From NCBI RefSeq assembly GCF_012927185.1, contig NZ_JABBGB010000001.1, positions 1,302,001 through 1,366,000 of the forward strand: 64,000 nt of DNA, read 5' to 3'. The DNA is from Pseudoflavitalea sp. G-6-1-2. GTDB lineage: Bacteria; Bacteroidota; Bacteroidia; Chitinophagales; Chitinophagaceae. Position 1 is the first letter of the stretch, and the number at the start of each line of letters is the position of its first letter. Positions 1 to 64,000 of the stretch are shown piece by piece. The position numbers were made by a program, and so were the translations under genes. Below the pieces are notes generated by a model. That model was not told where the DNA came from and did no database searches. It saw nothing but the letters and a program-made list of their open reading frames with translations.

Positions 1-967
1 CTACCGAGATCACATTTTCCGGACTGGTGATCTGCCCTTCAGAATTCTGTTTCATAAAGCCATCGCCTCTGATGAACCGTAGCTCCGAGCCTCCGCCATT
101 TCCAGTGAAGCTGATCAGGTGATCGTATTGACGGGTACAGCGCACATTGCCGAGGAGTACAGCATTGATGGGGGCCGGTGGTGGCGCGGGCGTGGCTGCC
201 TGACCGCCGGATTGAGCAATGTGAGTAAGCTGAAGCTCGCAGTAATCATCGTTCACCCTAACATCTTTGTAGCAGGTTCTGCTGAGGCAATTGTAAGGTT
301 CTCTTCCCGGAGCTTCGTTGGCATCTCTGTCTGCTGCTACCAGCGTGGCTCTGGGCCATTCCTGATCATCTCTGGGATTAACAGGTCTGTATACATCCGA
401 GTAAGGGTTATAGATGCTGAGATCTTCCACATCGCCAGCATCTGTTACCGGATTCATGGTACCTCCGTTCAGTTCCATTCCCGTACTGATGGAATCTGCA
501 GAACCGGCTGCTGTGTGGTACTTGATGGGTAATAGCTGCCAGTCGGACCCCGGCGTATACCCTTTGCGTGGCAATGAATTACTGAGAATGGGATAGTTGC
601 CTGTAGCCAGACAGGAATCGAACTTTCGCTGAAATATGCCTGCACTAAGTCCGAACTGTTTGAAGCTGTCGGTCTGGTAAACCGGACTTAATCCCGGTGC
701 CAGCAGATCTTTCAGCATGATGCGTTCATCGGCATAGTAACCACTCCAGATGGCTGCCTGCGCTTCCCTGAATGCATCGGGGTTCTGATAGATCTGTTCG
801 AGCATGGCTGCGAACTCCTGATGCAGTTTTGCTTTTTGTTTTCCTTCGGGTGTTAGTGGCAGACCGTCGGGGTTTCTGTTGATGGAATCGAGGTTTCTGT
901 TGCAGGAAGAAATGTACAGGCCAATGATGCCTGTAAAAATGATAAGGAGAAATCCAGATAGTTTCAT
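1..967 (-). CDS. Partial secreted lipoprotein of unknown function
   Basis: An open frame starts with ATG at 967 and runs off the left edge without a stop (about 322 codons visible). The N-terminus has a hydrophobic stretch ending in a lipobox-like S-S-C at about residue 21, so I infer a lipoprotein exported across the inner membrane. The rest is hydrophilic with no motif I recognise. A proline-rich linker (residues about 262-272) follows a cysteine-containing part (N-C-L-S-R-T-C-Y near residue 231, then D-D-Y-C), which could hold disulphides. The serC terminator and a G/C-poor gap lie upstream of it. The function is unknown and the C-terminus is missing. Confidence 0.75.
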   Translation of the reverse strand, partial: MKLSGFLLIIFTGIIGLYISSCNRNLDSINRNPDGLPLTPEGKQKAKLHQEFAAMLEQIYQNPDAFREAQAAIWSGYYADERIMLKDLLAPGLSPVYQTDSFKQFGLSAGIFQRKFDSCLATGNYPILSNSLPRKGYTPGSDWQLLPIKYHTAAGSADSISTGMELNGGTMNPVTDAGDVEDLSIYNPYSDVYRPVNPRDDQEWPRATLVAADRDANEAPGREPYNCLSRTCYKDVRVNDDYCELQLTHIAQSGGQAATPAPPPAPINAVLLGNVRCTRQYDHLISFTGNGGGSELRFIRGDGFMKQNSEGQITSPENVISV

Positions 968-1154
968 GAGAGTAAGTTTATTGTTTCGGTTATCGGTTTT
1001 CGATCACCGTTACAAACATAAGGGCGGATGAAATTGAACAGAACAGGTCAGTAGTAATGAGGTTGAAATATAGCTGTAGGTTGTATTGTAGCGGGTAGAG
1101 CGATAAAATTGTGGGTGGGACAAGAATGAATGTTTAGAAATTAGTGCATAAAAA

Positions 1155-1200
1155 AAGAAGCAGCATTTTGAGATGCTGCTTCTTCATTCTTTTATTTTTT
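1155..1200 (-). terminator. Rho-independent terminator downstream of serC
   Basis: Perfect 12-bp stem (arms 1155-1166 and 1173-1184) with a 6-nt loop. Read on the minus strand it is followed by a run of T. A T-rich stretch on the plus side could make it bidirectional. Confidence 0.8.
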
Positions 1201-1221
1201 TGCTGAATTTCTGCTCAGCGA

Positions 1222-2298
1222 TTATCCATTCTTCTTTGCAAAATCATGCATCAATGAAGTGAGCGCTTCCACGCTGCCCAACGTCATCGCATTGTACAAC
1301 GAAACCCTGAAGCCACCTGAAGACCTGTGACCTTTAACTCCGATCATTCCATTTTCCTTGCAGGTATCGAGGAAGGCTTTTTCCAGCGCAGGATCTTCGA
1401 TCACAAAACAAACGTTCATCTTGCTGCGGTCTTCTTTCGCTACTGTACCCTTGAATATTGGCAGTGCGTCGATAGTGTTGTACAGCAATGCTGCTTTCTG
1501 ATTGTTGATCTTCTCAATGGCAGATACACCTCCCTGAGCTTTCAGCCAGCGGAGTGTGAGCATGCACACATAGATGGCAAAAACAGGCGGAGTGTTCAGC
1601 AGTGATCCGTTCTCGATATGATTGCGGTAATCCATCATGGTAGGCAGCTGCCTGTCCACCTTTCCGAGAATATCTTTTTTCACTATCACGAGATTCACGC
1701 CGGCTGCGCCTACGTTCTTCTGTGCTCCTGCGTAAATGAGATCGAATTTATTGAAGTCGAGCTCGCAGCTGAGAATATCACTGCTCATGTCGCAAACCAG
1801 CGGTACGCCTGCATTGTAGAAGGCAGAGTAATCGTGCCACTGAGTTCCGTAGATGGTATTGTTGGAAGTAAGGTGAAGATATTTCGCAGTTCTTGGAAAC
1901 TGGAAATTCTTAGGAAGCTGGCGGTAGCCGGATTCTTTTCCGCTGCACACCACTTCTACATGCCCGTACAATTTTGCTTCTTTGATAGCTTTGGAAGCCC
2001 ATACACCCGTATCGGTATACGCTGCCACTTCATTTTCGTTGAGCAGATTCATCGGCACCTGGAAGAATTGGGTACTCGCGCCACCATGAAGGAATAACAC
2101 TTCATGCTGATCATCCAGATGCATCAGTTCTTTAACCAGCGCGATGGCCTCATCGATCACCGCCTGAAAAACAGGTGTTCTGTGGCCCAGCTCCAGAATG
2201 GAAAGACCAGTATTGTTGAAATTCAGGACTGCCTGACTTGCTTCTTCAAATACTTCTCTGGGTAAGATGCTGGGGCCCGCGTTGAAATTGTGGATCAT
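1222..2298 (-). CDS. serC: Phosphoserine aminotransferase
   Basis: Cytosolic PLP enzyme that converts 3-phosphohydroxypyruvate and glutamate to phosphoserine and 2-oxoglutarate (serine synthesis). It also acts on the equivalent intermediate in PLP synthesis in some bacteria. At 358 residues it has the normal full length. The N-terminus H-N-F-N-A-G-P-S is the family signature, H-G-G-A-S-T at 71-75 lies in the phosphate-binding region, and the PLP lysine is K194 in A-G-A-Q-K-N. The C-terminal G-H-R-S-S-G-G-F-R is typical of SerC. It stands alone between its own terminator and a TAnnTTTG -7 box about 50 nt upstream; serA is not in the window. Confidence 0.97.
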   Translation of the reverse strand: MIHNFNAGPSILPREVFEEASQAVLNFNNTGLSILELGHRTPVFQAVIDEAIALVKELMHLDDQHEVLFLHGGASTQFFQVPMNLLNENEVAAYTDTGVWASKAIKEAKLYGHVEVVCSGKESGYRQLPKNFQFPRTAKYLHLTSNNTIYGTQWHDYSAFYNAGVPLVCDMSSDILSCELDFNKFDLIYAGAQKNVGAAGVNLVIVKKDILGKVDRQLPTMMDYRNHIENGSLLNTPPVFAIYVCMLTLRWLKAQGGVSAIEKINNQKAALLYNTIDALPIFKGTVAKEDRSKMNVCFVIEDPALEKAFLDTCKENGMIGVKGHRSSGGFRVSLYNAMTLGSVEALTSLMHDFAKKNG

Positions 2299-2344
2299 GT
2301 GCTTCTCTTCTAATTGGTAAATACTAAACAGATAAATGGAGTAT

Positions 2345-2352
2345 CAAATTTA
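2345..2352 (-). promoter_or_regulatory. Candidate -7 box for serC
   Basis: On the minus strand this reads TAAATTTG, an exact match to the Bacteroidota -7 consensus TAnnTTTG, about 47 nt before the serC start. No clear TTTG -33 element is visible at the right distance. Confidence 0.4.
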
Positions 2353-2505
2353 CTCTATTCACCGGAAAAGATTCCCCATTATTTGAACCGATGAGTCCTG
2401 AGGCTGCTCAAACGGTTGCTGGTACTGCGTTTGAAGCCTCTGTTAAATAGTATAGGCGGCCAGTTTTCAAATGCCAACTGTTGTTAGTTTTTTTGAATAG
2501 ACGCA

Positions 2506-3462
2506 TCACTGTTTCCTCTCCTGTGATGCTTCTCTGATCCATTCTTTGTTGAGCCATTCCACTGAACTGCGCCCGGTGCTGTCTCCGTTCTCAATCAATG
2601 CTGAAAGATCAGGCTGGCCTGCATTCAGCCAGGCAGTATACCATGCAGAAGCAACGGCATGGATGCTTGTGCGCAATCTCCGTTCCGTCATGTCATTCAT
2701 GCCGCGGTGATAAGCAGTTAGAAAGGGGATAGAGAATTGCCGCGCCGTTACGCCGTTGCGCTCTCTGTAAGCATATTTGAACGACTGAGGAAAAAGCGCT
2801 GAAGCTGCTCTCTCTTCGGAAAGCACCGTATCAACTGCGGCAGCACTTTCGAATACGGTATTCCAGAAAAAGGCAGATGGATCGGGGAGGTAGTTGGCGC
2901 GGGGTGTGAGCAATATCCATTCCTCTTCTGCAAACAATTCGGGAAGAGCAGATTCCCAGAGCGCATGAATGCCGCGCTGATTGGTGAACTGGCCGTCGTA
3001 ATTGCTGCATGCATGCAGCGGGACATGCGCATCGCCGAGGTAATGTCCCAGATCGGCAGCCAGCCGCAGAATCAATGCTGTTTGTTTTTCTCTGAATGCT
3101 TTGGTAAGCCGCTGCTGCATCACCTGCAGCCACCAGGGCACAATGCCGTGCGCCTGCAAACTATCCAATGTATACCGGGTTTGCGCTTTGCGGAAATTGC
3201 GCGGCAATGAGTCGTAAGGCGGACCATAATGATCGAGGTCGATATAATGCCGGGCAGCTTCCTGCGGAAGAATGTACCGCCGCCTGTCCGGATCCACTGC
3301 ATGATCCTGCAAATACCGGATATGATGTTTGAAAAAGACTAGCATCTCCGGAGGTAGCAGAAATACTGCCTGAAAATTGATCAGCCGGTGAGCATAGAAT
3401 CCCCAGGAATAAATGGGGGAGGATGAAAGAAGCATGCAGCACAGTGCAAAGATTGTTTTCAT
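2506..3462 (-). CDS. Secreted zinc-dependent phospholipase C / S1-P1 nuclease-fold protein
   Basis: 318 residues with a signal peptide that I expect to be cut after S19, which would make W20 the mature N-terminus. In the phospholipase C / P1 nuclease fold the N-terminal Trp amine is itself a zinc ligand, and the other ligands fit: H25 (W+5), H72 in R-H-Y-I-D-L-D-H, H140-x3-D144, H150, and H166-x3-E170. The fold binds three zinc ions and hydrolyses phosphodiesters of lipids or nucleic acids; which substrate this one uses cannot be told from sequence. It is expected in the periplasm or outside the cell. It is a single gene with no functional partner beside it. Confidence 0.85.
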   Translation of the reverse strand: MKTIFALCCMLLSSSPIYSWGFYAHRLINFQAVFLLPPEMLVFFKHHIRYLQDHAVDPDRRRYILPQEAARHYIDLDHYGPPYDSLPRNFRKAQTRYTLDSLQAHGIVPWWLQVMQQRLTKAFREKQTALILRLAADLGHYLGDAHVPLHACSNYDGQFTNQRGIHALWESALPELFAEEEWILLTPRANYLPDPSAFFWNTVFESAAAVDTVLSEERAASALFPQSFKYAYRERNGVTARQFSIPFLTAYHRGMNDMTERRLRTSIHAVASAWYTAWLNAGQPDLSALIENGDSTGRSSVEWLNKEWIREASQERKQ

Positions 3463-3534
3463 AAGTAAGATCGTTTTCGGTTGACCGGTAACGGTAGGTA
3501 CGGAAAAATGATCCTACTTACGAAATAATATCTG

Positions 3535-4170
3535 CTATGGATTTTCCTCGTCGATAACTGTAACACCGCCGGAGATGGCGAACTTCATGGCGTCTGTTGA
3601 ACTGATCTTATCGTCGAGCATCCTTATTCTGTCTGGTCTGATGAAATAGAGCCTGCCCGTTAACGCATAGGACTGCGGAATATACACGGCAACATATTCA
3701 GACAATCCAAACTCGTGCAGTTCTTCGCGGGTGATGAATGCGATCTGCCAAACATCTTTCCCGTCGATATCTACCAGCACGCTTTTCTCGAACTTCTTTT
3801 TCTTTCCTGCAAATGCTTCGAAGAAATCTTTGATAGTGGTATAGATGAGTTTTATGCCGGGTGTTCTTTCAAGGATCTTATCGAACAGCTCCACCAGCTT
3901 GCCCACGATGAAGGAAGAAGAGATATACCCAACGAAGATCACTACCAGAATTACGAGTACGAATCCTACACCGGGTATTTTGATTGGCCGGCCCTGTCCA
4001 TCCGTTCCAAGGAAGCTGGGGAAGAGTTTTTCAATGATACCGGGCAATATGCCGTCGATAAAATTGAACAGAGCAGAAACAGCGTACACCGTAATTGCGA
4101 TGGGCGCCAGGATGATCAGTCCCTGCAAGAAATATTGGAAGATCTTTTTCAATGCCTGCTTCGGTGTCAT
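3535..4170 (-). CDS. DUF502 family membrane protein
   Basis: Membrane protein of unknown function (DUF502), 211 residues from the start chosen here. It has a first hydrophobic segment L-I-I-L-A-P-I-A-I-T-V-Y-A-V near the N-terminus, a second around G-V-G-F-V-L-V-I-L-V-V-I-F-V-G, and then the family signature P-G-I-K-L-I-Y-T-T-I-K-D. The C-terminal half is soluble. The frame is open up to 4260, but the extra 30 residues look unlike the family, so I chose the ATG at 4170, which gives the usual K-Q-A-L-K-K-I-F-Q-Y start. A second coding-like frame covers 4321-4170 (see separate entry), so the true N-terminus is uncertain. Confidence 0.85.
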   Translation of the reverse strand: MTPKQALKKIFQYFLQGLIILAPIAITVYAVSALFNFIDGILPGIIEKLFPSFLGTDGQGRPIKIPGVGFVLVILVVIFVGYISSSFIVGKLVELFDKILERTPGIKLIYTTIKDFFEAFAGKKKKFEKSVLVDIDGKDVWQIAFITREELHEFGLSEYVAVYIPQSYALTGRLYFIRPDRIRMLDDKISSTDAMKFAISGGVTVIDEENP

Positions 4171-4321
4171 ACGATGAGGGAGATTTGAATGCAAACTTAC
4201 CGCGGGGATCGTTACTGAGGAAATCTGAAAAAGGAGTTTGGGTAGCATTCTTTCCTTCACCGGCAGAATCAGCCATTTCGTCTAAGATGTTCACAATCAA
4301 TCCCAGCTGCTGTTTAAACAT
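4031..4321 (-). CDS. Short overlapping frame upstream of DUF502, possible frameshifted N-terminus
   Basis: A 96-codon frame starts with ATG at 4321. Its first 50 or so codons have natural composition for this genome (M-F-K-Q-Q-L-G-L-I-V-N-I-L-D-E-M-A-D). After about 4170 it becomes the off-frame shadow of DUF502. It may be a separate small protein overlapping the start of DUF502, or the true N-terminus of DUF502 separated from it by a frameshift (real or an assembly error). No homologue is recognised. Confidence 0.3.
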   Translation of the reverse strand: MFKQQLGLIVNILDEMADSAGEGKNATQTPFSDFLSNDPRGKFAFKSPSSYDTEAGIEKDLPIFLAGTDHPGAHRNYGVRCFCSVQFYRRHIARYH

Positions 4322-4453
4322 TTATAGTCAGGCTTAATTTTTGCACGAAAACGGTGCTCACCAGCAAGTCTGTCGCATTTCGCCCAGCTTATCCTTCTAT
4401 TTGATTACGGCAAAGAAAATAATCACAAAGGACAAAAAAATACTTCCGGAAAC

Positions 4454-4484
4454 TTGCGCTACTTTGAAAGTTTCCATAGTTTTG
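4454..4484 (+). promoter_or_regulatory. Promoter of the TetR-RND efflux operon
   Basis: TTG at 4454-4456, a 20-nt spacer, then TAGTTTTG at 4477-4484, which matches the Bacteroidota -7 consensus TAnnTTTG. It ends only 9 nt before the tetR ATG at 4494, so the transcript would have a very short leader, which leaves little room for an operator downstream of the promoter. Confidence 0.55.
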
Positions 4485-4493
4485 ACTCCGATT

Positions 4494-5132
4494 ATGACTT
4501 TACCAGACATTCAAACCAGAGAAAGAATCCGGCAAAAAGCTGATGAGCTTTTCATGCAACTGGGCACCCGGAACGTGAGCATGGACGACATTGCAAGGGA
4601 TCTCGGCATGAGCAAAAAAACCATTTATCAGTCGTACAACGACAAAGACGAACTGGTAAATGCCGTGCTCGATTTCATTCTCAGCAAAATGAAACGCGAG
4701 TGCGAAGAATGCAAAACCGATAGCCACGATGCCATTCACGAACTGATTCTTACCATGGAGCTGCTCGCAGAACAGTTCCGCAATATGAATCCGATCATAC
4801 TGCACGATCTGGAAAAACACCACACAGCCGCTTTCATGAAGTTCGTTCATTACAAGCAGGATTATCTCTTCACCGTAGTGAAGGAAAATATGATGCGGGG
4901 GATCCGTGAAGAACTCTTCAGGGCAGACCTCAATGTGGATGTGCTCTCCAAATTCAGACTCGAATCGATGATGATGCCTTTCAATACACAGCTCTTCCCT
5001 ACCAGCAAGTACACACTGATACAGGTGATAGAAGTGATCATGGGGCATTATATGTTCGGGCTTGCCACAGCAAAAGGCCATGCCCTCATTCTCCAATACA
5101 AAGCAGAAAGAATAAAAAGCAAACCAATATGA
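4494..5132 (+). CDS. TetR/AcrR family transcriptional regulator
   Basis: 212-residue regulator. The N-terminal helix-turn-helix lies at about residues 10-55 (A-D-E-L-F-M-Q-L-G, then I-A-R-D-L-G-M-S-K-K-T-I-Y-Q-S-Y), the classic TetR pattern. The C-terminal ligand-binding part is all helical and not assignable. The frame is open back to 4341, but ATG 4494 gives the usual N-terminus. The stop overlaps the tolC-like start by 4 nt (ATGA), so it is translated as the first gene of the efflux operon. By analogy with AcrR-type systems I infer that it represses the operon and itself and is released by a pump substrate; the substrate is unknown. Confidence 0.92.
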   Translation: MTLPDIQTRERIRQKADELFMQLGTRNVSMDDIARDLGMSKKTIYQSYNDKDELVNAVLDFILSKMKRECEECKTDSHDAIHELILTMELLAEQFRNMNPIILHDLEKHHTAAFMKFVHYKQDYLFTVVKENMMRGIREELFRADLNVDVLSKFRLESMMMPFNTQLFPTSKYTLIQVIEVIMGHYMFGLATAKGHALILQYKAERIKSKPI

Positions 5133-6547
5133 GCCCTTATCAGGTAGTAGCAAGGCGAAGTACATCAGCGCTGATCATTTTCCTGGCAGGCATTGCGCTC
5201 CCATCCACCCTGGTGGCGCAGAACCGTCATGAACTCTCCGTGAAGCAGTGCGTGGAATATGCCAACAAAAACAGTGTAGCTGTAAAGAATGCACTGATAG
5301 ATATTCAAATACAGCAGCAGACAAATAAGGAGATCACCGCTGCTGCATTGCCATCCCTTACCGGTTCCGTTGAAGCAAATTACTATCCGAAAGTTCCGGT
5401 TCAGTCGTTCCCCAACTTCATTGCAGCCGCCACTTATGGAGTGCTGGAGGCGGAAGGAGTGAAGAATGGAAGTGGTCAACCTATCGTTTCTCCTAAAGAT
5501 TTCGGATTTGTGCAGGCGCAGTTCGGTACCAGCTGGACGGCTTCTGCAGGCGTATCACTTTCACAGCTTCTTTTCGACGGACAGGTATTCATCGGTCTGC
5601 AGGCGAGAAAAACCAGTATGGATTTTTCAAACAAAACAGTGGAGGTAACACAGGAGCAGATCAAAACCAATGTATACAAGATCTATTATCAGCTGGTGGT
5701 AGGAAAGAAACAGATCGAAACATTCGATGCCAATATCGCCCGGTTTGAGAAAACCCTCTCCGACGCCAAAGCTTTCTATCAGCAGGGATTAGCAGAAAAA
5801 CTCGATGTGAACAAACTCGAAGTATCCCTCGCCAATATGCGCACAGACAAACTCAAAGTGGAGAATGATCTGAAGGTTGGAACACTGGGATTGAAATACC
5901 TCATGGGCATGCCTGCAAGAGATGAACTGATTTTGTCTGATACTCTTTCAGAAGAAAAACTGAAAGAGAACCTGCTCGATGAGAATTACAAATATGAAGA
6001 CCGCGTGGAATATCAGCAGGGTGAGCTGGCCAAAAAACTCAACGAGTTCAATGTAAGGCGCTACGAACTCAGCAAACTGCCTACTGTAGCCGCTTTCGGT
6101 ACATTCAGCAAGAATGCTATGCGTAATTCTTTCAACTTCTTCGGTAAGGGCGACTGGTTCACAACTGCACTTGTAGGAGTAAAAGTATCGGTTCCCATCT
6201 TCGAAGGATTTGCCAAAGATGCGCGCATCGCAAAAGCAAAACTGCAATTAAGGCAGATAGAGAATAACATAGAGAACGTAAAGCTCTCCATCGATCATGA
6301 TGTGCAGGCAGCCCGTATCGATATCGGTAATGCGCTGCTCACCATGGAAAGCCAGAAGAAAAACATGGAGCTCGCCGAAAGCGTGTTCAATCAGGCCAAA
6401 CTGAAATACGATCAGGGCCTCGGATCGAACCTGGAGATCACCAATGCGCAGACAGAATTGAAAACCGCACAGATCAATTACTACAGCGCACTCTACGATG
6501 CAGTGATTGCCCGCATCGATTACGCACGCGCAATCGGCAAATTATAA
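5129..6547 (+). CDS. TolC family outer membrane efflux protein
   Basis: 472 residues with a signal peptide (hydrophobic segment about 14-27, cleavage near V-A-Q). The mature part starts with the TolC-family motif L-S-V-K-Q-C-V-E-Y-A. Two long helical repeats follow, each with the pattern of an outer membrane efflux domain (K-I-Y-Y-Q-L at about 187 and N-Q-A-K-L-K-Y-D-Q-G-L-G-S-N-L-E near 430). It should trimerise to form the exit duct through the outer membrane for the RND pump encoded downstream. It overlaps tetR by 4 nt and is 30 nt from the fusion-protein gene, so they are cotranscribed. Confidence 0.95.
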   Translation: MSPYQVVARRSTSALIIFLAGIALPSTLVAQNRHELSVKQCVEYANKNSVAVKNALIDIQIQQQTNKEITAAALPSLTGSVEANYYPKVPVQSFPNFIAAATYGVLEAEGVKNGSGQPIVSPKDFGFVQAQFGTSWTASAGVSLSQLLFDGQVFIGLQARKTSMDFSNKTVEVTQEQIKTNVYKIYYQLVVGKKQIETFDANIARFEKTLSDAKAFYQQGLAEKLDVNKLEVSLANMRTDKLKVENDLKVGTLGLKYLMGMPARDELILSDTLSEEKLKENLLDENYKYEDRVEYQQGELAKKLNEFNVRRYELSKLPTVAAFGTFSKNAMRNSFNFFGKGDWFTTALVGVKVSVPIFEGFAKDARIAKAKLQLRQIENNIENVKLSIDHDVQAARIDIGNALLTMESQKKNMELAESVFNQAKLKYDQGLGSNLEITNAQTELKTAQINYYSALYDAVIARIDYARAIGKL

Positions 6548-6577
6548 ACCACCTTTTATCAGCATAAATAACTAATC

Positions 6578-7759
6578 ATGAATACGATTTTAAAACTAAG
6601 TGCCGGTGTGTTGATGCTCACGCTTGCAGCCTGCGGCGCTTCAGTGAATGATGCTATCAGTAAAAAGAAAGAAGAGCTCAAAGAACTGAAAGAAGAACAA
6701 CAGACACTTACGAACGATCTCACCAAGGTTAGCGATAAGGTGAAAAAACTGGAAGATGAACTGGCGAAGCTCGACTCATCTTTCAGAAAACCGGAAAAAG
6801 CCAAACTGGTAGCCGTTGTTGCCGTGGCTCCTGAACGCTTCACGCACTACGTAGACCTCAAAGGAAAGATCGATGCGGTGAATACTGCATGGGTAACGCC
6901 ACGTGGCCTGGGTGGACAAGTGAAAGCACTCTACATTAAACAAGGCGATGTTGTGAAGAAAGGTCAGCTGCTGCTGAAACTCGATGATGGCGTAACCCGT
7001 CAGCAAATAGAGCAGGCGAAAATTCAACTGAGTGCAGCCAAAACATATTATGAGCGCCGCAAAAATCTCTGGGCACAAAACATCGGCGCTGAAATAGATC
7101 TGATAAATGCCAAAGCTGCAATGGATGGTGTTGCCAAACAGGTAGACCTGCTGGAGAACCAGCTCGATATGGCCAATGTATATGCAGAGATGAGCGGAGT
7201 GGCCGAGCAGGTAACCATCCGTGTGGGTGAAACTCTGAGTGCACAAACCGCCAATCTGATGGGTATCCGCATCGTAAACACCAACGATCTGAAAGCTGTT
7301 GCCGATGTTCCTGAGAACTACCTCAGCAAAGTTGGTGTAGGCAGCAACGTGCTGATCACACTTCCCGAATCGAACAACGATACCATCCGCGCACGCGTAA
7401 ATGTTGCCAGCAAACTGATCGATCCTGCAAACAGAACTTTCTACATCGAAGCACGTGTACCTGCAACCAATAGCCTTCGCGCCAATCAGCTCGCTATTGT
7501 TCGCATTCAGGATTACACTACGGCTGATGCCATCACCATCCCCGTAAGTACACTGGGCAGCGACGACAAAGGAAAATTCGTAATGGTAGCAGTGAAAGAT
7601 AAAGGCAAACTCACAGCCACCAAGCGCGCCGTTACTGTTGGAGAACTGTATGGCAATAAACTGGAGATCAAATCTGGCCTGCAGGCCGGCGATCAGCTGA
7701 TCACCGAAGGCTTCCAGGGCCTCTACGAAGGTCAGGTTATCACTACAGATGTAAAGTAA
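6578..7759 (+). CDS. RND efflux periplasmic adaptor (membrane fusion protein)
   Basis: 393 residues. The signal peptide ends in the lipobox L-A-A-C (C19), so the protein is a lipoprotein facing the periplasm. A charged coiled coil covers about residues 28-65 (K-K-K-E-E-L-K-E-L-K-E-E-Q), longer than in common HlyD-type adaptors. The lipoyl half-motif G-G-Q-V-K-A-L-Y-I-K-Q-G-D-V-V-K-K-G-Q follows at about 110-130, then a second hairpin, and a beta-barrel plus membrane-proximal domain in the C-terminal third. It links the inner-membrane pump to the TolC protein. It lies between them, 24 nt before the pump gene. Confidence 0.94.
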   Translation: MNTILKLSAGVLMLTLAACGASVNDAISKKKEELKELKEEQQTLTNDLTKVSDKVKKLEDELAKLDSSFRKPEKAKLVAVVAVAPERFTHYVDLKGKIDAVNTAWVTPRGLGGQVKALYIKQGDVVKKGQLLLKLDDGVTRQQIEQAKIQLSAAKTYYERRKNLWAQNIGAEIDLINAKAAMDGVAKQVDLLENQLDMANVYAEMSGVAEQVTIRVGETLSAQTANLMGIRIVNTNDLKAVADVPENYLSKVGVGSNVLITLPESNNDTIRARVNVASKLIDPANRTFYIEARVPATNSLRANQLAIVRIQDYTTADAITIPVSTLGSDDKGKFVMVAVKDKGKLTATKRAVTVGELYGNKLEIKSGLQAGDQLITEGFQGLYEGQVITTDVK

Positions 7760-7783
7760 GTTTCAGATTATTAAATTAACCTT

Positions 7784-10700
7784 ATGAGTGTTTTAGAAAA
7801 CCTTACAGGGAAATTCAAACAGTTCGGTCCAACCACCTGGAGTATAAAGAACAAGACCTCTATATACCTCATGATGCTCTGCGTGAGCTTGATCGGTGTG
7901 TATCAGTTTGTAACCCTCCCCAAAGAACAGTTCCCGGATATTGTGATCCCTACCATATACGTACAAACGATCTATGTAGGTAACTCACCCAAAGACATCG
8001 AAAACCTGGTGAGCCAGCCCATCGAAAAAGAGATCAAGGGCATCACCGGAGCCAAAATAAAAAAAGTAACCAGCACTTCAGTTCAGGACTTCTCCGCCAT
8101 CATGGTTGAGTTTGATACCGATGTAAAAACGGATATCGCCCTGCAGAAAGTGAAAGATGCGGTAGACAAGGCCAAGAAAGATCTTCCTACCGATCTCACA
8201 GAAGAACCCCGCGTACAGGAAGTAAGTTTCTCCGATCAGCCCATCATGTATGTGAACGTTAGCGGAGACTTCGATGTAGTGCAGCTGAAGAAATATGCAG
8301 ATGATCTCAAAGACCGGCTCGAAGAACTGAAGCAGCTCAACCGCGTTGACCTGGTAGGTGCTCCGGAGCGCGAGTTCCAGATCAATGTAGACAACTACAG
8401 AATGCAGAGCGCCAACGTAACTTTCGACGATATCGAAAGAGCCGTGAAGCAGGAGAACCTCGATATTTCAGGAGGTTTGCTCGAAACCGGCGACACCAAG
8501 CGCAACCTGCAGTTGAAAGGACAGTTCAAAACTGCCTACGATATCGAGAAAGTAGTGATCCGCAATAACAAAGGCAGAGCAGTTTACCTGAAAGATATTG
8601 CCCAGATCAAAGACACCATCAAGGAGCGCGAAAGCTACGCACGTCTCGATGGAAAGAATGTGATCACCCTCAACATCATCAAACGTGCCGGTGAGAACCT
8701 CATCGAAACCTCAGATGCAGTTAAGCAGGTGGTAGACGAAATGAAAGCGGAAAGCTTCCCCCGCAATCTTGAAGTGGTGGTAACCGGTGATCAGAGCAAA
8801 ACCACCCGCACTTCTTTCAACGAACTGGTGAATACCATCGTTATCGGCTTTTTGCTGGTACTGATAATTCTGATGTTCTTCATGGGTGTTACCAACGCCT
8901 TCTTTGTGGCGTTGTCGGTGCCGCTCAGCATGTTTGTGGCCTTCCTCTTTTTGCCGGCTGCAGATCTGATCGTAGGATCGCACGTAACCCTCAACTTCAT
9001 CGTGCTGTTTGCATTGCTGTTCGGGCTGGGTATCATTGTGGACGATGCCATTGTGGTGATCGAAAATACCCACCGCATTTTTGTGCAGGCAGGAGGTAAG
9101 CTCAGTGCTGAAAAATCGGCCATGATGGCCGCGGGCGAAGTGTTTGTGCCGGTATTGGCTGGTACGCTCACCACCCTTGCTCCGTTTCTGCCGCTGCTCT
9201 TCTGGCCGGGCATCATTGGCAAGTTCATGATCTACCTGCCAACGATGCTGATATTTACACTCACTGCTTCACTGATTGTGGCGTTTATCATGAACCCCGT
9301 ATTTGCGGTGGATTTCATGAACCACGAAGAGCATGAGAAAAAGAAGTCGGACATCTTCAAAAAGCCCGCTCTCTGGGTGGCTGTAATAGTAGGTGCCATC
9401 CTCGACATAATGGGGTATACCTTCATGGGTAACCTGCTCATCTTTATTGTGCTGCTGGTGATACTGAACACGTATGTGCTCGATGGAATGATCAAAGCAT
9501 TCCAGCACCGCGTACTTCCCTGGATCATGGGCCATTACGAAACCCTGCTTCGCTGGGCGCTTAAAGGATGGAGACCCGTATGGATGCTGATAGGCACTTT
9601 CGTATTGCTGCTGTTCTCGTTCGGGGTCTTCATGGTGAGAAGTCCAAACGTTGTGTTCTTCCCCACCGGCGATCCCAACCAGATCTATGTTTACCTGAAG
9701 CTGCCTGTTGGCGCTGATGTTAATTATACCGACTCCGTTACCAAGATACTGGAAGGCCGCGTTGCCAAAGTGTTGGGAATGGAGAAAGGAAAGAAGAACC
9801 CTGTGGTTGAAAGTGTGATCACCAATATTGCTGTAGGCGCAGGTGATCCGCAGAGCGGCGACAGAAGTACGCGTCCGGAACAAGGTCGTATTCAGGTTTC
9901 GTTTGTAGAGTTTGAAAAACGTCACGGTGTTTCCACCAGACCTTATCTCGATTCTATCCGTGCAGTGGTGAAAGGAATTCCCGGTGCAGAGCTGAGTGTG
10001 AATCAGGAACAGGGTGGTCCTCCAACAGAACCTCCTGTAAATATCGAAGTAGCAAGTGAAGACTTCGATGCGTTGATCAAAACAGCCACGAACCTTAAGA
10101 ACTATCTCGACCGGATTCAGGTGCCCGGTGTGGAAGAACTGAAAATGGATGTGGATCTCACTAATCCGGAGATATCGCTTATTGTTGACCGTGAGCGCGC
10201 CATGATGGAAGGTGTTTCTTCCTATCAGGTAGGTATGCAGATCCGCACCGCTCTCTTCGGAAGAGAACTGAGCAAGATCAAAGATGGAGATGAAGAATAC
10301 AAAATACAGTTGCGTAACGAAGAGCTGCAGAGAAAGAACCTCTCCACGCTGCTGAACATGAATATCACTTTCATGGATCAGTCTTCGGGAAAACTGAAAT
10401 CTGTGCCTATCAACTCACTGGTGAAATATGAGTTCTCCAGTACGCTCGGAAGTGTGAAGAGAAAGAACCAGAAACGTATGATTACCCTGATCAGCAACGT
10501 ACTGGTGTCGCAGGGTTATACACCTACCGGTGTGAATGAAGAGATCGCTAAGCATATTGCCAACTTCAAAGAAAAGGCTGATGGCGTAACGATCAGACAA
10601 ACAGGTGAAGGAGAGCAGCAGGCAGAAACCGGCGCCTTCCTCGGAAAAGCCCTGGTGATTGCGTTGCTGCTGATTCTGCTGATACTTGTGATACAGTTCA

Positions 10701-11362
10701 ACTCTATCAGTAAATCGGTGATCATTCTTACAGAGATCATTTTCAGCGTAATTGGTGTGCTGCTTGGATTCGGCATCACAAAAATGGAAGTGTCGGTGGT
10801 GATGACGGGTATCGGTATCGTAGGTCTGGCAGGTATTGTGGTGAAGAACGGTATCCTGGTGATCGAGTTTGCCGATGAGCTGCGCATGCGGGGAATGAAA
10901 ACCCGCGAAGCAGTGATCCAGGCTGGTAAAACACGTATCATTCCTGTACTGTTAACGGCAGTGGCGGCCATTCTCGGTCTCATTCCGCTGGCGGTAGGTT
11001 TCAATATCGATTTCGTGAGAATGTTCTCTGAACTGAATCCGCATATATTCTTCGGTGGTGACAATGCCGTGTTCTGGAAGCCGCTTTCGTGGACCATCAT
11101 CTTCGGTCTGGCATTTGCCTTCTTCATGACGCTCGTGATTGTACCAAGCATGTACCTGATTGCTGAAAGGCTGAGACGCCCGACACGCAATATGTTCGGA
11201 GGAAAATGGGTGAGCTTCATGGGCATTCCGCCGCTGACTGTAGCGTTCATTTTCATGGTGTTTGCCGTGATGATCAAACATGGTTTCAAACGCAGAAAAA
11301 GAGTTAGAAAAATGGCCAATAATCCTAAAGTGAATGAAGCATTCACAGGAAGTTGGTTCTGA
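7784..11362 (+). CDS. RND family efflux permease
   Basis: 1192-residue proton-driven inner-membrane pump of the AcrB/MdtB type. The proton relay is intact: the adjacent aspartates D420-D421 in G-I-I-V-D-D-A-I-V-V-I-E-N (TM4) and K1021 in V-V-K-N-G-I-L-V-I-E-F-A-D (TM10). It is roughly 150 residues longer than AcrB. Part of the excess is an extra hydrophobic stretch at about 530-572 between TM6 and the second half, and part is a longer C-terminus with another hydrophobic segment followed by a basic tail. The substrate is unknown. It is the last gene of the tetR-tolC-adaptor-pump operon and is followed by a strong terminator. Confidence 0.95.
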   Translation: MSVLENLTGKFKQFGPTTWSIKNKTSIYLMMLCVSLIGVYQFVTLPKEQFPDIVIPTIYVQTIYVGNSPKDIENLVSQPIEKEIKGITGAKIKKVTSTSVQDFSAIMVEFDTDVKTDIALQKVKDAVDKAKKDLPTDLTEEPRVQEVSFSDQPIMYVNVSGDFDVVQLKKYADDLKDRLEELKQLNRVDLVGAPEREFQINVDNYRMQSANVTFDDIERAVKQENLDISGGLLETGDTKRNLQLKGQFKTAYDIEKVVIRNNKGRAVYLKDIAQIKDTIKERESYARLDGKNVITLNIIKRAGENLIETSDAVKQVVDEMKAESFPRNLEVVVTGDQSKTTRTSFNELVNTIVIGFLLVLIILMFFMGVTNAFFVALSVPLSMFVAFLFLPAADLIVGSHVTLNFIVLFALLFGLGIIVDDAIVVIENTHRIFVQAGGKLSAEKSAMMAAGEVFVPVLAGTLTTLAPFLPLLFWPGIIGKFMIYLPTMLIFTLTASLIVAFIMNPVFAVDFMNHEEHEKKKSDIFKKPALWVAVIVGAILDIMGYTFMGNLLIFIVLLVILNTYVLDGMIKAFQHRVLPWIMGHYETLLRWALKGWRPVWMLIGTFVLLLFSFGVFMVRSPNVVFFPTGDPNQIYVYLKLPVGADVNYTDSVTKILEGRVAKVLGMEKGKKNPVVESVITNIAVGAGDPQSGDRSTRPEQGRIQVSFVEFEKRHGVSTRPYLDSIRAVVKGIPGAELSVNQEQGGPPTEPPVNIEVASEDFDALIKTATNLKNYLDRIQVPGVEELKMDVDLTNPEISLIVDRERAMMEGVSSYQVGMQIRTALFGRELSKIKDGDEEYKIQLRNEELQRKNLSTLLNMNITFMDQSSGKLKSVPINSLVKYEFSSTLGSVKRKNQKRMITLISNVLVSQGYTPTGVNEEIAKHIANFKEKADGVTIRQTGEGEQQAETGAFLGKALVIALLLILLILVIQFNSISKSVIILTEIIFSVIGVLLGFGITKMEVSVVMTGIGIVGLAGIVVKNGILVIEFADELRMRGMKTREAVIQAGKTRIIPVLLTAVAAILGLIPLAVGFNIDFVRMFSELNPHIFFGGDNAVFWKPLSWTIIFGLAFAFFMTLVIVPSMYLIAERLRRPTRNMFGGKWVSFMGIPPLTVAFIFMVFAVMIKHGFKRRKRVRKMANNPKVNEAFTGSWF

Positions 11363-11394
11363 TCATTGCTATTAACCATTAACCCAGTTAAAGC

Positions 11395-11427
11395 CGGGGG
11401 TACATTCGCTGTACCCCCGTTCTTTTT
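11395..11427 (+). terminator. Terminator of the efflux operon
   Basis: 9-bp G/C-rich stem (11395-11403 with 11411-11419), 7-nt loop, then TCTTTTTG. It lies 33 nt after the RND pump stop. Confidence 0.85.
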
Positions 11428-11572
11428 GAAACGCTTTGCCGGCAGTAGCAGGCGTTTTGCCGGAAAATTTTGAGCAGCCCGTAATTTTTCTTTTCCTGCT
11501 GCTACTAATATTGAACAAACCTTTATTAATGATTAATATTGCGAACGCAGTATTTGCAATAAAACAATAAGT

Positions 11573-12367
11573 ATGAGAACAAACCACGAGATAGACTATC
11601 GCATTTTCGGAGAAGAAATGCAATATGTTGAAGTTGAGCTCGACCCCAACGAAACAGCCATCGCAGAAAGCGGCGCCTTTATGATGATGGATGATGGCAT
11701 TCAGATGGAAACCATTTTTGGTGATGGAGCCAAAGCACAGCAAGGTTTCTTCGGCAAACTGATGTCTGCCGGTAAACGTGTGCTCACTGGTGAAAGCCTC
11801 TTCATGACTGCCTTCACCAATGTTGGCCATGGAAAACGCAGAGTGAGTTTTGCATCACCTTATCCCGGTAAGATCATTCCACTCGATCTGATGCAGTTCG
11901 GAGGAAAGATCGTTGCTCAGAAAGATTCCTTCCTCTGTGCCGCGAAAGGTGTGAGTGTGGGCATCGAGTTCCAGCGCAAGCTCGGAACCGGTCTGTTTGG
12001 TGGTGAAGGTTTCATTATGCAAAAGCTCGAAGGTGATGGCATGGCATTCGTACATGCAGGTGGTCACGTATTCGAAAGAGAATTGCAGGCAGGTGAAATG
12101 CTGCGCATCGATACAGGATGTTTGGTTGCCTATACGCAAACTATCGACTACGATATTCAGTTTGTAGGTGGCATCAAAAATACACTCTTCGGTGGTGAAG
12201 GTCTTTTCTTCGCTACGCTGCGTGGCCCTGGTAAAGTGTGGATCCAGACATTGCCGATCAGCCGTCTGGCGGGCAGGATACTTGCTTACGGAACTACCAG
12301 CCGCAAAGAAGAAGGAAGCATTCTCGGCGGATTGGGCAATATGCTCGATGGCGACGGATGGAGATAA
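11573..12367 (+). CDS. AIM24 / TIGR00266 family protein
   Basis: 264 residues of the AIM24 family, a beta-rich fold found in bacteria and, in yeast, in mitochondria. The biochemical role of the bacterial members is not established. Family features visible are [16 protein letters not shown] near residue 22, the G-F-F-G-K-L ... [11 protein letters not shown] block, [13 protein letters not shown] near 142, and T-L-P-I-S-R-L-A near the C-terminus. There is no signal peptide or transmembrane segment, so it is cytosolic or peripheral. It is a single gene, convergent with ricT, sharing a bidirectional terminator. Confidence 0.9.
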
Positions 12368-12397
12368 GAATAATCTGAAGGAAGTTTTAGCATAAAT

Positions 12398-12428
12398 AAA
12401 AAAGCAGGCTCTCAAGGCCTGCTTTTTT
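12398..12428. terminator. Bidirectional terminator between AIM24-family gene and ricT
   Basis: Perfect 12-bp stem (12398-12409 with 12417-12428) flanked by A on one side and T on the other, so it can work for both convergent genes. Confidence 0.85.
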
Positions 12429-12465
12429 ATTGAATTCAGTTGCAGTGATGCTGCAAACAATTGCT

Positions 12466-14121
12466 TTATGCCTGCGGCTGTTGCGGCGGCGTTCCGCTAT
12501 CATCCTTGCCTTGTTGCGGCTTCTGAATGCGTGGCTGTTGCGGACGCTGCTGTTGCTGCGGCTTTTGAGATTGTTGTGTTTGTTGCTGTTGTGGGCGCTG
12601 ACCATTTTGCTGGCTGGATTGCTGAGGTTTTTGACCCTGTCCACCCTGGCCTTGCTGCGGCTTCTGCCCCTGTTGAGGTTTCTGCCCCTGGTTTTGCTGT
12701 CCCTGCTGCTGGCCCTGTCCCTGTTGCTTTTGCTGTTGTTGCGGACGCTGACCCTGTTGCTGATTGGACTGCGGTCTTTGTCCCTGCTGTTGCTGCGGCT
12801 TCTGTCCCTGTGCCTGTTGACCCTGTGCGCCTTGCTGAGGTTTTTGTCCCTGCTGTCCGCCCTGTTGTGGACGTTGACCTTGTTGCTGAGGACGTTGCTG
12901 CGTTTGCTTCTGAGGTTGAGTTCCCTGCTGTTTCTGTTGCGGGCGCTGACCTTGCTGCTGTTGTGCGCCACCTTTTTGTTGTGGTGCTCTTTCTTTGCTG
13001 CCTCCGCCACCGTGACGTTTTTTCTTCTCGGCCTTGTCGAGGCTGCGCAAACTGATCTGTCCAACTACATCCACAAATTCAGGTTCTACTTCTTTCGGTC
13101 TGCTGGTAGTTACATCCACTGGTTCCAGCTCATCGGGAATGATACCCTGCGCATTCAGTTGTTTGATCTTGCGCACACGCTCGATGGTGAGCGGGTATTG
13201 TTTGTTGCTGTCTGGCAACATATACCACATCAGGTTCTTGAAAATATCTTTCTTGATAAGATTGGCGTAACCTTTGGCTACCTGAATGCTTTCTGCATTG
13301 TCCGGGAAATGCTGCAGTGCATCGAGGTAAGTATCGAGTTCATAGTTGAGGCAACATTTGAGACGGCCGCACTGACCGCTCAGTTTGCTCTGGTTGATGC
13401 TGAGGTTCTGATAACGCGCCGCAGTAGTGTTCACCGATTTGAAATCGCTGAGCCAGGTGCTGCAGCAGAGTTCGCGGCCGCAACTGCCGATACCGCCCAC
13501 TTTGGCGGCTTCCTGGCGTGCACCGATCTGGCGCATCTCCACTTTCAGTTTGAACTCGCGGGCATATACTTTAATGAGCTCGCGGAAATCCACACGGTCG
13601 TCCGCAATGTAGAAGAAGGTAGCCTTGCGGCCATCTGCCTGAATTTCTACTTCGCTCACCTTCATGTTCAGATTGAGTTGCTTGGCAATGGCGCGAGAAT
13701 GAATAAGTGCTTCTTTTTCACGGCCTTTATTCAGTTGCCATATTTCGAGGTCTTTGTCGGAAGACCTTCTGAGGATCTTTTTCATTTCGGGCTCAAACTC
13801 GTTCAGCCCTTTCTTTTTCAATTGCATGCGTACCACTTCGCCGGTAACGCTTACGGAGCCTACGTCGAAACCGCTTACACCTTCAACCGTAACCAGGTCT
13901 CCTTTTTCGAGATGGTGAACGGTGCTGTTTCTGAAATAGTCTTTGCGGCTTCCGTTGTTGAAACTGATCTCTATTACTTTACAGCTACTGTCTTCATCAC
14001 TGATCGGAAGATTCACGAGCCAGTCGAACACATTCATTCTGTTACAGCCACCCGTGCTGCAACCTCCGTTACTTTTGCAGCCGGCTACTTTGCCGTCTGT
14101 ACCGCATGAACTACATCCCAT
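12466..14121 (-). CDS. ricT: RicT/PSP1-family iron-sulfur regulatory protein with Gln-rich tail
   Basis: 551 residues. The core (about 45-300) is the PSP1/RicT domain. It carries conserved cysteines in I-G-S-C-G-R-E-L-C-C and S-G-Q-C-G-R-L-K-C-C, plus an N-terminal cysteine cluster (C3, C6, C15, C21, C26). In Bacillus, RicT works with RicA and RicF as an iron-sulfur complex that steers RNase Y mRNA processing; in Bacteroidota the role is not established. From about residue 377 to the end the protein is a low-complexity tail of Q, P, G and K (repeats of the type G-Q-R-P-Q-Q and G-Q-K-P-Q-Q), which Bacillus RicT lacks. It sits downstream of holB, a common Bacteroidota arrangement, but gldH, often next, is absent here. 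Confidence 0.9.
   Translation of the reverse strand: MGCSSCGTDGKVAGCKSNGGCSTGGCNRMNVFDWLVNLPISDEDSSCKVIEISFNNGSRKDYFRNSTVHHLEKGDLVTVEGVSGFDVGSVSVTGEVVRMQLKKKGLNEFEPEMKKILRRSSDKDLEIWQLNKGREKEALIHSRAIAKQLNLNMKVSEVEIQADGRKATFFYIADDRVDFRELIKVYAREFKLKVEMRQIGARQEAAKVGGIGSCGRELCCSTWLSDFKSVNTTAARYQNLSINQSKLSGQCGRLKCCLNYELDTYLDALQHFPDNAESIQVAKGYANLIKKDIFKNLMWYMLPDSNKQYPLTIERVRKIKQLNAQGIIPDELEPVDVTTSRPKEVEPEFVDVVGQISLRSLDKAEKKKRHGGGGSKERAPQQKGGAQQQQGQRPQQKQQGTQPQKQTQQRPQQQGQRPQQGGQQGQKPQQGAQGQQAQGQKPQQQQGQRPQSNQQQGQRPQQQQKQQGQGQQQGQQNQGQKPQQGQKPQQGQGGQGQKPQQSSQQNGQRPQQQQTQQSQKPQQQQRPQQPRIQKPQQGKDDSGTPPQQPQA
12475..13000 (-). repeat. Gln/Pro/Gly-rich coding repeat in ricT
   Basis: Imperfect short tandem repeats of CAG/CAA-rich codons encode alternating G-Q-K-P-Q-Q and G-Q-R-P-Q-Q units. 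The unit length varies, so this looks like slippage-prone coding DNA rather than a regular satellite. Confidence 0.8.
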
Positions 14122-14349
14122 TCTTATGTTGAATTGACGATGATTAAATATGATTTATGTAGACGCCGGTACAGGTGATAAAAAGGAGGGAGTACATGCA
14201 ATACAATATGCCAACAGTTAAACACTGATTAGCATGCCAATATTTATATATAGCAATGTAAGACAGACTCAGATGATGCTTTCGCTCCTGTTCACAACTT
14301 CGTGCCGCACAAACCACCCTTTCACCTATTTCTGCACAGGCTGATATTA

Positions 14350-14357
14350 CAAATATA
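14350..14357 (-). promoter_or_regulatory. Candidate -7 box for ricT
   Basis: Reads TATATTTG on the minus strand (consensus TAnnTTTG), in the 259-nt gap between holB and ricT. It would give a leader of about 220 nt, and no -33 box is clear. Confidence 0.3.
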
Positions 14358-14380
14358 GGTTTTTAGAACTAAAAGGGGGG

Positions 14381-15583
14381 CTATAACACGGAGAGGGTCT
14401 GGCGGGTAGCCATTATATGGTATAATTTGATGGTGAGGGCGTGGAACAACATCTTCGCATTAGCATTTCTTTCAATATAATACGCGGCGTTATCCAACTC
14501 TTTAATGATGGCTTCCTGCTGTCCGAAGCCGGAAATCTTATTGAGACGGAGGGCAAAATCTTTTTCAGCCTCAGGCAGGTGGAGGGCGTCGGGGCCCATC
14601 GCCTGAAGGCGGATCGCCTGCTCGAGCAGGTGATTGAAGTACCGCAGAAACTGTTTCTGCTTCTCTCTTCCCAGCTTGCTTACATCTTCTACCCACTTAA
14701 CCTGGGAGATGGGGCCATTCTTCAAAACGGCATTGAGCCATTCGCGCACGAGGGAGAGCCAGTCTTCTCCGGCATGGTTCAGCAGCTGGAGCGCTTCGCG
14801 GTAATTACCCTCGGCAATGCTGGCAATCTGCCGGGCCTGATCGGGTTGAATTCCAGCGCGGGTGTTGAGGGCATCCGCAATTTCGTTGGTGGTGAGCGAA
14901 GGGATCTTTACCAGCTGGGTGCGGCTGAGAATGGTGGCCAGTATCGCGGCTTCGTTCTCTGCAACCAGAATAAAAAGTGTGTCGGCTGGTGGTTCCTCAA
15001 TTAATTTGAGCAGTTTATTGCCTTCGTTACCGAGGTACTCAGGCATCCAGAGCACCAGTATTTTGAAGCCGCTTTCAAAACTCTTGAGGTTGAGTTTGCG
15101 GATGATGTCGTTACACTCGTAGGCGGTGATATTTCCCTGCTTGTTCTCGGCTCCGATGAATTGCAGCCAGTCGTACACATTGCCGTAAGGGTATTGATTC
15201 ATGAACTCGCGCCACTCGGTAATGTAATCTGTACTGAGCGGTTTGTCGCCCGCTTTTCTTGGAATCACCGGATAAGAAAAGTGGATGTCCGGATGCATCA
15301 TTTGTTGTGCCTTCAGGCAGGATGCACATTCTCCGCAGGCATCGAACAATTGCACGGGAGCCGCTGCGGGTTCTGCCTCTCCGAATAAGGATGGTCCGGC
15401 ATCAGCTTTCTTCCCATTTGCTTTCTCACATACCACGTACTGGGCAAAAGCCATTGCCATGGGCAATGCGCCGCTTCCTTCCCTTCCGAGAAACAAGAGG
15501 GCGTGACTAAGCCTGTTCTGTTGCACCATTTCTGCGAGGTGCTGTTTGGTATCAGCCTGACCAATTACTTTTTTGAAAGACAT
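14381..15583 (-). CDS. holB: DNA polymerase III delta-prime subunit
   Basis: 400 residues of the AAA+ clamp-loader family. It is a stator subunit of the complex that loads the beta clamp at the replication fork. Seen: the N-terminal F-K-K-V-I-G-Q-A-D-T-K-Q-H-L, a degenerate Walker A (F-L-G-R-E-G-S-G-A-L, no lysine, as expected for the non-catalytic delta-prime), a zinc module C-G-E-C-A-S-C, and the sensor-1 stretch L-I-E-E-P-P-A-D-T-L-F-I-L-V-A. The frame is open to 15700, but the ATG at 15583 gives the family N-terminus. It is followed by ricT on the same strand, 259 nt on. Confidence 0.93.
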   Translation of the reverse strand: MSFKKVIGQADTKQHLAEMVQQNRLSHALLFLGREGSGALPMAMAFAQYVVCEKANGKKADAGPSLFGEAEPAAAPVQLFDACGECASCLKAQQMMHPDIHFSYPVIPRKAGDKPLSTDYITEWREFMNQYPYGNVYDWLQFIGAENKQGNITAYECNDIIRKLNLKSFESGFKILVLWMPEYLGNEGNKLLKLIEEPPADTLFILVAENEAAILATILSRTQLVKIPSLTTNEIADALNTRAGIQPDQARQIASIAEGNYREALQLLNHAGEDWLSLVREWLNAVLKNGPISQVKWVEDVSKLGREKQKQFLRYFNHLLEQAIRLQAMGPDALHLPEAEKDFALRLNKISGFGQQEAIIKELDNAAYYIERNANAKMLFHALTIKLYHIMATRQTLSVL

Positions 15584-15666
15584 GAGTGCGAAGATACAAA
15601 AGGATATGGTTGCCCAAGAGAGTTGTGCATTGCTTACTTTGCGGGTGCCCCGCGAAATAAATGCAA

Positions 15667-15697
15667 CAAGGCCATAGCAATGAGTGCTATGGCCTTG
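15667..15697 (-). terminator. Hairpin after the glutathione peroxidase gene
   Basis: 13-bp perfect stem (15667-15679 with 15685-15697) with a 5-nt loop. The T-tract on the minus strand is poor, so it may be a weak terminator or a processing/stability hairpin. Confidence 0.5.
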
Positions 15698-15719
15698 CAA
15701 GTATATTGACTGCTGAAAA

Positions 15720-16232
15720 TTAGTTGAGATACTTCAGAATCTCCGGATCATTTGGCTTCACTTTACTGGGGAACACTGTAACCAGCTTTCCGTTCTCATC
15801 TACCAGAAATTTGGTGAAGTTCCATTTCACAGGATCTTCGATGCCCAGTTTCTTCGCTTCTTCGTTGAGGTATTTGTACAGTGGGTGAATATCATCCCCC
15901 TTCACAGAAATTTTTTCGGCCATCGGGAAGGTTACGCCGTAATTCTTTTGGCAGAACTCCTGAATGTCCTTGTTGGTGCCGGGTTCCTGTTCTCCGAAGT
16001 TGTTGGCAGGAAATCCGAGGATCACCAGTTTGTCTTTATGTGCTTCGTAGAGCGTTTCCAGTTCAGCGTATTGTTTAGTGTATCCGCATTTGCTGGCAGT
16101 GTTCACAATTAATATCTTCTTGCCTTTGTAATCGGCCAGATTGATGGTGTCGCCGGAGAGGCCGGGAACTTTGAAGTCGTAAATTCCTATTCCTGCAGCG
16201 AGAACCAGGGAAAGCAATAAAAGGCGTATCAT
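15720..16232 (-). CDS. Glutathione peroxidase family protein (thiol peroxidase)
   Basis: 170 residues. It reduces hydroperoxides; bacterial cysteine-type members mostly use thioredoxin rather than glutathione. The catalytic residues are in place: C49 in N-T-A-S-K-C-G-Y-T (Cys, not selenocysteine), Q82 in F-G-E-Q-E-P-G, and W137-N138 in K-W-N-F-T-K-F. An N-terminal hydrophobic stretch (residues 2-16) suggests export or membrane anchoring, so it likely protects the periplasm. It is a single gene with a hairpin downstream. Confidence 0.92.
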   Translation of the reverse strand: MIRLLLLSLVLAAGIGIYDFKVPGLSGDTINLADYKGKKILIVNTASKCGYTKQYAELETLYEAHKDKLVILGFPANNFGEQEPGTNKDIQEFCQKNYGVTFPMAEKISVKGDDIHPLYKYLNEEAKKLGIEDPVKWNFTKFLVDENGKLVTVFPSKVKPNDPEILKYLN

Positions 16233-16294
16233 AATCTGAATGTTTAATAGTATGAAGCTAATACAAGAATTGTACTAAAATGGTTGCCTGAATA

Positions 16295-17689
16295 TTATTG
16301 TTTTTCAAAAGACCCCAGATCGGGTAGCCCTACGGGCCTTGGTTTACCATCGAGATCGATGGTAATGCCAGTTGCCATGCCTTTGTTGAGGGCAGGCGAT
16401 TCGTCTTTCAGTCTGAAATTGTAGAGTTTTTTCTGGGTCTCGATGAGTTCGAATGCCGGCGGTTGATTCAGTATCACGTTCGTGAGTGTAGTGTTTGCCG
16501 GATTGGTCTTTACTTTCAACAGGCAATTGGTAAAACTGAGATCGAATACGCCGCTTCCCTGTTTCTGTGCAATTACTTCGTTGTCTACATTTCCATTGTC
16601 GCCCCAGAAAATGCTGTTCACAAAATTTGCGTGCAGATCGGCGGTAACTGTATTATTGCCTTGTTTGTAGAAATCTGTAACGGCCAATACCGGATCTTTA
16701 TGCTGAATGTAACTGTTGCTGTACGATGCAACGGTGCAATGTGTGAAGCTGTAATTTCCTCCCTGCACCAGTACGAGGTTTTTGCCGCAATTGCTGATGA
16801 GGCAATTCTCGGCTTTCACGGAAGAGTTGATGGCCATAAGGCCGGCATCGAAACAATTATCTATGATCGTTTCTTTTAGGGTGAGTTTCGGTTGTCCGTT
16901 CGATGCAGGATGATCAACCACCACTCCCTGATATGAGTTCCTGATCTCTGTAAACTTCAGTTGATTATTGATGCTTTTATTCCGGAAGAAAATGCCGGGC
17001 CATGCGGATGGATAATTTTTGTAAGGCTCATCGAGACGGTCGCTGCGGAAGATCACTTTGTCTTTGTCATCCGCGCCACCATTGGCTTGCAGCGTACCAT
17101 CAATCAGAATTGGAGCATCTGCATGAAGATATACTCTGGTTCCTTTTTCGAGTGTAAGCGTAACGTTCTCTGCAACCTGCATTCCGCCGAGGATTACGTA
17201 GGGCAGATCGTTGGTCCAGGTTTCGTCGCCATTGATGTATGCAGAGCGGATGAAGTTGGCGTTTTGTCCCCATGCATCGAGCTGTACCCATTGTTGCTGA
17301 TTGTTGAAGCGGATGCCCACACTATCCTGAATAACAAAAGGAAGATTGGCCACGGAAGGATCGATCTTCACCGTTACAAAAACATAGAGACTGTCGTTGG
17401 CTTCTACTTCGAGGTTGGAAACGGTAGGGCCGTTGAATCCGTCTACATTGATTTTGAAAACAGATGCACTGCCTCCGCCGAGAGATACTTCGTCGATGCG
17501 CAGCTTCTGATCGTTCTGATTGAAGATGCGGAAAAGTTTGGTAACAGAACCGGTACTCGTAAATAAAGTATCGAAATGAAGGCTGTCAACTGAAGTAGTT
17601 ACATTGGCATTGCCGGTGATGAAGCTGTTCTTCTTACATGCGCTGAGAGTAATGCCGGCAATAATTATGGCAACCAGGATATTTTTCAT
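16295..17689 (-). CDS. Lipoprotein with beta-helix-like repeats
   Basis: 464 residues from the ATG at 17689 (an upstream ATG at 17725 would overlap comF). The signal peptide ends in the lipobox L-S-A-C with K-K after the Cys, usual for Bacteroidota surface or outer-membrane lipoproteins. An N-terminal beta-sandwich-like part (about 30-145) is followed by short repeats with many N, G and I (I-L-I-D-G-T-L-Q-A-N-G-G; I-I-D-N-C-F-D-A-G-L; L-I-S-N-C-G-K-N-L), the pattern of a right-handed parallel beta-helix. The C-terminus has S-P-A-L-N-K-G and I-D-L-D-G-K-P-R-P, common at the end of such proteins. A role in polysaccharide binding or cleavage is possible, but no catalytic residues are identified. 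Confidence 0.8.
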   Translation of the reverse strand: MKNILVAIIIAGITLSACKKNSFITGNANVTTSVDSLHFDTLFTSTGSVTKLFRIFNQNDQKLRIDEVSLGGGSASVFKINVDGFNGPTVSNLEVEANDSLYVFVTVKIDPSVANLPFVIQDSVGIRFNNQQQWVQLDAWGQNANFIRSAYINGDETWTNDLPYVILGGMQVAENVTLTLEKGTRVYLHADAPILIDGTLQANGGADDKDKVIFRSDRLDEPYKNYPSAWPGIFFRNKSINNQLKFTEIRNSYQGVVVDHPASNGQPKLTLKETIIDNCFDAGLMAINSSVKAENCLISNCGKNLVLVQGGNYSFTHCTVASYSNSYIQHKDPVLAVTDFYKQGNNTVTADLHANFVNSIFWGDNGNVDNEVIAQKQGSGVFDLSFTNCLLKVKTNPANTTLTNVILNQPPAFELIETQKKLYNFRLKDESPALNKGMATGITIDLDGKPRPVGLPDLGSFEKQ

Positions 17690-17709
17690 GCGTATCAAAA
17701 ATAAGGTTT

Positions 17710-18408
17710 TCATTTCATGGCACAAGCCAGGGTACAGATGCTAAGGGAGGCGATGGGCGCCTTGAGCAGCTCGCGGCTGCAGGCTTCGAGGGTGGCGCCG
17801 GTGGTGATCACATCGTCTACCAGCAGAATATGGCGGCCGGCAAGCTGATCAGGATCCTGCAAAACAAAGCTGCCATCGATATTTTGCCAGCGGGCGAGAC
17901 GATTGCGGCTGGTTTGTGAACTGCTGGCAGAAATGCGGGTAACCGCTTTGTTCAGGATGGGCAAATGGAGCTCACTGCTGATGCCTTCGCACAGAATAGC
18001 CGCCTGATTGTAATGTCGTTGCTTTTCTTTCCGGGGATGCAGGGGCAATGGCACCAATGCATCGATCTGTTTGAATCGGGATGATTGCTGAATTGCCCCG
18101 CCCATCTTTTTACCGAAAAAAAGTCCGATATCTTTTCGCTGTTTGTATTTGAACTGATGTATGAGCCGCTGTATTACGGAACCATGCGTATAAAAGAGAT
18201 AACTGGCTGCATGCAGAAACCGAAACCTGCCCATGAGCAGTTTCTCTGTGGTGTTTTCGTTGTGCGAAAGGAAATCGGTTACAGGTAAACGTTGCAGGCA
18301 GCTGAGACAGATCAGCTGCTCTTTGTCGATTGCGTCTGATCCGCATCCCGCGCAGGTTTGCGGAAAGAAGAGGTGCAGCAGCGATTGAGCGGCTTCCTGT
18401 ATTTGCAT
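17710..18408 (-). CDS. ComF family phosphoribosyltransferase-like protein
   Basis: 232 residues of the ComF family, needed in several bacteria for DNA uptake during competence. An N-terminal zinc-binding part has C-A-G-C-G and C-L-S-C, and the C-terminal phosphoribosyltransferase fold carries the PRPP-loop motif L-L-V-D-D-V-I-T-T-G-A-T. R-H-Y-N-Q-A precedes it, as in the family. It lies 10 nt after radA (same strand) and 20 nt before the lipoprotein gene, so radA-comF are probably one transcript. Together with comEC at 39.8-41.9 kb it suggests the strain may take up DNA, though no pilus genes are in the window. Confidence 0.9.
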   Translation of the reverse strand: MQIQEAAQSLLHLFFPQTCAGCGSDAIDKEQLICLSCLQRLPVTDFLSHNENTTEKLLMGRFRFLHAASYLFYTHGSVIQRLIHQFKYKQRKDIGLFFGKKMGGAIQQSSRFKQIDALVPLPLHPRKEKQRHYNQAAILCEGISSELHLPILNKAVTRISASSSQTSRNRLARWQNIDGSFVLQDPDQLAGRHILLVDDVITTGATLEACSRELLKAPIASLSICTLACAMK

Positions 18409-18418
18409 GTAGGTCGGA

Positions 18419-19795
18419 TTAGTTGAAAAGATACTGATACAGTTCTTCCACTCTTCCCATCTGTACTATCTCGATATTGAACTGTTGGTGATTGATTGCC
18501 TTCTGCGTGTACTTCGAAACGATGATCTTTTCGAAACCAAGTTTCTCTGCTTCGGCTATACGTTGTTCAATTCTGTTAACGGCGCGGATCTCTCCGCTCA
18601 ATCCTACTTCACCGGCGAAACAGATATCATAAGGAAGCGGAATATCTTCATATGAACTGAGTAACGAACAGAGCACGGCGAGGTCGATGCTGGGATCTTC
18701 CACTTTGATGCCTCCGGCGATATTCAGAAACACATCTTTCACCCCAAAATGGAACCCTCCTCTTTTTTCGAGTACCGCGAGGAGCAGTTGCAGCCTTCTG
18801 AGGTCGAATCCGGAGACGGTACGCTGAGGAGTACCGTAAACGCTCTGTGTTACAAGTGCCTGAACCTCAATGAGAAGAGGGCGCATGCCTTCGATGGTGG
18901 CGGCAATGGCGATACCGCTGAGGCGGTCTTCCTTTTGGGTCAGCAGAATGTCGGACGGGTTGTTCACCCCCCGCATCCCCTCGCTGCTCATCTCATAAAT
19001 ACCCAGTTCTGCAGTGCTTCCGAAGCGGTTTTTGAGTGTTCTGAGGATGCGATATGCGTAGTGACGGTCGCCTTCGAACTGCAATACGGTATCTACCATA
19101 TGTTCGAGAATTTTCGGACCTGCAATGCTGCCGTCTTTGGTGATATGCCCGATGAGGAAAACCGGAATGTTGGTGTCTTTGGCGAAACGTTGAAATTCCG
19201 AAGTGCATTCTCTGATCTGCGACACGCTGCCAGGAGATGAATCGATGTATGGAGACTGAATGGTTTGTATCGAGTCTACGATCACGAGATCTGGTTGCAG
19301 TTTCTTGATCTCCTGAAAAATTGTTTGCGTTAAGGTTTCGGTGAGGAGGTAGAAAGATTCGTTCTGCACTTTCAGTCTGTCTGCACGCAGCTTTATCTGC
19401 TGATCGCTTTCTTCTCCGCTGATATAAAGTGTAGTGATGTTTTTCATCTGCAGCGCATTCTGCAGAAAGAGTGTAGACTTACCGATGCCGGGTTCACCAG
19501 CAACGAGAACAAGACTTCCGGGAACGATGCCACCGCCTAAAACCCTGTTCAGCTCTGCATCTCCGGTAACGATGCGTTGGTGTTCGCTACTTTTTATTTC
19601 GTTCAGCGCAATAGTTTTTGCGCCGTTGTTTTTAGAATCGTCGTTCCTCCACTGCTTCTCTTTTTGGGAAACGTCTTTAGAAATTACTTCCTCCACAAAT
19701 GTATTCCAACTGTTACATGACGGACATTTGCCAGACCACTTTGGACTTTCATAACCACAGTTTGAACAGAAGAAGGCGGTTTTGATTTTGCTCAT
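18419..19795 (-). CDS. radA: DNA repair protein RadA
   Basis: 458 residues, full length. RecA-like ATPase that helps branch migration during recombination repair. The N-terminal zinc finger has C10, C13, C24 and C27. Walker A is G-E-P-G-I-G-K-S-T at 100-108, the RadA-specific K-N-R-F-G-S motif lies near residue 256, and a Lon-protease-like C-terminal domain ends in the usual form. It is the first gene of a likely radA-comF pair. No exact TAnnTTTG box is visible upstream. Confidence 0.97.
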   Translation of the reverse strand: MSKIKTAFFCSNCGYESPKWSGKCPSCNSWNTFVEEVISKDVSQKEKQWRNDDSKNNGAKTIALNEIKSSEHQRIVTGDAELNRVLGGGIVPGSLVLVAGEPGIGKSTLFLQNALQMKNITTLYISGEESDQQIKLRADRLKVQNESFYLLTETLTQTIFQEIKKLQPDLVIVDSIQTIQSPYIDSSPGSVSQIRECTSEFQRFAKDTNIPVFLIGHITKDGSIAGPKILEHMVDTVLQFEGDRHYAYRILRTLKNRFGSTAELGIYEMSSEGMRGVNNPSDILLTQKEDRLSGIAIAATIEGMRPLLIEVQALVTQSVYGTPQRTVSGFDLRRLQLLLAVLEKRGGFHFGVKDVFLNIAGGIKVEDPSIDLAVLCSLLSSYEDIPLPYDICFAGEVGLSGEIRAVNRIEQRIAEAEKLGFEKIIVSKYTQKAINHQQFNIEIVQMGRVEELYQYLFN

Positions 19796-20016
19796 GCGAT
19801 AAAGATACGTTGCGAAGAAACAATTTCAGGAAATGGAAAATGTGGATGCAGTGTTGATAACCCTGCCGGATAAAATAAACGGTCGAAAAAAATCCGAAGG
19901 AAAGATGAAAAGAAAAAATGCGGATGATGATGAAATCAAAAATGAAAAACGTGCAGAAAGTTGTTTCGAAAAAAGAGGAGGTGAAGTTGAAAATTTCTGA
20001 TCATAAAAGAGATCGT

Positions 20017-20032
20017 TTTTCTGATCAGAAAA
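20017..20032. repeat. 16-bp perfect palindrome
   Basis: TTTTCTGATCAGAAAA, a perfect palindrome. A second TCTGATCA lies 20 nt before it. It could be an operator site; nothing here shows which regulator. Confidence 0.5.
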
Positions 20033-20083
20033 TGAGTGAAAAAACACACGGGAAAAATACCCGGAACTTGTGGAATTTATAAA

Positions 20084-20120
20084 AAGTAAAAGGGCCAACA
20101 TTGCTGTTGACCCCTTACTT
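20084..20120 (-). terminator. Orphan terminator-like hairpin, minus strand
   Basis: Arms 20084-20100 and 20105-20120 pair with one C/A mismatch and one bulge around a 4-nt loop. Read on the minus strand the stem is followed by TTTTTATAAATT. No minus-strand gene ends here, so it may end a short unannotated RNA. Confidence 0.4.
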
Positions 20121-20436
20121 ACTAACCCATTAAATTCTTGCACTAAATTACAAATTCACGCCACATAACAAAATTATTTTTTAGGGTTGTGAATAAATAA
20201 TAATCGTTATGGAGACCGCTTTTGAAGTGTATAGTTTGTTGTAAATCAGTTATTTAAAATATTTTCACAATATAAGCCTGCGGTCACGGTGATAAAATGT
20301 CAGCCCTGTTTTTCAAGCTGGTTTTGATGTGACAAAACTGCTCAATTTATTGTCTGAAACTGACGAAAAAATGCAAAAAATAATTTGGTAACTGTTTTGA
20401 TATTTCATAGTTATTATTTAAAAATCCCAAGTACAA

Positions 20437-21129
20437 ATGACACTATCAATTTGGATCGTTTCTTTGATTTTTCTGGGGATCAGTGCACTGGTTTCCGGGG
20501 TCTTAAAAAGTAAGTTTAATGCTTATTCAAATGAGCCCCTCAGCAATGGAATGTCTGGGAGCGAAGTGGCCAGAAAGATGCTCCGGGATAACGGAATTAA
20601 CGACGTTCAGGTGGTTTCGGTAGACGGTTTTCTGAGCGACCACTACAATCCGGCCAATAAAACAGTGAATCTCAGCTCTAATGTATATAATGGAGTGTCC
20701 ATCGCCGCAGCGGCGGTAGCTGCCCACGAATGCGGTCACGCAGTACAGCACGCCACCAGATATCCCTGGCTGAATATGCGGAGCAAACTGGTTCCGGTAG
20801 TGCAGTTCAGCTCCAGCATTGTGCAATGGGTACTGCTTGCAGGGGTAATAATGGTGAATTCTTTCCCGCAATTACTGGTGGCTGGAGTCATCCTTTTTGC
20901 GCTAACTACTTTATTTTCAGTGATTACGCTTCCTGTGGAATACGATGCCAGCAATCGCGCGCTGGCCTGGCTGCAGCAAACCAATGTTACTAATCCGCAG
21001 GAATATCCCAAGGCAAAAGATGCCCTGAAGTGGGCTGCCCGTACTTATCTGGTGGCCGCACTGGCTTCGATAGCCACCCTGGTGCAGTATGTATTGATAT
21101 TACTGGGCAATAACCGGAGGAGGGATTAA
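20437..21129 (+). CDS. Membrane zinc metallopeptidase (YugP type)
   Basis: 230 residues of the neutral zinc metallopeptidase family (YugP, Zn_peptidase_2). Seen: an N-terminal transmembrane helix (4-22), the zinc motif H-E-C-G-H at 97-101 (H97, E98, H101), two more hydrophobic helices at about 120-160, the conserved P-V-E-Y-D-A-S-N-R-A with the likely third ligand region, and a C-terminal helix. It is membrane-bound with the active site probably facing the cytosol. The substrate is unknown. Single gene with its own terminator. Confidence 0.9.
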   Translation: MTLSIWIVSLIFLGISALVSGVLKSKFNAYSNEPLSNGMSGSEVARKMLRDNGINDVQVVSVDGFLSDHYNPANKTVNLSSNVYNGVSIAAAAVAAHECGHAVQHATRYPWLNMRSKLVPVVQFSSSIVQWVLLAGVIMVNSFPQLLVAGVILFALTTLFSVITLPVEYDASNRALAWLQQTNVTNPQEYPKAKDALKWAARTYLVAALASIATLVQYVLILLGNNRRRD

Positions 21130-21159
21130 AGAAAAACAGTAATTTTTTAATATTCTGGT

Positions 21160-21187
21160 AAAGCCATGCAGCAACCTGCATGGCTTT
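21160..21187 (+). terminator. Terminator after the zinc peptidase gene
   Basis: 12-bp perfect stem (21160-21171 with 21176-21187) around a CAAC loop. Confidence 0.75.
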
Positions 21188-21837
21188 CCTGTCTCGGAAA
21201 TAATAGAGACACCGATAACGATTGCTTATTCATACATTTTCATGCTAACGTTGCCATTTCCACAGGAAATGGTATCCCGGAAACGGGGATACTCTTACTC
21301 AAAACCAAACTGCAAAGAAAACTCTGGCTAACCACCGGAGTTTTTGATTTTAAGGACCTCTGCGTTTTTCTGCTTCCCTCCCTTGATTATTGTCAACTTA
21401 TTACAATGGCTGTCCGCAGAACCGGGCAATTTTCAGCTTCTGAAAACTCAAAGCCATATTCCGGCAATTCAATTTGAAAAATCTATACTCCGTAAATTTT
21501 TTCATCCCTGCATGAATTCTTCTGCTCAACTTTATGTAGAAGGAAAACTGTTTTTCGTTCTTATCAAATAACTGCCTGTATTTTTTGCAGGTAATAAAAT
21601 GAGTTGAGCGAATATTTTCGAACAGCCGCAAACGATGATCTGGTAATGGTTTGCTGTTGTATACACTTCGATAACACACCCTGCGTTTTGCTGGTCTGCG
21701 AGTGACCAGACCAGCCAACTGCGTGCAGCATATGGAAAAAAATACTTGTCTGTTTTTTTAATAATGTATTAACATTTCCTATTTTTCAGATCGACGAAAC
21801 CCAACAATACTTCTTTATCAAAACTAACAACATCCCA
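21188..21837 (+). other. Hairpin-rich intergenic region upstream of susC
   Basis: 650 nt with no credible gene. Several inverted repeats follow one another: CCATTTCC/GGAAATGG at about 21253-21272, a TATCCC/GGGATA hairpin at about 21273-21291, an imperfect stem ending in TTTTTG near 21345, a CTGCCTGTA...TGCAGGTAA pair near 21571-21594, and CTGGTC/GACCAG at about 21690-21709. A weak promoter (TTG at 21746, then TAACATTT at 21770-21777) could drive susC with a leader of about 55 nt. The earlier hairpins may belong to a small RNA or decayed DNA. Confidence 0.5.
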
Positions 21838-24800
21838 ATGAGAAAAATCTATGGCCTGTTGACCATGCTGCTGATGCTATGCTGGTCCGCGTCTCAGGCC
21901 CAGGTTAAGGATGTAACCGGTACGGTTACAGACTCCAAAGACGGATCCCCTCTCGCGAAAGTAACGGTGAAGGTTAAAGGTTCACCCGTTACTACCCAGA
22001 CTGGCCCCGACGGAACGTTTACTATTAAAGCTCCTGCAAATGCTACTGCTCTTGTATTTTCTTATGTAGGATACAATGATGTGGAGGCGCCCATTTCCGC
22101 ACAAATGAATATTACACTGGCAGCCGGCGATAAGTCGTTGTCTGAAGTAGTAGTAGTAGGTTATGGTACAAAAATCAAAAGAGATGTAACGGGCTCCATT
22201 GCCAAAGTAGGCGCCAAAGAACTGGCGAATACACCAGTAACAAGCTTTGAAGCTGCCATGCAAGGACGGGCGGCCGGTGTATTCATCGAGTCTGGCAGCG
22301 GTAAACTTGGACAGGCAATCAAAGTACGTGTTCGTGGATCCTCTTCCGTTACAGGTGGCAACGAGCCGCTGTATGTGGTAGATGGAATTCCTGTAATTAC
22401 TACAGATCTTTCAACAAATGGTGCAGCAACCAATCCCCTTGCTGACATCAATATCAACGATATCGAATCTGTTGAAATTCTGAAAGACGCTTCTGCAGCT
22501 GCCATCTATGGCGCCCGTGCGTCTAACGGTGTTGTACTGATCACCACCAAACGTGGTAAATCAGGAAAATCAAAAATCGAAGCCGGTTTTTTTGTTGGCA
22601 ATCAGAAGCCATCGAGAAAAATGAAATTCATGGATGCCGAGCAATACGTAAAATTTTATCGGGATGCTGCTATAGGTGCCGGTAAATATGAATTCAGAAG
22701 AGGCGATTGGGCAACGGAGCAGGAAGGGATTGATGCCAACATGGAGATCCTGGACGAAACTTTGGATTATTATGCTGCCGGAACCGATTGGAAAAATTAC
22801 AAAGTGAATACCAACTGGCAGAACGAAGCTTTCCAGAATGCACCTATCGGACAATATGATGTGAACCTCTCCGGGGGTAATGAAAAAACCACTTTCTACA
22901 TGGGACTTCAGTTCCTCGATCAGAAAGGAATACTGAAAAGGAACTCATTGAGAAGACACAGTGGAAGACTGAATCTCGATCATAAAGTAAATGATTGGAT
23001 GAGCGTTGGTATGAATCTGAGTTTTGCGCGTACGCTCAACGGAAGAGTTACCAATGATAACGGATTTTCCAATCCTTTACAGATTGTAGCGCTCCAGCCT
23101 ATTACTCCAATTATCGACCCCAGAACCGGGAAACTCAGCGGAGAACTCGATCCTGAAACCGGTTTACCCAATGAAGGCTATCCCTTATATTACAATCCTT
23201 TACTCAGTGTAAAAGGAGCCAGCTATAATACAACCAGTTATCGTGCATTGGGAAATCTTTATGCACAGGCACAGCTGACCAAAGAACTTTCATTTCGCAC
23301 GGAGTTTGGAATGGATGGTTTGATTCAGCATGAGGAAGGATACTACTCACCGATCACAGTGGCAGATTTCGAATTCGCCAGAGGTGGAGGATTTACAACC
23401 GACGATCAGATCGTGAATGTAAATACCAACAACTTCCTTCGCTATGCCAAAGTTTTCAAAGAAGAGCATAACCTGGATGTAGTGGCGGGTATGAGCTGGC
23501 AGCAGTTCCGACGTACAAAGGCAGATGCCGCAGCTGAATCGTTCCCTTCCGAAAATTATAAGAAACTAACCAGTGCTGCAGTGAAATCCAAGGTGAATTC
23601 AGAAGGCACCGAGTTTGCTTTCCTTTCCTATTTTGCCAGAGCTAACTATAAGTTTAAAGACAGGTATCTCTTATCATTGAGTGGTCGCTGGGATGGCTCA
23701 TCCCGTTTTGGTAAGAACAACCGATGGGGTTTCTTCCCTGCTGCCTCTGCAGGATGGATCATATCAGAAGAAGAATTTCTGAAAAAATCTGAGATCATCA
23801 GTTTTCTGAAACTGAAAGGAAGCATAGGACTTACCGGTAATGCGGAGATCGGCAACTTTACTTCCCTGGGCCTGTTTTCCGGAGACGCCGGATATGGCGG
23901 AACTCCCGGACAACACCCCACGCAAATGCCTAACCCTGATCTGAAATGGGAATCTACGCTGAGCACCGATGTTGGATTTGAAGTAGGCTTTCTCAATAAC
24001 AGAATTTCACTCGAAGTGGATCTGTATGTCAGAAATACCAAAGACCTTCTTTTAAGAAGAAATGTACCGCTCACAACAGGTTTCAGAACCCAAATGGTAA
24101 ACCTTGGCAAACTGAGCAACAAAGGCTTCGAGTTCTCTATCAACAGCGACAATATCGTTACTAAGAATTTCAGGTGGACTACCAATGTCAACTTTGGAAT
24201 GAACCGCAATAAGATCACCAACCTCGATGGTCAGGAGATCGGTGCAGATGAGAACAGGGCTATGGAAGGATATGCACTCGGTGTATTTGTAGGAAAAGAA
24301 TTTGCAGGAGCCAATCCGGATAATGGAGATGCTATGTACGTGAAGAATACGCTCAAGGCAGATGGCACTCGTGATCGTACACTTACCAACAAATACAATG
24401 AAGCAGAAAGAGTGGTTATTGGTAATCCAAATCCCGATTTCATTTATGGTATGAGAAACACTTTCAGCTACAAAGGATTTGATCTGGAAGTTCTGTTGCA
24501 GGGTGTGCAGGGTAATGATATCTATGCAGGGGCAGGGCCTTATATGTCGCACAACGGTTATGGATACGACAACCAAACAGTGGATCAATTGAATTCCTGG
24601 AAACAAAAAGGTCAGGAAACCATGGTGCCAGAAGCAAGGCTTGGTTATAACAATGGTTCCAGCCAGTCCAGCCGTTATATTTCAAGTGGATCTTATCTGC
24701 GACTCAAATCAGTAACGTTTGGATACAACATTCCAAAGATCATGCTGAACAGATGGAAGCTCGATCGTATACGCGTATATGTGAGAGGGCAAAACCTGGC

Positions 24801-24936
24801 TACCATTACCAATTACAAAGGATGGGATCCTGAAGTGAATGCAGACTTCAACGCTACCAATATCAATCAGGGTGTTGACTTCTATTCTGCACCTCAGGCC
24901 AGGGCGATCATCTTTGGATTCAACATTGGATTATAA
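21838..24936 (+). CDS. SusC/RagA family TonB-linked outer membrane protein
   Basis: 1032 residues. Signal peptide (1-21, cut before Q-V-K-D), an N-terminal carboxypeptidase-regulatory-like domain (about 25-95, G-T-V-T-D-S-K-D-G-S-P-L), the SusC motif L-S-E-V-V-V-V-G-Y-G-T, a plug domain (about 115-245, with S-V-E-I-L-K-D-A-S-A-A-A-I-Y-G-A-R-A), then a 22-strand-type barrel ending in aromatic F-G-F-N-I-G-L. It imports a ligand handed over by its SusD partner with energy from TonB. The substrate is unknown; no glycosidase, peptidase or sensor gene lies beside the pair, unlike a full polysaccharide utilisation locus. Confidence 0.96.
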   Translation: MRKIYGLLTMLLMLCWSASQAQVKDVTGTVTDSKDGSPLAKVTVKVKGSPVTTQTGPDGTFTIKAPANATALVFSYVGYNDVEAPISAQMNITLAAGDKSLSEVVVVGYGTKIKRDVTGSIAKVGAKELANTPVTSFEAAMQGRAAGVFIESGSGKLGQAIKVRVRGSSSVTGGNEPLYVVDGIPVITTDLSTNGAATNPLADININDIESVEILKDASAAAIYGARASNGVVLITTKRGKSGKSKIEAGFFVGNQKPSRKMKFMDAEQYVKFYRDAAIGAGKYEFRRGDWATEQEGIDANMEILDETLDYYAAGTDWKNYKVNTNWQNEAFQNAPIGQYDVNLSGGNEKTTFYMGLQFLDQKGILKRNSLRRHSGRLNLDHKVNDWMSVGMNLSFARTLNGRVTNDNGFSNPLQIVALQPITPIIDPRTGKLSGELDPETGLPNEGYPLYYNPLLSVKGASYNTTSYRALGNLYAQAQLTKELSFRTEFGMDGLIQHEEGYYSPITVADFEFARGGGFTTDDQIVNVNTNNFLRYAKVFKEEHNLDVVAGMSWQQFRRTKADAAAESFPSENYKKLTSAAVKSKVNSEGTEFAFLSYFARANYKFKDRYLLSLSGRWDGSSRFGKNNRWGFFPAASAGWIISEEEFLKKSEIISFLKLKGSIGLTGNAEIGNFTSLGLFSGDAGYGGTPGQHPTQMPNPDLKWESTLSTDVGFEVGFLNNRISLEVDLYVRNTKDLLLRRNVPLTTGFRTQMVNLGKLSNKGFEFSINSDNIVTKNFRWTTNVNFGMNRNKITNLDGQEIGADENRAMEGYALGVFVGKEFAGANPDNGDAMYVKNTLKADGTRDRTLTNKYNEAERVVIGNPNPDFIYGMRNTFSYKGFDLEVLLQGVQGNDIYAGAGPYMSHNGYGYDNQTVDQLNSWKQKGQETMVPEARLGYNNGSSQSSRYISSGSYLRLKSVTFGYNIPKIMLNRWKLDRIRVYVRGQNLATITNYKGWDPEVNADFNATNINQGVDFYSAPQARAIIFGFNIGL

Positions 24937-24956
24937 AAGCAATTAACAGCAGAATC

Positions 24957-26345
24957 ATGAAAAAGAATATCATCATATATAGCCTGGCTGCGCTTTCACT
25001 TACAATGTTGGCAGCCTGCGAAAAAACACTGAACGTAAATCCGATCAACGATGCGGAAGAAGAGCTCGCGGTGCGCACCAGTGAAGATGTAGAGGCCATC
25101 CTGATCGGAGCTTACTCTGACTTGGGAGATGCCGATGTGTATGGCGGAAGCCTGTTTGTTGCAGGAGAATTGCTGGCGGGAAACAGAGAGACCGACTGGA
25201 CCGGCACCTTTGAAACTTACACAGACATATACAACAAGGATATCAAAACAGTCAATAATGAGGTTACCAATATATGGGGTAACAGTTATCGCGTCGTCAG
25301 TGATGTAAATATTGTACTCGCAAATATTAATCTTGTAGCGCCCCTGAAAAAAGCTAAGGTGGAAGGAGAGGCCAAATTCATTCGCGCTTGTTTGTATTTT
25401 GATCTCGTGAGGTTGTTCGGCAAAGCATGGCAGGATGGTGATCCTACCAAAAACGACGGAGTACCGCTTGTATTGAAGCCATACAAAACACCGCTGGATG
25501 ATGAAGATCTCCCTTCACGCGCGCCTGTTTCCGCAGTGTATGAGCAGGTGATCAAGGATCTTACTGATGCAGAGAATCTTCTGGAAGTGCCTGGTGAGGG
25601 CGATTACTTTGCCAACAAAATAGCTGCTCAGGCCATGCTGGCGAGAGTTTATCTGCAAAAGGGAGATTATACCAATGCTGCTGCTGCTGCCAACAGGGCT
25701 ATCGAAACAAATGATGCAGAAGGACCATTTAAACTGATGTCAACGTATGCTGCAGCTTTTCCTATCAATGATAACAGGGCTGCGATTATTGGCAATACTG
25801 CGGAAGATATATTTGCCATTCAGGTATCGAATACTGATGGAGTGAATGACTTTTTCACCTATTTATCTTTCAGAGGCAGAGGGGATCTCAATATGACTCA
25901 GTTATTCATGGATCAGTTTGAAGCCAACGATGATCGCGCAAAGAGTTATGATAAAGAACGCACCAATGTATTCTATACGCTGAAGTTCAACAATCCATTT
26001 GCCAGTGTTCATATCATAAGGTTAGCCGAAGTCTATCTTACAAGGGCAGAGGCCAATTTCAGAAAGGGGCAAAGTTTAGGGGCAGATCCTGTAGATGATA
26101 TCAATCTTATCAGGGAGCGCGCTAAACTTGATCCACTGGATGCTGCTGATCTTACACTTGATAAAATTTTGCGCGAACGGAAACTGGAACTGGCATTTGA
26201 AGGTTTCACACTGCCGGATATTAAGAGAACCATGGGAACAACCGGTTCCTTTGCATGGAATGCCAATGAACTGGTACTTCCCATCCCCGACAGAGAAAGA
26301 AGGGTGAACAAGAACCTCAGCCAGAACCCTGGCTACGGCAACTAA
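24957..26345 (+). CDS. SusD/RagB family nutrient-binding lipoprotein
   Basis: 462 residues. The signal peptide ends in L-A-A-C (C21), so the mature protein is lipid-anchored at the cell surface. The TPR-like helical fold of SusD is seen in A-Q-A-M-L-A-R-V-Y-L-Q-K-G-D-Y and I-R-L-A-E-V-Y-L-T-R-A-E-A, and the C-terminal L-R-E-R-K-L-E-L-A-F-E-G plus D-R-E-R-R-V-N-K-N-L-S-Q-N-P-G-Y are hallmark SusD endings. It forms the lid of the SusC barrel. It starts 20 nt after susC and is followed by a strong terminator, so the operon is just this pair. Confidence 0.96.
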   Translation: MKKNIIIYSLAALSLTMLAACEKTLNVNPINDAEEELAVRTSEDVEAILIGAYSDLGDADVYGGSLFVAGELLAGNRETDWTGTFETYTDIYNKDIKTVNNEVTNIWGNSYRVVSDVNIVLANINLVAPLKKAKVEGEAKFIRACLYFDLVRLFGKAWQDGDPTKNDGVPLVLKPYKTPLDDEDLPSRAPVSAVYEQVIKDLTDAENLLEVPGEGDYFANKIAAQAMLARVYLQKGDYTNAAAAANRAIETNDAEGPFKLMSTYAAAFPINDNRAAIIGNTAEDIFAIQVSNTDGVNDFFTYLSFRGRGDLNMTQLFMDQFEANDDRAKSYDKERTNVFYTLKFNNPFASVHIIRLAEVYLTRAEANFRKGQSLGADPVDDINLIRERAKLDPLDAADLTLDKILRERKLELAFEGFTLPDIKRTMGTTGSFAWNANELVLPIPDRERRVNKNLSQNPGYGN

Positions 26346-26365
26346 TACTCTCTCAGACAATAAAC

Positions 26366-26398
26366 AAAAAGCGTGTACCAGCCGGTACACGCTTTTTG
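26366..26398 (+). terminator. Terminator of the susCD operon
   Basis: 14-bp stem (26366-26379 with 26384-26397) around a 4-nt loop, then TTTG. It begins 21 nt after the susD stop. Confidence 0.85.
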
Positions 26399-26528
26399 TT
26401 TGCCTTTGCACAGTTACTTTCCCAACCTGCACAGTTACTAATACGGTGTTGTAAGGCTATTGCCGGTACTATAACTTTACTTCCGTACATATACTTTGTA
26501 CAGGGCTGGTTCATTGTATATAATACGA

Positions 26529-26560
26529 CCGGGCGACCTTATGGTCGCCCGGCTTTTTTA
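26529..26560 (+). terminator. Second strong terminator, plus-strand T-tract, beside RNase E/G
   Basis: 10-bp G/C-rich stem (26529-26538 with 26543-26552) around TTAT, followed on the plus strand by CTTTTTTATTTTAT. The susCD transcript already ends at 26398, so this may end a short RNA from the 26.4-26.5 kb gap. It could also serve the minus-strand RNase gene, but its minus-side T-tract is poor. Confidence 0.65.
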
Positions 26561-26565
26561 TTTTA

Positions 26566-28119
26566 TCAGAGTTTGATCTCTTCGTCGTGTTTATCGAAAA
26601 AGTGGAATTCTGTGAGATGATAGTTGGAGTTTTCTCTCACTTTTACTTTGCGGCCGTATTTGAAACGCCATTTCCACTGGCGCGAACTGAACCATCTTCC
26701 CTTTGTAAGGTAGGCGTACATGATAGGATGCACAGCCAGCATAAGATCTTTGTGCTGATGCGTAATGAGATAACTTAAATTCTTTTCGATCTCATCTTCC
26801 AGCAATAAGGTGGATGATATTTTTCCGGTTCCGGCGCAGGTAGGACAAACTTCCTGAGTATTGATATTCACTTCAGGTTTCATGCGCTGCCTGGTGATCT
26901 GCATGATGCCGAACTTGGAGATGGGGAGCACGGCGTGCTTGGCCCTGTCGGCTTTCATGAATTCTTCCATGGCATCGAGCAGCTTGCGTTTGTTTTCCGG
27001 CAGTTTCATATCGATGAAATCTACCACAATGATTCCGCCGAGATCGCGGAGACGCAGCTGGCGTGAAATTTCTGCTGCTGCTTCGAGATTGGTCTCCAGT
27101 GCATTCAGCTCCTGGTTATTTCCAACACTCTTGTAGCCGCTGTTCACGTCGATTACATGAAGCGCTTCTGTATGTTCAATGATGAGGTAGGCTCCGCTGG
27201 GGAGATTCACTGTTTTGCCGAAGGCAGCTTTCACCTGTTTGGTGATACCGAACTGATCGAAAATAGGCAATCCGTTATTGTAGAATGATACGATCTCTGC
27301 TTTCTCCGGTGCAATACGCTGGATGTAATTCCGGGTATCGTTGTAGAGATTGCGATCGTTCACTACGATGCGGTTGAAATCTTCGTTCAGCAGGTCGCGC
27401 AGGATGCTGGTGGTCTTCGTCTGTTCGCTCAGGATCTTTGCGGGAGCAACTGCTCCTTTAAGATTGGCCTGAATGGTTTTCCAGGTTTCTACCAGCATGC
27501 TGAGGTCTTCGTGCAGTTCTGCAGTATTCTTTCCTTCGGCAGCGGTACGCACAATCACACCAAAATTCTTTGGCTTGATGGCTTCCACAATCTTTTGAAG
27601 GCGTTTGCGCTCATCGGCGGAATGTATTTTCCGTGATACAGCTACAACGTCGTTGAAGGGAGTGATTACTACAAAACGTCCGGGAAGTGAGATCTCGCAA
27701 CTGAGGCGGGGACCTTTGGCCGCTATGGGCTCTTTGAGGATCTGCACCAGGATGTTGGGCTTTCCGCTGAGCACTTCATTGATCTTGCCGGTTTTGATGA
27801 TCTCCGGTTCTACCTGAAAGGTTCCGAAATCAAAGCCGTCGGCCGAATTGTCGTTGATGCCTTGCTGGGTGAATTTGAGCAATGAACGCGCATACGGACT
27901 CAGGTCTGTATAATGCAGAAATGCATCTTTCTCAAACCCAACGTCTACGAAGGCTGCATTCAATCCGGGTATCAGTTTCTTAACTTTCCCAAGATAGAGA
28001 TCACCTACAGCAAAACTGCCATCCGCTTTTTCGTGATGAAGTTCTACCAGCTTCTTGTCCTCCAATAGGGCTATTTCAACCCCCTGGGGAGCAGCATTAA
28101 TAATTAATTCCTTATTCAA
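26566..28119 (-). CDS. rng: Ribonuclease E/G family endoribonuclease
   Basis: 517 residues, close to RNase G length and without the long scaffold tail of RNase E. It processes rRNA precursors and cuts mRNA endonucleolytically at single-stranded sites. Seen: an S1 RNA-binding domain at about 38-130 (V-G-D-L-Y-L-G-K-V-K-K-L-I-P-G), the catalytic metal-binding aspartates in H-V-I-D-V-N-S-G and G-G-I-I-V-V-D-F-I-D-M, and the zinc-link motif C-P-T-C-A-G. The last 70 residues form the small domain. The RNase gene, COX24-like, TPR and HU genes run in the same order and strand, a common Bacteroidota neighbourhood. Confidence 0.95.
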   Translation of the reverse strand: MNKELIINAAPQGVEIALLEDKKLVELHHEKADGSFAVGDLYLGKVKKLIPGLNAAFVDVGFEKDAFLHYTDLSPYARSLLKFTQQGINDNSADGFDFGTFQVEPEIIKTGKINEVLSGKPNILVQILKEPIAAKGPRLSCEISLPGRFVVITPFNDVVAVSRKIHSADERKRLQKIVEAIKPKNFGVIVRTAAEGKNTAELHEDLSMLVETWKTIQANLKGAVAPAKILSEQTKTTSILRDLLNEDFNRIVVNDRNLYNDTRNYIQRIAPEKAEIVSFYNNGLPIFDQFGITKQVKAAFGKTVNLPSGAYLIIEHTEALHVIDVNSGYKSVGNNQELNALETNLEAAAEISRQLRLRDLGGIIVVDFIDMKLPENKRKLLDAMEEFMKADRAKHAVLPISKFGIMQITRQRMKPEVNINTQEVCPTCAGTGKISSTLLLEDEIEKNLSYLITHQHKDLMLAVHPIMYAYLTKGRWFSSRQWKWRFKYGRKVKVRENSNYHLTEFHFFDKHDEEIKL

Positions 28120-28254
28120 GCGTAACTACTTTTACCGTCTTACCAATCACCACTACAAGGAAGGTTGCTGAAGCGGTATTAGTTGTCAGAAATCAGATAG
28201 GGCGGGAATTGATTAATTGACAAATAATGAGTTCAGCTAAAAGGAAGAAGGAAT

Positions 28255-28274
28255 GGGCCGGTGATCGCCGGCCC
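28255..28274 (-). terminator. Hairpin after the COX24-like gene
   Basis: GGGCCGG/CCGGCCC stem (28255-28261 with 28268-28274) around 6 nt, followed on the minus strand by a pyrimidine-rich ATTCCTTCTTCCTTTT. Likely terminator of the HU-TPR-COX24 run. Confidence 0.6.
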
Positions 28275-28294
28275 TGTGCAAAAAGAAAAAACTC

Positions 28295-28390
28295 TTAGCG
28301 ATTTTTCTTCTTATGACGGTTCTTTCTCAGTCTTTTCTTACGCTTATGCGTAGCGATCTTATGACGTTTTCTCTTTTTTCCACAAGGCAT
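28295..28390 (-). CDS. AURKAIP1/COX24 (mS38-like) domain small basic protein
   Basis: A 31-residue protein, too short for ordinary gene finders. It begins M-P-C-G-K-K-R-K-R-H-K-I-A-T-H-K and is almost entirely Lys, Arg and His. This is the bacterial form of the AURKAIP1/COX24 C-terminal domain. In mitochondria this domain belongs to small-subunit ribosomal protein mS38, so I infer a ribosomal or rRNA-binding role. It sits 41 nt downstream of the TPR gene on the same strand and is followed by a hairpin. Sequences of almost this form are widespread in Bacteroidota. Confidence 0.88.
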   Translation of the reverse strand: MPCGKKRKRHKIATHKRKKRLRKNRHKKKNR

Positions 28391-28431
28391 ATAACACCAA
28401 TGAATTAAAGTTAATAAATGATTTTTACTAT

Positions 28432-29280
28432 TTATTGTTTCAGCGCTTTGATACGCTTGTCAATATCTGCTATGATCTCAGGGCTGCTGAGTTTTTTCTT
28501 TGCGGCTTCGTACCACCTGATGGCATTGGCTTTATCGCCCTTGCCTTCGTAGATATCAGCCAGCATCAGTACTGCTTCGAGGTTTTCTGGTTCTTTGGTT
28601 GCTACGATGGTAAGCCTTTCAATGGCTTTATCCACCTGACCGGAAACCACACCACCCATTCCGAGCATGAACTGTGCGTACATATTGTTGGGATCCCGCT
28701 CCGCAACTTCACGGATTTTCATAATTCCTTCCATCGGGTTGCCTCCTACATTCGCAAAAAGGTAGCAGCTTCCCAGACCAACTTTCAACGAATCGTTGTT
28801 GGGATCCAACAGTAATGCTTTGTCAAACAACTCTTTAGCCTGTACGGCCATCCAATCTCTCAGGGATGGGTCAGGCTGACGGCGAACCCCGTCCAAAAAG
28901 AATTGGGCAGCAAAGGTGAGGTTTTTTTGAGAATTTTCCAATTTAGCTGCTTCAGACGTATAATACGCGAAAGGAAGAAGGGCATGAGCCGAGTCTCTCC
29001 AGAAGTTTGCCAGCTGGCGAAAAACCTTTATCTGCTGCTCCTTTACATCTCCACGAACAACAGAAGCTTCCAGCCGGGCAATGTATTCCTGCTGGGATAC
29101 AGTAAGTTTTTGTTTGGATGCGGAAAGAATGGAATGAATGTCGATCGCAGTAGTAGAATCCTGCTTTGAAGCCACGACAGGCGTTCCAGCCTTTTTAGGA
29201 GGAACTGTTCTGCCAAAAAAATAAATGAGGCAGAGGAGGGCCACTCCGCCACCTACAACGATGAGCTGCTGCTTTTTCAC
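28432..29280 (-). CDS. Membrane-anchored TPR protein
   Basis: 282 residues with one N-terminal transmembrane helix (about 6-23) and the rest on the outer face of the inner membrane. It carries at least three TPR-like units (A-K-E-L-F-D-K-A-L-L-L-D-P-N-N; G-I-M-K-I-R-E-V-A-E-R-D-P-N-N; A-I-E-R-L-T-I-V-A-T-K-E-P-E-N) between about 150 and 275. TPRs bind partner proteins; the partner is unknown. It lies 25 nt downstream of the HU gene and 41 nt before the COX24-like gene, so it is probably cotranscribed with HU. The same neighbour order occurs across the phylum. Confidence 0.85.
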   Translation of the reverse strand: MKKQQLIVVGGGVALLCLIYFFGRTVPPKKAGTPVVASKQDSTTAIDIHSILSASKQKLTVSQQEYIARLEASVVRGDVKEQQIKVFRQLANFWRDSAHALLPFAYYTSEAAKLENSQKNLTFAAQFFLDGVRRQPDPSLRDWMAVQAKELFDKALLLDPNNDSLKVGLGSCYLFANVGGNPMEGIMKIREVAERDPNNMYAQFMLGMGGVVSGQVDKAIERLTIVATKEPENLEAVLMLADIYEGKGDKANAIRWYEAAKKKLSSPEIIADIDKRIKALKQ

Positions 29281-29305
29281 GTCTGTGACATTTTAGGCAG
29301 CAAAT

Positions 29306-29626
29306 TTACATCTCATCGTCGGGGTTTGGTTGATCTTCTTTAACTGATTGTAACTTTTTAACTTCTGCAACAAATTCTTTTGCAGGTTTAAAAGCAGGAA
29401 TGTAATGTTCAGGGATGTGCACCGCGATGTTCTTCTTAATGTTGCGACCAATTTTGGCTGCTCTTTTCTTTGTGATGAAGCTCCCAAAACCGCGGATGTA
29501 GATGTTTTCCCCTGCGGACAAGGTGTCTTTCACTTCCTTGAACATGGTTTCCAGCGTAACCAGTACATCAACCTTGGGAATACCTGTTTTTTCAGATATT
29601 TGGTTAACGAGGTCTGCCTTTCTCAT
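29306..29626 (-). CDS. HU/IHF family DNA-binding protein
   Basis: 106 residues, slightly longer than E. coli HU (90). Bends and packs DNA as a dimer. Seen: helices K-A-D-L-V-N-Q-I-S-E-K-T-G, the motif G-E-N-I-Y-I-R-G-F-G-S-F-I-T-K-K-R-A-A-K-I-G-R-N (beta-arm base), and I-P-A-F-K-P-A-K-E-F in the C-terminal part, where HU has the DNA-contacting F-x-P-G/A-K-x-L. A short acidic tail (E-D-Q-P-N-P-D-D-E) is added. It is divergent from mutY, with a promoter in the gap. Confidence 0.95.
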   Translation of the reverse strand: MRKADLVNQISEKTGIPKVDVLVTLETMFKEVKDTLSAGENIYIRGFGSFITKKRAAKIGRNIKKNIAVHIPEHYIPAFKPAKEFVAEVKKLQSVKEDQPNPDDEM

Positions 29627-29711
29627 GTCGTTTGATTTTTAAACAGTTTAAAAATTTTTTATAGGCTACTGACTGCGCTTAGGGCAATCCGCACTAAATC
29701 AATTCTTTACC

Positions 29712-29741
29712 CAAATTAAATGTTAATTCGCACATTTGCAA
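29712..29741 (-). promoter_or_regulatory. Candidate promoter for HU
   Basis: On the minus strand: TTG (29741-29739), 20-nt spacer, TAATTTG (29718-29712), close to the Bacteroidota consensus with one T short. It gives a leader of about 80 nt before the HU start. Confidence 0.35.
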
Positions 29742-29927
29742 GAAAAGTCTAAATTATTGATTATGAATTTTCAACATCCCAAACACTAAAAAGTTTACGG
29801 ATACACTCATTTTCAATAAGTTATTTATCATAACTTGTGCATCTGCAAGGGTTTCCGCTTAGTATCAGAAAGTTCAAAACGGGAATCTCCGGCAGCTAAA
29901 AACCACAAAAAAGAAAACCATTTTCGG

Positions 29928-30998
29928 ATGAAAGCAGATTTTACCCGGAAATTATTGCAATGGAATAAAGAAAGCAATACGCGATCTATGCCGTGGAAAG
30001 GTGAGCGCGATCCCTATAAGATCTGGCTCAGCGAAATCATTCTGCAGCAAACCCGCGTTGAGCAAGGGCTGGCCTATTACCATAAATTCATAGAAAATTT
30101 TCCCACTGTTCACGATCTTGCCAATGCCCCCGAACAGGAGGTGTTCAAATGCTGGGAAGGTCTTGGCTATTACTCTCGCTGCAAAAATCTCATCGCCTCC
30201 GCCAAAAAAATCTCGCAGGAGCTGAAAGGTGTATTTCCTTCCACATACGATACCATCAAAGAGCTGAAAGGAATCGGCCCATATACCGCAGCTGCCATTT
30301 CATCTTTTGCCTTCAATGAAAACAGAGCCGTGGTCGATGGCAATGTGCAGCGCGTAATTTCACGTTACTTCGGCATCTCTACTCCCATCGATACAACAGC
30401 AGGGAAAAAATTGTACCAGGAATTGGCGCAGGCATTGATCGATCCGTCGCAACCCGCCATTTACAATCAGGCCATCATGGATTTCGGCGCCGTGATCTGC
30501 AAACCTCAGTTACCCTTATGCGCAACCTGCATTCAGAACCCCGAATGCGAAGCATATAAGCATAACCTGGTTAAGCAACTGCCCGTGAAAGAAAAAACGC
30601 TGGTGAAAAGTACGAGGTGGTTGTATTATTTTATTATCGTATCCGAAGGTTGCATGTACATCAGGCAAAGAACCGGCAGGGATATCTGGGAAAACCTCCA
30701 CGAATTTGTGCTGCTGGAGGCTGAAGGCCCCATCGATACAGCATTTCAGGATCTTCCCTTTCTGAAAGATCTGCTTCATGATAACCCGTTCACGGTTCAG
30801 CATATCAGTAAGATGTACAAGCAGCAACTCACCCATCAAACCATTAATGGACAGTTTATTACTGTTCATGCATCGAAACCCCTGCCCGACAATTCGGGTT
30901 ACTTCTCCGTAGCACAGGCTCAATTAGCGGCCTATCCTTTTCCGAAATTCATCAATATGTACCTGCAGGAAACATCCTCCCCGGCACGATTATTTTAG
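29928..30998 (+). CDS. mutY: A/G-specific adenine DNA glycosylase
   Basis: 356 residues. It removes adenine mispaired with 8-oxoguanine, preventing G-to-T mutation. Seen: catalytic E36 in S-E-I-I-L-Q-Q-T-R-V, the helix-hairpin-helix G-I-G-P-Y-T-A at 116-122, catalytic D137 in A-V-V-D-G-N-V-Q-R-V, and the iron-sulfur ligands C191, C198, C201, C207. The C-terminal NUDIX-like 8-oxoG recognition domain follows. The frame is open to 29835, but ATG 29928 gives the family start. mutY-ssb-gldE-gldD is the typical Bacteroidota order. Confidence 0.97.
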   Translation: MKADFTRKLLQWNKESNTRSMPWKGERDPYKIWLSEIILQQTRVEQGLAYYHKFIENFPTVHDLANAPEQEVFKCWEGLGYYSRCKNLIASAKKISQELKGVFPSTYDTIKELKGIGPYTAAAISSFAFNENRAVVDGNVQRVISRYFGISTPIDTTAGKKLYQELAQALIDPSQPAIYNQAIMDFGAVICKPQLPLCATCIQNPECEAYKHNLVKQLPVKEKTLVKSTRWLYYFIIVSEGCMYIRQRTGRDIWENLHEFVLLEAEGPIDTAFQDLPFLKDLLHDNPFTVQHISKMYKQQLTHQTINGQFITVHASKPLPDNSGYFSVAQAQLAAYPFPKFINMYLQETSSPARLF

Positions 30999-31135
30999 CA
31001 GCAGAAAAACAATCTAACCCGCATCCATGTTAACCCGTAGAGCGGCCAAATAATTGTGATAATATCTCTGAAAAAAATTAACTTTAAAAGCAATTAAAAA
31101 CCGACAGGCGATTATTAACACTCAAACTTACTATT

Positions 31136-31585
31136 ATGCGCGGTGTAAACAGGGTAATGCTAATAGGAAATTTAGGACGGGACCCGGATGTACAGTACCT
31201 GGAAGGTAATATCGCAGTAGCCAAATTCCCGCTTGCCACAACCGAAACATTCAAAGACAGGGCAGGTAAGCTTATCTCCCAAACAGAATGGCATACGGTG
31301 GTACTATGGCGCGGATTAGCAGAACTGGCACAGAAATACCTGCATAAAGGAAGCCTGGTGTATATCGAAGGCCGCCTGCGCACACGTAGTTGGGAAGATA
31401 AAGAAGGTAACAAGAAATTTGCCACAGAAGTGGTGGGAGACAACCTTATCATGCTCGACAAACGCTCTGACAGCAACGCACAGAGCCCGCATACACCTCC
31501 CCATGGCGACAGCGCTGAAGGTTTCGGTAATCACGATGTTCCCCCACCACCCATGCAGGAGCCATCGCAGGACCTGCCCTTCTGA
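31136..31585 (+). CDS. ssb: Single-stranded DNA-binding protein
   Basis: 149 residues. The N-terminal OB-fold (about 1-108) contains N-R-V-M-L-I-G-N-L-G-R-D-P and W-H-T-V-V-L-W, followed by a short disordered linker. It ends in the acidic tip D-L-P-F, the partner-docking tail (E. coli ends in D-D-I-P-F). It coats single-stranded DNA during replication and repair. It lies between mutY and gldE in the conserved order. A near-consensus TAACTTTA at 31079-31086 may be its -7 box. Confidence 0.96.
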   Translation: MRGVNRVMLIGNLGRDPDVQYLEGNIAVAKFPLATTETFKDRAGKLISQTEWHTVVLWRGLAELAQKYLHKGSLVYIEGRLRTRSWEDKEGNKKFATEVVGDNLIMLDKRSDSNAQSPHTPPHGDSAEGFGNHDVPPPPMQEPSQDLPF

Positions 31586-31686
31586 TCCCCTTTTCCGATA
31601 CAAGTAATATCTTTACGTCCACAACAAGGCCACTATCAACGCCGTTGTTCTGTGGTGCACGCTATTGATCATTCAAACCCTTTGAT

Positions 31687-33036
31687 TTGGATAACCTATC
31701 GACGCTGCTTTTTTCCGGATTCGCGTTCAAGCCCATCATGCTGGCAGTGAGCGCTCAATCCACAACAATACAGGGAGTAGTTATCTTGCTGCTGCTGGTA
31801 CTGAGCTTTCTGGTATCGGGAGCAAAACTGGCATTCTTTTCACTCACTTACCGTGATGTGAATATGCTTAAAACCAAGCAGGATGCAGGCTGGAAGCGTA
31901 TCGCAACCCTGCTCGAAGATCCCCGCAATCTGCAGGCATCTCTCACGGTTGCCAACGCACTCATCAATATCGCTATTATCATCCTCTGCAATTACCTCAT
32001 CGATGAGATACTTGTTTTTGAACATGCCGAACTAACCTTCTGGCCTGTTTTCTTTCGCTATCTGGTGAAAGTGGTGGTGATCGCTTCGCTCATCATCCTC
32101 TTCGGAGAAGTGCTTCCCAAGATCAGGGCCACTCAGAATAACCTGCGCTCTGCCTACGAAACTTCCTTTCTGGTAGAAGTGCTCTACTACATTTTCAGAA
32201 GAGTAGGCGGATGGGTAATCAGCCTATCCGACAGTGTTGAGCAGGCCTTCGGCGGAAATACCGCCCGCGCCAACAGCCAGCAGCAACTCGAAAAAGAAAT
32301 CCGTGCAACAGTGCTTGAAGAGAACGAACAAAAGATACTAGCAGGCATCTACTCTTTCGCTGAAATAACCGTTAAGCAGGTAATGCGCACCCGCCTCGAT
32401 GTGAGCGGTGTGGAATACGGAACCAGCTTCGGAGACCTGAAAAAGAAAGTGCAGGAACTTCATTACTCACGCCTTCCCGTTTACAAAGGAAGTCTGGACG
32501 ATATTGTGGGAATGGTGCACACAAAAGATATCATTCCGCATCTCAGAGAGCCTGAAACCTTCGACTGGCATACATTGCTGCGTCAGCCCTATTTTGTGCA
32601 CGAACAGAAGTATATCGAAGACCTGCTCGGAGAATTTCAGAAAAAACATATTCACTTCGCTGTAGTGGTGGATGAATTTGGAGGCACCAGCGGCATCATC
32701 ACCCTCGAAGACGTAATGGAAGAAATTGTAGGAGAGATCAAAGACGAATTCGATGAAGAAGAAAGCAGCAACAAAAAAATAGACGACCATACTTTCCTCT
32801 TCGAAGGAAGCACCATGATACACGACGTTTGCCGCGAAATGGGCCTCAGCGCCGATACCTTCGACAAAGTAAGAGGTGAAAGCGATTCGCTCGCCGGCCT
32901 CGTACTCGAACTCGCCGGTGAGATCCCCAAAGTAAACGACACCATCAATGTGGGAGACTTCGACTTCCTTATTCAGGAAATAGACCGAAACCGTATCAAA
33001 AAAGTGAAAGTAGTGGTGAACCCACACGTAATATGA
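31687..33036 (+). CDS. gldE: Gliding motility-associated protein GldE (DUF21/CBS/CorC family)
   Basis: 449 residues. The start is probably TTG at 31687, giving M-D-N-L-S like other GldE proteins; the alternative ATG is 31738. An N-terminal DUF21 membrane domain (about 25-175; L-V-S-G-A-K-L-A-F-F-S-L-T) is followed by a CBS pair (about 225-345; R-T-R-L-D-V-S-G-V, H-Y-S-R-L-P-V-Y) and a C-terminal CorC_HlyC domain (about 360-445). GldE resembles Mg/Co transport-related hemolysin-C proteins. In Flavobacterium it supports GldD and so gliding and the type IX secretion system. Its stop overlaps the gldD start by 4 nt. Confidence 0.93.
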   Translation: MDNLSTLLFSGFAFKPIMLAVSAQSTTIQGVVILLLLVLSFLVSGAKLAFFSLTYRDVNMLKTKQDAGWKRIATLLEDPRNLQASLTVANALINIAIIILCNYLIDEILVFEHAELTFWPVFFRYLVKVVVIASLIILFGEVLPKIRATQNNLRSAYETSFLVEVLYYIFRRVGGWVISLSDSVEQAFGGNTARANSQQQLEKEIRATVLEENEQKILAGIYSFAEITVKQVMRTRLDVSGVEYGTSFGDLKKKVQELHYSRLPVYKGSLDDIVGMVHTKDIIPHLREPETFDWHTLLRQPYFVHEQKYIEDLLGEFQKKHIHFAVVVDEFGGTSGIITLEDVMEEIVGEIKDEFDEEESSNKKIDDHTFLFEGSTMIHDVCREMGLSADTFDKVRGESDSLAGLVLELAGEIPKVNDTINVGDFDFLIQEIDRNRIKKVKVVVNPHVI

Positions 33037-33614
33037 AACCAGTAGCCCTCCTCAGCCTCATTGCCTTTTTTGTGATCAGCTGTAACAGTGAGTTTACACC
33101 CAAGCGAAAAGGATATTTCAGAATCGATTTTCCCAAACATGAGTACCGTGTTTTTGATCAACCCGGTTATCCCTACACATTCGAATATCCCGTGTATGCC
33201 AGTGTGGTAAAGGATTCTACGTACTTCGAAGCCCAGCCTGAGAATCCATACTGGGTTAACATAGACTTCCCACGGTTCAATGGCCGCATCTATATCAGTT
33301 ACAAACAGATCAGTAAAAACAACTTCACTCAACTGGTGAACGATGCTTATACCATGACCTATAAGCATACTTCCAAAGCCACCGAAATAACGGATTCGGT
33401 TATGCGAACCAATAACAATGTTTCCGGTATTTTCTTTGAAGTAGGAGGCAATGCTGCTACTGCCAAGCAATTCTTTCTGTCCGATTCCACCAAAAACTTT
33501 CTTCGCGGAGCACTCTATTTCGATGCCACACCGAATGAAGATTCACTGTCGGTAGTGAATAATTTTCTGCAGGAAGACATGAAACACCTGATCAACAGCC
33601 TGAAGTGGAAATAA
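33033..33614 (+). CDS. gldD: Gliding motility lipoprotein GldD
   Basis: 193 residues. The signal peptide ends in the lipobox V-I-S-C, followed by K-R-K-G-Y-F-R-I-D-F-P, the hallmark of GldD. The mature part shows W-V-N-I-D-F-P-R-F-N-G-R-I-Y-I-S-Y. GldD is a lipoprotein required for gliding and type IX secretion in Flavobacterium; its exact task is unknown. It is translationally coupled to gldE (ATGA). No other gld or spr gene is in the window, so whether this strain glides cannot be said from here. Confidence 0.94.
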   Translation: MKPVALLSLIAFFVISCNSEFTPKRKGYFRIDFPKHEYRVFDQPGYPYTFEYPVYASVVKDSTYFEAQPENPYWVNIDFPRFNGRIYISYKQISKNNFTQLVNDAYTMTYKHTSKATEITDSVMRTNNNVSGIFFEVGGNAATAKQFFLSDSTKNFLRGALYFDATPNEDSLSVVNNFLQEDMKHLINSLKWK

Positions 33615-33655
33615 AGGGCGTAACCCTTAGACTGCCAGCACAATGCAGAATTCCG

Positions 33656-33663
33656 TAGATTTG
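33656..33663 (+). promoter_or_regulatory. Candidate -7 box for the DUF3109 gene
   Basis: TAGATTTG matches TAnnTTTG, 20 nt before the GTG start at 33683. No clear -33 box. Confidence 0.4.
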
Positions 33664-33682
33664 CGCTATAAAACTCAATAGT

Positions 33683-34282
33683 GTGATTGCAGTAGACAAT
33701 GTTCTCATCAGCGACGCGATAGCGCAGGAACAGTTTGTATGCGACCTCTCCAAATGCAAGGGTGGTTGCTGTGAAGAAGGCGACGCCGGCGCTCCGCTCG
33801 AAGAAGCCGAACTCGAACTGATGGTAGACCTTTACGATAAAATAAAGCCCTACCTCACCGAAGCCAGCATCGCTGAAATAGAGAAGAAAGGCAAATACGT
33901 TTACCACCGCGAATTCGGATGGGTTACACCAACCCTCGGAAACGACAATGAGATCTGCGTATACGGCACCCGCGATGAAAACGGCACCATCAAATGCGCT
34001 TTCGAGCAGGCTTACTACGATGGCGTGATCGGATGGAAGAAACCTATCAGCTGCCACCTGTATCCCATTATCCAGAAGACCGGCCGCAACGGCGGATACG
34101 ACCATATGAACTATGAACCCCGTGAGGTGCTCTGCAAACCCGCCTGCACACTCGGCAAGAAACTGAAAGTGCCCGTGTACCAGTTTCTGAAAGAGCCCAT
34201 CATCCGTAAATATGGCGAAGCCTTCTACGAAGCCCTTGCCAAGGTAGCACAGGATTATTTTCCCGCTAACAAAAAAGCATAG
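33683..34282 (+). CDS. DUF3109 family cysteine-rich protein
   Basis: 199 residues, GTG start. Function unknown. The family resembles the YkgJ-type cysteine proteins that may bind zinc or an iron-sulfur cluster. Conserved cysteines: F-V-C-D-L-S-K-C-K-G-G-C-C at about 19-30, the C in I-K-C-A-F, then S-C-H-L-Y-P and L-C-K-P-A-C. There is no signal peptide, so it is cytosolic. It sits 6 nt before lutB, so it is probably cotranscribed with that iron-sulfur protein; a link is possible but not shown. Confidence 0.9.
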   Translation: MIAVDNVLISDAIAQEQFVCDLSKCKGGCCEEGDAGAPLEEAELELMVDLYDKIKPYLTEASIAEIEKKGKYVYHREFGWVTPTLGNDNEICVYGTRDENGTIKCAFEQAYYDGVIGWKKPISCHLYPIIQKTGRNGGYDHMNYEPREVLCKPACTLGKKLKVPVYQFLKEPIIRKYGEAFYEALAKVAQDYFPANKKA

Positions 34283-34287
34283 CAACA

Positions 34288-35670
34288 ATGAGCGATATCC
34301 TTTCTTCATTCATGGCCAAGAGCACCATCAAGGCTGCTGACCTTGAACATCGCCGCAAGGTGGCTTTCAATATCAGCCGTTACGATGCAGTAGTGCCTGT
34401 TGGCAAACAACAGTTCCACGATGTGCATCTCGCACGCGAAAGAGCCAAGAATGTGAAATGGCGTGCCATTGAAATGCTCGATACCTATCTCGAAGAATTT
34501 GAGTCGAACATCACCCGCAGAGGAGCTAAAGTGATCTGGGCAGAAGATGCCAAACAAGCCCTCGAAGCCGTGATGAAGATCTGCGAAGAGAAGAACTGCA
34601 AAACCATTGTGAAGAGCAAGAGCATGGTAACCGAAGAGATCCATCTCAACGATTACCTGGAGAAGAAAGGCATCGAAAGCGTTGAAACAGATCTCGGAGA
34701 ATACATTCAGCAACTGGATGGAGAACCTCCCTATCATATCGTAACACCTGCCATGCACAAGAGCAAGGAAGATGTTGCCAAACTTTTTTACGACAAGCTG
34801 GGAACCGCTCCCAATCTCAGTCCCAGCGAACTCACCCTGATCGCACGCGAAAAGCTCCGCACAAAATATGTGGAAGCTGAGATCGGAATCACCGGAGCAA
34901 ACTTCCTCATTGCAGATATCGGGGGCATCGCTGTTACGGAGAACGAAGGCAATGCAAGATTAAGCGCTTCATTCCCCAAAACACATATCGTGATTGCAGG
35001 AATCGAAAAGCTCATTCCCAGCATGACCGATCTCGCACTGTTCTGGCCGCTGCTCGCAACTTACGGAACAGGACAACGCATCACAGTGTACAACACCATC
35101 GTTACTGGCCCTAAACAAGCGAATGAAGTGGACGGTCCGGAAGATATGTATGTGATACTGCTCGACAATGGCCGCACCAATATTCTCGCCAACGAAAAAA
35201 CAAGAGAAAGCCTTTACTGCATACGTTGCGGTGCCTGTCTCAATGCCTGCCCGGTGTACAAGAACATTGGCGGACATGCATATGGCACCACTTACAGCGG
35301 ACCTATCGGATCGGTGATCACCCCTCAGCTCAAAGAGATGGGAGACTGGAAACACCTCAGCTACGCATCATCACTCTGCGGAAACTGTACCGAGGTTTGC
35401 GCCGTGAAGATCAATCTCCATGAACTGTTGCTCGAAAACAGACACGAAGCTGTTGAAGAAGGCGCTGCTACTTTCTCGGAAAAGTTCGCCTGGAAAATAT
35501 GGAAGAAAGCCAGCCTCAGCCGTAAGATGATGAACATGGGCAATCAGAAAATGAAGAACTGGGCAGTGAACAAAATGTTCAAAGGGTGGACCGCACATCG
35601 TGCCCCACTCGATTTCCCCGCCAAAACATTCAACGAACTCTGGAAAGAGAAGTACGAACCGAAGAAATAA
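34288..35670 (+). CDS. lutB: LutB-type iron-sulfur lactate oxidation protein
   Basis: 460 residues. LutB carries the electron-transfer part of the LutABC L-lactate oxidase. Seen: an N-terminal LUD domain (about 55-290) and, in the C-terminal third, ferredoxin-like iron-sulfur motifs C-I-R-C-G-A-C-L-N-A-C-P and L-C-G-N-C-T-E-V-C. LutA is not found in the window, and a LutC-like LUD protein is encoded far away at 59.0-59.7 kb, so the complex is scattered. It follows the DUF3109 gene by 6 nt. No catabolite signal is visible. Confidence 0.9.
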   Translation: MSDILSSFMAKSTIKAADLEHRRKVAFNISRYDAVVPVGKQQFHDVHLARERAKNVKWRAIEMLDTYLEEFESNITRRGAKVIWAEDAKQALEAVMKICEEKNCKTIVKSKSMVTEEIHLNDYLEKKGIESVETDLGEYIQQLDGEPPYHIVTPAMHKSKEDVAKLFYDKLGTAPNLSPSELTLIAREKLRTKYVEAEIGITGANFLIADIGGIAVTENEGNARLSASFPKTHIVIAGIEKLIPSMTDLALFWPLLATYGTGQRITVYNTIVTGPKQANEVDGPEDMYVILLDNGRTNILANEKTRESLYCIRCGACLNACPVYKNIGGHAYGTTYSGPIGSVITPQLKEMGDWKHLSYASSLCGNCTEVCAVKINLHELLLENRHEAVEEGAATFSEKFAWKIWKKASLSRKMMNMGNQKMKNWAVNKMFKGWTAHRAPLDFPAKTFNELWKEKYEPKK

Positions 35671-35859
35671 ATCCGTCAATTACACTTCGGGTTATCACAT
35701 CTGAAAGGCTTTATGGGTGCGGGTAACCATAGTATGTGTAATGTTTTTAATTGAACAAGTTCAACTGTTCTTGATTTAAAGCAAGGACGACGTGATTAAC
35801 TTATCTTTTTTCAATACTCCTGTAGGATTATCCACACACTTTTATATTTTGTGTAACTG

Positions 35860-37182
35860 ATGCTGCTGCTCTACACCCATACTGTTACACCCCGTTTGGA
35901 ATACATTGTCGACTTCATTGGACGCGAATTATTTGACGAACCGATTGAAGTTACTTCGAGCCGGGCCGGGTATAATGCGAGCACACAGCCGCGTATAAAC
36001 TACTCTGCACAAGCGTTTTCGGAGAATGAGTTTTTCATAAAACATACCGATCTGTTATTCGAGAAAGGGATCACTTCACAAAACATCCAGTGTTTTGAAG
36101 TGAATGGCAACAAAGCTTTCTTTGAAACATCGGGCGATTTTCCATTCGACATTTTTGCCGCAGCATTCTACTTGCTGAGCCGCTACGAAGAATATCATCC
36201 CCATGAAAAGGATATGTATGGCCGTTATGCCCATACCAATTCACTGGCTTTTCGGGAAGGTTTTTTACATCTTCCATTGGTGAATATTTGGCTCGATGAT
36301 TTCCGGAAAGCATTGCAGCAGAAGTTTCCCCAGCTGCGCTTCAAGGGAAAGAATTTCAAATGCATCCTCAGTTATGATATCGATATGGCCTACTCCTACA
36401 GGCATAAAGGGTTTAAGAGAACCGTGGGAGGATTTGCCAAAAGCCTGAAGCAAGGCAACTGGCAGCAGATGAAAACGCGCTGGCTGGTGCTTCGCGGAAA
36501 ACAAAAAGATCCTTTCGATTGCTTCGAATGGCTCGATGCATTGCATCTCTACTGCCGTCTCAAACCGTATTACTTTTTCTTAGTTGCGCGCAAGCAACTC
36601 GGCTACGATAAGAATACACCGCTCGATGTAAGGCAGTTCAAGAGTCTGATCGAGTATTATGCGGCGAGCTACAAAGTAGGATTGCATCCCAGCTGGCAAT
36701 GCGGCGATGATGCTTCTTTATTTCAGCAGGAACTGGAATGGATGGAAGAAGTAACCGACAGAGCCATCATCCACAGCCGTCAACATTATCTGAGATTTAC
36801 ACTTCCCAAAACATACCGGCAAATTCTGAATCTCGGCATTCAGAAAGAATTCTCCATGGGATATGGAACCATCAATGGTTTCAGGGCATCTGCCTGCTCC
36901 TCCTTCTACTGGTACGATCTCGAAAAGGAAGATGCTACCACACTGATGATATTCCCGTTCTGCTTCATGGATGCGAATGCATACTACGAGCAAAAGTATA
37001 CGCCTGAGCAGGCCTATGCAGAACTGCTTCAATTCTATGAAGCAGTAAAAAAAGTGAATGGGGTACTCATCACCATCTGGCACAATTCCATCCTCGGAAC
37101 AGATGCAGATTTCAAAGGCTGGAGAGAAATGTTTGAACTGTTTATGAAAGAAACGGTTTACTGGGATGCTTACTGCGACTGA
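35860..37182 (+). CDS. DUF7033 / polysaccharide deacetylase-like protein
   Basis: 440 residues. The N-terminal part (about 1-160) looks like the DUF7033 domain often fused to deacetylases (L-L-L-Y-T-H-T-V-T-P-R-L-E-Y; L-L-S-R-Y-E-E-Y). The C-terminal half resembles a carbohydrate esterase 4 deacetylase: the first motif I-L-S-Y-D-I-D-M replaces the usual T-F-D-D and keeps two aspartates, then G-L-H-P-S-W and R-Q-H-Y-L-R-F. No signal peptide, so it likely acts on cytosolic or nascent surface sugars. A TATATTTTG stretch 20 nt upstream may be its promoter. It overlaps the end of the EamA gene (convergent, 13 nt). Confidence 0.8.
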   Translation: MLLLYTHTVTPRLEYIVDFIGRELFDEPIEVTSSRAGYNASTQPRINYSAQAFSENEFFIKHTDLLFEKGITSQNIQCFEVNGNKAFFETSGDFPFDIFAAAFYLLSRYEEYHPHEKDMYGRYAHTNSLAFREGFLHLPLVNIWLDDFRKALQQKFPQLRFKGKNFKCILSYDIDMAYSYRHKGFKRTVGGFAKSLKQGNWQQMKTRWLVLRGKQKDPFDCFEWLDALHLYCRLKPYYFFLVARKQLGYDKNTPLDVRQFKSLIEYYAASYKVGLHPSWQCGDDASLFQQELEWMEEVTDRAIIHSRQHYLRFTLPKTYRQILNLGIQKEFSMGYGTINGFRASACSSFYWYDLEKEDATTLMIFPFCFMDANAYYEQKYTPEQAYAELLQFYEAVKKVNGVLITIWHNSILGTDADFKGWREMFELFMKETVYWDAYCD

Positions 37183-38114
37183 TTTTCCGGCTGATTCCTG
37201 AATGCCCGGTTGATCATGTTCACACCCACCAGAATAATGGCGCCACCGATGCCAATGAAGATCGTGAGCTTTTCATCGAACATAATTGCCCCCAGCAAAA
37301 TAGCTACTATCGGATTGATATATGCGTAAATGCTCATCTGCTCTGTTGGCAGACGTTGCAAGGCATAGAGGTAGGCTGCAAATGAAATTACCGAACCAAC
37401 GATGCATAAGTAGGCCATAGCCCACCACGATTGCCAGGGGATATCGGCAAATGGAATAGCTTTTCCGGTTGCCAGAGATACGCCTGTAAGACAGATCCCC
37501 CCGATGAGCATCTGCAAACCCAAACTGAAATACGGATTGAAAACCGTGGCCTGTTGCTTGGTGTACAATGTTCCCAATGCCCAGCTCCATGAACCGATGA
37601 AAGAAATGAGAATGCCGAAACGGAATTCCGGATTGAAGAAGTCTGCCAGGTGCTCATAGAAGATGCAGCAGACACCTGCAAACCCAAGCAGCAGGCCAAC
37701 AATGGCCTTGATGGGAAGTTTTATTTTGGAGAACACCAGATGTATCACAACAATCCAGAGCGGGAAAGTGGCGGCCATGATAGCCCCAAGTCCGGCAGGA
37801 ATATATTGCACGCCCCATGTGGTGAGGCCATTGGTGAGAATGATATTGAGAAGGCTGAGAACCAGAATCGGTCCCCACTCTTTGCCTTTGGGAAGCGGCA
37901 TTCCTTTGATGAGGAAAAATGCAATATAGAGGAGTCCGCTTACGGTTTGCCTGATGCCCGACATCTGCAATGCAGGCATATGCATAACGCCGATTCGCGA
38001 TACCACCCAGTTGGTACCCCAGAAAAAGCACACCCATATCAGGGCAGCAACTGCCCAGAAATGGGTGCCTTTATGTTGAAGACGCGGGGCCTTTAATTTT
38101 ATAGATGCACGCAT
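37170..38114 (-). CDS. EamA/DMT family transporter
   Basis: 314 residues with ten predicted transmembrane helices formed by two EamA repeats (about 22-150 and 160-300). Seen: W-V-C-F-F-W-G-T-N-W-V-V-S-R near the start, R-Q-T-V-S-G, I-P-A-G-L-G-A-I-M-A-A-T-F-P-L, and the second-repeat end L-P-T-E-Q-M-S-I-Y-A-Y-I-N-P-I-V-A. Inner-membrane exporter or importer of small metabolites; the substrate cannot be told. Its stop overlaps the convergent upstream neighbour by 13 nt. It follows purH by 33 nt on the same strand. Confidence 0.92.
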   Translation of the reverse strand: MRASIKLKAPRLQHKGTHFWAVAALIWVCFFWGTNWVVSRIGVMHMPALQMSGIRQTVSGLLYIAFFLIKGMPLPKGKEWGPILVLSLLNIILTNGLTTWGVQYIPAGLGAIMAATFPLWIVVIHLVFSKIKLPIKAIVGLLLGFAGVCCIFYEHLADFFNPEFRFGILISFIGSWSWALGTLYTKQQATVFNPYFSLGLQMLIGGICLTGVSLATGKAIPFADIPWQSWWAMAYLCIVGSVISFAAYLYALQRLPTEQMSIYAYINPIVAILLGAIMFDEKLTIFIGIGGAIILVGVNMINRAFRNQPENQSQ

Positions 38115-38147
38115 GGTTTATAGATAAGGGTGTGCACCGAAGAACTC

Positions 38148-39668
38148 CTAGTGCTTGAAATGGCGCGTGCCAGTCATCACCATTGCCAGCTTGTGTTCTA
38201 CGCAATAGTCGATAGAATCTTTATCACGAACAGAACCTCCCGGCTGAATGAATGCTTCGATACCAGCGGCATGGCTGATCTGTACGCAATCATTGAATGG
38301 GAAGAAAGCATCACTGGCCAGTACGGCGCCTTTAAGTTCAAAATTGAATTGCTTAGCTTTTTCGATGGCATGGCGAAGAGCGTCGATACGGCTGGTTTGT
38401 CCGCATCCTTTTCCAATCAGTTGTTTGTTCTTCACCAATGCGATTGCATTCGACTTGAGGTGCTTGCACACGAGGTTGGCAAAAATGAGGTCAGTCTTCT
38501 CTGCTTCTGTGGTTGCTCTTCCTCCTACATCTTCCCATTTGCTGTAATTGCCTTCGTCGGTTTGCTGAACCAGCACACCATTGAGAACGGCTTTATATTC
38601 TTCTTTCTTTTTCAGCGTGCTGATCTGTTGCAGCAGAATTCTGTTCTTTTTGGAACGGAGCACTGCGAGTGCATCCTCGTCGAATGCGGGAGCGATCAGT
38701 ACTTCAAAGAAAATTTCGTTGATGGCATCGGCTGTGGCTTTGTCGATGGTTTTGTTGCAAACCAATACACCGCCGAATGCGCTCTCAGGATCACCGGCAA
38801 GACCGGCATCCCATGCTTCTTTCACAGTTGCGCGTGATGCGATACCACAAACATTGGTGTGTTTGATGATAGCGAACACTGCAGAGTTGTCGCCGCTGAA
38901 CTCGTCGATCAGCTGAACGGCAGCATCCACATCAACAAGATTATTGTAAGAAAGTTCTTTGCCATTGAGCTGGTTGAAGATCTTGTTGAGATCTCCGTAG
39001 AAAACACCGCTCTGGTGCGGGTTTTCGCCATAACGCAGGCTGCGTGGGTTAGGATATGATTCTTGAAAATACGCTTCGTGCGTTGGGTTGAAATATTTGG
39101 AGATTGCTACATCGTAGTGGGCAACGATCTCGAAGGCGCGGGCAGCGAGCTGACGGCGTTGTTCGAGCGTGGTGCTTCCGGATTGCTCGCGGATGAGTTG
39201 CTCTACGTAAGCGTAGTCTGTTTTTGCTGCAACCACTACCACGTCTTTGTGATTCTTGGCTGCGGCGCGGATCATGGATGGTCCGCCAATATCGATCTTT
39301 TCGATGATAGCTTTTTCGTCGGTAGTGCTGGCAACGGTTTCCTCGAATGGATAGAGATCTACGATCACGAGATCCAGCTCAGGGATTTTGTACTGCGCCA
39401 TTTCCTGCACATCGGTATCGAGGTCACGACGACCGAGGATGCCACCAAATACAGATGGGTGCAGTGTTTTCACACGTCCTCCGAGAATGGAAGGATATGT
39501 AGTGAGATTTTCTACAGGCACCACGGGAATGCCCAGTTTTTCAATAAAGGCCTGTGTTCCGCCAGTTGAATAGATGGTGATGCCTTGTTGGTGCATTTGC
39601 TGAACCAGAGGCTCGAGGCCATCTTTATAAAAAACGGAGATCAGCGCTGATTGAATTTTTTTGGTCAT
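38148..39668 (-). CDS. purH: Bifunctional AICAR formyltransferase / IMP cyclohydrolase
   Basis: 506 residues from the ATG at 39668 (the frame is open to 39746, but M-T-K-K-I-Q-S-A-L-I-S is the usual start). Catalyses the last two steps of purine synthesis. The N-terminal cyclohydrolase (MGS-like) domain has Y-S-T-G-G-T-Q and G-G-R-V-K-T-L-H-P. The C-terminal transformylase carries the I-K-H-T-N-V-C-G motif with the catalytic Lys-His pair. The C-terminus ends G-T-R-H-F-K-H. It has its own consensus promoter overlapping the comEC stop region and is followed by the EamA gene. Confidence 0.97.
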   Translation of the reverse strand: MTKKIQSALISVFYKDGLEPLVQQMHQQGITIYSTGGTQAFIEKLGIPVVPVENLTTYPSILGGRVKTLHPSVFGGILGRRDLDTDVQEMAQYKIPELDLVIVDLYPFEETVASTTDEKAIIEKIDIGGPSMIRAAAKNHKDVVVVAAKTDYAYVEQLIREQSGSTTLEQRRQLAARAFEIVAHYDVAISKYFNPTHEAYFQESYPNPRSLRYGENPHQSGVFYGDLNKIFNQLNGKELSYNNLVDVDAAVQLIDEFSGDNSAVFAIIKHTNVCGIASRATVKEAWDAGLAGDPESAFGGVLVCNKTIDKATADAINEIFFEVLIAPAFDEDALAVLRSKKNRILLQQISTLKKKEEYKAVLNGVLVQQTDEGNYSKWEDVGGRATTEAEKTDLIFANLVCKHLKSNAIALVKNKQLIGKGCGQTSRIDALRHAIEKAKQFNFELKGAVLASDAFFPFNDCVQISHAAGIEAFIQPGGSVRDKDSIDYCVEHKLAMVMTGTRHFKH

Positions 39669-39778
39669 AACATTGATTGATGCGTTCGAAAATGGATGCA
39701 GGTAAGCAATCGTAGGCTCCCGATAAGGCAGAAGACTGATTGGCAATACTTTCTGCGAGGGTGTTTTAAAAGAAGGCG

Positions 39779-39809
39779 CAAAGGTAATTCAATAGGCATT
39801 CAAAACAAA
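39779..39809 (-). promoter_or_regulatory. Promoter of purH
   Basis: On the minus strand: TTTG at 39809-39806, a 19-nt spacer and TACCTTTG at 39786-39779, a full match to the Bacteroidota -33/-7 consensus. The -33 half lies inside the last comEC codons. The leader before purH would be about 100 nt. Confidence 0.65.
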
Positions 39810-41936
39810 AGCGCCCTTTTCAATAGTTGCATAACAGGCGATTCCGAGTTGCCGGCAGCGGGATTTCCAGTGTTGAACGGTTCGGAAACTGTTGGAGCCG
39901 TCCAGCACCAGGGTTTTGCAGGGGAGTCGGTTCAGCAGCAGTATGGGGTCCACAGCTGGGTTGCCGGAGATCAGCAGCAGATCTACCGGAGTGGGCGGAA
40001 TATGGTGCCGGAACGGAAAACCGGCGTCAGCAGGCAAATCCTTTGCTGCAAAACAGCTGTCGATGATGGCTACCGATCGGTTTCCCATTTGAATGGAATG
40101 TGCCGAGCGCTGAAGTCCGGGTAAAGAATCTGCCTTCGTTACTCCATAATAATTTCTTGCGGGCAGCAGGGTGTAGTAACAGGAATTGAAATCGGTTTCT
40201 GTTGAAGTATCACCAGCTGCCACTAACCGGTTACCCATAATGCAGTCGATGCCTGTTTTCTTTTGCAGGTGATACACCACAATCAGTTGCTGTTTGCTTC
40301 TCATCCACGCATTGAAAGCTCCGATGCCCCAGAACACAATCATCAGAATAATGGCAGCAACAAGCGCCCGCTTCTGTTTGCGCAAAAAGCAAATGCTCAT
40401 TGCTGCAATGGTAGCATACAAAATATAAACCTGCGTCAGACTGAGCTGCAGGTTGGTGATGCTGGCAAACGGTATGGTATCCATCGTTTCAACAACTATG
40501 TTCATGCCTTTGATCAGCCAGGCGAGCAGCGTGCCGGTGGCCTTTGCAAGAAACGGAATGAAAGCAACAAGACAGAGGAATATCTCTCCAAGCAGAATGA
40601 TGCTCGATAGCGGAATGGCAATGAGGTTGGTGATCAAAAAGAATACAGGGAACTGATGAAACAGAAAGAGACTAACAGGGAAAGTGAGTATCTGGGCAGC
40701 GAGTGTGGTGGAAGTAAGTTTCCAGATGGTATCCTTCCACTTGCTGCTGAAGCTGCGCAACTGATAGATGGGTTGCTGAAACAGTGCTATGCTGAGCACG
40801 GCAGTGTAAGACAACTGAAAGCCTGCATCCCAGATCCAGTAAGGGTTGTAGCATAGGAGCAGAAAAGCGGATGCAGCCAGAGAGTTGTAAATGGATGTCT
40901 GTTTCACCAGGCTGTCGCCGATGGCGAGACAGGAAAACATCACCGCCGATCTCAGCACAGAGGGCGAGGCGCCGGAAAGGATGGAGAACAACCAAAGGCC
41001 GGAGATGATGAATACCGGTCGCAAGATCCTCATCGATTTTTTGTTCGCAAGTGGCTTGCAGATGGCTGCGAGCAGCAGATAAATGATGCCGAGGTGTAAT
41101 CCTGAAATAGCGATCACATGAATAACTCCGGTGTTGGAGTAGGATTGAATGAGCTGCTTATCGAGATCATCTTTATAGCCGATGAGCAGCGCTTCTGCGA
41201 GGCCAGCTTCTTTTGCTCCGGGTATATGGGTAGAGAGGATGCCGATTATTCTGTCCCGCAATTCGAATAGATGTTTTCGAAAGATTTCACGGTGCTGAAT
41301 GGGTCGGTCAGTGATGATGAAGTCGGCATCTGTGAGAAAAACCTGATGATGAATTCCTTCTTTTTTCAGGTACTCCTGATAGTTAAAAGAACCGGGATTG
41401 CCCGTTGCTTTCACGGGTGATATTCGTTTGTGAAAAGCAATGCCAGCCCCGTACTTTAACTGGGCAGCTTTGATGCTGTTCTTCTGAAAGTAAAGCAGCA
41501 TGCGGGTTTGGAAGGGAGCGGGTTGTTGATTTTCATCAAGAATCTGTCGAATTGCTACTACAGTTTTTAAAGAATTGCTCTTTTGAGACAGTGGTTCCTG
41601 AATTACAGCAGTAAATGAATGCAGGGTGTCGGAAATACGAGGCAGGGCAGGTGATTGCAGGGAAGTCATTGTTTGCTGCATGCGCAGCGCGCCTGCGGAA
41701 AAAAGCAACAGGATGCTGGCAATGGAAAGTACGGGCCTGAATCTGAACAATACTGCGATAGACGCTCTGGGAAGAAGCAGCAATACTCCGATTGAAATGA
41801 GTGCCAGCGTTATGGCAAACCACCAATGCAGATCGCAGTAATGCTGAATAATGATGCCTGCAACAGCAGGGATAAGCATGCGTAGGAAGGGAGCTTGTTT
41901 CCAGGCAAGAATGGGTGCATCGATCATACTAAACAA
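39789..41936 (-). CDS. comEC: ComEC/Rec2 family competence DNA channel
   Basis: 715 residues. Inner-membrane channel that brings single-stranded DNA into the cytosol during natural transformation. N-terminal helices and an OB-like DUF4131 part (about 30-190) are followed by the Competence domain (about 230-500), with S-N-T-G-V-I-H-V-I-A-I-S-G-L-H-L-G and L-S-G-A-S-P-S-V-L-R-S-A-V-M. The C-terminal part (about 545-715) keeps the outline of a metallo-beta-lactamase fold but I see no H-x-H-x-D-H zinc motif, so it is probably not a nuclease. With comF it argues for DNA uptake. Confidence 0.9.
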   Translation of the reverse strand: MFSMIDAPILAWKQAPFLRMLIPAVAGIIIQHYCDLHWWFAITLALISIGVLLLLPRASIAVLFRFRPVLSIASILLLFSAGALRMQQTMTSLQSPALPRISDTLHSFTAVIQEPLSQKSNSLKTVVAIRQILDENQQPAPFQTRMLLYFQKNSIKAAQLKYGAGIAFHKRISPVKATGNPGSFNYQEYLKKEGIHHQVFLTDADFIITDRPIQHREIFRKHLFELRDRIIGILSTHIPGAKEAGLAEALLIGYKDDLDKQLIQSYSNTGVIHVIAISGLHLGIIYLLLAAICKPLANKKSMRILRPVFIISGLWLFSILSGASPSVLRSAVMFSCLAIGDSLVKQTSIYNSLAASAFLLLCYNPYWIWDAGFQLSYTAVLSIALFQQPIYQLRSFSSKWKDTIWKLTSTTLAAQILTFPVSLFLFHQFPVFFLITNLIAIPLSSIILLGEIFLCLVAFIPFLAKATGTLLAWLIKGMNIVVETMDTIPFASITNLQLSLTQVYILYATIAAMSICFLRKQKRALVAAIILMIVFWGIGAFNAWMRSKQQLIVVYHLQKKTGIDCIMGNRLVAAGDTSTETDFNSCYYTLLPARNYYGVTKADSLPGLQRSAHSIQMGNRSVAIIDSCFAAKDLPADAGFPFRHHIPPTPVDLLLISGNPAVDPILLLNRLPCKTLVLDGSNSFRTVQHWKSRCRQLGIACYATIEKGAFVLNAY

Positions 41937-42201
41937 AACGTGTTTGAGTTAAAAGATGATGCTGAACCTGAAAGAATGGGGAGTGAATGGGAGTATACGG
42001 AAGCTGGTTATACCCCGCTTGAGGCGGGGCAATATACTAAACTATAAGAAAGGTTGAGATTCAATAGCTCAGAACATTAGATACCAGCTTAACCCGAAAA
42101 AGAAAAAAAGAAAAGGATAAGGATAAGGCCAATGGTTGGTTTAATAATTTTTAGTGCGACAGCGTGGTTTTTTACGGATATCGGAAAACCCTTTGAAAAA
42201 A

Positions 42202-42241
42202 ATTTCCTCAAGTTTTGTTAGTGCCAAGAACTTGAGGAAAT
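42202..42241. repeat. 13-bp perfect inverted repeat
   Basis: Arms 42202-42214 and 42229-42241 (ATTTCCTCAAGTT and its complement) with a 14-nt loop. No T-tract follows, so it is not an ordinary terminator. Could be a regulator site, RNA hairpin, or remnant of an element end. Confidence 0.6.
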
Positions 42242-42381
42242 CTGTCGGCGGGCTTTCACAGGAGTATTGGACTTTGAAAAACGGGATGATAGCAACTCTC
42301 CAGTATCTAATATCAGACAAAATCCGGAGTCTGTGGCAGAATGCTGCTTTTATTAGGTACGGGTTTTTGGACGTTGAAAAG

Positions 42382-42434
42382 ACGGTGCGAAATGCCCCGT
42401 TTTTATACGGTGTATTTCCGTGTTGTTTTTACGG
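42382..42434. promoter_or_regulatory. Alternating ACGG/CCGT cluster
   Basis: ACGG at 42382, CCGT at 42397, ACGG at 42407, CCGT at 42418, ACGG at 42431. Neighbours are 10 to 15 bp apart, about one helix turn, with A/T-rich spacers. This looks like a repeated operator half-site, 190 to 240 nt before the 42623 gene. Confidence 0.35.
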
Positions 42435-42622
42435 TATTATAGCGATTGTTTAAACGTATTTTTGAGTTTTCTAACCACTTGAAACGTTGAATAACTTCAC
42501 CTTATGGATAATGTTAATTTGTAATCATTTGACTAACACTCATTTGTAGCCGAAATGCTGTCTGGTTACGGGTATACTTTTACACTCGTAATTCAAATAT
42601 TCAATTTTAAACCCCCCTGACT

Positions 42623-43135
42623 ATGACAGCGATTGAAACAAAATCCTTACAAGTAGCTAAAGTTGGCAAGTACGTTGATACTAACCATGTAAACACTTTG
42701 ATTCGTAATTACAAACAGGAGAGATGGAGGCAGAACAGTGAATCGATCGGCAAAGAAGATACTTTAAGCGTTAGATATACATTGGAGGAGCTGGAAGAGT
42801 TTATTGCGAAGGCGAAACGCTCTGGTGCGAATGGAATTAGACTTTATTTTGGCGTTTATCCGGAGAATTATGCGCCAAATCCGTTGATGTCTAAGCAGCA
42901 AACTGTGGTGTTTGTAGCGACTAAGAATACCGATTTGGAAGATGGCGGTTATACGGAGAAAAATGTATATGTGCAGGCTGAAGATCGTGCAGAGATCCTG
43001 GCTTATAATTATGGATCAATTTGTCCTATTTGGTGCGGAACGAAGAAACCAATGACTGAGGGAGATGATGATGGTTTCGGTGGTCTTGGTATTACTATCG
43101 TTGATCGGGGTGAAAAGGGGCTTACAATAATATAG
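42623..43135 (+). CDS. Unrecognised 170-residue soluble protein
   Basis: I do not recognise the family with a known function. It has no signal peptide or membrane segment. The N-terminal half is helical and charged (V-N-T-L-I-R-N-Y-K-Q-E-R-W; L-E-E-L-E-E-F-I-A-K-A-K-R-S-G). A beta-rich middle follows with I-R-L-Y-F-G-V-Y-P-E-N-Y and Q-T-V-V-F-V-A-T-K. Near the C-terminus are a C-P-I-W-C motif and an acidic, glycine-rich E-G-D-D-D-G-F-G-G-L-G stretch. Codon use is AT-rich like its downstream neighbours. It has its own terminator at 43156-43190, so it can be a single transcript. It precedes two paralogous membrane proteins and a two-component system. Confidence 0.75.
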   Translation: MTAIETKSLQVAKVGKYVDTNHVNTLIRNYKQERWRQNSESIGKEDTLSVRYTLEELEEFIAKAKRSGANGIRLYFGVYPENYAPNPLMSKQQTVVFVATKNTDLEDGGYTEKNVYVQAEDRAEILAYNYGSICPIWCGTKKPMTEGDDDGFGGLGITIVDRGEKGLTII

Positions 43136-43155
43136 TCACAGAAGTAATCTACTTG

Positions 43156-43190
43156 AGACCTTTACATATTAATTGTAAAGGTCTTTTTAT
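43156..43190 (+). terminator. Terminator after the 170-residue protein gene
   Basis: 11-bp perfect stem (43156-43166 with 43174-43184), 7-nt loop, then TTTTATTTA. Strong. Confidence 0.85.
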
Positions 43191-43204
43191 TTATAAGAAG
43201 TCAA

Positions 43205-43870
43205 GTGGATTTAGAGTATATTAGATTCCAAATGAGTCTTTCCCCTTCCGTCATACTCGAAATTATTTGTTTCCTAATATCATTGAGTATCTATTTTCAA
43301 AAGAATACATCATTTGCATTAAAACTATTTCCCTTATTTCTATTCATTACAGCAGTTTTAGAGGTAGTTGGTTTCCTTATGATGAAAGCTGGTATACGGA
43401 ATGTCCTTTTATATAATCTGTTTGGGATCTTATCAGTAGATTTTTATTTATTCTATATAAGAAGTGGCATTGGTGGCAAAGCTAAAAGAAGAGCAATTCT
43501 TATTGCAATTTGGGTTTATCCATTTCTTGTCATACTCAATATGTTATTTGTCCAAGTTAACGTCTTCCATTCTATTACATATTCTATCGGTTGTTTGCTG
43601 ATTGTAGCGGCATGTATTGCCTACTTTCTTGAGTTGTTTCAACTAAAGCGCTCCATCAATCTATTAAGGGAACCCGCTTTTTGGATTTGTTCCGCCTTAC
43701 TCTTTTTCTTTACCTGTACTTTACCGTTTATTGGAATGCTTAACTACTTAATTAAGGTATCGCCAGAAATAATTAATAATCTTGGAGCAATTTTGGTGGT
43801 TATCAACTTCCTACAATACTCTTTGTTTTCTATAGCATTTCTATGTAGGTTAGGGTGGGATAATAAGTAA
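43205..43870 (+). CDS. Seven-helix membrane protein A, paralogue of the next gene
   Basis: 221 residues, GTG start at 43205 (alternative ATG 43232). Seven hydrophobic segments are visible at about 11-30, 35-60, 65-85, 95-118, 123-145, 155-183 and 190-215, with very short loops, so almost all of it is in the membrane. Motifs shared with protein B: K-N-T-x3-L-K-L-F-x-L-F at the second helix, R-E-P-A-F-W-I before the sixth, and N-F-L-Q-Y-S-x2-S-I-A-F-L-C in the seventh. No enzyme motif is seen. Composition is strongly AT-rich: 13 of 60 bases are G or C at 43261-43320. Function unknown; a sensory role is inferred from the kinase downstream. Confidence 0.8.
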   Translation: MDLEYIRFQMSLSPSVILEIICFLISLSIYFQKNTSFALKLFPLFLFITAVLEVVGFLMMKAGIRNVLLYNLFGILSVDFYLFYIRSGIGGKAKRRAILIAIWVYPFLVILNMLFVQVNVFHSITYSIGCLLIVAACIAYFLELFQLKRSINLLREPAFWICSALLFFFTCTLPFIGMLNYLIKVSPEIINNLGAILVVINFLQYSLFSIAFLCRLGWDNK

Positions 43871-43941
43871 TAATATCAATATTATTGACTATTTTGGTAT
43901 TATCCTAATGCCTTATTTCCGTTGCAACTCAAACCAAACGG

Positions 43942-44658
43942 ATGTATTATTACCTTCTATCTTTTGCTTACATGAGCGTGTTGTTGTTAAGCTTTATTGC
44001 AAGTTTGCAAGCTTATTACAATAAGAATACTCCAGTCTACTTGAAGCTTTTTGCGCCTTTTTTGCTATTCACTATTTGTGTTGAAAGTGCTGGTTATATC
44101 CTAAATGCTATTTATGAAGTGGGTAATACTTTTGTTTATAGCTATTTTCTTCCTGTTATGTTTATTTTTCATATGTATGTAGCATACAATATTCTCAAGA
44201 ATAGAATTCTTCGAAACATTATTGTTCTTAGTAGCTGCATTTACCTTTTAGTTTTATTGGGATACTTTTTGTTCCGAAAAAATGCAGGGTTTCCATATTA
44301 CAATTACTATGCAGGCGCAATTATGATCTCGCTATGCTATATTTCTTACATCATACAACTTAGGCATTTCCCTATTTCAAAAACGCCAAGAAGGGAACCG
44401 GCTTTCTGGATAGCCGTTGGTACATTGTTTTATTACGGAGGATCATTAACTATTTGGATAGGTGAAAGAATGTATCCTTTCTCGCCTGAAGCTTTAGTTG
44501 TCTTAACTACAATGTTAATGGGTCTCAATTTTTTTCAATACTCATGCATTGGCCTGGCATTCCTCTGCAAAAAAGTTTTCAAAAAGAAAAACATCCCCAA
44601 TCTTGACTGGGCCGAATTCTCCGACTACTCTTCCGACCGCAACAAAAGCTATATCTAA
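43942..44658 (+). CDS. Seven-helix membrane protein B, paralogue of protein A
   Basis: 238 residues, ATG start. Seven hydrophobic segments at about 4-26, 34-58, 65-85, 93-111, 119-140, 151-172 and 184-210, matching protein A in number and spacing. Shared motifs: K-N-T-P-V-Y-L-K-L-F, R-R-E-P-A-F-W-I, and N-F-F-Q-Y-S-C-I-G-L-A-F-L-C. Unlike A it has a charged tail of about 27 residues after the last helix (K-K-K-N-I-P-N-L-D-W-A-E-F) that could contact a cytosolic partner. The gap to A is 71 nt. It is followed by a G-free, C-rich tract that looks like a Rho site, then the kinase gene. No family with known function is recognised. Confidence 0.8.
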   Translation: MYYYLLSFAYMSVLLLSFIASLQAYYNKNTPVYLKLFAPFLLFTICVESAGYILNAIYEVGNTFVYSYFLPVMFIFHMYVAYNILKNRILRNIIVLSSCIYLLVLLGYFLFRKNAGFPYYNYYAGAIMISLCYISYIIQLRHFPISKTPRREPAFWIAVGTLFYYGGSLTIWIGERMYPFSPEALVVLTTMLMGLNFFQYSCIGLAFLCKKVFKKKNIPNLDWAEFSDYSSDRNKSYI

Positions 44659-44670
44659 GCCCTTCTCCAG

Positions 44671-44755
44671 CCACCCATCCCTTCCCATTTAATATTATTA
44701 ATTCTCCATACACATCCCCTCCACTCCTCCCTCTTTTCCAAACTTCTCCCCACCC
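44671..44755 (+). terminator. G-free, C-rich tract, possible Rho utilisation site
   Basis: 85 nt on the plus strand without a single G and with 40 C, starting 13 nt after the stop of protein B. A long C-rich, G-poor RNA right after a stop codon is the known signature of a Rho-dependent terminator. There is no stem-loop terminator here, which fits. Confidence 0.5.
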
Positions 44756-44876
44756 GGTAATCCTTTACCAAAATAAATAAGTATTTTGTGCCTTAAGCCT
44801 TATCCTGCTCTGAGCGATTCCGGGATTTTAACCCTTGCAAACATTTACCTAAATTCATTTACCATTCCTGTTGTTT

Positions 44877-45707
44877 ATGGATAACCAGGGTCAGGAGATT
44901 TATTTCATTATCATAATTGGTGGTTTACTGGCTCTGCTACTGGTAGGTTTCATTGTTACAATCCTGTTCACTTACCAGCGCAGACAGCACCAGCAAGAGC
45001 AGGAACTGACCCGCCTGAAAGATCTCTATGAACAGGAAGCACTCCGTTCCCAACTCGAAATCCAGGAAGAAACTTTCAAGATGCTGAGTCAGGAATTGCA
45101 CGACAACATCGGACAATCCCTCTCAGTGGTTAAACTTTCACTCGCCATCCTTCCTGTTGACAAACAACACGAAGCCTGGGAGCCCATCCAGAACGCCAGA
45201 GATATTCTCAATAAAGCCGTACTCGACCTCGCTGGCCTGAACAAAAGCCTGCATACCGACCGCATCGCACAGATCGGACTGGTAGAAGCCATCAGCTTCG
45301 AGGTAGAAAGTCTCCGCAAATCTAGACTCGTGGATGTTGCGTTCGCAGTAAACGGCTACGAACAATTGCTGGATGAACAAAAATCTGTAATGCTCTTCCG
45401 GATATTTCAGGAAATGCTCAATAACACCCTGAAACATTCGCAGGCATCCAGGATAGAAATATCCCTCAGCTTTACAGAGGATAATCAATTTATTCTGCTG
45501 CTGGCAGATAACGGAGTAGGGTTCGATATCGATGCAAAAAGAAATTCTGTATCTTCTTCCTCCGGAGTTGGACTTAAAAGTATCTTCAACAGGGCAAAAC
45601 TGGTAGGCGCCGACATCGATATGCACAGCGAAATCGGAAAAGGTACTACCACCACCATTAAAATGATGCTTCCACCCGAAAGCGAAAGTGATAACCATGA
45701 CAGGTGA
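44877..45707 (+). CDS. Membrane-tethered sensor histidine kinase (HisKA_3 type)
   Basis: 276 residues from ATG 44877 (a TTG at 44871 is also in frame). One transmembrane helix (about 9-32) preceded by only eight residues, so there is essentially no external sensor domain. A coiled coil follows (about 36-70), then the dimerisation/phosphoacceptor helix with H75 in Q-E-L-H-D-N-I-G-Q-S, and an ATPase domain with N-N-T-L-K-H-S and A-D-N-G-V-G-F-D. NarX/DesK-like. Its stop overlaps the response regulator start by 11 nt, so the two form one operon. How it senses is not evident; I suggest the upstream membrane pair as partner. Confidence 0.94.
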   Translation: MDNQGQEIYFIIIIGGLLALLLVGFIVTILFTYQRRQHQQEQELTRLKDLYEQEALRSQLEIQEETFKMLSQELHDNIGQSLSVVKLSLAILPVDKQHEAWEPIQNARDILNKAVLDLAGLNKSLHTDRIAQIGLVEAISFEVESLRKSRLVDVAFAVNGYEQLLDEQKSVMLFRIFQEMLNNTLKHSQASRIEISLSFTEDNQFILLLADNGVGFDIDAKRNSVSSSSGVGLKSIFNRAKLVGADIDMHSEIGKGTTTTIKMMLPPESESDNHDR

Positions 45708-46353
45708 TAAAAAAATATTGGTAGGAATTGCAGATGATCATACTCTGTTGCGCAATGCACTCGCGCGACTGGTAGGCTCTTTCGAAAACTATTCGGTGAT
45801 ATTCGAAGCAGGTAACGGAAAGGAAGTAAAAGAAAAGATCGCGAAAAGTGTTTTGCCGGATATCATCCTGCTCGACGTGAACATGCCCGATATCGACGGC
45901 TATGAAACAGCGAAATGGATCTTCAAAACTTATCCGCACGTTAAGATCCTGGCGCTCTCCATGTTCACAGATGAAAGCATCATTATCCGCATGCTCCGCC
46001 TCGGTGCAAAAGGATACATCCTCAAAAATGCAGATCCTGAAGAACTCAAGCTGGCATTGGATTCTGTAATGCACAAAGATTTCTATCTCTCCGATTATAT
46101 TTCCGGTAAAGTGATCAGCGGACTTCATAAAGACATCGATCTGCCTGAAGAACCCGTTGTGCTGAATGAGAAGGAAAAAGAGTTCCTGCAATGGGCCTGT
46201 TCTGAAATGACTTACAAAGACATCGCACAGAAAATGTTCGTAAGCCCAAGAACAGTGGATGATTACAGAAACGCACTCTTCGAGAAACTCAAAGTGAAAT
46301 CGAGGATCGGGCTGGTGCTTCATGCCATCAGGCACGGTCTCGTTGAAGTATAG
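45697..46353 (+). CDS. NarL/FixJ family response regulator
   Basis: 218 residues from ATG 45697 (GTG 45688 is an alternative). Receiver domain with acidic pair D13-D14, phosphoacceptor D60 in I-I-L-L-D-V-N-M-P, and the conserved Lys in G-Y-I-L-K-N-A. The C-terminal LuxR-type helix-turn-helix has K-D-I-A-Q-K-M-F-V-S-P-R-T-V-D-D-Y-R-N. It is the phosphorylation partner of the kinase with which it overlaps. Targets unknown; the ACGG/CCGT cluster at 42.4 kb is one candidate. Followed by a strong terminator. Confidence 0.95.
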   Translation: MTGDKKILVGIADDHTLLRNALARLVGSFENYSVIFEAGNGKEVKEKIAKSVLPDIILLDVNMPDIDGYETAKWIFKTYPHVKILALSMFTDESIIIRMLRLGAKGYILKNADPEELKLALDSVMHKDFYLSDYISGKVISGLHKDIDLPEEPVVLNEKEKEFLQWACSEMTYKDIAQKMFVSPRTVDDYRNALFEKLKVKSRIGLVLHAIRHGLVEV

Positions 46354-46390
46354 GCCCAGACTAATTTATATCGTTCCCGCCAAAAATATT

Positions 46391-46424
46391 GAAGGGGTTG
46401 CATTCATCAGAATACAACCCCTTC
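46391..46424. terminator. Terminator between the response regulator gene and carB
   Basis: Stem GAAGGGGTTG/CAACCCCTTC (46391-46400 with 46415-46424), with extra inner ATTC/GAAT pairing, then TCATTTTATT on the plus strand. Convergent genes may share it. Confidence 0.8.
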
Positions 46425-46444
46425 TCATTTTATTCGGTCAGTAC

Positions 46445-49267
46445 CTATTTGCTGAGGTACATGCTTCTGTCTTTATACAGCTGGCGGAAATAAGGATCGC
46501 GCAGGTCTTTGATGAAACGGATGGCTTCGCCGGTTGATTTCATCTCAGGTCCGAGTTCCTTGCTCACTCCGGGGAATTTCTCGAAGCTGAACACTGGTTC
46601 TTTGATTGCGTATCCATTCAGGCGCTTCACGAATTTGAAATCGCGGAGCTTATGGCCGCCGAGCATGATCTTGGTAGCCACATTCAGATACGGGATCTGA
46701 TATGCTTTTGCGATGAACGGCGTAGTGCGCGATGCCCTTGGGTTGGCTTCGATCACATACACTTTGTTGTCTTTGATCGCAAACTGGATGTTGATCAGAC
46801 CGCGGATATTCAGTTTGAAAGCGATCTTCCTTGCATACTCTTCCATAGTTGTAACAATCATCGGAGAGAGATTGAACTGAGGAAGAACCGCATTGGAGTC
46901 GCCGCTGTGGATACCTGCAGGCTCAATGTGCTCCATCACACCCATGATGTGAACTTCGTCTCCATCACAGATGGCGTCGATCTCGGCTTCCTGACAACGA
47001 TCGAGGAAGTGATCGATCAGGATCTTATTGCCGGGGATATGTTTCAGCAGGCTTACCACTGCTTTTTCAACTTCTTCGTCGTTGATCACAATCCTCATTC
47101 TCTGTCCACCGAGTACATAGCTAGGACGCACGAGTACGGGATATCCTACCTTATTGGCTACTTGAACGGCTTCGTCTACTGTGTAGGCAGTTCCGTAGTC
47201 AGGGTAAGGAATCTTCAGTTCTTTCAGCATGTCGCTGAAACGGCCGCGGTCTTCCGCGATGTCCATATTGTCGAATGAAGTTCCGATGATCTTAATTCCT
47301 TTCTGAGTAAGGCGCTCTGCGAGTTTCAGGGCGGTTTGTCCACCAAGCTGAACAATCACACCTTCTGGTTTTTCCAGTTCGATGATCTCCCAGAGGTGTT
47401 CCCAGAATACAGGCTCGAAGTAGAGTTTGTCGGCCATGTCGAAGTCGGTAGAAACCGTTTCAGGGTTACAGTTAACCATGATGGCTTCGTATCCGCATTC
47501 TTTCAGTGCCAGCAGGCCGTGTACGCAGCAGTAGTCGAATTCGATACCCTGTCCAATACGGTTGGGGCCCGATCCGAGTACGATTACTTTCTTCTTGTTG
47601 GTAACCTTGCTTTCGTTGCTGTTTCCGTTCTCGAAAGTAGAGTAGAAGTAAGGGGTCTTGGCCTCGAACTCCGCGCTACAGGTGTCAACCATTTTGTAAA
47701 CGCGGGTGATATTGGCTGCTTTCCTTTTCTCGTAAACATCCTCGTCTTTACCGTCCTGCATGATGAGGGCGATTTGCTGATCGCTGAAACCAAGATCCTT
47801 GGCGGTTTTCAGCAGCTCGATGGGGAGGTTGTTGAGCTTGTATTTTGAAATTTCTTTTTCGATGTCAACGATCTTCTGGATCTCATTCACAAACCAGCGG
47901 TCGATTCCGGTGGCTTTTGAAATGGTTCCTACAGAGATGCCATCCATGAGGGCGTCCTTGATACGGAAGATGCGATCCCATTTCGGAGTTTTGATGTATT
48001 CGAGCAGTTGCTCTGCGTGCATCATGCTTTTGCCGTAGTAACCGAGACCAACTGCGTTGTTCTCAAGGCTCTGGCAGGCTTTCTGAACGGCTTCTGCAAA
48101 GTTTCTTCCGATGGCCATTACTTCACCTACGCTCTTCATCTGAAGGCCGAGGGTGTCGTTGGAACCTTTGAACTTGTCGAAGTTCCAGCGTGGCATTTTC
48201 ACGATCACGTAGTCCAGTGCCGGCTCGAAATAAGCAGAAGTGGTTTGGGTGATCTGATTTTTCAGTTCATCGAGGGTATATCCGATAGCCAGTTTCGCAG
48301 CGATCTTGGCAATGGGGTAACCGGTTGCTTTGGAAGCGAGCGCAGATGAGCGGCTCACGCGTGGGTTGATCTCAACGGAGATCAGCTTTTCCGTAGCGGG
48401 GTCCATAGCGAACTGAACGTTACATCCGCCGGCGAAGTTGCCGAGGCTGCGCATCATGAGGATGGCCTGGTTACGCATTTCCTGGAAGGCAGTGTCGCTG
48501 AGCGTCATGGCAGGAGCTACCGTGATGGAGTCTCCGGTGTGAACACCCATTGGGTCTACGTTCTCAACGGTACAGATAATGGCAACGTTGTCGTTTTTGT
48601 CGCGCAGGAGTTCCAGCTCATATTCTTTCCAGCCGAGGAGGGCTTTTTCTACCAGCACTTCGTGGATGGGAGAGGCTTTGAGACCTTTGTCCAGTGCGGC
48701 TTCCAGCTCAGATTTGTCGTGTACGAAACCGCCGCCTGAACCACCGAGGGTAAATGAGGGGCGGATAACCAGCGGGAATCCGATTTCCTGTGCAAATTCT
48801 TTTCCTTCGAGAAGTGAGTTGGCCACTTTTGAATTGGCTACGGGTACTCCGATCTTCAGCATCAGCTGGCGGAATTTCTCGCGGTCTTCAGCGGTGTCGA
48901 TCGCTTCAACGTCTACTCCGATCAGTCTTACATTGTATTTTTCCCAAACGCCGAGTTCATTGGCCTCTTTGGTGAGGTTGAGGGCTGTCTGGCCTCCCAT
49001 GGTGGGAAGAACGGCATCGATCTGGTTTTCTTCCAGAATCTGTTCGATACTTTCTACTGTCAGTGGCAGTAGGTACACCTTGTCGGCCATCATGGGGTCA
49101 GTCATGATTGTTGCCGGGTTACTGTTGATCAGAATTACCTTAATTCCTTCTTCCCTTAGGCTGCGGGCAGCCTGGGAGCCGGAGTAATCAAATTCACAAG
49201 CTTGTCCGATGATGATGGGCCCTGATCCGATAATGAGCACTGACTTAATAGAAGTGTCTTTTGGCAT
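46445..49267 (-). CDS. carB: Carbamoyl phosphate synthase large subunit, without the MGS domain
   Basis: 940 residues from ATG 49267 (the frame is open to 49306). Makes carbamoyl phosphate from bicarbonate, two ATP and ammonia supplied by CarA, for arginine and pyrimidines. Two ATP-grasp halves are present (S-V-L-I-I-G-S-G-P-I-I-I-G-Q at the start and K-V-I-V-L-G-S-G-P-N-R-I-G-Q-G in the middle), each followed by F-D-Y and the M-G-G/L-G-G-Q-T-A-L blocks. The protein ends right after the second synthetase half (M-K-S-T-G-E-A-I), so the C-terminal MGS allosteric domain of E. coli CarB (1073 residues) is absent. This length occurs in other Bacteroidota. carA is not in the window. Confidence 0.97.
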   Translation of the reverse strand: MPKDTSIKSVLIIGSGPIIIGQACEFDYSGSQAARSLREEGIKVILINSNPATIMTDPMMADKVYLLPLTVESIEQILEENQIDAVLPTMGGQTALNLTKEANELGVWEKYNVRLIGVDVEAIDTAEDREKFRQLMLKIGVPVANSKVANSLLEGKEFAQEIGFPLVIRPSFTLGGSGGGFVHDKSELEAALDKGLKASPIHEVLVEKALLGWKEYELELLRDKNDNVAIICTVENVDPMGVHTGDSITVAPAMTLSDTAFQEMRNQAILMMRSLGNFAGGCNVQFAMDPATEKLISVEINPRVSRSSALASKATGYPIAKIAAKLAIGYTLDELKNQITQTTSAYFEPALDYVIVKMPRWNFDKFKGSNDTLGLQMKSVGEVMAIGRNFAEAVQKACQSLENNAVGLGYYGKSMMHAEQLLEYIKTPKWDRIFRIKDALMDGISVGTISKATGIDRWFVNEIQKIVDIEKEISKYKLNNLPIELLKTAKDLGFSDQQIALIMQDGKDEDVYEKRKAANITRVYKMVDTCSAEFEAKTPYFYSTFENGNSNESKVTNKKKVIVLGSGPNRIGQGIEFDYCCVHGLLALKECGYEAIMVNCNPETVSTDFDMADKLYFEPVFWEHLWEIIELEKPEGVIVQLGGQTALKLAERLTQKGIKIIGTSFDNMDIAEDRGRFSDMLKELKIPYPDYGTAYTVDEAVQVANKVGYPVLVRPSYVLGGQRMRIVINDEEVEKAVVSLLKHIPGNKILIDHFLDRCQEAEIDAICDGDEVHIMGVMEHIEPAGIHSGDSNAVLPQFNLSPMIVTTMEEYARKIAFKLNIRGLINIQFAIKDNKVYVIEANPRASRTTPFIAKAYQIPYLNVATKIMLGGHKLRDFKFVKRLNGYAIKEPVFSFEKFPGVSKELGPEMKSTGEAIRFIKDLRDPYFRQLYKDRSMYLSK

Positions 49268-49303
49268 TTTTAGAAGAACTTGTTTTTTTCTAAACAAATT
49301 GCG

Positions 49304-49311
49304 CAAAAGTA
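49304..49311 (-). promoter_or_regulatory. Candidate -7 box for carB
   Basis: Reads TACTTTTG on the minus strand (TAnnTTTG), 37 nt before the carB start. -33 box unclear. Confidence 0.45.
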
Positions 49312-49397
49312 AGGCAGCAGCAGGAATTTTGAGGATTAATTTTTGAATTGGCCGGATTAGGCGCTGAAATGAGGCGGGGGAGCCGGGTTTGGGGTAT

Positions 49398-49430
49398 AAA
49401 AAAACCTCTACCTACCCGGCAGAGGTTTTA
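49398..49430 (-). terminator. Terminator after the 71-residue membrane protein gene
   Basis: AAAACCTCT/AGAGGTTTT stem (49401-49409 with 49421-49429). On the minus strand it is followed by seven T. Confidence 0.8.
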
Positions 49431-49457
49431 TATGCAGGTTCTTACTTTAAGTAAATT

Positions 49458-49673
49458 TCAGTTGTTGTGAAAGGCAGCGATTTCGATATCGTCGAGTGCA
49501 ACTCCACCCTGACGAACTACTTTACGCTGTTCGGCGATCTGGCGCTTTTCTTCAAAATTGCTTCTGATCTTGAAGATCCACTTCTGCTTCGCTTCACTGC
49601 CTTTGAAAATACCTACTATCGTTCCTACTGTTAATGCGAGTAATAAAACCGCGCTGTTAAATGTCTTTTTCAT
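49458..49673 (-). CDS. Small single-helix membrane protein
   Basis: 71 residues. One hydrophobic helix (about 8-24) with a glycine pattern L-T-V-G-T-I-V-G-I-F-K-G, then a basic, charged tail (K-W-I-F-K-I-R-S-N-F-E-E-K-R-Q-I-A-E-Q-R-K) and an acidic end. It resembles YtxH-like stress proteins in layout only. Clean coding frame with its own terminator makes it a likely real gene. Function unknown. Confidence 0.7.
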   Translation of the reverse strand: MKKTFNSAVLLLALTVGTIVGIFKGSEAKQKWIFKIRSNFEEKRQIAEQRKVVRQGGVALDDIEIAAFHNN

Positions 49674-49923
49674 AACCTCAAGATTGTAGATTTAAACCAT
49701 CATATTTCTTTAGACAATTTATATACGCCAAATGCTGTTCCATAGTTTAGAAAAATACATACAACTAAGTGGGTATTTTTTATTTCTTAACACGGCGAAA
49801 ACCATTGTCTGACTGCATCTCCTCTTTATACCCAGATGTGTGCCGGGTAACCTCTTTTTCTTATTTTTAATGTTAGTTTAATATACCTCAACCTTTTCGG
49901 TTATACCCCCAACCTCTTTTCAG

Positions 49924-49931
49924 TAGTTTTG
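49924..49931 (+). promoter_or_regulatory. Candidate -7 box for the M23 peptidase gene
   Basis: TAGTTTTG matches TAnnTTTG, 30 nt before the ATG at 49961. No clear -33 element. Confidence 0.5.
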
Positions 49932-49960
49932 CATCTTCTTTGTTAAATAAATGTTGTGTA

Positions 49961-51670
49961 ATGCGAATATTGGCGATCGTTTTTCTGCTCTGCAGTGAAG
50001 TGCTCTCTGCACAGGTTTTTGTACCGGCAGTTTACCCGAAAGGATATTTCAGAAATCCGTTGGATATACCGATGGATCTGAGCGGCAATTTCGGGGAACT
50101 CAGGCCCAATCACTATCACATGGGGCTCGACCTGAAAACGAAAGCCCGTGAGAACTTCGCCGTACACGCTGCAGCTGATGGATATGTGGCCAGAATCAAG
50201 ATCGAACCCGCAGGTTTTGGCCGCGCGATTTATGTAAACCACCTCAATGGTTACACGACCCTCTACGCACACCTCAACGATTTCAACCCTGCTCTTGAAG
50301 CCTGGGTGAAAGAACAGCAGTACAAACAGCAATCCTGGCGTGTTTTTCTCGACCTGCCTGCCAATCTGTTCCCGGTAAAGAAAGGAGACCTTCTCGCCTA
50401 CAGTGGCAACACCGGAGGCTCACAGGCTCCACACCTGCATTTTGAGATCAGGCGCAGCACGGACGACGTAAATCTTAATCCCCTGCTCTTCGGAATGCCG
50501 CTTGCAGATAATGTTGCTCCCCGCATTCTCCGCATGGGGATCTACGACAGAACTAAAAGCATCTATGAACAAACGGCAAAGCTGTTTCCGGTTAAATCCA
50601 CCGGAGCTAATAAGTACCAGGCTTCGCCGGAACTGATAACTGTGAGCGCTCCAATAGTTAGTTTCGGTATCGGCGCTTTCGATACCCATACCGGGTCAAC
50701 TAACCTGAACGGCATTTTCGAATCGATTCTATATGTGGATGATCAACCTGTTACGGGCTTTCAGATGGACAATATCAGCTACAACGATACCCGTTATCTG
50801 AATGCGCATATCGATTACAAGACCAAGGCCAATGGCGGCCCCTGGCTGCAACAGCTTTTCGATCTGCCCGGATACATCAATTCCATCTACAAAAAGGTTA
50901 GAACCAATGGCACGGTGGACCTGAGTGATGGCGCCATTCACACTATCCGCATCGATGTAAAAGACACTTACCTCAATACCGCAACGCTCGAATGCCGTGT
51001 GCAGTACAAGGCCGGAGTAGTGGCTGCACCTGTGGCTTCCGCCAATAACCAAATGTTCTATCCGCTCATGCTCGACGGTTTTGAGCAGGAGGATTGTGAA
51101 TTTTTCATTGGCGAACGTTGCCTCTACGATTCTGTACACATCCGCTATAACCGGGCAGCTGCCAGCGCAAAAGCTGTTTCGGCCCTGCATCAGATCGGAG
51201 CCAGTTATATCCCTTTGCAGGAAGCCTATCTTATCCGCATCAAACCTTCCCGTGTGCTTACTTCCGCGGAGCAACAGCGCACCGTGATGCAATGGTTCGC
51301 TGGTTCCAAAAAGGATGTACAAAAAGTAGAATGGCAGAATAACTGGGCTTCCGCCCGCTTCCGCGACTTCGGCAGTTATCAGCTGCTGGTAGATCAGGAA
51401 CCACCGCAGATTGTGCCGATAGGATTTACCGACGGAGCTGATCTCAGCAAGGCCACCAGAATTGCCTTCACCGTAAAAGACAATTACGACAAATTCAAAA
51501 ACGTGCGGCCAATGCTCGATGGACAATGGCTTCGCTTCACCAACGATAAAGGCAGAACCTTCATTTACCGTTTCGATGAAAAATGCCCTCCCGGAAAACA
51601 CACGCTGACCATTTACGCGGAGGACGAAGCAGGCAATGCCACTACCAGCACTTACAATTTCACGCGCTAG
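49961..51670 (+). CDS. Secreted M23 family metallopeptidase
   Basis: 569 residues from ATG 49961 (a TTG at 49940 is upstream in frame). Signal peptide (1-17, cut before Q-V-F). The M23 domain (about 25-165) has the zinc pattern H-Y-H-M-G-L-D-L near residue 50 and H-L-H-F-E-I-R near 160, so it should cut peptidoglycan cross-links or linkers. The remaining 400 residues are beta-rich and not recognised; the last part (D-N-Y-D-K-F-K-N, Y-A-E-D-E-A-G-N-A-T) is Ig-like. Expected in the periplasm or outer membrane. Single gene. Confidence 0.9.
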   Translation: MRILAIVFLLCSEVLSAQVFVPAVYPKGYFRNPLDIPMDLSGNFGELRPNHYHMGLDLKTKARENFAVHAAADGYVARIKIEPAGFGRAIYVNHLNGYTTLYAHLNDFNPALEAWVKEQQYKQQSWRVFLDLPANLFPVKKGDLLAYSGNTGGSQAPHLHFEIRRSTDDVNLNPLLFGMPLADNVAPRILRMGIYDRTKSIYEQTAKLFPVKSTGANKYQASPELITVSAPIVSFGIGAFDTHTGSTNLNGIFESILYVDDQPVTGFQMDNISYNDTRYLNAHIDYKTKANGGPWLQQLFDLPGYINSIYKKVRTNGTVDLSDGAIHTIRIDVKDTYLNTATLECRVQYKAGVVAAPVASANNQMFYPLMLDGFEQEDCEFFIGERCLYDSVHIRYNRAAASAKAVSALHQIGASYIPLQEAYLIRIKPSRVLTSAEQQRTVMQWFAGSKKDVQKVEWQNNWASARFRDFGSYQLLVDQEPPQIVPIGFTDGADLSKATRIAFTVKDNYDKFKNVRPMLDGQWLRFTNDKGRTFIYRFDEKCPPGKHTLTIYAEDEAGNATTSTYNFTR

Positions 51671-51873
51671 GAACATAGTTGCCCCGATCTGAACAGAACG
51701 GGATCGAAATTGTTTTTACAGCAGCACAGCTATAATCCGGTAATGAAACGGCTTGAGGGGAAGGGGTTGAGTAAATACCTGAAACACTATAGCTAATTGC
51801 TGAGAGCTTAACACATGGCCAATTGTACGGGTGATCGATGGTTACCGCGCACAGGCAGATAAACAACACGAAT

Positions 51874-52341
51874 ATGATCTTACAGGAAGGCGATAAGGCG
51901 CCAGCATTCAAAGGACAGGACCAGAACGGCAACCTCATTGCCCTCAACGATTTCAAAGGACAAAAAGTAATTCTCTATTTCTATCCGCAGGATGATACGC
52001 CTACCTGTACCGTGCAGGCATGTAATCTGCGGGATAATTTCGCGTTACTGAAAAAAGAAGGCTTTGTTGTGTTGGGCGTTAGTCCGGACGATATTGCCAA
52101 ACACAAGAAATTTGAAACCAAATTCGGACTCCCCTTCAGCCTGATTGCAGACCCTGAACATACCATCATCGACAAGTATGGGGTTTGGGGCGAAAAGCAA
52201 CTCTACGGCAGAAAATATATGGGCCTTCATCGTACCACATTTCTGATCGATGAGAAAGGCATTATCAAAAAAGTATTTCTCCGGCCTAAGAACAAACAGC
52301 ATGCAGAAGAAATAGTGAAAACCTGGAATGAGCTGAAGTAA
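51874..52341 (+). CDS. bcp: Thioredoxin-dependent thiol peroxidase (BCP/PrxQ)
   Basis: 155 residues from ATG 51874 (frame open to 51838). Reduces hydroperoxides using thioredoxin. Peroxidatic C45 and resolving C50 in D-T-P-T-C-T-V-Q-A-C, the PrxQ arrangement. The fold is complete (G-V-S-P-D-D-I-A-K-H; R-T-T-F-L-I-D-E-K-G). Cytosolic. It is a second peroxide defence gene in the window beside the glutathione peroxidase. Terminator downstream at 52480. Confidence 0.96.
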   Translation: MILQEGDKAPAFKGQDQNGNLIALNDFKGQKVILYFYPQDDTPTCTVQACNLRDNFALLKKEGFVVLGVSPDDIAKHKKFETKFGLPFSLIADPEHTIIDKYGVWGEKQLYGRKYMGLHRTTFLIDEKGIIKKVFLRPKNKQHAEEIVKTWNELK

Positions 52342-52479
52342 CTGAAAAATTATTCGACCGGAAGGAAACCCTTCGGGCAATTTCAACGTAAAAGTTCCGG
52401 GCTTTCTAAAGTGTAACAGAATATAGCGGCAAGCACCGCGTAATTCTGAAGGGTTATTACTTTGTTTATTGGGTTTGGT

Positions 52480-52515
52480 AAAAAATCCCTGTTCTTTTCA
52501 GAGCAGGGATTTTTT
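52480..52515 (+). terminator. Terminator after bcp
   Basis: Stem AAAAATCCCTG/CAGGGATTTTT around a 13-nt part-paired loop, ending in a T run. Confidence 0.8.
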
Positions 52516-52658
52516 GTTGGGTACGGATCGTTAATCCAAAACTGAGCCTAACCAGAATGTAACAGTTATTAGTACACGAAAAAAGAATTTTGTTTTTTAC
52601 TTCAGGCAACCTTCTCTTTTGCACCGACGTACAATTAGCAGGAATAAATCTTTAACCA

Positions 52659-53036
52659 ATGACTAAGCGAATTGTAATTCTGCTTGCAATCGGCATGATT
52701 GTACTTGCCAGATGCGGCAGCAAAAAAGATGCGATGCCCAATCCAAATCCCGGCCCAGGGCCCGGCGGTGGTGGCATTGACTGTAACGGAGTAACCTCCA
52801 CCTTTTCCGGTACAGTAAAACCGATTGTTCAGGCGAATTGCCTAAGCAGCGGTTGCCACGATGCAGCCAGTACCAATGGTCCGGGTGCGTTGACTACCTA
52901 CGAAAAAGTGCGTGATGCATCTTCCCGGATACGCGCTGTGGTTATTGCCAGAACAATGCCCAAAGGTGGCAGCCTCACTGCCGACCAGATAAAAAGCATA
53001 GTATGCTGGATAGATAATGGAAGCCAGAATAATTAA
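52659..53036 (+). CDS. Cytochrome c-like lipoprotein with CX4CH motif
   Basis: 125 residues. Lipobox-like L-A-R-C with C19 as likely lipidated residue, then a proline/glycine-rich linker (P-N-P-N-P-G-P-G-P-G-G-G-G) and a domain that reads as a small cytochrome c: V-K-P-I-V-Q-A-N-C-L-S-S-G-C-H at 53-67 and a later M100 in T-M-P-K-G-G that could be the second iron ligand. The heme site is C61-x4-C66-H67, not C-x2-C-H. Such variants are known in some lineages, but heme attachment here is unproven. It heads a four-gene envelope operon; the next gene starts 5 nt after. Confidence 0.8.
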   Translation: MTKRIVILLAIGMIVLARCGSKKDAMPNPNPGPGPGGGGIDCNGVTSTFSGTVKPIVQANCLSSGCHDAASTNGPGALTTYEKVRDASSRIRAVVIARTMPKGGSLTADQIKSIVCWIDNGSQNN

Positions 53037-53041
53037 CCTAC

Positions 53042-53500
53042 ATGATTATCCGAAAAAAAAGATTGCTGATAATCTGTCTGCTTGCACTGATCGGCTGTCT
53101 GCTGGTCTATGCTTACAAACAATACCAACGCACCAACCAGAGTCTCCGGGAAATTCGGCCAAACGAAACAGTGGACGCTGCCATATTGATTCGCGAACTC
53201 TCCGGCGACATCCACCAGCTGGAAAGCTGGCAGGGAAAAGGCGTACTGGCGGTGCGTGGTATTGTGAAGTCTATCGACAGTTCCAATAGAAATGTTTACA
53301 TACTGATGGGCGATACCAGCCAACCTACATCCATCCGCTTTTCAATGGATGGTCAATGGACCGACTACACGCTTATTCATAGCGGAATGTCTGTTACACT
53401 TAAAGGAATGCTGAACGGCTACAATAAAGACCAGACCGGATTGCTGGGCGACGAAATCATTTTCAACCGGGGCGTATGGATGCAGCAACCAGACAAGTAA
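53042..53500 (+). CDS. OB-fold (tRNA_anti-like) membrane-anchored protein
   Basis: 152 residues. One N-terminal transmembrane helix (7-25) with a K/R-rich start, then an OB-fold like the tRNA_anti-like family: G-V-L-A-V-R-G-I-V-K-S-I-D, Y-I-L-M-G-D, L-I-H-S-G-M-S-V-T-L-K-G-M-L-N-G-Y. Exposed to the periplasm. Second gene of the cytochrome-like / OB / YceI / DUF5777 operon: 5 nt after the first and 11 nt before the third. Function unknown. Confidence 0.82.
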   Translation: MIIRKKRLLIICLLALIGCLLVYAYKQYQRTNQSLREIRPNETVDAAILIRELSGDIHQLESWQGKGVLAVRGIVKSIDSSNRNVYILMGDTSQPTSIRFSMDGQWTDYTLIHSGMSVTLKGMLNGYNKDQTGLLGDEIIFNRGVWMQQPDK

Positions 53501-53511
53501 AACGAAACACT

Positions 53512-54066
53512 ATGAAAAAGATACCAGCCCTTATTTTTCTGCTCATCGCTGCACTCCCCTCTGCCTGGTGCCAGGGGAAATTCTATACACGCACAGGCAA
53601 TATCTCTTTTGTTACCAAAGGAGTGCTCGAAACTGTTAAGGCAGAAAACAAAACCGTTACCTGTGTGCTCAACAGTCAGACGGGTCAGCTTCAATTCTCT
53701 GTGCTCATGCGGGGCTTTGAATTCAGAAAAGCCCTGATGCAGGAACACTTCAACGAAAACTATGTGGAGAGTGAAAAATATCCCAATGCTCAATTCATCG
53801 GGCAGATCACCGGCACTCCATTGCCAGATCTCTCAAAGGATGGAACCTATGCTGCAAAAGTTGAAGGTAAACTCACGCTACACGGAATCACCCGCGATAT
53901 TTCTACAGAAAGTACCATCATTGTAAAACAAGGGCAGGTACATGCAACTGCTGCATTCAATATTCTGCTCAGCGATTACAAAATAAAAATACCTGCGCTT
54001 GTAAAAAACAGTTTGTCCAACACCGTGAACATTGCAGTAGCCTGCATGCTACAGCCACTGCAATAG
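53512..54066 (+). CDS. YceI family periplasmic protein
   Basis: 184 residues from ATG 53512. Signal peptide (1-19, cut before Q-G-K-F-Y). Lipocalin-like YceI barrel with F-V-T-K-G-V-L-E-T-V, the conserved E-K-Y-P-N-A-Q-F and L-T-L-H-G-I-T-R-D, and F-N-I-L-L-S-D-Y-K-I-K-I-P. YceI proteins bind isoprenoid lipids such as polyisoprenoids or quinones. Third gene of its operon, between the OB-fold protein and the barrel, which fits a lipid or quinone link to the cytochrome-like protein (inference). Confidence 0.92.
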   Translation: MKKIPALIFLLIAALPSAWCQGKFYTRTGNISFVTKGVLETVKAENKTVTCVLNSQTGQLQFSVLMRGFEFRKALMQEHFNENYVESEKYPNAQFIGQITGTPLPDLSKDGTYAAKVEGKLTLHGITRDISTESTIIVKQGQVHATAAFNILLSDYKIKIPALVKNSLSNTVNIAVACMLQPLQ

Positions 54067-54123
54067 ACTCACGGTTAATTCACAAACATGACCTTCACCT
54101 TATAAGTTCTTTTTTGAAATCCC

Positions 54124-55023
54124 ATGATCAAATACAACTTTATAACAGCTGCAATATTTTTGTTGATCGGCTCCCAGGCCATCGCCCAGGAGCCTGATCT
54201 GATCAGTCAATTGAAGCGCGACTCAACTGTTCCGCGTACTTATGTTACCAACGCATTCAAGTCTACCCGCATTATCAATAACCACTCCATAGAGTTTCTA
54301 GGTAAGGGGGTACTGGACCTGCGCATTCTTCACCGCTTTGGAACAGTGAACACGGGAATCAAAAATCTGTTCGGTCTCGATCAGGCGAATACAAGATTCA
54401 GTTTCGACTACGGACTAAGCAACCGGTGGATGATCGGAGTCGGCCGATCCTCTGTAGGGAAGGAGCTGGACGGATTTGTGAAATACCGCCCCGTATGGCA
54501 ATCCAATGAGCCCGGAGGCTCACCGGTAACAATAGTACTTGTTTCGGGTATGGTAGTGAATACGGCGCCCTGGGCATTCCCCGAAAGGAATTATGACTTC
54601 AAAGACAGGATCTCCTATTATCATGAACTGATCATCGGCAGAAAATTCACAGAAGCATTTTCACTGCAGGTGAATCCGATGCTCGTTCACAGAAATCTCG
54701 TACCTGGTCTGGATGATCACAACAACACATTTGCATTGGGGATCGGATCGAGGCTCAAACTCACCAAACGCACAGCCATTATGCTGGACTATGAGCCGGT
54801 GCTCTCCGGAAGGCAGGCTGGCACCAAAGACATGATCGGTATCGGTTTCGATATTGAAACCGGCGGGCATGTATTTCAGTTGCATTTCAGCAATGCTACC
54901 GGCATGAATGAAAAAGCATTCATTACTCAAACTGCCGATGATTTCTGGAAAGGCGATATCCGCTTTGGCTTCAATCTCTCCCGCGTATTCACAGTAGGCA
55001 AAAAAAACTCATCGCTTCACTAA
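54124..55023 (+). CDS. DUF5777 family beta-barrel outer membrane protein
   Basis: 299 residues. Signal peptide (1-21, cut before Q-E-P-D). Amphipathic beta-strand repeats all along (L-D-L-R-I-L-H-R-F-G-T-V, F-S-F-D-Y-G-L-S-N-R-W-M-I-G-V-G-R-S) and a terminal strand typical of outer-membrane barrels. DUF5777 is of unknown function. Fourth gene of the operon, 57 nt after YceI. The end overlaps the convergent 55009-55386 gene by 15 nt. Confidence 0.88.
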   Translation: MIKYNFITAAIFLLIGSQAIAQEPDLISQLKRDSTVPRTYVTNAFKSTRIINNHSIEFLGKGVLDLRILHRFGTVNTGIKNLFGLDQANTRFSFDYGLSNRWMIGVGRSSVGKELDGFVKYRPVWQSNEPGGSPVTIVLVSGMVVNTAPWAFPERNYDFKDRISYYHELIIGRKFTEAFSLQVNPMLVHRNLVPGLDDHNNTFALGIGSRLKLTKRTAIMLDYEPVLSGRQAGTKDMIGIGFDIETGGHVFQLHFSNATGMNEKAFITQTADDFWKGDIRFGFNLSRVFTVGKKNSSLH

Positions 55024-55386
55024 GAGCAATATCACGGCAATGATACCTCCCATCTGGAATGCGAAATAGGTAAACATCCACTGAAGGGTTTCGATATTAG
55101 GGCTCGGCGGTACAGGCTTTTGTTCAATGGCCTCATGCAGCCCCGTGTTCAGAGAGAACATATCCCGCCGGAACTGATCCAGATTCGTTTCCATGAGAAA
55201 CTCCCAGTCTTTTCTGTCGGCAATATCTTCATGCAGCAGATCCTGCGACCAGCTTTGCTTTTCAGCAGCGACTATGTCCTGCATTTCGTGAGAAATGAGG
55301 GCTGACTGTTCTTCCGTCAATTGAAGCTTTGATCTGCATAATTCGAATACACGAAGATCAAAAGGTTGATTGGTGGTCTCTTTCAT
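55009..55386 (-). CDS. Small protein with C-terminal membrane anchor
   Basis: 125 residues: a helical, charged body (L-Q-L-T-E-E-Q-S-A-L-I-S-H-E-M; K-D-W-E-F-L-M-E-T-N-L-D-Q-F-R-R-D-M) and one C-terminal hydrophobic helix (about 107-123), so a tail-anchored topology. The layout resembles the DUF1640/coiled-coil family, but I am not sure. Real coding sequence is likely from codon use. Convergent with DUF5777 and divergent from a perfect palindrome and birA side. Confidence 0.6.
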   Translation of the reverse strand: MKETTNQPFDLRVFELCRSKLQLTEEQSALISHEMQDIVAAEKQSWSQDLLHEDIADRKDWEFLMETNLDQFRRDMFSLNTGLHEAIEQKPVPPSPNIETLQWMFTYFAFQMGGIIAVILLLVKR

Positions 55387-55440
55387 GGACTTTCGTTTCT
55401 GATGGTTTAATGACAGGGTAAAGGTGATGGAGAAACGAAA

Positions 55441-55492
55441 AACAGCAAGGGGAAAAATAACGGTGTTTTGCGTTATTTTTCCCCTTGCTGTT
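55441..55492 (-). terminator. 22-bp perfect palindrome, terminator of birA
   Basis: Arms 55441-55462 and 55471-55492 pair without mismatch around an 8-nt loop. It contains the A-run and T-run within the stem, so it can end transcription from either side; birA ends 18 nt away. Confidence 0.8.
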
Positions 55493-55509
55493 CGAAGAAA
55501 ATTTCATAT

Positions 55510-56313
55510 TCATCCCAATACCCACTCAACTTCCCCCACATCGAAATATCGGTCTATCACATCTTTTGTATGCAACTGTCCATTTGCCGTAACCCCGCTC
55601 ACCCGCGTTGAAAACACACCGTTCTCCTTCTTCAGTCTCACCTCTTCATTCAATTTATACAATGCGTCATGATACGCCGGCATCAGCTTCTCCAGCTCAC
55701 CCGACACTATCACCTGCCACCACTTTTCCTGAAACGAACATAATTCCGCAGCCATCGTTTCCACCTCAAATGTCTTTCCTGTTATCTGTTTCAGCGAAAC
55801 CGGATTCTTCGTCCCCTCTCCGAAACTCGTCTGGTTAATGTTTACCCCCATCCCTACAATGGCCCATTGCCATTGCGCATTACCGGGTTCAAGGCGGTTC
55901 TCGATCAATATTCCAGCTGCCTTTCTGTCACGCCAGTAAATATCATTGGGCCATTTGATGCGCGTTTCGTCACCCGCATATTTTTTAAAGAAATCATAAC
56001 AGGCCAAAGCCATGGCTGCCGACAACAGAAACTGCTGATGGAAAGGGAGTTCCGCGGGCCTGATCACCGTGCTCATCATGATATTTTCACCCGGTGTTGT
56101 AAGCCAGGTGCGGCCCCGCTGACCCTTTCCTGCGGTTTGTTCAAGCGCAAAATAGGCGGAACCATGCGCCGCAGCACCACTTACGGCCTGTGCCATGGCA
56201 TAGTTGTTGGTACTGTCAATCGAAGCAAGTACCGTTAAAGGCTGGCCAATAGGCCCTGAGATAGCAGGATGTGGCAAAAGATTACTATTTTTGACAACAA
56301 CGAAAATAGGCAT
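55510..56313 (-). CDS. birA: Biotin--protein ligase
   Basis: 267 residues. Attaches biotin to the carboxylase carrier. Contains the family motif G-K-G-Q-R-G-R-T-W near residue 64, I-K-W-P-N-D-I-Y near 119 and K-A-A-G-I-L-I-E, G-M-G-V-N-I-N. No N-terminal helix-turn-helix, so it is the enzyme-only class and not a repressor. Divergent from rsfS; a long palindrome terminates it. Confidence 0.95.
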   Translation of the reverse strand: MPIFVVVKNSNLLPHPAISGPIGQPLTVLASIDSTNNYAMAQAVSGAAAHGSAYFALEQTAGKGQRGRTWLTTPGENIMMSTVIRPAELPFHQQFLLSAAMALACYDFFKKYAGDETRIKWPNDIYWRDRKAAGILIENRLEPGNAQWQWAIVGMGVNINQTSFGEGTKNPVSLKQITGKTFEVETMAAELCSFQEKWWQVIVSGELEKLMPAYHDALYKLNEEVRLKKENGVFSTRVSGVTANGQLHTKDVIDRYFDVGEVEWVLG

Positions 56314-56403
56314 TAACAGTGAACGTTTCGGCGTCTGCGCTGTTGTAGATACTAGCGGTAAAAATTGATCATTAAAAAGTACAGATTATTGGAACAACTT
56401 TCA

Positions 56404-56793
56404 ATGTTAGCTACCCGTCGTAAGAGTAACAGTGTAGCAAGGTTAACAAAGAACTCTAAGATCATCAAAGCTATCATCCACGCCATTCAGGAAAAGAAAG
56501 GAAACAACATCGTTTCTCTTGACCTCCGTAAAATTCCCGAAGCAGTTGCTGATTTCTTCATCATTTGCGATGCCTCCAGTACCACGCAGGTAAAGGCTAT
56601 TGCAGATTATGTTGAAGTGCACCTGAAAGATGAGCTTGGTGAAATTCCCTACCATCACGAAGGACATCAGGCCTCTCAGTGGGTGATCACCGATTATGTA
56701 AATGTGGTAGTGCACGTAATGCACTCCGAAACCCGGAAATTCTACAGGCTCGAAGAAATGTGGAGCGATGCCGTAGGTGAAGATCATACCTGA
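56404..56793 (+). CDS. rsfS: Ribosome silencing factor RsfS
   Basis: 129 residues from ATG 56404 (open to 56365). RsfS binds ribosomal protein uL14 and blocks subunit joining when nutrients are scarce. Seen: L-D-L-R-K-I-P-E-A-V-A-D-F-F-I-I-C-D-A-S-S-T-T-Q-V, then G-H-Q-A-S-Q-W-V-I-T-D-Y-V-N-V-V-V-H and the C-terminal Y-R-L-E-E-M-W, all family motifs. The first 20 residues (basic, S/N-rich) are an extra N-terminus. It precedes ftsH by 131 nt. Confidence 0.95.
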   Translation: MLATRRKSNSVARLTKNSKIIKAIIHAIQEKKGNNIVSLDLRKIPEAVADFFIICDASSTTQVKAIADYVEVHLKDELGEIPYHHEGHQASQWVITDYVNVVVHVMHSETRKFYRLEEMWSDAVGEDHT

Positions 56794-56924
56794 TTCTCCA
56801 GGTAAGGTTAAGGTATCCGGTAAAAAAGATCGCTGGAAAAAACAAAGTTTCCCGTGATCAGGTTGTTTTTTGAACTATTTTGTCCTATAATTATTAATAA
56901 GCAAACAAGAGACACAACTACAAT

Positions 56925-59021
56925 ATGTCACAGGACGAGCAAAGACAGAACGAACGAAACTTCCCGCCGCGCATGCGCCCGAAGGATGACGCCAATGGTA
57001 ACCGCAAAGGCCCGAAATTCAATATTTACTGGGTATGGGCCATCATCTTCGCCGTGCTGGTAGGATTCCAGTTATTCGGATCCCTTACCCCCGATACCAA
57101 GGAAATCAATCAGATTGAATTCTTCAAAATGCTTCAGGCAGGAGATGTGGACCATGTGACCACTATCACCAATAAAAACCGCGTTCGCGTTTACCTGAAA
57201 AAAGAAAGCGTTGAAAAGTATAAAACACAGCTTTCCAAAAACAGCAAAGCCAGCATCGAAAAAGGACCACAGTTCGATTTCCCTGTAATCAAGGCTGAAG
57301 AATTCGATAAGAAACTGACTGACTATTACGATAAGAATCCCAGTCAACAGCAAATTGTAAACAATCCCGTTCAGGAAGGCGAATGGTTCGGATCTCTGAT
57401 CCAGCTGCTGCTGCCACTGGTGGTGATCATCCTCATCTGGATCATGCTCATGCGTAAAATGGGCGGCGGTGCAGGCGGCGGAAGCGGTCCCGGCGGAATT
57501 TTCAATATCGGCAAATCAAGGGCTACCCTCTTCGATAAAGGAACAAAAGTAAATATCACTTTCGCCGATGTGGCCGGCCTCGACGAAGCCAAGGTAGAAG
57601 TGATGGAGATCGTAGACTTTCTGAAGAACCCCAAAAAATATACAGCACTTGGCGGTAAGATCCCCAAAGGAGCGCTGCTGGTTGGTCCTCCCGGTACCGG
57701 TAAGACCCTCCTCGCCAAAGCAATGGCAGGTGAAGCACAGGTTCCTTTCTTCTCCATGAGCGGTTCCGATTTCGTAGAACTCTTTGTGGGTGTGGGTGCC
57801 AGCCGTGTTCGCGACCTCTTCAAACAGGCACGTGAAAAAGCACCATGTATCATCTTCATCGATGAGATCGATGCTATCGGTCGTGCTCGTGGCAAGAATG
57901 CCATGATGAGCAACGATGAACGTGAAAGCACGCTCAACCAGCTTCTCGTAGAGATGGATGGTTTCAGCGGCGAAAGCGGAATCATCGTACTGGCCGCTAC
58001 CAACCGTCCCGACGTATTAGACACTGCGCTGCTGCGTCCCGGCCGTTTCGATCGCCAGATCTCTATCGACAAACCAGATCTCAAAGGCCGTGAGCATATC
58101 TTCAAAGTTCACCTGAAGCCAATCAAGATCTCCGAAAAAGTAGACATTCATAAACTCGCCGAACAAACCCCAGGTTTTGCCGGTGCAGACATCGCCAATA
58201 TTTGTAACGAAGCCGCACTGATCGCTGCCCGTAAAGGAAAGCAGGCTGTTGAAATGGAAGATTTCCAGGATGCAGTAGACAGAGTGATCGGCGGTCTCGA
58301 AAAGAAAAACAAGATCATTTCTCCCGACGAGAAGAAGATCATTGCTTATCACGAAGCAGGCCACGCCATCTGCGGCTGGTTCCTCGAGCACGCTTACCCG
58401 CTGCTGAAAGTAACCATCGTTCCACGCGGTGTTGCTGCCCTCGGATATGCACAGTACACGCCGAAAGAACAATACCTGTACAATACCGATCAGCTGATGG
58501 ATCAGATCTGCATGACGCTCGGCGGACGTGCAAGTGAAGAGATCTTCTTCGGCAAGATCTCTACCGGTGCACAGAACGACCTTCAACAGGTTACCCGCAT
58601 CGCGTACAGCATGATCACTGTATATGGTATGAATGATAAAGTAGGTAACGTGAGTTTCTACGACCCCGCTGCTGAAAACTCATTCACCAAACCATACTCA
58701 GAAGAAACTTCCAAACTGATCGATGAAGAAGTAAGGAAACTTATCGACGTAGGATATGTAAAAACAAAACATCTGCTCACCGAGAAAAGAGCGGAAGTGG
58801 AAAAACTCGCCGAAGCACTGCTCGAAAAAGAAGTACTGTTCCAGAGCGATGTAGAAGCACTGATCGGTAAACGTCCTTACGGTGAAAAGAAAACACTGGA
58901 TGTGGACGGAGATCCTGAGCATCATTCCGGAAACGGAGCTATCAGCGAAGGAGTTCCACCTTACGACAGCAACGTTACCAATCACCCGGTACAGTCCAAC
59001 GAATCTGAACAGCAATCATGA
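56925..59021 (+). CDS. ftsH: ATP-dependent zinc metalloprotease FtsH
   Basis: 698 residues. Membrane protease that degrades misfolded or regulatory membrane and cytosolic proteins. Two transmembrane segments (about 30-48 and 156-176), with a periplasmic part between. AAA domain with Walker A G-P-P-G-T-G-K-T at 254-261, Walker B F-I-D-E-I-D near residue 310, and R-P-G-R-F-D. Protease domain with the zinc motif H-E-A-G-H at 476-480 and the later metal-binding aspartate region. A long Q/S/N-rich acidic C-terminus follows. Its stop overlaps the next gene by 4 nt, so translation is coupled. Confidence 0.98.
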
Positions 59022-59653
59022 ATGTATCAGCATCAAAAGAGAACATTTTAAAGAAAATACGGAAGGCGTTGACCCAATCAACGCCTCTTCCTTTTCCACA
59101 AAGTGAGGGCAACAGTTCTGTGTATCATCCATCACAGCAGGAGCTGGAAGTGGAGTTCGCAGAACAGTTCACCAAGCTCACGGGCAAATTCATTTTCTGT
59201 CTCAGCTGGCAGGAACTGGCTTTGCAGCTCGGCATGGTAGCTGCCCATAATAACTGGCAGCATATCTATTGTCAGGAAACCGAACTGGCTCAAACACTCG
59301 CCACCAACGGGTTTGCGCCGCAACCTTACGATTCGCTCGCCAGCTGCGATGTGGCCATCACCACCTGCGAAAGCCTTATCGCCCGAACAGGTTCCATTGT
59401 GATGAGCGCTGCAGGCGCCAGCGGCAGAACCGTAAGTGTTTATGCGCCCATTCACGTTTGCATTGCACGAACCAATCAACTGGTGTACGATGTAAAGGAT
59501 GGCATTCAGCTGGTAAAAGAAAAGTACGGAGCACAGCTTCCTTCACTCATCACTTTTGCAACAGGCCCAAGCCGCACTGCCGATATTGAAAAAACATTGG
59601 TGGTAGGTGTGCATGGTCCCAAAGAAGTGTATGTGTTTCTTGTAGACCAGTAA
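59018..59653 (+). CDS. lutC: LutC-like LUD domain protein
   Basis: 211 residues. Single LUD domain, the LutC part of lactate oxidase systems. Seen: [21 protein letters not shown], the conserved LUD motif (G-x-I-V/L), and [14 protein letters not shown] at the end. It overlaps ftsH by 4 nt. LutB is 24 kb away and LutA is absent, so a role in lactate use is inferred only from the family; other LUD proteins have other roles. Confidence 0.85.
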
Positions 59654-59673
59654 CCTTATCAAACCATTAATCA

Positions 59674-60096
59674 ATGAACCAGAGCATCCATCATCTTTTC
59701 GTGTATGGATCGTTGTTGAGCGGCTTCCAGCATCCGGCCTATGCCTACATCAGCCGGTACTTTACGCTCGTATCCAAAGCCACTGCTAACGGACATATTT
59801 ACGATATAGGAGAATATCCCGGCGCAGTGCCAGCTCCGGCCCCGGCACTGATCAACGGAGAATTGTACGTAGTTAATCACAGCGACGAATTCTCCTTCGC
59901 CATCAAACAACTCGACGATTATGAAGGTTTTCTCGTTGAACCCGGCGAAATACCTTTGTTCCGCAGAGAAACAGTGGATGTTACCCACGATAACAACAGC
60001 ACATCTGCCTGAATCTACTGGTACAACCGCGATGTATCAGGAAGCACCCTGATACCCAACGGAGATGCGCTTACCTATTGGAAACAAAAATCCTGA
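59674..60096 (+). pseudogene. Gamma-glutamylcyclotransferase-like gene with in-frame TGA
   Basis: The frame starts at ATG 59674 and reads the family motifs Y-G-S-L (residues 11-14) and D-D-Y-E-G with the likely catalytic E84. It meets TGA at codon 113 (60010-60012), in the middle of the conserved C-terminal block. In the same frame, reading on, I-Y-W-Y-N-R-D-V-S-G-S then I-P-N-G-D-A-L-T-Y-W-K continues to a second TGA at 60096. This C-terminal block is typical of the family, where a Trp (TGG) usually stands at the position of the first TGA. The protein is thus probably truncated at 112 residues and may be inactive, unless the base is a sequence error. The second stop is 13 nt before lpxH, the normal spacing here. 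Confidence 0.75.
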
Positions 60097-60109
60097 CCCG
60101 AAATATTGC

Positions 60110-60898
60110 ATGCAGTTACCTCCCGATAAAAAAGTATACTTTCTCTCCGACTTCCATCTCGGAGCGCCCAATGCTGCAGAAAGTCTCGAACGCGAAAAAA
60201 AGATCGTGGCATTTCTCGAAGAGATCCGCCACAAAGCAGCAGTGATCTTCATTGTAGGAGATATGTTCGATTTCTGGTACGAATACCGCACTGTTGTTCC
60301 CAAAGGTTTCGTACGGATACTCGGCAAACTCGCTGAACTCACAGATGCAGGCATCCCCATCCATTTCTTCGTAGGCAATCACGATATGTGGATGACAGAC
60401 TACTTCCAGAAAGAACTCAACATACCCGTTTACTTCGAACCGAAAGAATTTCAATTCAACGGAAAGGAATTTTTGGTAGGTCATGGTGATGGTCTCGGTC
60501 CTGGTGATTACGGCTATAAATTCTTAAAGAAAGTTTTCCGTAATCCTGTGTGCCGCTGGCTCTTCGGCATTCTGCCTCCGTACATCGGCATGGGAATTGC
60601 CAATTATTCCAGCAGAAGAAGCAGGGCTGTAACCGGACAAGTAGATGAAAAATTCTTCGGCGAAGAAGGCGAGTGGCTCATCACTTACTGCAAAGAAGAA
60701 CTGCAGAAAAAACATTACGATTACCTCGTGTTCGGCCATCGTCACCTTCCAATAGATTATACACTGAATAACGGCAAGAGCCGCTACATCAATCTTGGTG
60801 ACTGGATCAGGTACTACACCTATGCAGAATTCGACGGAAAAGATATGCACCTGATTACGCGATATGCTGAGCTTGAAGAAAAAATCATCAGACAATAG
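60110..60898 (+). CDS. lpxH: UDP-2,3-diacylglucosamine diphosphatase (LpxH-type)
   Basis: 262 residues from ATG 60110 (open to 60065). Cleaves UDP-2,3-diacylglucosamine to lipid X in lipid A synthesis. Calcineurin-like metallophosphatase ligands: S-D-F-H-L-G (D14, H16), G-D-M-F-D-F (D51), G-N-H-D (N90, H91), V-G-H-G-D-G (H125) and F-G-H-R-H-L-P near residue 208. Other calcineurin-like phosphatases share these motifs, but the D-F-W-Y-E-Y and L-G-D-W stretches support LpxH. Followed 4 nt later by the secreted protein gene. Confidence 0.9.
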   Translation: MQLPPDKKVYFLSDFHLGAPNAAESLEREKKIVAFLEEIRHKAAVIFIVGDMFDFWYEYRTVVPKGFVRILGKLAELTDAGIPIHFFVGNHDMWMTDYFQKELNIPVYFEPKEFQFNGKEFLVGHGDGLGPGDYGYKFLKKVFRNPVCRWLFGILPPYIGMGIANYSSRRSRAVTGQVDEKFFGEEGEWLITYCKEELQKKHYDYLVFGHRHLPIDYTLNNGKSRYINLGDWIRYYTYAEFDGKDMHLITRYAELEEKIIRQ

Positions 60899-60902
60899 CA
60901 CT

Positions 60903-61736
60903 ATGCTGAAATCCGCTGTCATCGCATGTTTCATATTGATCGGTCAGCTCGCTGCCAGCGCGCAGACTGTGGGTGTTCATCAGCTGAGCGATACCAGTTT
61001 TAAGATACAGCTGATTCTGAAGGGCGATTACACCGACTTCAATGTTGATAATCTCGGCAACCTTTATGTAGTAAATCAAACGGGTCAGCTGAAGAAGCTG
61101 GGCCCAAACGGAGATTCACTTGCGGTGTTCAATAATGTGCGTCAGTACGGGAAGATCCATTTCATCGACGTGAGCAATCCACTGAAAGTATTGCTGCACT
61201 TCAAAGATTTTGGAACCGTAGTAGTGCTCGATCGTTTTCTCAATGCGCGCAACAGCATCGACCTGAGAAGGCAACAACTTTTTCAGGTAAAATCAATCGG
61301 ACAATCATACGACAACAACATTTGGGTGTACGATGAACTTGAAAGCAAACTGAAACGCATCGGGGAAGATGGAAGAACCATCGATCAGTCCGCTGATTTC
61401 AGACAGCTCTTCGATTCAACGCCATCGCCCTCTTTCATTGTTGATCAGAATAAACTGGTGTATCTCTACGATCCCACGAAAGGCGCCTACCTGTTCGATT
61501 ATTACGGCACTTTCAAGAACCGTATCCGTTTTCTCGGCTGGACAGATTTTATGGTGATCGGCAATACCATTCTTGGAAGGGATGAAAACATCCTGTACAA
61601 ATATGAACCCGGTTCGCTGAACCTGCAGGAATACCGCATTCCGCCTGAAATGCAGCACGCCAGAAAGATCAAGATCACCCCCGCCAATATCTACCTGCTG
61701 CGCGATGGTCAGCTCGAAGTGTATTCCTATCGCTGA
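60903..61736 (+). CDS. Secreted beta-propeller-like protein
   Basis: 277 residues from ATG 60903 (open to 60864). Signal peptide (about 1-19, cut before Q-T-V-G-V). Repeated beta units such as N-V-D-N-L-G-N-L-Y-V-V-N-Q-T-G-Q-L-K-K-L and K-L-V-Y-L-Y-D-P-T-K-G-A-Y-L-F suggest a propeller. Family not recognised; it may bind a ligand or partner in the periplasm. Cotranscribed with lpxH (4-nt gap). Confidence 0.7.
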   Translation: MLKSAVIACFILIGQLAASAQTVGVHQLSDTSFKIQLILKGDYTDFNVDNLGNLYVVNQTGQLKKLGPNGDSLAVFNNVRQYGKIHFIDVSNPLKVLLHFKDFGTVVVLDRFLNARNSIDLRRQQLFQVKSIGQSYDNNIWVYDELESKLKRIGEDGRTIDQSADFRQLFDSTPSPSFIVDQNKLVYLYDPTKGAYLFDYYGTFKNRIRFLGWTDFMVIGNTILGRDENILYKYEPGSLNLQEYRIPPEMQHARKIKITPANIYLLRDGQLEVYSYR

Positions 61737-61754
61737 TCACTTTACTGAATACGT

Positions 61755-61762
61755 TAACTTTG
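61755..61762 (+). promoter_or_regulatory. Candidate -7 box for mscS
   Basis: TAACTTTG matches TAnnTTTG, 25 nt before the mscS ATG. No clear -33 box. Confidence 0.4.
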
Positions 61763-61786
61763 TAAGGATCAATAACTACGCGGCGC

Positions 61787-62881
61787 ATGAATAAATTTCT
61801 GGATTATGTTATTCTCGACAATACGATAAGAAGCTATTGCATGGTAGCAGGCACCATCCTGCTGGTAGTTTTTCTGAAGAGAATTTTATCGAGATATATT
61901 GCAGGGTTACTGTTCAAAGTAGTGCGCAAGATTGCGAGAGGCATCGATAAAACCTCTTTCGTAAATCTGGTAGTATCGCCACTGGAAACTTTTCTGCTGC
62001 TGGTAGTGAGCATCATCTCGCTCGACAAACTCAACTTCCCCGCGGTACTTAATTTCAAGGTCTATAAAATTACCTTACATAGCCTCATCGATGGTATTGC
62101 AGTAATTGTAGTGATCATAACATTCATCTGGCTGTTGCTGCGCATCATCGATTTCATTGCGTTGATATTGCATCAGAAAGCAGAGCGTGAGCACGATCAG
62201 CAGGATAATCAACTGGTAGTGTTCTTCAAAGATTTCTTCAAAGTGATACTGGTGATAATGGGCATTCTGATGGTGCTGAAATTTGCGTTCAGTTATCCCA
62301 TCACAAACCTCATCACTGCACTGAGTATCGGCGGTGCGGCTATCGCACTTTCAACGCGTGAGAGTCTGGAGAACCTGATTGCCAGTTTCATCATTTTCAT
62401 CGATAAACCTTTCATGGTAGGAGATATCGTGAAAGTGCAAACCATCACCGGCACCGTTGAAAAAATAGGACTGCGCAGTACGCGCATACGTACCGATCAG
62501 AAAACATATGTTACCATGCCTAACAAGCAGATGGTGGACAGCATCATGGATAACTTATCGCTGCGTACACAACGAAAGGGTAATGTGCAGCTTGAGTTGT
62601 CTTCAGATACATCCCGCGAAACCCTCCACCAGCTTGTATTAGCGATCGAAAATATTTTGCAGGCTAGAAAAGTTCAGGTAGAAAGCTCTGCTGTGTTTCT
62701 CTCAGATATCATAAAAAACTCATTCATAATACAGGTTGAATTTTTCACGGCTCCTGTGCCTGTGGCGGATTTCAATGCTATCCGTCAGGATATTTACTTC
62801 TCCATCATCGATCTGCTCGATGAAATGAATATCAGACTTGCAGCCAAAGAGTATGAGATAGTTGTAACAAAAGAGGCGTAA
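61787..62881 (+). CDS. MscS family mechanosensitive channel
   Basis: 364 residues. Pressure-relief channel in the inner membrane. Four to five hydrophobic helices (about 12-28, 55-80, 95-120, 145-165) are followed by the pore helix with alternating small residues S-I-G-G-A-A-I-A-L-S and the MscS signature F-I-I-F-I-D-K-P-F-M-V-G-D-I-V-K (about 205-220). The cytosolic beta domain and C-terminal domain follow. Longer N-terminus than E. coli MscS. A TAACTTTG box before it suggests its own promoter. Confidence 0.95.
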   Translation: MNKFLDYVILDNTIRSYCMVAGTILLVVFLKRILSRYIAGLLFKVVRKIARGIDKTSFVNLVVSPLETFLLLVVSIISLDKLNFPAVLNFKVYKITLHSLIDGIAVIVVIITFIWLLLRIIDFIALILHQKAEREHDQQDNQLVVFFKDFFKVILVIMGILMVLKFAFSYPITNLITALSIGGAAIALSTRESLENLIASFIIFIDKPFMVGDIVKVQTITGTVEKIGLRSTRIRTDQKTYVTMPNKQMVDSIMDNLSLRTQRKGNVQLELSSDTSRETLHQLVLAIENILQARKVQVESSAVFLSDIIKNSFIIQVEFFTAPVPVADFNAIRQDIYFSIIDLLDEMNIRLAAKEYEIVVTKEA

Positions 62882-62943
62882 TAATTTTTTAACGCATAGG
62901 GGTAAGAACAAATCACGTTGTCATATTTCCAAATACTGATAAC

Positions 62944-64000
62944 ATGAAGGTTCGTAATTACACAACCGGCATTCCAGGACGGAAGGTCGTGGTGGCTGCT
63001 CTGTGCTTACTGGTAACGGGTAGTGTACAGGCACAACAGGAAAACAATACCAAAAACAATAACAAAGGTGGCAGTGGTGGTGCACACATCGGATTTATAT
63101 ACCCGGTGAGTACTCACGGTAACCAGGCGGGTAAATCCACCAACAGTTTTTCTTTCCATGTATTGGGAGGACTGAGCCTCAATGAAACCGGATTCACTTT
63201 GTCCGGTCTCGGAAGCGTAATTAAAGGCAATGCAAGCGGCGCGCAGTTCGCAGGATTGCTGAATAACGTACAGGGACAAGCGTCGGGAGCGCAACTGGCG
63301 GGACTTTACAATTATGCGAAATATAATTCCGGTGCACAGCTCGCTGGTTTGTTCAATTCTACCCAAAAATCAAGTGGCACTCAAATAGCAGGATTCGGCA
63401 ATTTTTCTAAAGGTGATTCGGCCAACGCTGGCGATCTGCAATTATCCGGCTTTCTCAATCTTCATCAGAATGTAACGGCACAGATTGGAGGGTTCGCCAA
63501 TAAAGCAACCAACGCAGAATTTCAGATGGCAGGTTTTCTCAACAAAGGCAAAGATGTGAATGTGCAGGTAGCAGGCTTTCTGAACATCGCAAAAAAAGTA
63601 AAAGGAGTGCAGGTGGGCTTTATCAATATTGCCGACAGCAATGCCAATCCTGTAGGTATCATCAATATTGTGAAAGGTGGCGAAATGGGCATCAGAGTGA
63701 GTGTGGATGAGCTGGGTACACCTATGCTTTCATTCACATCAGGCGGTAAGAATTTGTATGGAGCACTTGGTGTTGGGTTCAATTCCAAAACAAAGAATAC
63801 CATGTACGCGCTGGAGGGAGTGATAGGCATGCATTTCGACGTGTCTGAGTTTTTCAGACTGCATGGCGAAGTGGTTACTACAGTGCTGGATGATTTCAAG
63901 AAAGGAGACTTTCACCGGAATTCGATCAGGTTTTTCCCTGCATTCAGAATCGGCAATCAGCTGGAAGTGTTCGCAGGGCCGTCGATCAATTTCGTGAGTT
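62944..64000 (+). CDS. Partial secreted protein with short G-A-Q-x-A-G-x-x-N repeats
   Basis: The frame starts at ATG 62944 and runs off the right edge (352 codons seen). Signal peptide (hydrophobic about 16-31, cleavage after Q-A near Q-Q-E-N). A basic low-complexity N-T-K-N-N-N-K-G-G-S-G-G stretch comes next. From about residue 98 to 230 the unit G-A-Q-[LF]-A-G-[LF]-x-N recurs every 16 to 24 residues (S-G-A-Q-F-A-G-L-L-N, S-G-A-Q-L-A-G-L-Y-N, S-G-A-Q-L-A-G-L-F-N, S-G-T-Q-I-A-G-F-G-N, and so on). The last part looks like barrel strands ending in F-A-G-P-S-I-N-F. Function unknown; probably envelope or surface. Confidence 0.75.
   Translation, partial: MKVRNYTTGIPGRKVVVAALCLLVTGSVQAQQENNTKNNNKGGSGGAHIGFIYPVSTHGNQAGKSTNSFSFHVLGGLSLNETGFTLSGLGSVIKGNASGAQFAGLLNNVQGQASGAQLAGLYNYAKYNSGAQLAGLFNSTQKSSGTQIAGFGNFSKGDSANAGDLQLSGFLNLHQNVTAQIGGFANKATNAEFQMAGFLNKGKDVNVQVAGFLNIAKKVKGVQVGFINIADSNANPVGIINIVKGGEMGIRVSVDELGTPMLSFTSGGKNLYGALGVGFNSKTKNTMYALEGVIGMHFDVSEFFRLHGEVVTTVLDDFKKGDFHRNSIRFFPAFRIGNQLEVFAGPSINFVS

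Follow-up and report, generated by a model that had tools for sequence, protein, structure and literature searches.

A separate seven-helix membrane protein as candidate sensor in trans for a sensor-less histidine kinase of Bacteroidota

How a histidine kinase that carries one membrane helix and no sensor domain receives its signal is the question raised by a locus in the window, the 64,000-nucleotide stretch of Pseudoflavitalea sp. G-6-1-2 (Chitinophagaceae) that was analysed here. The original prediction had proposed that two paralogous seven-helix proteins encoded upstream, A and B, form the sensor module of this kinase as a split version of 7TM histidine kinases, in company with a 170-residue soluble protein (SOL). 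We consider it probable, at roughly 0.7, that the locus represents a single cassette of a module spread across Bacteroidota and composed of SOL, a seven-helix protein, a kinase, and a response regulator, that A senses in trans on behalf of the kinase, and that the SOL gene is under the control of the regulator. The core of the earlier interpretation, a link between seven-helix protein and sensor-less kinase, is thus retained, and the pair as a unit and the literal splitting of a 7TM kinase are given up.

All open reading frames were found where they had been predicted (Table 1), as was the C-rich, G-poor tract, proposed earlier to be Rho-like, that separates B from the kinase gene. The regulator starts at either the GTG at 45688 or the ATG at 45700, and an in-frame TTG at 44871 would lengthen the kinase by two residues. 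The terminator and the three-site array listed in the table were absent from the earlier annotation.

Table 1. Features of the locus, in positions of the window
Feature	Position	Strand	Remarks
Tandem operator-like array, 3 x ACGGT	42382..42435	+	Repeat starts 42382, 42407, 42431
SOL, 170-aa protein, C-terminal NxGxxCP motif	42623..43135	+	ORF
Intrinsic terminator between SOL and A	43155..43192	+	12-bp stem 43155-43185, then T tract
A, seven-helix membrane protein, receptor candidate (predicted N-out, C-in)	43205..43870	+	ORF of 221 aa, GTG start
B, diverged paralogue of A	43942..44658	+	ORF of 238 aa
Gap of 212 nt from B to the kinase gene, rich in C and poor in G	44659..44870	+	73 C, 17 G
HisKA_3 histidine kinase without sensor domain; single membrane helix at the N-terminus	44877..45707	+	
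LuxR/NarL-type response regulator	45688..46353	+	Overlaps kinase gene

The kinase exceeded the Pfam cut-offs for HisKA_3 (25.6; cut-off 24) and HATPase_c (47.4; cut-off 26.4), and the regulator those for Response_reg (86; cut-off 30.2) and GerE (47.6; cut-off 23.5); together they are a HisKA_3 two-component system with a LuxR-type regulator. Simple hydropathy placed one membrane helix at residues 11-29 of the kinase, which bears out the single helix and very short outside part described previously, and among the kinases of 194 cassettes, chosen to be up to 330 aa long with a seven-helix gene upstream, 192 have one helix, preceded by a median of 10 residues. Intramembrane-sensing histidine kinases are defined by a very short extracytoplasmic part and the lack of a sensor domain, and the kinases of these cassettes fit that definition.

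Behind the seven-helix gene, either next to it or past another seven-helix copy, lies a kinase gene called by HMM in 74 of 76 cases of the family set, which includes one locus (L077 of G196) chosen for its kinase and not by a seven-helix match, and in 98 of 116 cases of the phylum set, whose 100 stretches hold most seven-helix matches of the phylum search, several from the same family having been left out. With other kinase classes included, the phylum count rose to 105 of 116, Pfam having added seven; HisKA kinases with PAS domains follow seven-helix genes at L244, L246 (three copies), and L251, a PAS and HisKA_3 kinase at L243, and a LytS-type His_kinase at L232. Read in the reverse direction, a seven-helix gene stands upstream of the kinase gene in 26 of the 26 best kinase homologues. 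Seven-helix and kinase genes overlap in 54/67 cases of the family set and 71/91 of the phylum set, counts that may be somewhat overstated given that ORF starts were taken as the first ATG, GTG, or TTG. The link had previously been drawn from gene order alone, with rare adjacency of homologues to HisKA_3 kinases named as the finding that would speak against it; the linkage in both directions now stands beside gene order, and adjacency is very common. No fusion of a seven-helix protein to a kinase occurred in the loci examined, and two long frames of 464 and 477 aa that were considered as such hold separate seven-helix ORFs of 226 and 212 aa.

Operon members that never touch should show gene linkage and co-divergence as well, and the seven-helix protein might be a transporter or enzyme co-expressed with the two-component system, exchanging nothing with the kinase. 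Eleven of the 116 seven-helix genes of the phylum set lead to no recognisable kinase, including those paired with SOL and lacking any kinase at L198 and L208, such pairs also occur at L309 and L319 of the named loci, and in the genome of the window one seven-helix gene (C2:1741976, L167) stands alone; the pairs, along with the alkaline ceramidase 6g7o among the weak fold matches of A (TM-score 0.53), fit such a passenger. We nevertheless regard this explanation as highly improbable, since the same seven-helix partner is retained by different kinase classes, the kinases have no other sensor, and divergence of the seven-helix protein follows that of the kinase more closely than that of the regulator. 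Across 162 cassettes, the co-divergence of seven-helix protein and kinase was r = 0.80, with 200 shuffles reaching 0.15 at most, and the partial correlation after allowing for the regulator was 0.45, compared with 0.17 between seven-helix protein and regulator.

Seven helices were found in A by simple hydropathy, and its AlphaFold2 model (pLDDT 93.6, pTM 0.90) likewise has seven helices of membrane length. The family's confident model may share the arrangement of GPCRs and rhodopsins, with a predicted outside N-terminus; the TM-scores of A were 0.62 against a beta2 receptor and 0.61 against a rhodopsin, at a Foldseek E of 0.06 that is not significant, and its best Z of 13.2 (rmsd 4.1 over 207 residues) is of a size that can be common for helical bundles. 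The topology prediction draws on the distribution of lysine and arginine, of which one side of the membrane has 11.6 per protein and the other 3.2. Neither A nor B matched Pfam or NCBIfam above cut-off, Pfam searches of the 46 members of the seven-helix alignment returned weak matches only, in one or two members each, and no PDB chain matched the seven-helix profile. Microbial rhodopsins bear a lysine in helix 7 that binds retinal; residues 187-216 of A are free of lysine, and none is found among the seven-helix columns conserved at 80%.

The comparison with fused 7TM kinases holds as an analogy only. Such kinases (7TMR-DISM, LytS-type BtsS) also couple a seven-helix sensor to a histidine kinase (PMC10653868), whereas the module here consists of separate polypeptides, and no similarity to 7TMR-DISM_7TM was detected: 0/46 members of the seven-helix family matched PF07695 at E 0.1, and hhalign of the family against a DISM segment of the window's own genome, with a single sequence on one side, gave a probability of 0.2 out of 100. 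PF07695 matched that genome at three places only, all other than this module. A complete 7TM kinase elsewhere in the genome had been named as counter-evidence, and one is literally present, a fused 7TMR-DISM-HisKA_3 protein; we do not regard the proposed link as refuted by it, because it belongs to a different family and because a separate seven-helix gene stands upstream of four of the five short single-helix HisKA_3 kinases of this genome. Signalling by a membrane protein in trans has other precedents. In UhpC-UhpB-UhpA, a membrane sensor serves a UhpB-type kinase in trans, with a LuxR-type regulator, as is proposed for the module here; that system differs in that UhpC is related to transporters and several helices are present in UhpB. 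The interplay of UhpB and UhpC is cited in PMC12691602. Sensory rhodopsin II is likewise a seven-helix receptor that signals via a separate membrane transducer, HtrII (PMC5292967); A differs by the missing retinal-binding lysine in helix 7, and its partner would be a one-helix kinase.

As to B, its paralogy with A was borne out (30% identity over 204 columns, E 3e-22), and the pair as a sensor unit was not. More than one intact seven-helix gene is present in 6 of 80 named subfamily loci, and in a tree of seven-helix copies, from which copies outside 200-235 aa were excluded (including the second copy of L264), the end branch of B measured 2.12 against 0.5 for A. Hydropathy gave B seven helices at a relaxed threshold and only four at a stricter one, and a search of viral contigs for relatives of B found none. 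A single seven-helix gene, here A, is the rule; B is an additional copy that has diverged, and it is probably either a second receptor subunit with a modifying role or a duplicate under relaxed constraint.

SOL belongs to the module, as had been proposed, and a conserved terminator cuts it off from A: of 78 homologous gaps, 73 had a usable length, and 71 of these carry a terminator in the corresponding place, against 2 of 73 shuffles, one letter shuffle per gap. An HMM-called SOL precedes the seven-helix gene in 58/76 cases of the family set and 69/116 of the phylum set, with another copy preceding in 7 and 10, and its C-terminal motif is present in 43/62 and 18/91 upstream proteins, respectively; SOL is therefore less constant than the seven-helix protein and the kinase. 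It diverges strongly among homologues. No Pfam or NCBIfam match exceeded cut-off, Pfam on 27 alignment members returned weak matches only, in one or two members, the best E of a PDB profile search was only 0.05, and no PDB structure matched its fold at E < 0.3 (best Z 2.1), which does not prove a new fold. A CPPxC metal site was considered as a general rule and rejected, the cysteines being absent in L074 and L086 (Longitalea) and in distant members. The SOL of the window has no recognisable signal peptide, and a share of its homologues in other cassettes are lipoprotein-like, a combination that is difficult to reconcile with a single function as ligand.

The ACGGT sites of the array upstream of SOL are spaced by 25 and 24 nt, and the strict three-site array has a single match in the 6.1-Mb genome of the window; a palindromic form of the site had no match there within three mismatches. 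At least two sites were present in 32/42 SOL upstream regions of the subfamily, 3/22 others, and 3% of random stretches, and eight genomes searched contain 16 sites with no more than two mismatches, 14 of which lie, by coordinates, upstream of SOL. A family-wide search matched 26 of 147 genomes, a weak count given that many genomes match a reversed control pattern too; by coordinates, the array precedes SOL by no more than about 300 nt in 13 of these 26, and the others resemble chance matches or simple repeats. The array is typical of the window's subfamily; as a general feature of the module it was rejected, the same repeat scorer having found a chain of three in 0/75 phylum-set SOL upstream regions against 29/79 of the subfamily.

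The placement of the array also suits a circuit in which SOL is the precursor of a signal or itself a secreted signal that the seven-helix protein processes or perceives, kinase and regulator then inducing SOL in a self-amplifying loop. The gene order of small protein, membrane protein, kinase, and regulator is in keeping with this, as are the strong divergence of SOL, the array on SOL itself and hardly elsewhere, and the lipoprotein-like homologues. We give this alternative little credence, for the SOL of the window lacks an export signal, no protease motif was recognised by eye in the seven-helix alignment, and in a Chitinophagaceae metagenome-assembled genome (G123) SOL and an array lie about 70 kb from the unit of seven-helix, kinase, and regulator genes, an array without SOL being found there too.

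The module also recalls SaePQRS of Staphylococcus aureus, in which a small (lipo)protein (SaeP, 146 aa), a polytopic protein (SaeQ, 157 aa with four predicted helices), a kinase, and a regulator are combined, and in which the strong promoter of the first gene carries regulator sites and SaePQ induce phosphatase activity (PMC5083920); the Sae kinase also has a short outside linker (PMC4388633). By this parallel, the kinase would sense the membrane state by its own helix, and SOL and the seven-helix protein would restrain it after induction, as SaeP and SaeQ restrain SaeS. The shared parts list, the array at SOL, and the terminator behind SOL agree with such a brake. The model of A has seven helices, however, against the four of SaeQ, the kinase here is of the HisKA_3 type, a terminator follows the first gene, and the site array is longer. 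Moreover, SaePQ are dispensable for activation (PMC5083920), whereas all 26 kinases tested in reverse keep a seven-helix gene, and that gene is common to different kinase classes. A brake is thus unlikely, if less so than a signal precursor or a passenger.

We return to A as the sensor of the kinase. In the mechanism that we propose, A would sit in the membrane as a GPCR- or rhodopsin-like bundle with its N-terminus outside and its C-terminus inside, form a complex with the kinase, and, on perceiving its signal, hand a conformational change sideways, within the membrane, to the one helix of its partner. Phosphorylation of the LuxR-type regulator by the kinase would follow, and in the window's subfamily this regulator would bind the tandem ACGGT array and set the expression of SOL. 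Owing to the terminator, SOL may be more abundant than receptor, kinase, and regulator, and it may in turn feed back on the receptor complex as one of its subunits or be the output.

A literature search, with subscription papers mostly outside its scope, returned no description of this split seven-helix and kinase arrangement; the lipocone paper PMC12419801 concerns other proteins. The joint travel of seven-helix protein, sensor-less kinase, regulator, and SOL through Bacteroidota points to an undescribed receptor system made of separate parts. A bolder version, which we put forward only tentatively and think rather doubtful, is that GPCR-fold receptors throughout the phylum signal in trans to sensor-less kinases of several classes with SOL as dedicated ligand or feedback subunit, and that in the subfamily SOL is nearly the only target of the regulator, closing a self-sensing circuit. 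If the separate seven-helix protein is the sensor, a receptor would be in hand for a whole set of orphan Bacteroidota kinases, and a family of receptors whose predicted fold is GPCR-like would be coupled to a phosphorelay, not to G proteins.

All five open reading frames of the original prediction were present in the window (C1:1302001-1366000 of the 6.1-Mb genome), and the locus has its closest named relative in Pseudoflavitalea rhizosphaerae (Chitinophagaceae). Pfam placed HisKA_3 and HATPase_c domains in the kinase and receiver and GerE domains in the regulator. The soluble protein of 170 residues (SOL) and the paralogous seven-helix proteins A and B (30% identity, E 3e-22) had no match above cut-off in Pfam or NCBIfam, and both families appear to be undescribed within the searchable literature and databases. 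The regulator and carB-like genes converge on a 15-bp hairpin, likely a terminator that they share.

B was used as query against 195 genomes of the same family, 62 of which held relatives; open reading frames were labelled in 68 stretches around the matches, plus genome G196, and 76 seven-helix genes were called by HMM (E ≤ 1e-6; the family set). A kinase lay within 400 nt downstream of 67 of these, the reading frames overlapping in 54 of the 67 cases, and another seven led to a kinase through a further seven-helix gene, leaving L119, at a contig end, and L096, an exception. An HMM-called SOL stood upstream of 58 genes and another seven-helix gene upstream of 7; 10 had some other neighbour there and 1 a contig end. 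A profile built from 46 seven-helix proteins had matches in 61 of the 296 Bacteroidota genomes searched, from 39 of 140 genera, and 100 stretches drawn from the matches yielded 116 seven-helix genes (the phylum set), preceded by an HMM-called SOL in 69 cases, another seven-helix gene in 10 and other genes in 37. The kinase came directly next in 91 and after another seven-helix copy in 7 (98/116). Seven of the other 18 led to kinases identified with Pfam, belonging to other classes at L232, L244, L251 and the three copies of L246, and to a PAS-HisKA_3 kinase with an overlong reading-frame call at L243. Among the remaining 11, the gene is followed by a regulator at L250, and at L171 a kinase lies one gene further along; a surplus copy follows a cassette at L165, L196 and L263 and precedes one at L194; and no kinase was found in the fetched stretches at L167, L198 (two copies), L208 and L212. 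L198 and L208 carry SOL and seven-helix genes without a kinase, preceded in both genomes by the same rho-like gene and followed by the same small, ribosomal-protein-like gene, and L167, from the window's own genome, is a lone family member with no called kinase, regulator or SOL adjoining.

Searched from the kinase (E ≤ 1e-40, 59 genomes), all 26 matches had a seven-helix gene directly upstream. The 80 named loci found through SOL included a seven-helix gene in 77 and a same-strand kinase in 71; of the nine without a kinase, five stop at a contig end (L268, L274, L298, L326, L342), L327 is SOL alone, and at L309, L317 and L319 a seven-helix gene was present, 1.9 kb off in L317, with no kinase found. 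The window's own genome encodes 21 HisKA_3 kinases, five of them short with one helix, and a seven-helix gene lies upstream of four; a barstar-family gene takes the usual seven-helix position directly upstream of the fifth. A sixth short kinase has neither helix nor partner. The coordinates place all seven seven-helix genes of the genome at least 70 kb from any of the 15 long kinases, 8 of which start outside the fetched stretch.

A single helix was present in 192 of 194 distinct cassette kinases, preceded by few residues (quartiles 7, 10 and 13), and the cassette kinase cannot sense the outside. Tree distances of seven-helix protein and kinase correlated at 0.80 across 162 cassettes (maximum of 200 shuffles, 0.15), and those of kinase and regulator at 0.87; the partial correlation was 0.45 for seven-helix protein and kinase given the regulator, and 0.17 for seven-helix protein and regulator given the kinase. 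HisKA and LytS-type kinases that start with a single helix are served by this seven-helix family too, which is the best argument that it is the kinase's membrane part with which the seven-helix protein is partnered. We judge that the original prediction was right at its core, the seven-helix protein being the probable sensor, in trans, of a sensor-less kinase.

The pairing of A with B as the sensor unit did not hold, a single seven-helix gene being the rule and more than one intact copy occurring at only 6 of 80 subfamily loci, all from Pseudoflavitalea/Pseudobacter, Niastella and Longitalea; L336 holds a broken frame. Loci of other subfamilies also have multiple copies (L198, L203, L245, L246, L262), and three in tandem precede one kinase at L246, L203 and L071. 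In a tree of 76 sequences, seven second copies are set apart from the A type and need two label changes; the placement of B is unsure because of its end branch of 2.12, against 0.5 for A.

Protein A was modelled with 76 sequences as seven helices (pLDDT 93.6). In Foldseek, GPCRs and rhodopsins ranked best, with TM-scores of at most 0.62 and a probability near 1, but at E 0.06. VIA-align scored LYCHOS at Z 13.2 and many GPCRs and rhodopsins at about 12, a level that may reflect only an arrangement common to helical bundles. The positive-inside rule predicts an outside N-terminus. Among the residues conserved within or close to the membrane are E53, N71, Y140, E143, P157-x-F159-W160, N201 and Y205, the last two spaced (N-x3-Y) as in the GPCR motif NPxxY, a resemblance that we regard as a curiosity. 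With no lysine in helix 7, A is no rhodopsin.

The SOL model (pLDDT 81) found no structural match. Aligned members have in common GxRxYFGxY and, at the C-terminus, [ND]xGxx[C or aromatic]P, the latter present in 43 of 62 family-set upstream proteins versus only 18 of 91 in the phylum set; in the Longitalea homologues L074 and L086 the otherwise conserved CPPxC cysteines are lost. By a crude classifier, SOL of the window subfamily lacks a signal peptide, and in other cassettes 8 family-set and 13 phylum-set N-termini were lipoprotein-like, and 8 and 35, respectively, were hydrophobic.

An intrinsic terminator, of differing stem sequence, was found in 71 of 73 subfamily gaps between SOL and the seven-helix gene, versus 2 of 73 shuffles. 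As many as six ACGGT sites precede SOL, most commonly 22-25 nt apart and at several loci in the form ACCGT-N6-ACGGT; at least two occur in 64 of 79 loci, and the array is typical of the window subfamily (32/42 vs 3/22 others). The strict triple occurs once in the window's own genome. The palindromic form, searched in eight genomes with up to two mismatches, lay upstream of SOL by coordinates at 14 of 16 sites, was absent from the window's own genome, and otherwise formed an orphan array (two sites) in genome G123, between two minus-strand genes with no SOL nearby. The array belongs to SOL, since in G123 SOL and array sit about 70 kb from the seven-helix, kinase and regulator genes. Genome G055, of the same family, has arrays of the 8-nt tandem repeat ACGGTCTT in several places.

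Coordinates of the features discussed (window positions unless a locus, L, is named)
Feature	Position	Genome and contig
SOL gene	42623-43135	
Intrinsic terminator, SOL-A gap	43155-43185	
Seven-helix gene A	43205-43870	
Seven-helix gene B	43942-44658	
Kinase gene	44877-45707	
Regulator gene	to 46353	
Hairpin	46391-46424	
Subfamily loci with more than one intact seven-helix gene	L264, L265, L279, L282, L302, L316	
SOL and seven-helix genes without kinase	L198:2752-4897	
SOL and seven-helix genes without kinase	L208:3454-4947	
Lone seven-helix gene	L167:3363-4001	G000:C2:1741976 (own genome)
Barstar-family gene	L422:1894-2295	about C3:34000 (own genome)
Orphan ACGGT/ACCGT array	L404, around 3535-3585	G123:C6:20529-20585
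8-nt tandem repeat (example)		G055:C1:1819385-1819485

The closest working analogues are saePQRS and the sensory rhodopsin-transducer pairs, although the cassette is a member of neither. On the best reading, the seven-helix protein would be a receptor supplied in trans and coupled laterally to the kinase helix, the regulator would act at the SOL promoter, and SOL, in excess, would either act back or be the output.
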